Positions 1 through 28,142 of a stretch of DNA of 28,142 nucleotides are shown here, in pieces; position 1 is the stretch's first letter; each line of letters opens with the position of its first letter. This stretch comes from a virus. The stretch covers positions 1 to 28,142 of the IMG/VR virus record IMGVR_UViG_3300035670_001031. One strand, written 5' to 3'. Under the pieces are notes generated by a model. The model did no database searches. It had not been told where the DNA came from and saw only the letters and a list, made by a program, of their open reading frames with translations. A program made the position numbers and the translations under genes.

Positions 1-1
1 C

Positions 2-2986
2 CCGGTCTATGCCACACAGGCGTTGAACAAGGTCCCAATTCAGGACCTTGACCGGGTTGAGAAGTGGTTGCAGTTCGATCAGGACCTTGGCGCACTCTCT
101 CGCCTCATCACGCGCGACCGCGAGGGCGGCGTTGCTTCGGCGGTCATCGAGAACCACATCGCATCGGGCCTCAAACACTGGGCCGAGCACGGCAACGGCT
201 TCCTGAAAGCCACCATGCTACTCCCCCGCTTCCCCGCATACGCGGCGCGCAACCTCATCGAGGAAGAACTACGTGCGAGTGTCACCCGCGACTTCTTCGC
301 GGTTATGATCCGAGCCCGTCAGCACCGCAAGTTCCTGACGAAGACCGGCAAGGTGAAGGGCGCCGACCCCGCGGTCCTCGCCAATGACGAGGCGCTGCTT
401 GGAATGCGCGCCGAACTCGACGGCATCGAGTTCCGCATAAAGGGCGAGGACCTGACCGACCCGGCGCTTGCCGGTGAGTTGGCCCGCCGTGACGAACTGA
501 ACGAACTGATCGCAACCCGCCACGCCGAACTCGGCGGCGAGACGCTTCCCAGTTCGCAAGACATTCTGCTCCCCGGCATCGAGACGCCCGCCAAGGGCGC
601 CTTCGCCACCCCGGAGGGCCTGACGCACCACGACATTATCGGGGGCAAGTCATCCACCGTTGACCTTGAGGGTGCGTACTTCGGGGAGAAGCACTTTGGC
701 AAGCGCCTGCGCGACTCCGACCCCCGCATCCCGGCCCCCGACACGGCAACCGTGGAAAGCGCCATCCCCGCCTACTATGCGGAATGGGCCGACAACCTGA
801 ACCGGCACCAGCGCGCGGACCTCTTGGGCCGCATTGCACTGGAAGTGAAGGCCGCGGGCGGTGACAGCGAGGCGATCTACGGGGCGGTGTTGAACTTCCT
901 GCGCTCCCCCAAGAGTGCCGAGTACAGGTCCCATTGGCCGACCCGCAAGTGGTCCACCGAACAGTGGGCTGGCTCGATCACCGCTGACATTGACCACTAC
1001 ATCCCGACCCCGGAAATGGCTCGGAAGGTCCTCGACAACCCGACCACGGGCGAGGACCTGCGCGCTATGTTCCCGGTGGGCGATGAACGCCTCCCCAAGT
1101 ACGTGCATCAGGCGGGGTCTAGCGCCACGATGGGCGCCCACTCGCGCCTGCGCGACAAGGGCATCCGCTGGGCCTTTGAGACGATCAGCCGGATGACGAC
1201 GGACCAACTTGTCCGTCATCCGTGGTTCGCCATCCACTACGAGGACAACCTCCGCAAGTCGGCCAACGCGCTGCTTGAGAAGGGCGTCAATGTCACGCCC
1301 GAGGTTCTGACGGCTGTGGAGAGCGCGGCCCGCAGGTCGGCGCTTCACCAGTTCAAGCGAACTTTCTATCAGAACAGCGAGCGGTCCACCGCCGCCCACA
1401 AGATGCGCTTCCTGTCTCCGTTCTTCGCGGCCCATCAGGACTCGATCCGCTTCTGGGTCAAGGCGCTCGGACACAACCCGGAGTGGCTGCGCCGCGCGAC
1501 GGTCGGCTACTCAAGCCTTTCGACAAGCCATGTCGTGAACCGTCAGGATGGCACACCCGTCGAGTCCGGGGAGTTTCCGCAGTCCGACCATGTGGTCACC
1601 ATTGGCGTGGGCGGCTGGAAGCGTGAGATTCACCCAACATCCTTCATCTTGATGATGCAGAACGGGTCGATCACAAACCCCGGCTACGGCCAGTTCGCGC
1701 AGTTGGGCATGGGCTTCTTCCAGAAGTCGTTCGGCACTCGCAGCGAGACGGCAAACGCAGCGGGCCAGTACGTCAATCCATACGGCCCCAAGGATCACGT
1801 CTGGGAGTATTTCGCCCCCGAGGTTCTGCGGAAGTCCGGCGAAGCCATCGCAGCGGCGATGGACGACTCATGGAAGAACAACAACGAGCGACTTATCAAA
1901 CTCTGGCACGTCCGGCTAAACGACAAGATCACGGACTACCGGATCGAGAACGGCGGCAAGATTCCGTCCGAGGTTGAGCGCCGCAAGATGGTCAACGAGG
2001 CCGCGAGCGAGGTCAAGTTCGTTTCGTTCTTGCGCGCTGCCGAGGCGTTCGCCGCGCCATTCCAAGGCACGCCCGTCTCGGCACACGCCGCGATCATTGA
2101 CGAGTGGTATCGCCTCTCTGACGAGGGGCGGAAGAACCATCAGGATGATCCGTTCTGGGCTGCCGAGAAGTGGCTGGACAAGTACGGCACCGTCTACTCG
2201 GCGCTGACCTACAGCCCCTCCGCAAGCCGCACCGGCCTGAACTCGACCACCGCCACGGGCGCCGCGATTCACCGCCACGAGAAACTGATTAACGGCGTGG
2301 ATGCGTCACTGTGGGGTCTGATTGTTGGCCCGGAGGGCAAGCACGAGAAGGGCGAGGATGGCGAGTTCAATGCCAACACCTACCGCCTGATCCGCGAGAA
2401 GTTGGGCAAGCCCGCCCGTGGCACGGATGCGATGGTTGACGAAATCTACAGCGCCGACATGGCAGCGGCCAACGCGGAATACTTCCGCGGCTACAACATG
2501 CTCGTGAACGACGCCGAAGAACGCGGACTCCGCGGCCCCGAGGACTCCCCCGACTTGCTCGCCAAGAAGAAGTGGTGGCGCGAGCAGATCGAGGCCAAGT
2601 ACCCCGGCTGGAAGAACTCCAACGACCCCACAAGGAAGGCACGCGAGTTCGACCGCCTCCTGCCGCAACTTGAGAAGATCGCGCAGGACAAGCGGCTCCT
2701 GTCCGACCCCGCTCGGCAGGACATAAAACTGCTTGCGCTGTACGTGGACGCCCATAAGTCTGTCCAGCGCCGCCTCGCCCAGCGCGCGGCAATGAAGGCC
2801 CGTGGTCACAAGCAATACTCGGGCGACATTCGCGCCAAGAGCAATGAGCCGCTGCGGCGCCAGTTCGCGGATTACGTGATGACGCTCAAGGCGGCGGATA
2901 CCAACTTTGAAGATTTCGCCATGAGGTACGTCGTGAGCAAGGACCCGTACTACGACGAGGACGCATTGACTGGGGGTGTTCGCTGA
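2..2986 (+). CDS. Large internal/ejection virion protein, 5'-partial
   Basis: The frame is open to the left edge of the window (codons before the TTG at 23 read PVYATQA), so the gene is cut and 23 is probably not its start. At least 987 residues remain, mostly hydrophilic and helical, with many charged segments and no signal peptide. A central part (about residues 380-560) contains the motif RFLSPFFAAHQDSIRFW, of the kind seen in very large internal virion or polyvalent proteins of phages; I see no catalytic motif. It is the first of five consecutive structural-type genes ahead of the scaffold and capsid genes. Its stop overlaps the next start (TGATG), implying translational coupling. Its size and place suggest a protein packed in the head and ejected with DNA, replacing a tape measure. 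This is inferred from context; no family is firmly recognised. Confidence 0.75.
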   Translation, partial: PVYATQALNKVPIQDLDRVEKWLQFDQDLGALSRLITRDREGGVASAVIENHIASGLKHWAEHGNGFLKATMLLPRFPAYAARNLIEEELRASVTRDFFAVMIRARQHRKFLTKTGKVKGADPAVLANDEALLGMRAELDGIEFRIKGEDLTDPALAGELARRDELNELIATRHAELGGETLPSSQDILLPGIETPAKGAFATPEGLTHHDIIGGKSSTVDLEGAYFGEKHFGKRLRDSDPRIPAPDTATVESAIPAYYAEWADNLNRHQRADLLGRIALEVKAAGGDSEAIYGAVLNFLRSPKSAEYRSHWPTRKWSTEQWAGSITADIDHYIPTPEMARKVLDNPTTGEDLRAMFPVGDERLPKYVHQAGSSATMGAHSRLRDKGIRWAFETISRMTTDQLVRHPWFAIHYEDNLRKSANALLEKGVNVTPEVLTAVESAARRSALHQFKRTFYQNSERSTAAHKMRFLSPFFAAHQDSIRFWVKALGHNPEWLRRATVGYSSLSTSHVVNRQDGTPVESGEFPQSDHVVTIGVGGWKREIHPTSFILMMQNGSITNPGYGQFAQLGMGFFQKSFGTRSETANAAGQYVNPYGPKDHVWEYFAPEVLRKSGEAIAAAMDDSWKNNNERLIKLWHVRLNDKITDYRIENGGKIPSEVERRKMVNEAASEVKFVSFLRAAEAFAAPFQGTPVSAHAAIIDEWYRLSDEGRKNHQDDPFWAAEKWLDKYGTVYSALTYSPSASRTGLNSTTATGAAIHRHEKLINGVDASLWGLIVGPEGKHEKGEDGEFNANTYRLIREKLGKPARGTDAMVDEIYSADMAAANAEYFRGYNMLVNDAEERGLRGPEDSPDLLAKKKWWREQIEAKYPGWKNSNDPTRKAREFDRLLPQLEKIAQDKRLLSDPARQDIKLLALYVDAHKSVQRRLAQRAAMKARGHKQYSGDIRAKSNEPLRRQFADYVMTLKAADTNFEDFAMRYVVSKDPYYDEDALTGGVR

Positions 2987-3819
2987 TGGCCGGAAAGCCG
3001 GGATCGTTTGACGAAATGCACCCCGACGCCCCTTCGGGTGGCGGGGCCTTCGTGGTGCCACCGGGCACGAACCCCTACGCGGGGTACGTGTACTACAACA
3101 ACAAGAACGGCAAGACCCCCAAGGGCAACTCAATCGACCTTGTGAGCAACCTGCCTATGCGGTGGCGCAACAACGCCCAGAGCAGCCCGCGAGACGCGAA
3201 GCAACTCAACAAGTTGTTCAAGTACGTCTCGGAGGCCACCGGCCAGCAGATCAACAGTTTCGACGAGGCCGTGAAGGTCTGGCAGAAGGCTGTTGCGAAG
3301 GCCGAGGCGTCTTGGACCGGCACCCGTGGCGGCAAGAAGGGCAAGCCGACAACGCCGTGGGACGAGTTGCTGATCGCCAAGCGGGATCGTCAGGCGGGCA
3401 TCGCCAACGACCTTTCGGTCGGCCCGGAAGGCGGCAGGGGCGGAACACAGCGCTCCGTCGTCAAGTCGATTGACGAGATTAGCGACGGCACCGCGTGGAC
3501 CTTCATCGACACCGCCGCGCGCCAGATGCTTGGCCGCGCAGCGACCGAGAGCGAGGTCCGGCGATTCGTTTCCAAGGCCCATGATATTGCCGCCCGCAAT
3601 CCGAACATCAGTACCGTAACCACGGTTGATGACGGCGCTGGCGGCGGCAGCCAGAAAACCAAGACGAAGCAGGGCGCAGGGCAGGGCGACTACGAACTTG
3701 AGGCCCGCAACAACATGGCCGCGTCACCCGAGGCCGGGGCCTTTCAGGCCGCGACCACCTACTTCAAGGCTCTGCAAGACGCGCTCGGTAGCCAAGCGGG
3801 CCTGAGGGCGAACTTCTAG
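2986..3819 (+). CDS. Putative virion structural protein (277 aa)
   Basis: ATG start at 2986 shares one base with the preceding TGA and follows a G-rich GGGGGTG ribosome-binding stretch. The N-terminus is rich in Gly and Pro; the middle is basic and helical. Residues 175-205 carry LGRAATESEVRRFV followed by a NPNISTVTT segment, and the C-terminus has AFQAATTYFKALQDAL. This arrangement recalls a group of actinophage structural proteins found in series near internal virion proteins. No enzyme motif is seen. Its stop TAG overlaps the next GTG (TAGTG). The role is inferred to be a minor head or ejection component from position only. Confidence 0.7.
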   Translation: MAGKPGSFDEMHPDAPSGGGAFVVPPGTNPYAGYVYYNNKNGKTPKGNSIDLVSNLPMRWRNNAQSSPRDAKQLNKLFKYVSEATGQQINSFDEAVKVWQKAVAKAEASWTGTRGGKKGKPTTPWDELLIAKRDRQAGIANDLSVGPEGGRGGTQRSVVKSIDEISDGTAWTFIDTAARQMLGRAATESEVRRFVSKAHDIAARNPNISTVTTVDDGAGGGSQKTKTKQGAGQGDYELEARNNMAASPEAGAFQAATTYFKALQDALGSQAGLRANF

Positions 3820-5186
3820 TGGCGACTAACCCTCTGGTCCCGTACGCGGAAATCGCTACGGGCGATACCGGCAGGTCCCTCGGTGGCCCGATTGGGGTCG
3901 GCTCATACGACCCGTTCGGCCCGCCGGGACTGTCGCAGCGTGCGTGGGACCTTATGCACCCGAACGAGCAGGCCGACTACATCGCGCAGATCGTGACGGG
4001 CGGCGGGTCTGACTCCGACGACGACGATGGCGGGAACTTCAATCCGGGCGCTCGTCTCGACCCCGGCCAGATTGAGCAGGGCTACTCGCCCTACCCCTCG
4101 ACGCCGGGGCCGCTGGCACCCCCGCCCACTTCCACCACTCGCGCTCCGGGCAAGCCTCGCCCTGAGCCACCGCGGCTCAAGAAGCCGAAGGATGGCATCG
4201 GTTACCGCTGGTCCGAACTCGGCAAGGGCATCGTTGATCGCGCGGGCAGCCTGTTCGGTGGGCCGAAGGACGCTGGCGACCAGCACTTCCGCAACTTCTA
4301 CAGCGGCCCCGAGGACCCCAATCCGCCCGAGGTCCCGGTCAGCAATGACCAAACGGGCATCCGTGCTGGCGTTTACCGTGCCGACGCGCAGGCGGCGTCG
4401 CGCTTCTTCGCCGCGCCGGACGTGGCCTATGACCCGGATCAGACCAAGTGGCGATACGCCTCGGACGATCCGGTCAAGACCCACGCCATCCTGAAAACCG
4501 TCACCGACGCAATCGGGCGCTCTGGCGGCGAGGACGTTATCCGCCGCGCCTACGCGGAGGCAGGCATCGACCTTGGCTCGGACCTGTCTGACTTCCAGTT
4601 GGCCCGCGGCCAGCGTGTGCCCATCGACAAGGTCCGCCCCGGCGACCTCGTGGGCTGGGGCGCGTCCTACGGGGGCCAGTTCGGTCAGAACGTAGGAATC
4701 GTGCTCGGGAACGGGTTCGTCCTCAAGCAGCCCACCTTCGGGATCGAGGGCCAAGCCCGCGTGACGGACCTCGACTCCCTCCCCAAGGGGAGCGCCTACG
4801 GGGTGCGAGTCGCCAATCCGGCTCACAAGATGACGCCAAATGAGCGCGTCGGCGTCGATGTTGTGAACGGGGCGACAGACGCCATCCGCCGCATTCTCGG
4901 TGGCGTGATGGGTGACATTTCCCCGCGCAGCAGCAAGGGCTCCACTGGCACGGCGGGCTCCAAGCCCCGCACCCGGACAACCACGACCGCACGCCGGACC
5001 CCGGCGAGTGACAGTCAGGCCGCGCGCAACGCCGCGCGCTCGACAGCCAAGGCCGCATCACGGGCACTGGGTGGACTCAGTGGTGGCAAGAGCAAGCCAC
5101 GGTCCTCGGCCAAGCCGAAGCCCAAGGCGACGAAGCCGAAGGCCCGGTCAAAGCCAAAGCCGAAATCAAGGTCGCGCAAACGATGA
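3819..5186 (+). CDS. Structural protein with degenerate NlpC/P60-like domain and histone-like basic tail
   Basis: GTG start overlaps the upstream stop by one base. Domains in order: a Gly/Pro/Asp-rich N-terminus with an acidic SDSDDDD run (residues 64-70); a Pro-rich linker (80-125); a segment at about 230-335 that matches the NlpC/P60 layout, with AYAEAGIDL, then RPGDLVGWG (273-281), then NVGIVLGNG (291-299); and a C-terminal tail (365-455) rich in Lys, Arg, Pro, Ala and Ser with KPKPKATKPKARSK. The catalytic Cys expected before AYAEAG is replaced (GGEDVIRRAY), and the His expected in HVGIYLG is Asn291. The protein contains no cysteine at all, so it cannot be a normal NlpC/P60 peptidase. The tail resembles histone H1/AlgP-type DNA-binding tails. 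It is probably a virion protein binding packaged DNA or cell-wall material. Confidence 0.75.
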   Translation: MATNPLVPYAEIATGDTGRSLGGPIGVGSYDPFGPPGLSQRAWDLMHPNEQADYIAQIVTGGGSDSDDDDGGNFNPGARLDPGQIEQGYSPYPSTPGPLAPPPTSTTRAPGKPRPEPPRLKKPKDGIGYRWSELGKGIVDRAGSLFGGPKDAGDQHFRNFYSGPEDPNPPEVPVSNDQTGIRAGVYRADAQAASRFFAAPDVAYDPDQTKWRYASDDPVKTHAILKTVTDAIGRSGGEDVIRRAYAEAGIDLGSDLSDFQLARGQRVPIDKVRPGDLVGWGASYGGQFGQNVGIVLGNGFVLKQPTFGIEGQARVTDLDSLPKGSAYGVRVANPAHKMTPNERVGVDVVNGATDAIRRILGGVMGDISPRSSKGSTGTAGSKPRTRTTTTARRTPASDSQAARNAARSTAKAASRALGGLSGGKSKPRSSAKPKPKATKPKARSKPKPKSRSRKR

Positions 5187-5204
5187 GCATGAGAGGGGTG
5201 TCAG

Positions 5205-6152
5205 GTGGCTAAGAAGAAGAAGGTCAAGCAGCCAAAAATCAGTGAAAGCGAAATGGCTGCCAACTATGGCTGGGCACTCGCCACGCTGAACTCCGACCCG
5301 GAGTTGAAGGGCCTCTTTGCGAAGGCCGTCAAGAACCAATACTCGCCCGAGCGCTTCACTGGCGAACTTCGCAACCTGAACTGGTACAAGAACCAGTCCG
5401 AGACGATGCGCCGCTACACGGTCCTGCGGACCTCGGAGCCGGGGCAGTACGTCACGCAGGTTTCGCAAGTGATGGCCTCGTTGGCGGATCAGTATTCGGA
5501 ACTGACCGGCGAAGTGCTGCCGTCCATGCCGCCCTCCCTGCAAAACGGTACGGTGGTAGACGGCTCGGGCTTCCTGTGGAGCGTGGCCGATCAAGCGCTG
5601 CGGCTGGGCTGGAACGAAGCCCAGATCAGGGATCAGTTCGCGTCGGGCATCAACTGGCGTGATCGGGTCCAGAAGCACACCCTCTCCGGGTCCGCTCTGG
5701 GGCAGTTGGACTCGTGGCGCTCCGCCGCCGCGTCCTACGGCGTGAAGCCGACCGACGACTGGTTTGCCGATCAGTTGAAGGCCGTCAACGGCGGCTCCAA
5801 CACCAACGAGGGTGTCATCGGGCTGCTCAAGCAGCAGTCGAAGCAGCGCTACACGGCCTTTGCCGAGCAGATCGACGCGGGCATGTCCATTCAGGACTTG
5901 GCCGAGAACTACCGCCAGTCGTACGGGAATGTCCTTGAGGTCCCCCCGAATCAGGTTGACGTTTTCGACAACCATATCCAGAAGGCGCTTACCAGCACGG
6001 ACGCGGACGGCAAGCCGTCCCCCATGACGGTGAGCGACTTTGAGAAGACGCTGCGTCAGGACGACCGCTGGCAATACACGAAGAACGCGAACGATTCCCT
6101 GATGGCCGCTGGGCACAGCATCGTCAGAAGTTTCGGCCTCGCGGCCATGTGA
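5205..6152 (+). CDS. Putative internal virion protein (315 aa)
   Basis: GTG start at 5205 is preceded at good distance by GAGAGGGGTG. The N-terminus is a lysine cluster (AKKKKVKQPK), followed by a helical, Trp-containing region (YGWALATLNSDPELKGLF, then NLNWYKNQSETMRRY) and an otherwise mixed soluble sequence. There is no membrane segment and no active-site motif. It lies between two other structural-type genes with short gaps, so it is expected to be co-expressed late. Similar proteins occur with internal virion proteins of actinobacterial phages; I assign it as a minor structural or ejection protein by context only. Confidence 0.7.
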   Translation: MAKKKKVKQPKISESEMAANYGWALATLNSDPELKGLFAKAVKNQYSPERFTGELRNLNWYKNQSETMRRYTVLRTSEPGQYVTQVSQVMASLADQYSELTGEVLPSMPPSLQNGTVVDGSGFLWSVADQALRLGWNEAQIRDQFASGINWRDRVQKHTLSGSALGQLDSWRSAAASYGVKPTDDWFADQLKAVNGGSNTNEGVIGLLKQQSKQRYTAFAEQIDAGMSIQDLAENYRQSYGNVLEVPPNQVDVFDNHIQKALTSTDADGKPSPMTVSDFEKTLRQDDRWQYTKNANDSLMAAGHSIVRSFGLAAM

Positions 6153-6170
6153 CCGAGAGGGTTGTCTTAG

Positions 6171-6983
6171 GTGGCACAAGAGAGCGCATTTGAGCGCCTG
6201 CGTGACCTGTTCCGGTCGTACGGACTTCCAGACGCGGACGACATTATCGGCGTGATCCGTCAGGGCGTTCAGGACGACGTGGGCGAGGACATTATTCAGG
6301 TCCGCCTACAGGACACGGCTTCGTGGAAGCAGCGCTTCGCGGGCAACGAGACACGTCGCCAGAAGGGCATGAATGTCCTGAGCGTGGCCGAGTACCTGTC
6401 GCAGGAGAACCAGTACAAGGCGGTGCTCCGCAACGCAGGCCTACCCATTGGCTTCCATGACGAGGCGAGCGACTTCGCAAATCTGATCGGCAACAGTGTG
6501 AGTGTGGCCGAACTACAGGACAGGGTGAACATTGCTACGGACATTATCCACCGCGAGGATTCTGCGGTCCTTGACCAACTTGCTGCCCGCGGCGTCTCCA
6601 AGGACCTCTTTCTTGCCCACACGCTTGACCCTGAGCGTGCGGCTCCGCTTATCAAGAAGCAACAAAACAGCATCCTGATTGGCGCTGCCGCGCAGCGCGC
6701 CGGGGCTGGTGCCTCAATCGCGCAGGCCGACAGGCTGGCCGAGCGTGGCATCGGTGAGGATCAGGCGATTCAGGGATTCGGCCAGATCAACGACTTCCTT
6801 GGCGACACGGACAAGTTGGGCGATATCTACGGAGTTGACTACTCGTCCGATGACGCCATTGGCGAAGTCTTTGAGGGTGGCTCGGGCGCCAAGCGCAAGC
6901 GCCTCGCGTCCACCGAGCGCTCCGCTTTTGGTGGACAGACGACCTTCGGCGTAGCCCAGAGGGAAACAGGCGGCTCGTACTGA
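6171..6983 (+). CDS. Putative minor virion protein (270 aa)
   Basis: GTG start at 6171 follows a GAGAGG site about 10 bases upstream. The N-terminus (FRSYGLPDADDIIGVIRQGV, then a segment containing RLQDTASWKQRFAGNE) and the phrase SVSVAELQDRVNIA belong to a recognisable pattern of short phage structural proteins with long amphipathic helices: YGL, a run of IRLQET-type residues, KQRFPA and a later segment of EYL type. There are no catalytic motifs. The C-terminus is Gly/Ser-rich with a basic AKRKRLAS patch. It is the last gene before the 400-bp accessory gap. Function is inferred from context as a partner of the preceding virion proteins. Confidence 0.7.
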   Translation: MAQESAFERLRDLFRSYGLPDADDIIGVIRQGVQDDVGEDIIQVRLQDTASWKQRFAGNETRRQKGMNVLSVAEYLSQENQYKAVLRNAGLPIGFHDEASDFANLIGNSVSVAELQDRVNIATDIIHREDSAVLDQLAARGVSKDLFLAHTLDPERAAPLIKKQQNSILIGAAAQRAGAGASIAQADRLAERGIGEDQAIQGFGQINDFLGDTDKLGDIYGVDYSSDDAIGEVFEGGSGAKRKRLASTERSAFGGQTTFGVAQRETGGSY

Positions 6984-7006
6984 GTTAGGCCGTCAAATCC
7001 ACCTTT

Positions 7007-7159
7007 TTAGCACAGGTAGAAGTTGGTGCAGCCCGGTCCATCCTCCGGGTTCACCTGACTGTGCGCCGGGGGTGGGCGGTCGCTCTCGCCCTCAATGCCA
7101 GCGTCAGCGAGCAGGCCAGCGGCAAACAGAGCCGCGACGATGCCGATGAGCCAACGCAT
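7007..7159 (-). CDS. Small secreted-type peptide (50 aa), reverse-oriented inside the late operon
   Basis: This 50-codon ORF runs against the surrounding structural genes. It starts with ATG at 7159 and ends with TAA at 7009-7007. The N-terminus MRWLIGIVAALFAAGLLADA is a textbook signal peptide: a positive charge, a hydrophobic core and an A-D-A type cleavage site near residue 20. The mature part is short, acidic and Pro-rich, and ends with two cysteines in CTNFYLC, the last residue being Cys50. There is no lipobox cysteine. A good promoter (TTTACG, 17 bp, TAGAAT) ends six bases before the ATG, so the transcript would be leaderless, which is common in actinobacteria. The gene may be an early or lysogeny-type accessory gene acting at the cell surface. 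No family is recognised. Confidence 0.6.
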   Translation of the reverse strand: MRWLIGIVAALFAAGLLADAGIEGESDRPPPAHSQVNPEDGPGCTNFYLC

Positions 7160-7165
7160 CTTTCA

Positions 7166-7194
7166 ATTCTAGACAACTGAATACGGGCCGTAAA
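7166..7194 (-). promoter_or_regulatory. Minus-strand sigma-70-type promoter for the small secreted peptide
   Basis: On the minus strand, TTTACG (plus positions 7189-7194) is separated by 17 bp from TAGAAT (7166-7171). These match the consensus at 4/6 and 5/6 positions. The expected start point falls at or next to the ATG at 7159, predicting a leaderless mRNA. The -35 box lies inside the first bases of the tmRNA-like RNA encoded on the other strand, so both cannot be occupied freely at once. Confidence 0.5.
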
Positions 7195-7264
7195 TGGTTT
7201 CGACAGTCGGGAAGGCCCCGCGAGGGACCCCGGCTGGATCAGGGTTCGATCCCCTGACGGTCCA
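7185..7264 (+). ncRNA. Minimal tmRNA-like RNA: tRNA-like domain only, no tag ORF
   Basis: The 80 bases fold as a tmRNA tRNA-like domain. Acceptor stem GGGCCGT (7185-7191) pairs fully with ACGGTCC (7257-7263), with a G3-U70 wobble, the alanyl-tRNA synthetase identity element, and A73 at 7264. Next comes AAATGGTTTCGACAG, the hallmark D-loop sequence of tmRNA (general form NNANGGUUUCGACN). AGTCGGG (7205-7211) pairs with CCCGGCT (7229-7235) as a P2-like helix closed by a short inner hairpin. GGA then precedes a perfect T-arm: CAGGG (7240-7244), loop TTCGATC, CCCTG (7252-7256). In normal tmRNA about 250-300 nt with the tag ORF and pseudoknots sit where this hairpin is. CCA is not encoded. The pairing is complete although the stem bases differ from the bacterial tmRNAs I know, which argues for a maintained RNA. 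An anti-tmRNA decoy or alanine-charged tRNA mimic is possible. Confidence 0.75.
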
Positions 7265-7271
7265 CTCCCGC

Positions 7272-7294
7272 CTCACCCCTAAGGGGGTGGTGAG
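7272..7294 (+). other. Stable hairpin 3' of the tmRNA-like RNA
   Basis: CTCACC (7272-7277) pairs with GGTGAG (7289-7294), and the C-rich and G-rich inner bases around TAAG extend the stem. No T-run follows, so it is not a classical terminator. It could mark the processing end of the small RNA, protect it, or attenuate transcription before the scaffold and capsid genes. Confidence 0.45.
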
Positions 7295-7386
7295 ACGGCG
7301 TATCCGATCCCCCCAGCACAAGCAGCCCCGCCTACCTCCGGGCGGGTGTCTCGGTGTGCGACCACATTGGAAATGGAGCGTGTCGC

Positions 7387-7875
7387 ATGAGCGACTACGA
7401 GTACGACGACGACTACGACTACGACAGCAACTCCGGTAGCGGACTGCGGAAACAGTTGGAAAAGGCCCTCAAGAGGGTCGAAGCCGCTGAGAAGAAAGCA
7501 GCCGAAGCCGAGGGTCGGTTGAAGCAGAAGGAAGCGTCCGAAGCGCTCACGGCAAAGGGTTACCCGGCTGCTGTTGCACGTCTCGCCATCAAGGATGGCG
7601 TGGACATTGCCAACAAGGAAGCCTTGGAGAACTGGCTCACCGAGAACGGTGACGTGTTCGCAAAGCCCGGTGCCACCCCACAGAACCAAGAGAACGAGCA
7701 GGAACCTGATCCTGCGGACGAGATTCCCGAGGGGGTCGAGGCCGCGTACCGGGGCGTCGGCAGCATCCATGCTGCTGCGTCACCCGCGATGGTGAATCGA
7801 ATGGATGCCGCACTTGCGGGCATTCCCGCCGATGCCACCAAGGAGCAGGTCCGCGAAGCGCTCAAGGGTCTGTGA
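7387..7875 (+). CDS. Scaffold-like protein upstream of the capsid gene
   Basis: I chose ATG at 7387 because GGAG lies 8 bases upstream; the frame is open to an upstream ATG at 7354 that lacks a site. The 162-residue protein begins with an Asp/Tyr run (DYEYDDDYDYD), continues with a heptad-like Lys/Glu/Ala helix (about residues 20-50, LEKALKRVEAAEKKAAEAE) and is acidic overall. Position directly before the major capsid gene, size, acidity and coiled coil are all typical of phage scaffolding proteins, which bind the coat protein during procapsid assembly and then leave. The evidence is context and composition; no sequence family is confirmed. Confidence 0.65.
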   Translation: MSDYEYDDDYDYDSNSGSGLRKQLEKALKRVEAAEKKAAEAEGRLKQKEASEALTAKGYPAAVARLAIKDGVDIANKEALENWLTENGDVFAKPGATPQNQENEQEPDPADEIPEGVEAAYRGVGSIHAAASPAMVNRMDAALAGIPADATKEQVREALKGL

Positions 7876-7919
7876 TTTCCCACACCCACCAAGCAACACG
7901 CTAACTGAAAGGAGAGGTC

Positions 7920-8846
7920 ATGGCTGACGCCTATACCTCAACTACTGCTCAGGCGGCGCTTGTTCAGGCGGCTGTGGATCGCTATGTGCGCGCTGATCTG
8001 CGCCACTCGCCGCTGCTCCGCTCCATGGCGGATACGCGGCCCGTACAGGTCAACATGCCCGGCTCCAGTGTGAAGTTGTACACCTACCCGGACCTCGCCG
8101 TTGCGACCACGCCTCTGAACGAGACGACCGACCCGGACGCGGTTGCCCTTGGCAACCCGACCAGCACCGAAGTCACTCTGAATGAGTACGGTGTTGCGAC
8201 CATTTCGACCATCCGCCTGCGCCAGACGGCGTTCTCGGATATCGACCCGAACCAGATGGATCAGGTTGCGTACAACATGCGCAACACGCTGGACACTCTG
8301 GTGCGTGACGAACTGTCCGGTGGTACGAACGTGTACTACTCGGGCAACGCGACCACGACGAACACCGTCGATGCGACCGACACGCTTGCGTCTAACGACG
8401 TTCGCAAGGCGGTCACCAAGTTGCGGCGTAACGCCGCGCAGGGTCGTCGGGCCGATCTTTACGCGGCCCTCGTCCACCCGGATGTTTCGTTCGACCTCCG
8501 CAAGGAGTCGGATGCAGGCGGCTGGCACGAGGCGCACAAGTACGCCGCACCGGACCTCATCTGGCCCGGTGAAATCGGTGTCTACCAAGGCGCGTACTTC
8601 ATCGAGTCCGCTCGCATGAAGGTCGCTGCTGATGGTGCTGCTGGCGCGAACGTCTACCGCTCGCTGTTCCTCGGTAAGGAGGCGCTGGCTGAGGCCGTCG
8701 CCGTTGAGCCGGGTGCGCGTGTCGGTGTCGTGCCGGACAAGTTGAACCGTTTCTACCCGCTGGGTTGGTACGGCTTCCTCGGCTGGAAGCGTTTCCGTGA
8801 GGCCGCACTCGTGCGCGTCGAATCGGGATCGTCCTTCGTCGCCTGA
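7920..8846 (+). CDS. Major capsid protein, N4-gp56-like
   Basis: A strong AAGGAGAGG site precedes the ATG, consistent with very high expression. The 308-residue protein has an N-terminal helical arm (AALVQAAVDRYVRADLRHSP), then the beta-rich layout of N4-gp56/P22-type coat proteins: a segment with PGSSVKLYTYPDL, LNETTDPD, TLNEYGVATISTIRL, then a long helix (DQVAYNMRNTLDTLVRDEL) followed by a GGTNVYYSG strand. The C-terminal part (YQGAYFIESARMKVA, NVYRSLFLGKEALAEAV) is the expected strand and helix core. It lies directly after the scaffold-like gene. Confidence as capsid protein is high; the family assignment is from remembered motif pattern and is less certain. Confidence 0.85.
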   Translation: MADAYTSTTAQAALVQAAVDRYVRADLRHSPLLRSMADTRPVQVNMPGSSVKLYTYPDLAVATTPLNETTDPDAVALGNPTSTEVTLNEYGVATISTIRLRQTAFSDIDPNQMDQVAYNMRNTLDTLVRDELSGGTNVYYSGNATTTNTVDATDTLASNDVRKAVTKLRRNAAQGRRADLYAALVHPDVSFDLRKESDAGGWHEAHKYAAPDLIWPGEIGVYQGAYFIESARMKVAADGAAGANVYRSLFLGKEALAEAVAVEPGARVGVVPDKLNRFYPLGWYGFLGWKRFREAALVRVESGSSFVA

Positions 8847-8884
8847 GCCTGACTGGCTCTAATCCCTGACGGGGTTCTCTGGCT

Positions 8885-8902
8885 CCCCGCCGCAAGGCGG
8901 GG
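8885..8902 (+). other. GC-rich GCAA-tetraloop hairpin after the capsid gene
   Basis: CCCCGCC (8885-8891), loop GCAA and GGCGGGG (8896-8902) form a perfect 7-bp stem with a GNRA tetraloop. It lies in the 92-base gap after the capsid stop. There is no T-run, so it is more likely an mRNA-stabilising or partial-termination element that raises capsid mRNA relative to downstream genes. Confidence 0.5.
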
Positions 8903-8938
8903 GGTCGGGGTGTCTCGTCATGCCCGAAAGGTTCCCCA

Positions 8939-10096
8939 TTGCCGTCATTCCGTGGCAAGCCCGCCTGTGAGTGTCTAGCCGAATCTCTGCCACTGGTGGA
9001 GAAGGTGATGCTCGCCAAGGGCCTCATCCGTCATTCGCTGGACGTGTACCAGATCATCGGCGGCGCGTCCGCGTCCGCTGGCACACACCGCACGGGTGGC
9101 GCCGTTGACACGGCGCAGTATTCCGACGCGCAACTGCGCGTCTGGCGCGACATGGGCTACGACGCTGGCTGGCGTCGGCGCACGTCGCAGGGGTTCGACC
9201 TCGACCACGCCCACGCGGTCGCTCGCGGGTGCCCGCACAACGGTCCCGCCCGCTACCAGATCACCGCGGTTGACGCTGGCTACAACGGCCTCGGCGCGAA
9301 CGGTCGCGGTGGCCGCGACGACGGACCTCGCCCCCTGTCGGGCCGCACGGTCCAGCAGGGCATCGAGTGGGCTCGCATCTACCTCAAAGAGGCCAAGCCC
9401 CGGACGCCGACCGAACTCAAGATCGTCAACTGGAACGTCGCCTCCCCCAAGTATTTCTCGCCGTGGGCCCCCCGCAAGGAAGGCATCGGGACCGTGTTGC
9501 GCGGTCTGGCGCCCGACGTGCTGGTGACGCAGGAGACGCACTTCTCCTACATGACCGCCGACATTCTGGCGGCGCTCGGCCCGAACTACGCGCACGTCTC
9601 GTCGCCGGTCGGCACGGACATGTTCTACCGCCACGACCTGCTGGCCGGGGTCAACCCGCCGTTCAAGGAATACCCGCTGAACATTCAGGGCCGCGCCGCT
9701 GGCGTCCTGCACTTGCAGCACCGCGAGTCGGGCAAACGGGTGGCGGTCATCGGGTCGCACGCCCCGGCGCTGGTGCCGTCCTATCGGACGGTCTTCGGCG
9801 GCAGGTTCGCTCGGCTGATCGCGGACGTTGATGACGCCCGGATCATCTGCGCCGACTGGAACACGGCGAAGGACAGCAGGAGCCCCCGCAAGGAGATTCG
9901 GGCGCTCGGCTTCCGTAGCGAGCGGGACCAAGTGGCCATCGCCAACGAGGGCTCGGACGAGTTCCCCGGCAAGGGCTGGCTGTCCGGCATCTACACCAAG
10001 CCTTCCGAGGCGCGGATCACTGGCGGGCAGTTGCACATCACGTCGCCAAGGCTGTCTGACCACCGCCCAATCTCTGTCCGGGTGCAAATCCCTTGA
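8939..10096 (+). CDS. M15-like zinc peptidase domain fused to an EEP-family nuclease/phosphatase domain
   Basis: TTG start at 8939 follows GAAAGG at about 7 bases; ATG at 9008 is an alternative. Residues about 40-95 carry THRTGGAVD (His50, Asp57), fitting the SxHxxGxAxD zinc motif of M15/VanY peptidases, and FDLDHAHAV (His90, His92) for the second half of the site. Residues 160-385 are an endonuclease/exonuclease/phosphatase (EEP) domain with all its usual motifs: NWNV (Asn166), TQETH (Glu199), GSHAP (His274), ADWN (Asp306, Asn308) and LSDHRP (Asp374, His375). Both active sites look intact. M15 enzymes cut peptidoglycan cross-bridges; EEP enzymes cut nucleic acids or phosphoesters. The pairing in one late phage protein is unusual. 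It might be a virion-borne or lysis enzyme that opens the wall and also attacks nucleic acid or a phosphate polymer such as teichoic acid. Confidence 0.75.
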   Translation: MPSFRGKPACECLAESLPLVEKVMLAKGLIRHSLDVYQIIGGASASAGTHRTGGAVDTAQYSDAQLRVWRDMGYDAGWRRRTSQGFDLDHAHAVARGCPHNGPARYQITAVDAGYNGLGANGRGGRDDGPRPLSGRTVQQGIEWARIYLKEAKPRTPTELKIVNWNVASPKYFSPWAPRKEGIGTVLRGLAPDVLVTQETHFSYMTADILAALGPNYAHVSSPVGTDMFYRHDLLAGVNPPFKEYPLNIQGRAAGVLHLQHRESGKRVAVIGSHAPALVPSYRTVFGGRFARLIADVDDARIICADWNTAKDSRSPRKEIRALGFRSERDQVAIANEGSDEFPGKGWLSGIYTKPSEARITGGQLHITSPRLSDHRPISVRVQIP

Positions 10097-10263
10097 GCAC
10101 CCTCCCACAGTTCCTCACATCCATCTTTTTGTCCGTCTCCGTGGCCCTTCTCGGTCACCACCACTGGACCGGATTGCACGGTGCGAACTTCAACCCCGAC
10201 GTGCAGTTGGACACATCGCAGGTAATCGACAGGACGGGAGCGCATGACCTACTCGGCCTCTGA
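10093..10263 (+). CDS. Small membrane ORF (56 aa), possible holin-like
   Basis: TTG at 10093 overlaps the preceding stop (TTGA), a coupling pattern used elsewhere here. The 56-residue product has one hydrophobic segment (FLTSIFLSVSVALLG, residues 7-21), then HHHW and a polar C-terminus ending in HDLLGL. It overlaps the next gene by 20 bases. Position between two cell-wall-active enzymes would fit a small holin or spanin-type helper, but this is inference. The gene could also be a chance ORF, since the next gene has its own ribosome-binding site (GGGAG) within it. Confidence 0.45.
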   Translation: MSTLPQFLTSIFLSVSVALLGHHHWTGLHGANFNPDVQLDTSQVIDRTGAHDLLGL

Positions 10264-11101
10264 CTTCGCGGTCGGCAAGACCGGCCCGCAGTTCCCTTGG
10301 CTGGAAGGGCGCCTGACCGCCCACGGCCATCCGTCCACCCACATCCTCGACTCGCTCAAGAGCCGCGTCCAGCGCTTCCAGTGGAAGCAGGGCTGGAAGG
10401 GCACCGACGCTGACGGGTTCGTTGGCCCGGAGACTTTGCGGCGGCTCACCGCCGACCCAGTGGTCGTGACCCCGCCGCCCACCGCGGACGACATTGACCT
10501 GACGCCATGGAAGATCACCCTTCCGGTTGGCAAGCCGACCGAGTATTTCCCGGCCAAGTTTTTTGCGCCGTACTTCTACCCGAGGGACCGCGCCATCGTC
10601 TTCCGCGCGCCGGTAGACGGCGCCACCACGTCCAACTCGGGCTACCCCCGCAGCGAACTGCGCGAAATGATCGCCGGGAAACTGGCGGCGTGGTCCTCGC
10701 GCTCTGGCACCCACACCCTCGCGGGCTCGTGCGCCGTCACCCAACTTCCAGACGGCAAGCGCGAGTTGGTCTTCGCCCAGATTCACGACGCCAAGGACGA
10801 CGTGGTGATGCTGCTCGTCAGCGGCGACAGGGTGTACGTCTCCGAGTCGCTCGGCAAGGGCAAGGGCTCCAAGCGGCATTTGCTGTTCTCTGGCTACCGA
10901 CTGGGCAGCCGCATCGACCACACGATCACGGCCACCGCTGACGGTATCCGCGTGGTCGTGAACGGCTACGCCGTCACCATCGCCCGCGTCTGCGACGGCG
11001 CCTACTTCAAGGCTGGCTGCTACTCGCAGGCGAACGAGAGCAACGGGTCCGGCTACGCCGAGGTCGTGTACTTCGCCCTGCGCGTCAGTCACAAGGCATG
11101 A
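10244..11101 (+). CDS. Peptidoglycan-binding domain fused to PL7 (alginate-lyase-2 type) polysaccharide lyase
   Basis: ATG at 10244 follows GGGAG. Residues about 30-70 are a PG_binding_1 repeat (RVQRFQWKQGWKGTDADGFV, then GPETLRRL). After a Pro-rich linker (75-82), residues 85-285 form a PL7/alginate_lyase2 jelly roll with its diagnostic motifs: RSELRE (Arg136), QIH (Gln179, His181) and YFKAGCY (Tyr254, Tyr260). PL7 enzymes cleave uronic-acid polymers such as alginate by beta-elimination. In a phage the role would be degradation of capsule or exopolysaccharide, with the wall-binding module holding the enzyme at the surface. It could be a virion depolymerase or a released lysis aid. The stop overlaps the next ATG (ATGA). 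Confidence 0.82.
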   Translation: MTYSASDFAVGKTGPQFPWLEGRLTAHGHPSTHILDSLKSRVQRFQWKQGWKGTDADGFVGPETLRRLTADPVVVTPPPTADDIDLTPWKITLPVGKPTEYFPAKFFAPYFYPRDRAIVFRAPVDGATTSNSGYPRSELREMIAGKLAAWSSRSGTHTLAGSCAVTQLPDGKRELVFAQIHDAKDDVVMLLVSGDRVYVSESLGKGKGSKRHLLFSGYRLGSRIDHTITATADGIRVVVNGYAVTIARVCDGAYFKAGCYSQANESNGSGYAEVVYFALRVSHKA

Positions 11102-11355
11102 GCGCGACCTTCAACCCGCCGACGCAGTTGCAGTCCACACAGGACTGGTTCTGGGGGCGCTACTCGATCCCGGTCGGAATCTCGGTCATCAAGCAGTCCG
11201 GCACCTATGTGCAGGTCCCAACCCCCACGCATGACGAACTGGTCGGCGCCGGAACCGAGGGAACCGACTGGTTCCGCGGCGGCTACGTCTACACGGTGTC
11301 TGACGCCGTAGCGACCGCCCTGACCGCCGATGGCTTCGGCTCGTACCTCTCCTGA
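11098..11355 (+). CDS. Small protein of unknown function (85 aa)
   Basis: ATG overlaps the upstream stop (ATGA). The product is soluble and rich in Gly, Thr and aromatic residues (QDWFWGRYSIPVGISVIKQS, TDWFRGGYVYTVSD), suggesting a small beta-rich domain. No motif is recognised. It lies between the lyase and connector-type genes, so a minor virion role is possible. Confidence 0.65.
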   Translation: MSATFNPPTQLQSTQDWFWGRYSIPVGISVIKQSGTYVQVPTPTHDELVGAGTEGTDWFRGGYVYTVSDAVATALTADGFGSYLS

Positions 11356-11367
11356 AAGTGATGCCAC

Positions 11368-11607
11368 ATGGCTTGCACATCCTCATGCCCCACGCAGGAC
11401 CACGCCTCTTGGGGCGAATGCGTTCGCTCTAAGAACGTCGCTGTCCTCGACCCGCAGGGTGTCGTCCACCGCGCCAAGTGGGACAAGGACCTCTCGGCAT
11501 ATGAGTCGGCCCGCAAGCAGGGCATCCAGCCAGAGGGCACGTCTCGGCATCTGGTTGATGCCGCCGTGCAGGCGAGCGAGAAGACGGGAGTGGCCTTTCA
11601 GGCCTGA
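11368..11607 (+). CDS. Small protein of unknown function (79 aa)
   Basis: ATG at 11368 has AAAGTGA upstream. The N-terminus has three cysteines within 18 residues (MACTSSCPTQDHASWGEC), which may bind a metal or form disulfides; the rest is helical and polar (KWDKDLSAYESARKQGIQP). Comparable short proteins with a Cys-rich start sit among structural genes of actinophages, but I know of no function. Confidence 0.65.
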   Translation: MACTSSCPTQDHASWGECVRSKNVAVLDPQGVVHRAKWDKDLSAYESARKQGIQPEGTSRHLVDAAVQASEKTGVAFQA

Positions 11608-11610
11608 TCT

Positions 11611-12501
11611 ATGAGCGCTCTCACCGATCTTCGCGGCGAGGTTCTTGGCAACCTCACCAACTTCGGAATCTCTCAAGGCCGCTTCGGGTGGCTCGTCGCG
11701 GCCATCGACACCGACGATTTGACGTTCAATGTTGATGCCACGTCATCCTTCGGTGAAGGTGTCATCGAGATTGACGACGAACAACTGTTCGTGAAGGCGT
11801 TTGACCGGAACGCGAACATTGCCCAGATCGCACCTGACGGGCGCGGCTGGGACGGCACGACTGCCGCCTCGCACGCGCTGAATGCGCGCATCAACATTGA
11901 GCCGCTGTTCCCGAAGAAGTCGGTAGACCGCGCTCTGGACACAGCCATCCGTCGCTCGTTCCCGACGATCTGGGGCACGGCCAAGACAACCATCGTGCCC
12001 ACGGGCGTGAAGATGACGTACGCCCTGCCCGCGACCACGGTCGGCGTCCTCGACGTTCAGGCCGAGACACTGGGCGCCTCTGGTGTGTGGCTCCCCGTGC
12101 GCAACTACTCGTTCGACGGCCACGCCGACCTGACGGCGTATCCGACCGGCAAGACGATCACATTCGATGGCGTCTATCCGGGCCGCGACGTGCAGGTCAC
12201 GTATAAGACTTCCGGCCTGCCGCTCACGTCGGCCATGACGCTGTTCACCGAGACGGGCCTGCAAGACAGCGCCCGCTACGCGATTGTGCTTGGCGCTTGC
12301 GCCCACCTTGTGCGCTTCGCGGACCCGACTCGGCTGGTGTCGAACACGGGCGCTGCTGACGAGTACGACTCCAAGCGTCCCTACGGCACGGCCACGAAGA
12401 TCGCCAACGACCTTGAGGCGCAGTTCCAGCGCGAGTTGCTGGCTGAGGCCGCTCGCCTTCGCCAGTTGTATCCAGCCACGATTCACAGGAAGCGGTTCTA
12501 G
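11611..12501 (+). CDS. Putative head-tail connector/adaptor protein
   Basis: ATG lies three bases after the preceding stop, so initiation is probably coupled. The 296-residue protein has a beta-rich N-terminal domain (LTFNVDATSSFGEGVIEIDD), a central domain with RALDTAIRRSFPTIWG and strands YALPATTVGVLDV and TITFDGVYPGRDVQVTYKTS, and a helical C-terminus (AQFQRELLAEAARLRQLYP). Location after the capsid module and before the fibre, plus the mixed helix and strand layout with a terminal helix, fit a connector or tail accessory protein. No family was identified with certainty. Confidence 0.55.
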   Translation: MSALTDLRGEVLGNLTNFGISQGRFGWLVAAIDTDDLTFNVDATSSFGEGVIEIDDEQLFVKAFDRNANIAQIAPDGRGWDGTTAASHALNARINIEPLFPKKSVDRALDTAIRRSFPTIWGTAKTTIVPTGVKMTYALPATTVGVLDVQAETLGASGVWLPVRNYSFDGHADLTAYPTGKTITFDGVYPGRDVQVTYKTSGLPLTSAMTLFTETGLQDSARYAIVLGACAHLVRFADPTRLVSNTGAADEYDSKRPYGTATKIANDLEAQFQRELLAEAARLRQLYPATIHRKRF

Positions 12502-13839
12502 ATGGTTCGCCAGTATTCTTCGGTTGCCGTAACGACCGCCATGTCCGGTGGTGTCACATCGTCTGCAACCGTCATCACGGTCGATTCGACCTCCGGGTTC
12601 CCGCTGACGTTCCCGTACACGCTGGTGATTGACCCCGATACGGCGTCGATGGAACTGGTTGAGGTTACCGGGGCGGCGGGGTCGAACTTGACGGTGACTC
12701 GTGGCGTGGATGGCACCACGGGCGTCGCGCACCTTCTTGGTGCGGTCGTCAGGCATGACCATTCGGCTCGGGACTTTCAAGAGTCCCGCGACCATGAGGC
12801 TGCCGTATCGAACGTGCATGGTGTGACTTCGGGTTCCGTGGTCGGCACAACGATGACGCAAACGCTGACGAACAAGACGCTCTCGCTGGCGTCGAACACA
12901 CTCACGGGCACGCTTGCACAGTTCAACGCTGCGCTCTCCGGTGACGACTTTGCATCGTTGACTGGTGCGGAGACGCTCACGAATAAGACGTTGAACCTGT
13001 CGTCCAACACGTTGACGGGTACGAAGGCTCAGTTCAATGCGGCCTTGTCGGATGGTGATTTCGCTTCGCAGGCCGGTACTGAGACGCTGACCAATAAGAC
13101 GATAGATATTGCGTCTAACACATTGACGGGTGTAGCGCCGCTGGCCTCGCCAGCCCTCACGGGCAACCCGACCGCACCTACGGCGACGACCGGCGACAAC
13201 GACACGACCATTGCAACGACGGCGTTTGTGCAACAGGAGATTGCCCCGCTTGGCTTGCGGCAGGTTGTCGTGTTCACGGCGTCGGGCACGTTCACGAAGG
13301 CCACCTACCCGTGGTTGAAGTACGTCCGCGTCAAGGTTGTCGGCGGTGGCGGCGGTGGCGGCGGTACTGCCGCCAGTGGTGGCTCTGCTGCGGCTGGGGG
13401 TGGCGGTGGTGGTTACGCCGAGGTCATCAAGGCGGTTGCCTCGCTTGGCGCGAACGAGACTGTGACTCGTGGCGCTGGTGGCGCTGGTGGCGCTGCTGGC
13501 GATAACGACGGTTCAGCCGGTGGCACGTCATCGTTCGGCGCGCACGCTTCCGCCACTGGTGGTGGTGGTGGTGGCCGGGCGAGCCTTTGGTACAACGCGG
13601 GCACCGCAGGTGCGGGCACGGCGGGCGATATCCTCCTGCCGGGCGGTACTGGTCGTATCGCCCCATCCCTGCACACGGGCATCGGTGGTAACGCTGGCGG
13701 TGGAATGGGCAACGGCGGCAACGCAACGCAAGCGGGCGGCAACTACGGTGGTGGTGGTGGTGGTGCGACTACGGTTGCGGCGGCTACCGCTGGTGGCGCT
13801 GGTGCCAACGGGGTCATCGTCGTTGAACTGTACGGGTGA
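12502..13839 (+). CDS. Tail fibre/adhesin with tandem repeats and polyglycine tip
   Basis: ATG directly follows the upstream TAG. The 445-residue protein starts with a beta domain (TTAMSGGVTSSATVITVDST). Residues 121-211 hold two full and one partial copy of a 37-residue repeat beginning TLTNKTL and containing SNTLTGT and AQFNAALS. A short SPALTGNPTAPTA tail-fibre motif follows. Residues 255-445 are a Gly-rich domain opened by YVRVKVVGGGGGGGG, with many GGGG runs separated by variable segments and closed by NGVIVVELYG. Polyglycine-rich ends of this type resemble receptor-binding tips such as T-even gp38-like adhesins. It is probably the host-recognition fibre. Slippage in the repeats and Gly codon runs could generate host-range variants. 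Confidence 0.78.
   Translation: MVRQYSSVAVTTAMSGGVTSSATVITVDSTSGFPLTFPYTLVIDPDTASMELVEVTGAAGSNLTVTRGVDGTTGVAHLLGAVVRHDHSARDFQESRDHEAAVSNVHGVTSGSVVGTTMTQTLTNKTLSLASNTLTGTLAQFNAALSGDDFASLTGAETLTNKTLNLSSNTLTGTKAQFNAALSDGDFASQAGTETLTNKTIDIASNTLTGVAPLASPALTGNPTAPTATTGDNDTTIATTAFVQQEIAPLGLRQVVVFTASGTFTKATYPWLKYVRVKVVGGGGGGGGTAASGGSAAAGGGGGGYAEVIKAVASLGANETVTRGAGGAGGAAGDNDGSAGGTSSFGAHASATGGGGGGRASLWYNAGTAGAGTAGDILLPGGTGRIAPSLHTGIGGNAGGGMGNGGNATQAGGNYGGGGGGATTVAAATAGGAGANGVIVVELYG
12862..13134 (+). repeat. 111-bp tandem repeats in the tail-fibre gene (2.5 copies)
   Basis: Copies run 12862-12972, 12973-13083 and a partial copy 13084-13134. Each encodes TLTNKT at its start. The DNA copies differ at synonymous sites, so the repetition is kept at protein level and is not a recent duplication. 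Confidence 0.75.
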
Positions 13840-13842
13840 GCC

Positions 13843-15690
13843 GTGGTTGACGAAGAAGTTGTCGGCCCGATCCAAGGGCCTATTAGTGCGCTGGGCTCGA
13901 ATCAGTCGGCCCGCTATCAGCCTTCCAGCGCCGCCTACACGGTCGCCCTTGCTGGGCTGCCGTTCCAGAAGTGGGTCGAGGACGAGCATCCGTATGCGCG
14001 TCAGACGGCTGAGTTCCGTCGCCAGCAGATCGACCAGTCCTCTCAGCCGGGGGATCAGTCTCTTGTCGGCTTTTGGACCCGTGGACAGTTGTCGTTCCAT
14101 CATGGTGCCGGGGTCAACTTTTATGAGTTGACGGACGGGGAGACGGTGTTGAACCGTTTCACGAGTTCGGTTGGGTGTGACGTGTGGACGCCTGGGCGGG
14201 TGACGGTGCGGCCGAAGGTGTCCAACATTTACGGCAATGCCACCCGTGACGTTGTGCTGTTCGACGGCAAGATCGCGCTACGCCGCTCCACCGGGGCGGT
14301 AGAGACGGTCACCTACACGGGCACGTCCGCTTCGCTGCCACTCACCGCTGGCGGTGTCACCACGTCGATCACGTCTGACGGCGTGAACTTGTACGCCACG
14401 AACGCGGGCAAGATCGACAAGTGCGCTCCGGGTGGCTCGTTCACGACGTTGTGGACGCATCACACGGGCGGCAAGACGTTCCAGTATGTGTGGTGGGCGA
14501 AGTCGCGTCTGTGGGCGCTCGACTCTGACGGCAACCTGTTCACCTTGTCTACGGCTGGTGGCACTACTGCCGCTGGCGACATTCTGTGGGCTGCGCCGTA
14601 TTCGGCTACGGCTCGCTGGTCGTTGACCGAATCGGAAGGGGCTGTGTTCCTTGCTGTCGGTGACGCCATCTTCGCGGCGTCCATTGACGGCTCGGCGGCT
14701 ACGCCCGTTGTGGGTGCGCCACTGACGGTGGCGCGTGTTGGCGCACAGGAAACCATCGGCGCCATCGGCGCCTATCTTGGCTACCTGACGGTCGCCTCGT
14801 CTGCCGGTGTCCGTGTCGGTCGCATCGGTGACAACGGGCTCCTGCTGGGTGACCTGATCTACGAATGGTCCGGGCAATACTGCACGCGGCTGGCGTTCAA
14901 GGGCTCGCGGGTGTTGGTCACCACGTCCACGGCCACCGAAACCGCGCAGGTCGAGTTGGACTTGCTGGAACAGGTGTCAGACCTGCAACCGGCATGGGCT
15001 CAGATTCGTACGGCTGCCACGTCCGGCACAGACAGCCACGGCTCTCTTGTCCTGCCTGACGGTCGCACCGCCTACTTCCGTGGCTCTGGCATCTGGCTGA
15101 CCGACGAGACACTTGGCACGTCGTCGGGGACTATCCGCACTGGTTTCCACCGTTTCGGCACCCTTGAGTTGAAGGATTTCCGCACCTTGTCGGTGTTTGT
15201 GCAGGGCGCAGCCGGAACTGTGGGTGTGGCGTTGGTGGACCGTGACGGGGACACGCACCCGCTGGTGACTCTCGGTACGCAACATTTCGGTTCGAACGAG
15301 GTTGCGTTCAACCTCGCCGAACCCATCGACTGCATCGGGTTGGAGTTCACCATCACGTCCGAGGACGATGTGGCACCGACGTTGTTGGGCTATCAGATTC
15401 GGGCGCTTCCTGCGCCCACTCGGCAGCGGTTGATCCAGATTCCGCTCATGTGTTTCGACACTGAGCATGTCGGCAACACTGAACACGGCTATCGGGGCTG
15501 GGCTCGGGATCGCCTGTTTGAACTTGAGGAAATGGAACGCACGTCGGGCGCGATTACGTATCAGGATTTCGAGCTGGATGAGACGGCAGTTGTCGCCATT
15601 GAAGATGTTCGGTTCCAGTCCAAGACGCCCATGAAGGGCGGCAACGGATTCGGAGGGCTCATCGTCGTCACCTTGAGAAAGGTGACTTGA
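13843..15690 (+). CDS. Nozzle-like/minor tail protein (beta-propeller-like, 615 aa)
   Basis: GTG at 13843 lies three bases after the previous stop. The N-terminus is polar with a Gln-rich helix; residues about 100-380 consist of repeated short strands with Gly/Asp turns (SITSDGVNLYATNAGKID, YVWWAKSRLWALDSDGNLF, VFLAVGDAIFAASIDGS), the signature of a propeller. The C-terminal 200 residues form another beta domain with a jelly-roll look (FRTLSVFVQGAAGTVGVALV) and end in a DFELDETAVVAIEDVRFQS segment. Similar layouts occur in tail nozzle (gp12/TubB-like) proteins of podoviruses and in some siphovirus minor tail proteins. Placement after the fibre supports a distal tail role. Confidence 0.65.
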   Translation: MVDEEVVGPIQGPISALGSNQSARYQPSSAAYTVALAGLPFQKWVEDEHPYARQTAEFRRQQIDQSSQPGDQSLVGFWTRGQLSFHHGAGVNFYELTDGETVLNRFTSSVGCDVWTPGRVTVRPKVSNIYGNATRDVVLFDGKIALRRSTGAVETVTYTGTSASLPLTAGGVTTSITSDGVNLYATNAGKIDKCAPGGSFTTLWTHHTGGKTFQYVWWAKSRLWALDSDGNLFTLSTAGGTTAAGDILWAAPYSATARWSLTESEGAVFLAVGDAIFAASIDGSAATPVVGAPLTVARVGAQETIGAIGAYLGYLTVASSAGVRVGRIGDNGLLLGDLIYEWSGQYCTRLAFKGSRVLVTTSTATETAQVELDLLEQVSDLQPAWAQIRTAATSGTDSHGSLVLPDGRTAYFRGSGIWLTDETLGTSSGTIRTGFHRFGTLELKDFRTLSVFVQGAAGTVGVALVDRDGDTHPLVTLGTQHFGSNEVAFNLAEPIDCIGLEFTITSEDDVAPTLLGYQIRALPAPTRQRLIQIPLMCFDTEHVGNTEHGYRGWARDRLFELEEMERTSGAITYQDFELDETAVVAIEDVRFQSKTPMKGGNGFGGLIVVTLRKVT

Positions 15691-15959
15691 TGGAAGTCAT
15701 CATCGCCGCCCTCGTCACCACTATCGGTGGCGTGATCGTCGCCCTGATCGGGCTCGTCCGCAAGGACGTGAAGCAGGCCGTGGCTAACACGCTGCCGGTG
15801 TCGAACGGGTTCACCCGTCACGTAATGGACGAGTTTGAGAAGGCCAAGGACCGCGACGAGGCCATGGAGAAGAAGTTCGACGATCACCTTGCGTGGTCAC
15901 AAGAGGAAACGCGGCGCCTGTGGGCTGCCGTGTTGTACAGAAATGAGACGACAAGATGA
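15690..15959 (+). CDS. Membrane-anchored coiled-coil protein, holin-like (89 aa)
   Basis: I chose ATG at 15690, which overlaps the previous TGA by one base and has AAAGGTGA five bases upstream; TTG at 15687 is an alternative. Residues 3-22 are a transmembrane segment (IIAALVTTIGGVIVALIGLV), followed by a basic RKDVK turn and a charged helix (FEKAKDRDEAMEKKFDDHL). One N-terminal membrane segment with a charged tail suits a holin, antiholin or spanin-like protein. It begins a run of three overlapping membrane-protein genes at the end of the late operon. Confidence 0.65.
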   Translation: MEVIIAALVTTIGGVIVALIGLVRKDVKQAVANTLPVSNGFTRHVMDEFEKAKDRDEAMEKKFDDHLAWSQEETRRLWAAVLYRNETTR

Positions 15960-16186
15960 CCGCTGTTGACCAAGTGTGGCTTGCCATTGCATACGTCAAG
16001 AAGTTCATCAAGGACGCTCGTGACTGGTTCCGCAATGACCCAGACCTGCGTTACCGCCTGTATGCCATCGCTCAGGCTGCACTCGCGCTGGCTGTGATCT
16101 ACGGCCTGCTGACCGCCGCGTACGCGAATGCGTGGCTGGTTCTGGTGATGGCCGTACTGAACGTGTCTCGCAAGAACGTGTACTGA
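15956..16186 (+). CDS. Small two-segment membrane protein, holin candidate (76 aa)
   Basis: ATG overlaps the upstream stop (ATGA). The N-terminal half is amphipathic and basic (AYVKKFIKDARDWFRND). The C-terminal half has two closely spaced hydrophobic stretches (AIAQAALALAVIYGLL and AYANAWLVLVMAVLNV) and ends with SRKNVY. Size, topology and location match phage holins, which permeabilise the inner membrane at lysis. The assignment rests on topology and context only. Confidence 0.65.
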   Translation: MTAVDQVWLAIAYVKKFIKDARDWFRNDPDLRYRLYAIAQAALALAVIYGLLTAAYANAWLVLVMAVLNVSRKNVY

Positions 16187-16188
16187 TC

Positions 16189-16284
16189 GTGCTGCTTGTA
16201 GTCGGTTTCATCCTCGGACTGCTTCTCGGCTACACGTTCTTCTGGCTGACGATTGGCTGGAAGGTAATACAAGCCGAAGACTGA
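16189..16284 (+). CDS. Transmembrane microprotein (31 aa) at the end of the late operon
   Basis: GTG at 16189 lies two bases after the preceding stop, and the frame ends with TGA at 16282-16284. The product is almost entirely one membrane helix (VVGFILGLLLGYTFFWLTI) with a short polar tail KVIQAED. Tight spacing, composition and place just before the terminator support translation. It could assist the holin genes. It is short, so chance cannot be excluded. Confidence 0.5.
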   Translation: MLLVVGFILGLLLGYTFFWLTIGWKVIQAED

Positions 16285-16300
16285 CCGCAACAAACAAGAA

Positions 16301-16332
16301 GGGCCTCCCCGTTTTGGGGAGGCCCTCTTTTT
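16301..16332. terminator. Convergent bidirectional intrinsic terminator
   Basis: GGGCCTCCCC (16301-16310) and GGGGAGGCCC (16316-16325) form a perfect 10-bp stem with loop GTTTT, followed by TCTTTTT on the plus strand. On the minus strand the stem is followed by TTCTTGTTTG. It sits between the last late gene and the last early gene, so it can end transcripts from both sides. Confidence 0.93.
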
Positions 16333-16344
16333 GTGTTTCTGGAC

Positions 16345-16668
16345 TTAGCCCATGGCAGCCAGTCGCTCGTTCGCATACTCACGAATGTCCAGCAGGCTGA
16401 TCGTCGCCAACTCCGCATAGGCGCGAGTGACGGAGACGAGTGCCCGGATCACTTCGGCCTCGGGGTCGTCGGCGCTGATGGTGACTGGCCCTTCGGCCAG
16501 ACGCTCCACGAGGGCGTCGCCCTCGATGACTGCGCCTTCGGCTTCCTGCGCCAGCGTCGGCAGCGGTGATGGCTTGGGAATGTCGTTCACTTCAACTTGT
16601 CCGTTCGGGGCCGTCTTGATGACTTCTTTGGGGGCGGGCATTTGGATGATCTTCGCATCTTCACTCAT
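16345..16668 (-). CDS. Small acidic protein of unknown function (107 aa)
   Basis: ATG at 16668 has AGAAAGAG upstream on the minus strand. The product has a polar, Pro-rich N-terminus (KIIQMPAPKEVIKTAPNG) and a helical acidic C-terminus (EAEVIRALVSVTRAYAELAT, LLDIREYANERLAAMG). No motif is recognised. It is the last gene of the leftward operon, separated by a 36-base gap from the gene before it and lying directly against the convergent terminator. Confidence 0.65.
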   Translation of the reverse strand: MSEDAKIIQMPAPKEVIKTAPNGQVEVNDIPKPSPLPTLAQEAEGAVIEGDALVERLAEGPVTISADDPEAEVIRALVSVTRAYAELATISLLDIREYANERLAAMG

Positions 16669-16704
16669 GGAATCGCTCTTTCTGGATTGGTGTACTGAGA
16701 GGGT

Positions 16705-16986
16705 TTACGAGGCCTGTAGGGACTCGGACTCCACATGCGGACAGTGGCCCGTCACATCCACTTTTTTGGGCTGCTCAGCAGCGCTCCTGAGTGAGGCTGC
16801 TGCTGTTCTCACGCGCCATTGGCGCTCTGGCTGCGGCCACGTCTTCGCCTGCTCGCAAGTGTGCGAGCCGCGGACAATGAGCGACTGCCATTCTACGTGG
16901 CACCAAGGGCACCGTCCATCCTCTGTGCCGTGGTAGGCGCAATGGTTGTGCTCGGGACATTGGGGCTTGGCGCAGGAGAGGATCAT
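16705..16986 (-). CDS. Cys/His-rich small zinc-binding-type protein (93 aa)
   Basis: The ATG at 16986 overlaps the upstream stop (ATGA); the frame extends further, but this start fits the coupling pattern of the operon. The N-terminus is dense in possible zinc ligands: CAKPQCPEHNHCAYH, then RCPWCHVEW, then a later SHTCEQ. The remainder is basic and ends with GHCPHVESESLQAS. It may be a zinc ribbon that stabilises a small nucleic-acid or protein-binding fold. No function can be assigned. Confidence 0.6.
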   Translation of the reverse strand: MILSCAKPQCPEHNHCAYHGTEDGRCPWCHVEWQSLIVRGSHTCEQAKTWPQPERQWRVRTAAASLRSAAEQPKKVDVTGHCPHVESESLQAS

Positions 16987-17540
16987 GCGTCGCCCCCGTC
17001 CGGCGTCAGGAGGGCGCGGAGGGCTCGCTGTGCGTCGAACCGGAGGGCCGACCATTCGCCGTAGGCAATGTGTCCCTCGGTTGTGCCGTCGTAGTCCTCA
17101 TCCGGCGGCTGGGGCAACGCTTCCCATCTGTCGGCCAGCGCCGTGATGCCGTCGCGCAGGGCTTGAAGTGCTTTCTCCGCTCCCTTACGCCTCTCTGCCT
17201 CTTGATGACCGAGCAACTCGACCTCGGTGTATGCCGCCCCTTGCGCTCGGGCCTTGGCTTCCCAGTCGTCCCGTTCCTCGGTCAGTCGCCGGACCTCGGC
17301 CTCGGCGCCGAGGCACCGCGCGTCTCCGCTAGTCGCAAAACCGCAGAACGACGACACCCTGCCCATCCGCGCGATCTGCGCCCGCGCTTCGTCTCGTTCG
17401 CGGATCAGAGCGAGAACAGCGTCAGGGGAACACGCCTCGATGAAGGCGTTGACCGCTGGGTGGCTCAGGTCCACGTCGTAGTCGAGTGGGTACGCCTTGG
17501 CCGCTTGTGCCAGCGCCGCGAGGTCGATTTCGTCAGTCAC
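16983..17540 (-). CDS. Coiled-coil protein, Ead/Ea22-like (185 aa)
   Basis: GTG at 17540 overlaps the upstream stop (GTGA). Residues 36-60 contain CSPDAVLALIRERDEARAQI, a phrase common to Ead/Ea22-like phage proteins, followed by a long helical region (AEAEVRRLTEERDDWEAKAR, then EAERRKGAEKALQALRDGI) that should form a coiled coil. The C-terminal part is acidic. Ea22-type proteins are early accessory proteins without a settled function. Confidence 0.6.
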   Translation of the reverse strand: MTDEIDLAALAQAAKAYPLDYDVDLSHPAVNAFIEACSPDAVLALIRERDEARAQIARMGRVSSFCGFATSGDARCLGAEAEVRRLTEERDDWEAKARAQGAAYTEVELLGHQEAERRKGAEKALQALRDGITALADRWEALPQPPDEDYDGTTEGHIAYGEWSALRFDAQRALRALLTPDGGDA

Positions 17541-17797
17541 GCTGTCCCCGTCCAGAAAGGCCGTCCATAGGCACGAACCGGCACATCGGAAATCCCAGCC
17601 TTCGTCAACCGGCTTGTCAGACAGTGGGCGCAGAGGTAGCCGCCACTTTCACCGTCTCTGCTTTGCGGTGAAATCTGTTCCCACACCGCGTTCGGGATGA
17701 TCAGATCAACCCATCCTTCATCCCACATGGACGGGCATCCGTCGCATCCACGGTGCTTGCGTCCCACCAGCGCCGCGAGGTCGTCGGTGTCGGTCAT
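17537..17797 (-). CDS. Small CxxC protein of unknown function (86 aa)
   Basis: ATG at 17797 overlaps the upstream stop (ATGA). Two CxxC pairs (GCDGC at 18-22 and LCAHC in the second half) flank a WVDLIIPNAVWEQISPQ segment, suggesting a small zinc-bound domain. The pattern of a paired-Cys start, an IIPNAVW-type core and GGYLCAHCL recurs in short phage proteins I have seen without known function. Confidence 0.65.
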   Translation of the reverse strand: MTDTDDLAALVGRKHRGCDGCPSMWDEGWVDLIIPNAVWEQISPQSRDGESGGYLCAHCLTSRLTKAGISDVPVRAYGRPFWTGTA

Positions 17798-18024
17798 GGC
17801 TTCTCCCCATCAATGTCAGGACCGGCCAGCGAGACGCCAGCGCTGGCGTTGAAGAAGCCGCCCCAGCGGGCCGGGCTGATCTTCACGGCATCCATTTCGC
17901 ACACCGGCCAACCCTTGATCCGCCCGTAGGCGTGGGCGGTCCTCTCCATGCGCTCGTACAACTCGCGCAGGGATTCCTTGCCGTCAGTTGTCAGGGTGAC
18001 TTCGCCTCGTCGCACGGCACTCAC
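17794..18024 (-). CDS. Small protein of unknown function (76 aa)
   Basis: GTG at 18024 overlaps the stop of the gene before it (GTGA). The product has a helical middle (DGKESLRELYERMERTAHAY) and a short C-terminal tail (SLAGPDIDGEKP). No motif or membrane segment is recognised. It is accepted as a gene because of the tight coupling on both sides. Confidence 0.6.
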   Translation of the reverse strand: MSAVRRGEVTLTTDGKESLRELYERMERTAHAYGRIKGWPVCEMDAVKISPARWGGFFNASAGVSLAGPDIDGEKP

Positions 18025-18434
18025 CAGTCCCTCGCATCTTGTTGCCGTGTTGCAATCTCCCGATCAAGGTAGGCACGCGCCTTGCGCAGGTCCTCAAGGG
18101 CGTTGCCCTTGCGGTCTGCCCGTGCCACGTACTTGACGACGTTGCCTAGGCGGTAGCCGAGGCCCCATGCGTCGATGGCATCCCACACTTCGACCCGGCT
18201 GTGGGTGTAGTGCTCGGGCCTCTCCACCGCGTCATACGAGTAGTACCCGTCGTCGTAGTCGGTGTCGTCCTTGCAGTCGCACCTTGCGCCGTGGAAGCCG
18301 TGCCAGTCGTCCGCATCGCGGACGGGCAACCCCTCTAGCGGGTTGTCGTTGGTGACCGGCACCGCCCGCAGGGCGGTCGCCAACTCGCGCGCCGCTTCTT
18401 CCTCTCGGCGCTTGCGCGCGTCTGTCGTTTCCAT
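18021..18434 (-). CDS. DUF3310 (SaV-like) protein
   Basis: ATG at 18434 lies two bases after the upstream stop. The N-terminus (1-30) is a charged helix. The C-terminal half carries the DUF3310 pattern: RPEHYTHSRVEVWDAIDAWG, then LGNVVKYVARADRKGN, then LEDLRKARAYLDREI. The family is widespread in phages, including T7-like and staphylococcal phages, and is sometimes labelled nucleotide-kinase-like without firm biochemical support. Its place in the early operon agrees with a nucleotide or replication role. Confidence 0.82.
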   Translation of the reverse strand: METTDARKRREEEAARELATALRAVPVTNDNPLEGLPVRDADDWHGFHGARCDCKDDTDYDDGYYSYDAVERPEHYTHSRVEVWDAIDAWGLGYRLGNVVKYVARADRKGNALEDLRKARAYLDREIATRQQDARDW

Positions 18435-18436
18435 CC

Positions 18437-19228
18437 TCAGAACTCCCTCTGTCCGCGCTTCTCGAAATCCATTTCCTTGGCCGTCACGTAACGCGCCTCC
18501 GCGTTCGACATGGCCCTACGACCGGCGGGCCAGCGGCCCGGTTCGTCCGGCTCCCGGTCGCTCGGGTCCTCGGTCAGCCACTTCGGGCCACCCAGTTCGT
18601 AGAACAGCCGCTTCAAAGCGGCCTCGTCGCGGCCATGCTGGGCAGACACGCTCACCCCGTCGTCGGCAGCCTGAGCGGCAAACTTCACGCCGAGCGCGTA
18701 CCGCTCAAAGAGGACGCGCTGATCGGCCTTCGGGATACGGGACAGGGCTCGGGAAATGTCGGCCATGGTTGCCATCCAGCCGCCGCCCTCGTTGAGGGCC
18801 TTGCCGCTGCGACCACTGGACTCCGACTTGGCCCACTTGGGTGGGTCGGACCACTCGGACTTGTTGTACACGGATGGCAGCAGGGACCGCAGCATCCCCT
18901 TCGTGTAGTAGAACTCATCCCCTAGCCGATAGCCCAGTTGGTCGGCTCTTGCTTTGCGGCCAAAGTAGTTCGCCTCGTCGTACAGGACGGCGCCGAGGAT
19001 GTGGAGGAAGCCCTCGTTGTCCTTCTCGTCATGCCAGCGGGCGATCTTCTTCGGGGCTGCGAGGACCCACTCCCACAGGACTTGCTTCACGTCGTCGGCT
19101 GTGACGAAGCCAGCGAAGCGGCGTCCCGCACGAGCGGACGCGGCTTCAACCTCATCCTCGATGACCTTCCAAAGGCCACTCGTGCGCAGGTGGATGAGCG
19201 CCTTATCGCGCCCAACATCCTCGGTCAT
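18437..19228 (-). CDS. Sigma-factor-like DNA-binding protein (263 aa)
   Basis: ATG at 19228 overlaps the previous stop (ATGA). Residues 40-100 (TADDVKQVLWEWVLAAPKKI, then FLHILGAVLYDEANYFGRKA) have the helical look of sigma-70 region 2. Residues about 155-215 look like region 4 with a helix-turn-helix: ISRALSRIPKADQRVLFERY, then FAAQAADDGVSVSAQHGRDE and ALKRLFYEL. Similar proteins in actinophages are annotated as sigma-like or HTH proteins. It may direct host RNA polymerase to phage late promoters. The match to region 2 is weak. Confidence 0.6.
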   Translation of the reverse strand: MTEDVGRDKALIHLRTSGLWKVIEDEVEAASARAGRRFAGFVTADDVKQVLWEWVLAAPKKIARWHDEKDNEGFLHILGAVLYDEANYFGRKARADQLGYRLGDEFYYTKGMLRSLLPSVYNKSEWSDPPKWAKSESSGRSGKALNEGGGWMATMADISRALSRIPKADQRVLFERYALGVKFAAQAADDGVSVSAQHGRDEAALKRLFYELGGPKWLTEDPSDREPDEPGRWPAGRRAMSNAEARYVTAKEMDFEKRGQREF

Positions 19229-19410
19229 GCTCCACCACCCTCACCGCGGTACGGGTTGAGGTCGTGGACGTGGGCGTGGTAGCCCTCATCCCAGACCCGC
19301 TCAAGTTCCCGCTGAACCACATCGAGAACCATGTCCAGCGTCTTGTGCGCGGGACGGGTGAAGGCCCCGCCGCTGACGCCGTGGATGATTTCCAGCAGTT
19401 TTTCCCTCAT
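19225..19410 (-). CDS. Small helical protein of unknown function (61 aa)
   Basis: ATG at 19410 and the following gene's ATG both overlap the neighbouring stops (ATGA on both sides), which defines this short gene. The product is helical and charged (MREKLLEIIHGVSGG, LDMVLDVVQRELERVWDEGY) with a His-rich C-terminal stretch HAHVHDLNPYRG. No family is recognised. Confidence 0.62.
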   Translation of the reverse strand: MREKLLEIIHGVSGGAFTRPAHKTLDMVLDVVQRELERVWDEGYHAHVHDLNPYRGEGGGA

Positions 19411-19832
19411 GCCGACACCCGCTCCTTCGCTCGTCGTGCTGCAAGTCGGTTGCACTCGCGGCAGCAGCGCCGCCCCTTGTAGATGTAGGTGTTCGCCTCG
19501 TCGTAGGGGTGCCCCCACTTGCATGTCGCACGGCGAGCCGCCTTCGCGGCGGGGCTCTCGCCCCGCAGGGTGTTCTCTCCGGGCGTCACCGGCTCCAAGT
19601 GGGCCGGGTTGACGCAATGCCGCGTTCGGCATAGGTGGTCCAGAACCATCCCATCGGGAATTGGTGCGACCATTTCCTCGTAGGCCAGCCGGTGTCCCGG
19701 TGCCGCGGTGCGGCTGTCGTAGAACCGCGCGTATCCATGCGCGGTTGGGGTGCCGAGCCAGAGCCAGCACCCATTCGGGCCGAATAGATTCACCTTGCTC
19801 CAAAAGCGCGGGGGGAGCGCTGGGCTAAACAC
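19407..19832 (-). CDS. Free-standing HNH endonuclease with zinc ribbon
   Basis: GTG at 19832 overlaps the metallophosphoesterase stop by eight bases. Residues 9-80 follow the HNH_3 pattern: RFWSKVNL, GCWLWLG, GHRLAYEE, then DHLCRTRHCVNPAHLEPV with Asp65-His66, Cys68, Cys73, Asn75 and His78. The C-terminal part has CKWGH and RRCCRECNRL, a likely second zinc site. Such genes are mobile nicking or cutting enzymes in phages; some homing endonucleases spread by cleaving related phage DNA. A paralogue is present at the right end of the operon. Confidence 0.88.
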   Translation of the reverse strand: MFSPALPPRFWSKVNLFGPNGCWLWLGTPTAHGYARFYDSRTAAPGHRLAYEEMVAPIPDGMVLDHLCRTRHCVNPAHLEPVTPGENTLRGESPAAKAARRATCKWGHPYDEANTYIYKGRRCCRECNRLAARRAKERVSA

Positions 19833-20589
19833 CGGCGACCTGACCTTTCACGATGTAGCGAAGGTCAGCGCTCGACTTGCGCCAGTCCTTCTCGTCAATG
19901 CGGATGACACCGAACGCCTGCTGCCAGTTCGCAGTCGAAGCCTTCAAGTAGTCGGCCTTCTTCATGTCCATCAAGTTCCCGACCTCGACGCCGTAGATGG
20001 TTCTGGTGGAACCGGCGAGGCCGATGGTGTGAGGGACGATCCCGGCACGGTGTGTGTGACCACACACCACCGACTTGCCCCAGACCACGCCAAGGTTCTT
20101 GGCGGTGCAGCCCGCAATGCGGGACATGGAGCCCTCGTCGCCATGGGCGAGCATCCAGCCGCGGGCGAACTCGTACGGTCTGCGGTGATAGGTGACGCCA
20201 ATGTCGTCGTACCTCAGAAGCGAGGGGATATCGAGAAGCCCCTTGGTCTTGATGAAGGGCGCTAGCGCCGGGGCGTACTTGCCGACGTACGTGGCAATAC
20301 GGTCACCGTGATTGGACCGAACGACATGGAACGGCTTGTTCCGACCCAGAGCCGCGCGAAACTCCGCCATGATGCGGGCGCACTGGTCGATATCACGAAG
20401 AAGCGTGTCGGCGTACTCACCAGCCATGCCCCTCTCCCACCGGGAAGGCTGCGGAGCGTCAAGTTCGTCCCCCACACAGAGCAGGCCATCGGGTTTCTCC
20501 TTCGCAATGAAGTCCACGACGGCCTGTACGGCCTTCGGGTCGTGGTACGGAATCTGCATGTCGCTGATCGCCACGTATGTCTTGGTCAT
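19825..20589 (-). CDS. Calcineurin-like metallophosphoesterase
   Basis: ATG at 20589 has an AGGA site upstream. The 254-residue protein has the metallophosphoesterase motif series: ISDMQIPYHD (Asp10; the second ligand His of DxH is Gln12), CVGDELD (Asp41), SNHGDR (Asn93, His94), LAHGDEG (His149) and CGHTHRAG (His178, His180). The Gln in motif I also occurs in other phage members as I recall, so activity may be retained. Substrates in this family range from nucleic acids to nucleotides. Its place among replication genes suggests a DNA or nucleotide processing role. Confidence 0.85.
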   Translation of the reverse strand: MTKTYVAISDMQIPYHDPKAVQAVVDFIAKEKPDGLLCVGDELDAPQPSRWERGMAGEYADTLLRDIDQCARIMAEFRAALGRNKPFHVVRSNHGDRIATYVGKYAPALAPFIKTKGLLDIPSLLRYDDIGVTYHRRPYEFARGWMLAHGDEGSMSRIAGCTAKNLGVVWGKSVVCGHTHRAGIVPHTIGLAGSTRTIYGVEVGNLMDMKKADYLKASTANWQQAFGVIRIDEKDWRKSSADLRYIVKGQVAGV

Positions 20590-20611
20590 GTTCGTCCTGT
20601 CTCCTCAGGCC

Positions 20612-20785
20612 CTACTTGGTTGTCTCGGTGACGGCTTTTTCGATCAAGGCGCGCAGGATTGCCACGCGCTCCGCGACCTCATGGATTCCGACGCTCGGGT
20701 CATGGCGGGCGGTCTGCTGGACCGCCAACTCAACGTCGCGGAGTTGGTGCAGGATGCGCGTCCACCACACGGCGATGGTTAGCAT
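20612..20785 (-). CDS. Small helical protein (57 aa)
   Basis: The ATG at 20785 overlaps the end of the TOPRIM gene by seven bases, and the frame runs to TAG at 20614-20612. The product is helical and mostly polar (RILHQLRDVELAVQQTA, then HEVAERVAILRALIEKAV) and could form a short coiled coil. It fills what would otherwise be a 170-base gap in a packed operon, which supports it. Confidence 0.6.
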   Translation of the reverse strand: MLTIAVWWTRILHQLRDVELAVQQTARHDPSVGIHEVAERVAILRALIEKAVTETTK

Positions 20786-21426
20786 GTGACATTCCCCTCA
20801 ACGCCAAGCGCCTTGCGGATCGCGTTGCGCCCTTCGGCCAGATACCAGTCAGTCACGTCGCCCTCTGGTGGCGCGATCAGAGTCGCGCCCCGGATGTCCT
20901 TGACGATCTTCTTCGCCAACTGCTGACCCGGATTGCCGTCCGTGGACACGTCGTTGTCGCACACCACGAGCAGACGCTCCACGTCCGCGAAGCAGCGCGG
21001 GTGGTGTTTCATCCACACGTTCGCACCGGGGACGCCCACCGCTGGGACGCCGATCACATGCGTCATCAAGACGGCATCCAGTTCGCCTTCCACTATCGCC
21101 ACGGTCGGTGCCCCCTGTCGGAGCACGTCCACCCCGTAGAGGCGGGGGTGCTGTCCGGGTAGACCCATGTACTTGGGTCCCTCGGCGCCCGGTGGACGCC
21201 GGAACTTGAGGCTGACGGTGTGCCCGTTGACCAGATACGGAATGACGAGCATGTCGCGGAAGTTCTCATGGCCCGGAAGGACCTCCGACGCGCAACCAAG
21301 GCGGCTTGAAGCCGCCGCTGCTGCCGTGATTCCGCGACTTTCCAGATACTCCACCGGAAGTGCTTGAGCGGCGTAAAAGTCCGTCGCTTCGTCCAGCATT
21401 TGTTGTTGTCGAGGCGACAAGATCAT
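20779..21426 (-). CDS. Primase TOPRIM subunit
   Basis: I chose ATG at 21426 (AGAGAG just upstream); a TTG at 21438 in the same frame is an alternative. The 215-residue product has an N-terminal helical part (SPRQQQMLDEATDFYAAQAL, then YLESRGIT), a catalytic-core lead-in (DMLVIPYLVNG) and a TOPRIM fold with IVEGELDAVL (Glu113, Asp117) and VVCDND (Asp157, Asp159). These match DnaG-type primases that make RNA primers for replication. The zinc-finger part is in the gene just upstream, in another frame, with an overlap of 161 bases. Confidence 0.85.
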   Translation of the reverse strand: MILSPRQQQMLDEATDFYAAQALPVEYLESRGITAAAAASSRLGCASEVLPGHENFRDMLVIPYLVNGHTVSLKFRRPPGAEGPKYMGLPGQHPRLYGVDVLRQGAPTVAIVEGELDAVLMTHVIGVPAVGVPGANVWMKHHPRCFADVERLLVVCDNDVSTDGNPGQQLAKKIVKDIRGATLIAPPEGDVTDWYLAEGRNAIRKALGVEGNVTC

Positions 21427-21682
21427 GCTCTCTAGCAAAACGAACCGCCTCCATGAAACTGATGTTGTAGTGCAGTCGCAGCAGGTCCCAAGCGGACCCC
21501 CAAGCGCCGCACGTAAAGCACTTGAACTTGTTCTCTCCGATACTCAGTGAGGCGGATGGGTGCGAGTCCTCATGAATCGGACACCTGACGTTCTGCCATC
21601 CGTCCCTGTGTTTCAGGGTGGTTGTCCCGCCGATGTGCTCGTAGACTTCGGCAATGTCTGGCGGGTCTGGGTAGCGACTCAC
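21266..21682 (-). CDS. Primase zinc-finger (CHC2) subunit
   Basis: GTG at 21682 overlaps the previous stop (GTGA). Residues 30-72 form a CHC2 zinc finger: CPIHEDSHPSASLSI (Cys34, His37) and FKCFTCGAWGSAWDLL (Cys55, Cys58). Homology-like sequence continues to about residue 87 (FMEAVRFAREHDL), after which the frame gives a Ser/Gly-rich tail while the TOPRIM gene takes over in the +1 frame. Translation either restarts at the TOPRIM gene or shifts +1 near TTT-GCT to make a full-length primase. Whether the tail is functional is unclear. Confidence 0.82.
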   Translation of the reverse strand: MSRYPDPPDIAEVYEHIGGTTTLKHRDGWQNVRCPIHEDSHPSASLSIGENKFKCFTCGAWGSAWDLLRLHYNISFMEAVRFAREHDLVASTTTNAGRSDGLLRRSSTSGGVSGKSRNHGSSGGFKPPWLRVGGPSGP

Positions 21683-21885
21683 GCAGAGCCGTCCCGCAGG
21701 GCGTAAGCAATAGCGTTGAGCAGGTCGGAAACCTTGAACCAGCCCTGCGCGAACTCGCCATCGTTGGACGCCAACGACAGGTGAACCTCGTGGTCGATGG
21801 TGTTGCCAATGCCGCCCGTGACTTCAAGGAACGTGTCGTAGGTGTCGTGGGATTTCATCCCGTTGCCGGTTGCGGCGATCCTCAC
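21679..21885 (-). CDS. Small protein of unknown function (68 aa)
   Basis: GTG at 21885 and the next gene's GTG both overlap neighbouring stops (GTGA). The product shows strand-like segments (HDTYDTFLEVTGG, EVHLSLAS) and a C-terminal helix (FKVSDLLNAIAYALRDG). No motif. The start codon and next two codons (GTG AGG ATC) repeat those of the upstream gene exactly. Confidence 0.62.
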   Translation of the reverse strand: MRIAATGNGMKSHDTYDTFLEVTGGIGNTIDHEVHLSLASNDGEFAQGWFKVSDLLNAIAYALRDGSA

Positions 21886-22265
21886 ACGCCGACCTTCTCC
21901 CGCACTCGCGCCCAGTGGGCGCCTCCGATGTGATCGCCAAGCGAATCGAGGCTGTCGAACTTTGCATCGACCGACTCGGACGACTTCATGGGGACCACGG
22001 CCACCGCACCGAATCCCGGCAGCCCGACGCGGCCTGTCTCGATGGCCTTCTGTGCTGCGTTGAATGTTGGGTATGGGCCGTAGCCCATGTAGAGGGGGCC
22101 AGACACGGGCGAGTTGTACTGACGCACGACGGCGAAGGTGTTGTCCTCGGCCCGCATCCTGTCAATGGTCTGGACGACCGCCTTGGCGGCTTCCTCGGCG
22201 TTGGCGAAGTCGCCCTCTTGGAGGACCTTGGCGCACTCGCGTAGATGGGTCGGCTTGATCCTCAC
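21882..22265 (-). CDS. Protein of unknown function (127 aa)
   Basis: GTG at 22265 overlaps the RNA ligase stop (GTGA). The sequence is helical at the N-terminus (HLRECAKVLQEGDFANAEEA, then VQTIDRMRAE), with a middle region rich in Tyr, Pro and Gly (PLYMGYGPYPTFNAAQKA). No membrane segment, signal or catalytic motif is seen. It is co-expressed with the RNA ligase. Confidence 0.65.
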   Translation of the reverse strand: MRIKPTHLRECAKVLQEGDFANAEEAAKAVVQTIDRMRAEDNTFAVVRQYNSPVSGPLYMGYGPYPTFNAAQKAIETGRVGLPGFGAVAVVPMKSSESVDAKFDSLDSLGDHIGGAHWARVREKVGV

Positions 22266-22867
22266 GCCGCGGCCCCCTTCGGGGCCTCGTCGCCCACGAG
22301 GGTGACCTTGAACATCTGGTTGGCAGCGTGATGGTGGATCACGATGCCCTCGGGGTCCTTGAATGCGGGCGCGGCGAGCGATCCCTCGTTGCGCAGAGCG
22401 TCGAGGGAGCGCTCGATCCAGAAGTCAGAGAACGGTCCCGAGTACAGAATCGGCACAACATCCAGTTGTGGGACAGCCGCCAAGTCCGCGAAGCCCCAGC
22501 GGTGAGTGTTGAACAGCGAGAATCGCTTGTGGTCCAGCCCGTAGCGGCGCTGGATACCAGCGCCCCACCACTCGCCAAAGTGGTATCCGGGGCCGAGTAG
22601 ATCGGCTAGGGCTGGTGCGTTGTCATAGACCCAGCGAGCGAAACCGAAGTTGTCGCTCCTTGGCGTGATCAGGCGAGTGCGCGACTGAGCGCCCACCTTC
22701 CACCAGTGCTCGCCGTCGTTGACGACAAAGGCATTCTCATCAGGAAGCCGTGGGTCGGTCGTCGGCTCGATGATAATCGCTGCGTTCGTGCCGTCGATCT
22801 TCTCCGTGATGACGATGTCCCGGTTGAGTCGGGCAATCTTCGGCCACGGCTTGAACTCGATCACCAC
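22262..22867 (-). CDS. RNA ligase, Rnl2/DRB0094-like nucleotidyltransferase
   Basis: GTG codons at 22867 and 22864 are both possible starts; the second overlaps the upstream stop as GTGA. The 201-residue protein has the ligase motifs in order: EKIDGTN (Lys23, the AMP-linked lysine), SRTR (62-65), HFGEWWG (Glu99), RFSLFN (115-120), DPEGIVI (Glu173) and MFKVTL (Lys187). These define the core of ATP-dependent RNA ligases, which seal 5'-phosphate to 3'-hydroxyl ends. No extra C-terminal domain is present, so it is a minimal form. With the kinase/phosphatase at the right end of the operon it could repair RNA cut by host defence nucleases. Confidence 0.87.
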   Translation of the reverse strand: MVIEFKPWPKIARLNRDIVITEKIDGTNAAIIIEPTTDPRLPDENAFVVNDGEHWWKVGAQSRTRLITPRSDNFGFARWVYDNAPALADLLGPGYHFGEWWGAGIQRRYGLDHKRFSLFNTHRWGFADLAAVPQLDVVPILYSGPFSDFWIERSLDALRNEGSLAAPAFKDPEGIVIHHHAANQMFKVTLVGDEAPKGAAA

Positions 22868-22938
22868 CGAGGGGTCCCCTTGTCATTGATGATGATGGCG
22901 AACGCCACCACGATGAGTACCGCGATTACAAGGCTCAT
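22861..22938 (-). CDS. Transmembrane microprotein (25 aa)
   Basis: ATG at 22938 lies one base after the stop of the preceding gene, and the frame ends at TGA 22863-22861, overlapping the ligase start region. The product is a single hydrophobic helix (LVIAVLIVVAFAIII) followed by NDKGTPRW. Tight junctions and strong hydrophobicity favour translation, but the length leaves doubt. It would insert in the membrane; no function is known. Confidence 0.5.
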   Translation of the reverse strand: MSLVIAVLIVVAFAIIINDKGTPRW

Positions 22939-22939
22939 G

Positions 22940-23278
22940 TCAGACGACAACCTTGGAGGCGCGCTCTGCGGCGGCACGGAGGGTCCTGACGACCTGCTCC
23001 TTGCGCCGGGACTTCATGTCGTTCCAGTGAGGTACGTCGCGCCCTCGGATGACTTCCTCGACCACGCCCTTGGCGGCGTGGAACTCGTCAAGGTCGCTGG
23101 CGGCGAAGTAGAGCGCCCCGAGCGTGCAACAGGGGCGGTCGAATGCCTCGGTCTTGCTCTTATCCACGAGTGCGTCTTCGTGATGGTAGAGGGGACCCTT
23201 CTTGAAGTAGTCGCCCTTATGGAAGCCCACTTCTTCCATATGGTCGGCAGCCCTGTTCAGCACATCGGCTATGTTCAT
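22940..23278 (-). CDS. DUF6197-like protein (112 aa)
   Basis: The start is ATG at 23278, because a strong AAGGAG sits six bases upstream; the longer frame to 23386 would run through the upstream gene. The pattern of VLNRAADHMEEVGFHKGDYF, CCTLGALYFAA and HWNDMKSRRKEQVVRTLRAAA resembles short actinobacterial and phage proteins of the DUF6197 type, which have no assigned function. It is the first gene after the promoter-like gap at 23.3 kb. Confidence 0.65.
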   Translation of the reverse strand: MNIADVLNRAADHMEEVGFHKGDYFKKGPLYHHEDALVDKSKTEAFDRPCCTLGALYFAASDLDEFHAAKGVVEEVIRGRDVPHWNDMKSRRKEQVVRTLRAAAERASKVVV

Positions 23279-23290
23279 GCTTCTCCTTGG

Positions 23291-23318
23291 ATTATTTCGG
23301 TAGCGTGTTACATTGCAA
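23291..23318 (-). promoter_or_regulatory. Candidate minus-strand promoter with TGTTACATT motif
   Basis: On the minus strand TTGCAA (plus 23313-23318) is followed after 16 bp by AATAAT (23291-23296, 5/6 to consensus), and then by AAGGAG and the ATG at 23278. The overlapping stretch TGTTACATTGCAAG (plus 23306-23319) recurs in similar form in the only other sizeable gap of this operon, so it may be a binding site for a phage regulator. Confidence 0.5.
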
Positions 23319-23321
23319 GCG

Positions 23322-23687
23322 CTAGAACGGCGCTTGGTCGATGTGGCGCAGCCACTCATGCAGCGGCACCACCACATACGCCTCACCGATGCCCTTGCCG
23401 CGGCGCTTCACGACGGCGGCGAAGTTCGCGCCCGGAGGGCCGAGGGACCGAGCCAACGAGTAGTTGCGGGCCTCAACTTCGGCCTCGCGCACGTACCCGG
23501 ACAGGTCCATCTTCTTCTCGTTCTTGGCCTCGATGATGAATGGCAGGCCACCCATCTTGAGCACAAGGTCGCCCTCGTCGCGGGTGCCTGCGAGGCGTAG
23601 GCGCTCAGCGTCGTAGCCCTCGTTTCGCAGGTAGTTCAGAAGGTCGCGCTCAAAGAGACTCCCGCGTGCCTTGTTCGCCGCGCTCAC
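23322..23687 (-). CDS. Holliday-junction-resolvase-like PD-(D/E)XK nuclease
   Basis: GTG at 23687 overlaps the upstream stop (GTGA). The 121-residue protein has GSLFERDLLNYLRNEGYDAE (Glu13), RDEGDLVL (Asp40) and FIIEAKN (Glu53, Lys55), the E-D-ExK layout of archaeal Hjc-type resolvases and related phage nucleases. The C-terminal part is compatible with the rest of that fold. Such enzymes resolve branched DNA during recombination and before packaging. Confidence 0.85.
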   Translation of the reverse strand: MSAANKARGSLFERDLLNYLRNEGYDAERLRLAGTRDEGDLVLKMGGLPFIIEAKNEKKMDLSGYVREAEVEARNYSLARSLGPPGANFAAVVKRRGKGIGEAYVVVPLHEWLRHIDQAPF

Positions 23688-23866
23688 CGCTCACGCCCGC
23701 CCTGAAAGCGGGCAACCTCGACGCCCTTGCGGGTGTCGAACACCCGATGGAGCCCTGCGATACCCAGCGACTCGGCCTGCGCGTGGCGCAGGGCGTTCGA
23801 CTTGAGCCAGTAGAACTCCGCGAATGTCGCGGTTGGTCCGGGGGCGAGCATCCAACGGCGCCTCAT
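23684..23866 (-). CDS. Small basic protein of unknown function (60 aa)
   Basis: ATG at 23866 and the next gene's GTG both overlap neighbouring stops. The product is basic, with an AEFYWLKSNALRHAQAESLG helix and a FDTRKGVEVARFQGG end. No motif is recognised. The double stop-start overlap is the evidence that it is real. Confidence 0.6.
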   Translation of the reverse strand: MRRRWMLAPGPTATFAEFYWLKSNALRHAQAESLGIAGLHRVFDTRKGVEVARFQGGRER

Positions 23867-24012
23867 ACCTTCTCCTTCTTCACCAGTTCAAAATCCGGGG
23901 CGTCGATGTAAACCTCATCGACCCAATCCCCCTCGCTGCGGACCTCAACCACCTTCCTGTTCGAAAGGAGCGTGCCGTTGACGTAGACGCGGAGGTAGTT
24001 CGGAGTGCTCAC
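23863..24012 (-). CDS. Small acidic protein of unknown function (49 aa)
   Basis: GTG at 24012 overlaps the helicase stop (GTGA), so the longer frame extending into the helicase gene is not used. The product reads as strands YLRVYVNGTLL, NRKVVEVRSEG and WVDEVYIDAPDFELV, a likely small beta-domain, and ends in KKEKV. No family is recognised. Confidence 0.6.
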   Translation of the reverse strand: MSTPNYLRVYVNGTLLSNRKVVEVRSEGDWVDEVYIDAPDFELVKKEKV

Positions 24013-24824
24013 AGACGTATGCCCGCTTCCTTCATTCCTCGGTTGGCGTAGAAACTCCCGGTGTCGAGGTCGCACGGAATCTCCACGAAGGCGTTCCCGG
24101 TGGGATCGCCAATGCCGAAGCGGTTCTTGACGGCGCACGCCCGCAGGCAGTCACCGTTCTCGCTCGCGGCAAGACTGATAATCAGTTCGGGCAACTGCGA
24201 AACCTTGCCCTGAATGTCACGCCGTGGTGACGGGTAGTTGGGGCGCGAATTGTTTTCGCTCATGTGGTGCAGCACGAACACTGACGCCCCGGTGATGCGG
24301 ACGAGCCGCTTGATTGCCTTCGCGGAGTCCCGCATGGAGGCCCATTCGTTCTCGTTCTCGCCCACGAGGTTCATCAAATTGTCGATGACAATGACGCCGG
24401 GGCAGGCCCCGTAAACCTCGGTCATCGCCGCCGTTTCCAGTTCAAGGTCCTCGTATGTCGGGTCGGTCTCAAAGACGAAGCGTGCGTCCTTGAAGGCACT
24501 CGCCAAGTGGGCCGCGTAGTGGTCCGCCCCGTCTTCCAGTAGGGCCGAGCCAACGTCGCTCTGCCGGTCGCCTGTCACCATGGCCGCGGCGCGGACCAGC
24601 ATGGTGGCCTCGTCGGTGTCGGCGGAGAAGAACAGGGTCGGCTCTGCGATCCGCTGGACCAACTTGGTGGCGATGAACGTCTTACCGGCAGCGGGCGTGG
24701 CAGCGATCATGGTGATGGTGCCGCGGCGGGGCCTGATGCCCGCCGCTTCCAACTGCGGGAAGTTCCATGGGAGTGGGGTGAGCGTCGGCATCGGCTGACG
24801 CACCGCACTGGCGAGGGTCCTCAT
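24009..24824 (-). CDS. DnaB/RecA-like replicative helicase ATPase
   Basis: I chose ATG at 24824, which overlaps the upstream stop (ATGA); ATG at 24833 is possible. In 271 residues it carries a Walker A AATPAAGKT (Lys48), an ADTDEA segment (68-73), a Walker B VIVIDNLMNL (Asp148), VFVLHHMSE (182-190) in the sensor position and a late basic VKNRFGIGD that may hold the arginine finger. This is the RecA-fold core of DnaB-like helicases without an N-terminal primase-interaction domain. It would unwind the fork together with the split primase encoded downstream. Confidence 0.82.
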   Translation of the reverse strand: MRTLASAVRQPMPTLTPLPWNFPQLEAAGIRPRRGTITMIAATPAAGKTFIATKLVQRIAEPTLFFSADTDEATMLVRAAAMVTGDRQSDVGSALLEDGADHYAAHLASAFKDARFVFETDPTYEDLELETAAMTEVYGACPGVIVIDNLMNLVGENENEWASMRDSAKAIKRLVRITGASVFVLHHMSENNSRPNYPSPRRDIQGKVSQLPELIISLAASENGDCLRACAVKNRFGIGDPTGNAFVEIPCDLDTGSFYANRGMKEAGIRL

Positions 24825-25447
24825 CGGCAGCACCCATCGCAGCCATGGACGGCCTTCCAGTCCTCACCGTTGCTCAGGTGGTACGCCAAGTCGTCCGGGT
24901 CGGGGTGGCCGACGCCGTGCGGGCAGGTCCGTTCCATGAGGTAGGTGTCGCTGCGCCAGTTCAGCGGGAAGTCCCGCATCTTGTGGTCGGACGGGTTGTG
25001 AATGACGCAAGCGCGCCCCGCGCACTTCGACTCCGGGTGTGTCTTGAGGACCGCTGGACCAACCTGAATACCAAAGACCGGCTCGGCGCACAGCATCACC
25101 AGCCGCTTAATCATCGTGCGCGGCGGCTTGAACAGGAACTCGCACTCAGGGCATTGGAGGTAGTCGGCCTCCCGAATCGTCTCCAAGAACGAATGCATGT
25201 CCCACTTGCAGTTCGCCGTCGTGCCCTCAAGGTCCTTGCCGCACGGGTCGCAGTTGCACTCAGCCCAGACGATGATGTAGTCCGCAGGCTTCGGGCTGCG
25301 CTTGGTGCACGGGCGGACCGCGTTCACTTCACATGTGATCGGCACGGGACCGACCAATTCGTGAACGTCAGCCGCGGACGGCACGTCCGCCGCGGGCTCC
25401 GGGGAGGGGGACGCCCCCGGCGCGTCCCCGCTCCGCTCCTGCTCCAT
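24821..25447 (-). CDS. Multi-zinc-site protein of unknown function (208 aa)
   Basis: The start is ATG at 25447, ten bases after the previous stop; the frame extends upstream but overlaps a better gene. After an acidic Pro-rich start, Cys and His residues cluster as CNCDPCGKDLEGTTANC, a CPEC pair, and a C-terminal module with SKCAGRACVIHNPSDHKMRD, NWRSDT, RTCPHGVGHPDPDDLAYHL and HGCDGCC. That last module recurs, as I recall, in many actinophage genomes near replication genes and has no known function. It looks like a zinc-bound fold that binds nucleic acid or protein. Confidence 0.68.
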   Translation of the reverse strand: MEQERSGDAPGASPSPEPAADVPSAADVHELVGPVPITCEVNAVRPCTKRSPKPADYIIVWAECNCDPCGKDLEGTTANCKWDMHSFLETIREADYLQCPECEFLFKPPRTMIKRLVMLCAEPVFGIQVGPAVLKTHPESKCAGRACVIHNPSDHKMRDFPLNWRSDTYLMERTCPHGVGHPDPDDLAYHLSNGEDWKAVHGCDGCCR

Positions 25448-25457
25448 CAAGTCCAAC

Positions 25458-26084
25458 TCAGGCCCCGAGCAGGGCGCTGTTCTGGGCCACCAGCGAACGC
25501 AACAGGCTCTCGTTGCGCGGGTTGGTGACGCGGGCCTTGGCGGTCTTGTTCCAGAACAACTTCTGGCCCGCCGCCTCCATGCCCGCCTTGAGGGCGTTGG
25601 AGAAGGCTTGGTTGTACGGGTAGTCGATGAACAACTCCGTGTACTGGGGCTTCTCCGGGTTGGGTCCCTGCCAGATGCGGACGTTGGCGGGGAGTTCGCC
25701 ACCCGCCACAGCCTGCGGCGGGGACGCGGGCGCCGCAGACTGGGCAGGGGCTTCCGACGCCACTACCTGCGTCGGGGTGGACGGCGCGCTGGGTGCCAGC
25801 GCTCCGGGCGCGGGAGCGGCCACGCCGCTCGCGCTGACCGTAGCCGGGGGAAGCGCGGCTGCGGGCTGCTGGTGGGAGACGGTGACTGCGCCGGGGAGTT
25901 CCTTGGCGACGGCGTTGGCGGCGCGGATCATCGCGGCGGTGTTGGCCGCGGCGTCCGCAATGGCGACGCAAACCGCATCGTTGCGCGCGGCCCATGTATT
26001 CGGGTCGTCTGCGCCGACCGTGATCCAGAAGTCGTCGTAACCGCTGCCAGCCTTGTAGGTGACGTTGATTCCGTGGTCAGACAC
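25458..26084 (-). CDS. Two-domain replication-region protein with Ala/Pro linker (208 aa)
   Basis: GTG at 26084 has AAGGAG at good distance. An N-terminal domain (DDFWITVGADDPNTWAARND, then a helix AVCVAIADAAANTAAMI) is joined by a long Ala/Pro/Ser linker (about 72-128) to a C-terminal domain with VRIWQGPNPEKPQYTELFID, QKLFWNKTAKARVTNPRN and SLLRSLVAQN. It is the first gene after the operator-like gap at 26.12 kb and lies beside helicase and exonuclease genes, so a single-strand DNA-binding or recombination-helper role is possible. No family is confirmed. Confidence 0.65.
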   Translation of the reverse strand: MSDHGINVTYKAGSGYDDFWITVGADDPNTWAARNDAVCVAIADAAANTAAMIRAANAVAKELPGAVTVSHQQPAAALPPATVSASGVAAPAPGALAPSAPSTPTQVVASEAPAQSAAPASPPQAVAGGELPANVRIWQGPNPEKPQYTELFIDYPYNQAFSNALKAGMEAAGQKLFWNKTAKARVTNPRNESLLRSLVAQNSALLGA

Positions 26085-26120
26085 TCGTACTCCTTGTTTG
26101 GTTAGCCCTGTTAGTTATCA

Positions 26121-26137
26121 TGTTACATTTGCTCAAG
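26121..26137 (-). promoter_or_regulatory. Palindromic operator/promoter-like motif ATGTTACAT
   Basis: The gap between two minus-strand genes contains TGTTACATTTGCTCAAG; with the A at 26120 it forms ATGTTACAT, a perfect odd-centre palindrome (ATGT-T-ACAT). The minus strand reads TTGAGC, 17 bp, TAACAG, a weak promoter match. A close relative of this motif is at 23306-23319. The motif overlaps the stop of the exonuclease gene. Confidence 0.45.
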
Positions 26138-27023
26138 CCGGAACGCAATTACCTCGCGCGGGAACCGTCTCGTGCGGTGCCATGAGGGCCTTCGGCCCGA
26201 TCTTGCGAGCCGCAAGCGCAGCAATGGCAGCGTCGATGATGGGGTCAGCCGCTTCCAGATTCAGGTCGTACAGCGTGCAGGTCCCATCGCCCCGGTCCGG
26301 CTGGTGGATCAGCAACCCACGGCTCGGGTCGAGGTTCGGGTGGATCGGCAACCGCTCCTGTGTCTCATGGTCGTAGCGGTGTGCCGTCGAGTAGGTGCGC
26401 ACCTGACAGCAGACCTTGGACGGGTACTTGTCGTCATGGGCGCCCGTCTTGTAGTCGGCCACCCGCGCCGCCCCGTCCGGCATGAGGAATACGCGGTCGA
26501 GTGTTCCCGCCGCGTGCCAACGGTCGTTGACTACCGGCAACTCGATCCAGACGGGCGTGATGCCAGCGGCAGCCAGCGCCTCGCGGTATGCGACCACCGT
26601 TTCCCGATCTTCGGGGGTGGTGTCCATCGGTTCGCCGTCGTCGGCCAGTGTGAAGTCGGGCAGGTCCTCGCCGCGGTCTGCATACTCGGTGAGTCGGTGT
26701 AGGTGGCTGCCACGCTTGGATGCGTACTCACCGCCGCCCGCGATGTGCGCGGCGGCACAGATGCGCTTCATCTGCTTCTTGGCGATGGGGTCGTTGAGCG
26801 GGTCGTCAAACCCACCGATGATGGACCCGACCTCAGCGAACAGGTTCGGGTCGTAGACGAGCCCGAGCGCGGTGGTGCGCTGGTACCACAGCATCAGGTT
26901 GTAGGTGTCGTCAGTGACACCGGCCAACTTGCTGACGCGGATATACGGGATGGGCTTATCCTCGCCGGGGGGCGTGATGAGCGGCCTGCCCCACCTATCC
27001 CTTTTGAAATCCCCGTCCGTCAT
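26133..27023 (-). CDS. Cas4/RecB-like PD-(D/E)XK exonuclease
   Basis: ATG at 27023 overlaps the HNH gene stop (ATGA); the longer frame is inside that gene. The 296-residue protein has GSHLHRL (His108), WIELPVV (Glu161), HAAGTLDRVF (Asp176), VADYKTG (Asp190, Lys192) and QVRTY (Gln207, Tyr211), the complete RecB/Cas4 nuclease pattern. There is no run of four cysteines, so an iron-sulfur cluster like that of Cas4 is not evident. Such enzymes degrade DNA ends for recombination and replication. It is common in actinophage early operons. Confidence 0.85.
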   Translation of the reverse strand: MTDGDFKRDRWGRPLITPPGEDKPIPYIRVSKLAGVTDDTYNLMLWYQRTTALGLVYDPNLFAEVGSIIGGFDDPLNDPIAKKQMKRICAAAHIAGGGEYASKRGSHLHRLTEYADRGEDLPDFTLADDGEPMDTTPEDRETVVAYREALAAAGITPVWIELPVVNDRWHAAGTLDRVFLMPDGAARVADYKTGAHDDKYPSKVCCQVRTYSTAHRYDHETQERLPIHPNLDPSRGLLIHQPDRGDGTCTLYDLNLEAADPIIDAAIAALAARKIGPKALMAPHETVPARGNCVPA

Positions 27024-27487
27024 GCCGCCACCTTCTGTCGCTCCCGGTATCGCTTGTCGCTTTCGGCCCGACAGATTCGGCAGACTCGGCCACGGCCCCG
27101 CGATGAATAGCGGAGATTCTCGCCGCTGAGTGGATGCCCCTGCGGGCAATGTGTCTTGACGCGATTTGCGGCACCCGTCCCACCCGAGCGCAGCGAATTA
27201 ACAAGCGCTGTCACGAGTTCTCCGTGCCATGGATTCACGCAGGGTGGGTTCTTGCATAGGTGGTCGAATGTCAGCCCATCGGGGATTTCCCCGCGGAAGA
27301 ACTCCCACGCGAAGCGGTGGGCCGCAACTTTGCGACCGTTCACGCGAAGCCGCGTATAGCCCTTCGGGCTCCGGGCCACGTGGCGCACCCAGCACCCGTT
27401 CTCATCCTCGACGCACGGCGCCAAGAGTCGGTTAATTGCGGGGGTCGTCCGCGAGAGGCGGTCCCGGTCGAAGTCTCCGTCAACCAC
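27020..27487 (-). CDS. Second HNH endonuclease with zinc ribbon
   Basis: GTG at 27487 overlaps the preceding TAG by one base and has GGAAGGAAA at good distance. The 155-residue protein shows GCWVRH, AHRFAWEFFRGEIPDG, then DHLCKNPPCVNPWHGELV (Asp75-His76, Cys78, Cys83, Asn85, His88) and a C-terminal CPQGH and VCRICRAESDKRY zinc site. It has the same architecture as the HNH gene at 19.4 kb but is clearly diverged. It probably acts as a mobile or DNA-nicking nuclease. Confidence 0.87.
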   Translation of the reverse strand: MVDGDFDRDRLSRTTPAINRLLAPCVEDENGCWVRHVARSPKGYTRLRVNGRKVAAHRFAWEFFRGEIPDGLTFDHLCKNPPCVNPWHGELVTALVNSLRSGGTGAANRVKTHCPQGHPLSGENLRYSSRGRGRVCRICRAESDKRYRERQKVAA

Positions 27488-28142
27488 TAAAAGTTTCCTT
27501 CCGCGACCTGCAAACAGGTCAGGCCGAGGTCCCGCCACATTTCGACCACCTGATTCCGGTCATCCAGCACGTACAGCACGTTGAACCTGTCGCGGATGTG
27601 CTTGTCGAACAGTTCCCGCTTGACGATGGCATCCTTACGACGGTCGCCCCCGGGGCGCATGTACAACTCGAAGTTGCTCCATACGTGCTTGCGCAGCCAG
27701 TCCTCGGTCACTTCACGACAGGACTCGTCACGGCCCGAGCAGAACACCAACTTGGCCCCAGACTCCACAGCGCTCCACACAGCCTGAATGACCGGAGCGT
27801 TCGGGTGGTCCATGTGCGCCTTGGATGCGTCGTAGATACCCCGACCCTCCCAGCGCAGGGCCACGGTCCCGTCAATGTCCACGATGACAGCGCGCGGATT
27901 CTTGCGGTCTGGGACGTACTTCTCGCCCCCATGGCCCTCATCCTCAATGGTGGATACGGGCAGGAACTCGCCCTTCGGGAGGTATTTCCTCGCCATGTCC
28001 CGAATGACGCTCTCATCCACTTTTTTGTCACGCTCAGCGTTACGTTTGAGCGCTTCGTCAAGGTCGATGGGGAACTCTCGGACCTCCACCGTGGCGTCAC
28101 CCCACGCCTGCGCGAGCCGCTTCCACTGGCGGATGTACGACG
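27487..28142 (-). CDS. Polynucleotide kinase 3'-phosphatase (Pnkp-like), 5' part cut by window edge
   Basis: The frame is open past the window end (codons before the GTG at 28089 read SYIRQWKRLAQAWGDAT), so the gene is partial. The visible 217 residues begin with the end of a P-loop kinase domain (VEVREFPIDLDEALKRNAER, DESVIRDMARKYLP), then a HAD-type phosphatase: IVDIDGTVALRW (Asp88, Asp90), LVFCSGRDE, a MRPGGDRRKDAIVKREL segment (Lys174) and VLYVLDDRNQ (Asp193, Asp194). This is the layout of T4-type Pnkp, which adds a 5'-phosphate and removes a 3'-phosphate so that a ligase can seal RNA. The matching ligase is at 22.3-22.9 kb. Confidence 0.87.
   Translation of the reverse strand, partial: SYIRQWKRLAQAWGDATVEVREFPIDLDEALKRNAERDKKVDESVIRDMARKYLPKGEFLPVSTIEDEGHGGEKYVPDRKNPRAVIVDIDGTVALRWEGRGIYDASKAHMDHPNAPVIQAVWSAVESGAKLVFCSGRDESCREVTEDWLRKHVWSNFELYMRPGGDRRKDAIVKRELFDKHIRDRFNVLYVLDDRNQVVEMWRDLGLTCLQVAEGNF

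Follow-up and report, generated by a model that had tools for sequence, protein, structure and literature searches.

What does a phage do with a protein in which an M15-type cell-wall peptidase is followed by a domain of the EEP (Exo_endo_phos) superfamily, and which is encoded next to the major capsid gene? We addressed this question on a window that corresponds to the whole IMG/VR virus record IMGVR_UViG_3300035670_001031, 28,142 nt in length.

The M15-EEP gene and its neighbourhood

The gene spans positions 8939 to 10096 on the plus strand, which also carries the capsid gene, the PGBD-PL7 gene and the two membrane ORFs described below, and encodes 385 amino acids in a single open frame without internal stop. 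The TTG start agrees with the FRGxxxCxC N-terminus of the homologues, and a Shine-Dalgarno-like GAAAGG can be recognised in the sequence 7 nt 5′ of it, at positions 8926 to 8931. Residues 1–152 (8939 to 9394) make up the predicted LAS/M15-type metallopeptidase domain and residues ~159–385 (9413 to 10093) the EEP domain.

The adjoining gene (7920 to 8846), which the preliminary description of this locus had taken for a capsid gene, does encode the major capsid protein (phrog_1357, E=3e-74; 48% identity to the capsid of Streptomyces phage Dennebes). Judging from the capsid and the neighbouring genes, the window phage is near the Streptomyces podoviruses of the Beephvirinae. The gene order in the window is capsid, M15-EEP gene, a gene for a protein with a peptidoglycan-binding domain (PGBD) and a PL7-type alginate lyase 2 domain (10244 to 11101; PF01471 E=0.0045 and PF08787 E=1.5e-37, respectively), and an SU10-type adaptor. 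In related Streptomyces podoviruses the slot from capsid to adaptor is occupied by variable genes, and in Streptomyces phage Abafar it contains a tailspike-type protein with a K1-lyase C-terminal domain.

No family-matched holin gene lies adjacent to the M15-EEP gene in the window, and neither of the two membrane ORFs present has a holin family match. One of them, at 10093 to 10263, overlaps the M15-EEP stop with its start and encodes 56 amino acids with one hydrophobic segment; family searches gave no match for it, and it is possibly a membrane lysis partner. The other, at 15687 to 15959, encodes a 90-aa protein with an N-terminal membrane segment that belongs to a PHROG of unknown function; as Dennebes has an annotated holin in a comparable place, this product is a candidate holin by its position.

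Three further features of the window were recorded. An NlpC/P60-like region in a virion-region protein (3819 to 5186; E=1.9e-4, slightly under the gathering score) is another wall hydrolase candidate, and a similar region is annotated in Abafar. The product of the gene at 27487 to 28089 contains a HAD_PNKP domain (polynucleotide kinase phosphatase; E=3.5e-51). Finally, Dennebes and Abafar have a large tRNA cluster ahead of their scaffold gene; the 370-base gap at 6983 to 7354 is too small for such a cluster.

The two halves of the protein

Relatives of the N-terminal domain surfaced only through pattern and profile searches: the first homologues were retrieved with a degenerate DNA pattern for HxHxV..GCPH, and the subsequent profile searches yielded 39 and 50 viral loci. 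These relatives are short, resemble endolysins and differ in their C-terminal modules. Modelled alone, residues 1–152 reached an AF2 pLDDT of 94.7. The top rows returned by VIA-align for this model were almost all LAS-fold proteins, with Hedgehog-N as the best (Z 6.9, a moderate value; rmsd 2.3, 90 aligned residues), followed by MepA (Z 6.0), Ply500 (5.6), BaLdcB (5.5) and LysB4 (5.5). Searches of the PDB with the model by Foldseek alone gave no significant match, and neither an N-domain-heavy profile nor the single sequence matched a PDB entry. None of 20 family members matched Pfam M15 or any other Pfam family. On the model, then, the N-domain appears to be an M15-like fold whose family is not covered by Pfam. 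In 22 aligned relatives the metal-site motif H-x6-D plus HxH (H50, D57, H90 and H92) is invariant; the domain would be expected to bind zinc and cut peptidoglycan peptides. The same LAS/M15-like domain was also observed inside tape measure proteins at four loci (L037, L044, L047 and L048).

The C-terminal half matched PF03372 with E=9e-6 (26 bits against a gathering cut-off of 24.5), and a profile of eight phage EEP domains matched solved EEP structures, down to E=2e-12. The solved structures nearest to this profile are mixed and comprise a putative EEP protein, TDP2, a mannosyl-6-phosphatase, ExoIII and a sphingomyelinase. In the full-length AF2 model the EEP half was predicted at low confidence, because only three full-length rows were available in the alignment, and the fold call consequently rests on fold search and profile. 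The Foldseek and VIA lists for this half consisted mostly of EEP structures (APE1, neutral sphingomyelinase, DNase I, TDP2); the superposition with APE1 gave Z 8.8 and an rmsd of 3.4 over 116 residues.

Across 28 aligned EEP sequences, N166, E199, H274, D306 and N308 each have at most one exception, and D374/H375 are present in nearly all. Nearly all of the 28 also have the Asp that belongs to the (I/L)D motif of EEP domains, but the window copy has Ser349-Gly350 in its place, and the full-length homologue at locus L011 carries an Asp one position later. In APE1 the counterpart of the motif Asp is presumably Asp283, the residue by which the catalytic His is positioned, and loss of the Asp may weaken or alter the EEP activity of the window copy. 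Since the remaining features are present, the domain is still placed in the EEP superfamily. We found no sequence signal in it that tells a nuclease from a lipid or glycan phosphoesterase.

The preliminary description had reported an M15-type peptidase fused to an intact EEP domain in one late protein. The presence of both domains stands, supported by fold prediction on either side and by PF03372, whereas "intact" has to be qualified for the EEP half in view of Ser349-Gly350. The residues it had named, His50/Asp57/His90/His92 and Glu199/Asp306/Asn308/Asp374/His375, are all present, and N166 and H274 can be added to them.

Recurrence of the peptidase–EEP pairing

Third-position GC content is high in both halves of the gene (GC3 0.82 in the N-terminal and 0.90 in the C-terminal half) and both are read in one frame, so that nothing points to two genes merged by a frameshift. 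Moreover, locus L011 encodes a full-length homologue with 40% identity across both halves (E=5e-87), which excludes a chance join of two genes; further M15-EEP fusions were found at L012, L163, L168 and L170. The window sequence is known from a metagenomic contig only and an identical second copy was not found, but with the same architecture on these five independent contigs a sequencing or assembly artefact, which the preliminary description had named as a possible refutation, has a negligible probability.

In three of these relatives the fusion gene is directly followed by a holin gene, located 10 bp downstream in L011 (phrog_8269, E=7e-12), 38 bp in L163 (phrog_9752, E=3e-14) and 4 bp in L168 (phrog_9752, E=2e-14). 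The EEP halves are diverse, with a second type in L012 and L170 and further types in L163 and L168. In L013, L015, L026 and L188 the N-domain endolysin has a separate EEP gene next to it; among these, only the L188 product scores above the gathering cut-off of Pfam (1.7e-9), with values between 0.004 and 0.14 for the remaining three. The EEP profile was built without L163, L168, L170, L013, L015, L026 and L188, and found all seven. The 70 N-domain loci, 501 kb of sequence in total, contain 10 EEP ORFs, and none of these is more than 561 bp away from the N-domain ORF. Related uncultured actinobacterial phages thus repeatedly carry a peptidase and an EEP domain, either fused or encoded by adjacent genes.

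The N-domain is also found in bacterial genomes, being present in 59 of 392 Propionibacteriales genomes at a looser cut-off and in one genome in a phylum-wide search that was stricter than the former. In prophage L099 a single protein (ORF 7867-10059) combines an EEP domain, an M15-type domain and a GH25 lysozyme (E=2e-29 for GH25); a holin-like membrane gene follows. The Nocardioides locus L053, of which L164 seems to be a viral-contig copy (same ORF lengths and scores), contains an endolysin gene, an r1t holin gene (E=1e-20) and an EEP-like gene, and in L092 and L134 an EEP-like gene lies between or beside endolysin and holin; in all three the EEP assignment is by motif only. A bacterial-EEP profile did not separate L053, L092 and L086 from shuffled sequences, and these three therefore stay at the motif level.

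Some loci have other arrangements. In L134 (2157-3739) the endolysin is a canonical-looking M15 enzyme of another lineage, followed by the EEP-like gene and a holin-like gene. The tail of the N-domain endolysin of L086 (G230:C1:21871-22521, minus strand) aligned continuously with its EEP-like relative L131 after rotation, the score rising from 45.8 to 53.9 bits, which suggests a circularly permuted EEP-like domain. In addition, a chromosomal Nocardioidaceae gene (L150/L156, G392:C1:2361165) joins an M23-type peptidase, a PG-binding region and an EEP domain, the M23 and PG-binding assignments of L150 having been made by reading the sequence.

A search of 50,697 deposited phage genomes brought up no protein comparable to the whole M15-EEP protein or to either half, and single-sequence patterns run against viral contigs and genome contigs found nothing. 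The literature search did not find an EEP endolysin, and none was found in two actinophage endolysin surveys (PMC9671378, PMC3314691), in agreement with the earlier remark that the combination is not known from characterised phages. Both enzyme superfamilies are known; what appears to be new is that they are combined and that the pairing recurs in lysis modules.

The closest known systems share one part or the other. M15/LAS endolysins (Ply500 and LysB4, PDB 2vo9 and 6akv; the M15-type LysA of a Gordonia phage, PMC9671378) have the same LAS fold with H-x6-D and HxH, and are alike as modular lysis enzymes and, in the relatives of the window protein, in the nearness of a holin. The window protein differs from them in that its N-domain belongs to a family without Pfam match, the close subfamily of which has a CxC motif at the N-terminus, and its C-terminal module is an EEP enzyme rather than a wall-binding domain. 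Members of the EEP superfamily (PF03372; PDB 3g6s, TDP2, ExoIII, the B. cereus sphingomyelinase and the mannosyl-6-phosphatase BT3783) have the common fold and the N/E/H/DxN/DH set, but the domain of the window copy is part of a phage protein that also contains a wall peptidase, and the (I/L)D Asp is missing. The GDPD tail lysins of Lactobacillus phage Ld17 and of enterococcal phages likewise combine wall hydrolase modules with an envelope phosphodiesterase (PMC10194240), although GDPD is a different phosphodiesterase fold and the module belongs to the tail and not to a lysis cassette. Similarly, the LysA/LysB systems of mycobacteriophages comprise modular actinophage endolysins and attack more than one envelope layer, but LysB is a separate esterase, and the text of the LysA survey does not mention a nuclease or phosphatase domain (PMC3314691).

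Possible roles of the EEP domain in lysis

Because the relatives directly precede holins, the best-placed role of the protein, as judged from gene order, would be that of a lysis-cassette endolysin and not of a capsid-associated oddity. Its two domains, the conservation of the fusion and the holin genes that directly follow the relatives are the established part of this reading. Beyond it, we tentatively propose, at somewhat less than an even chance, a two-enzyme endolysin in which the EEP domain takes the wall-binding slot and hydrolyses phosphoesters, an envelope polymer or lipid being a likelier substrate than DNA. In such a model the protein of this actinobacterial podovirus would be made late together with the structural genes and be held in the cytoplasm until the holin opens the membrane. 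The zinc peptidase half would then cleave peptide bonds of the peptidoglycan, while the EEP half, in the usual place of a cell-wall-binding domain, would hydrolyse phosphoester bonds, most probably in a teichoic-acid-like wall polymer, in the phosphodiester linkage of such a polymer to peptidoglycan, or in a phospholipid; both envelope layers would fail together.

A role in lysis is argued for by the adjoining holin genes and by the linkage of EEP domains to more than one wall-hydrolase class. The same linkage is better explained by an envelope substrate than by the possibility that the EEP domain breaks down the host DNA or RNA that spills out at lysis, thereby cutting viscosity or freeing progeny. 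This possibility, which we regard as a serious rival although less likely, draws on the nucleases APE1, DNase I, TDP2 and ExoIII among the Foldseek and VIA matches, and on TDP2 and ExoIII among the best PDB profile matches; the matches, however, also include sphingomyelinase and mannosyl-6-phosphatase. It would moreover be costly for the phage if a nuclease built up next to its unpackaged DNA, as endolysins do accumulate in the cytoplasm, and no inhibitor gene was seen. There is also a precedent in phages for a wall hydrolase combined with an envelope phosphodiesterase, though of another fold, namely the GDPD domains on tail lysins (PMC10194240), and it likewise favours an envelope substrate. 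Of the three functions offered in the preliminary description, cutting a phosphate-containing envelope polymer would be the best fit, with nucleic acid degradation at lysis as its main rival. Exclusion of rival phage DNA, the third, found no support, as neither an immunity partner nor early expression was seen.

Two other roles would do without an enzyme acting at lysis on a second layer. The position of the gene between capsid and adaptor, beside the PGBD-PL7 gene and in the slot where Abafar has its K1-lyase-containing protein, could point to a tail or internal virion protein that opens peptidoglycan and another envelope layer at entry, and the occurrence of the N-domain within tape measure proteins is in line with this. 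We rate such a role, likewise a serious rival for the window copy, as less probable than the nuclease reading; against it, free-standing relatives of the same architecture adjoin holins and the 385 residues contain no obvious trimerisation or tail-attachment region. It is still harder to see the EEP domain as a non-catalytic binding module in place of a cell-wall-binding domain. It does have the position that is taken by other C-terminal domains in related endolysins, and the window copy lacks one canonical Asp, but N, E, H, D, N and DH are retained in divergent relatives with 15–25% identity, and stand-alone EEP cassette genes would lack a reason to bind alone; we accord this idea a very small probability.

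Returning to the two-enzyme endolysin, its extension to the group is proposed with slightly more reserve: EEP phosphoesterases might be a recurrent second lysis activity of actinobacterial phages, directed against a phosphate-containing envelope layer and supplied either as a fusion or by a separate gene of the cassette. In the current view, endolysins require peptidoglycan hydrolases and binding domains, to which the esterase LysB is added in mycolate hosts. If our proposal is true, an endolysin-linked phosphoesterase in many uncultured actinophages would represent a new enzymatic step of lysis, and the EEP domain would indicate which wall polymer blocks release and provide new enzybiotic parts; if it is instead a nuclease, the question would become how the phage shields its own DNA. 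The recurring pairing of peptidase and EEP domain, seen at the level of sequence, suggests an unrecognised second activity in the bursting of the host.
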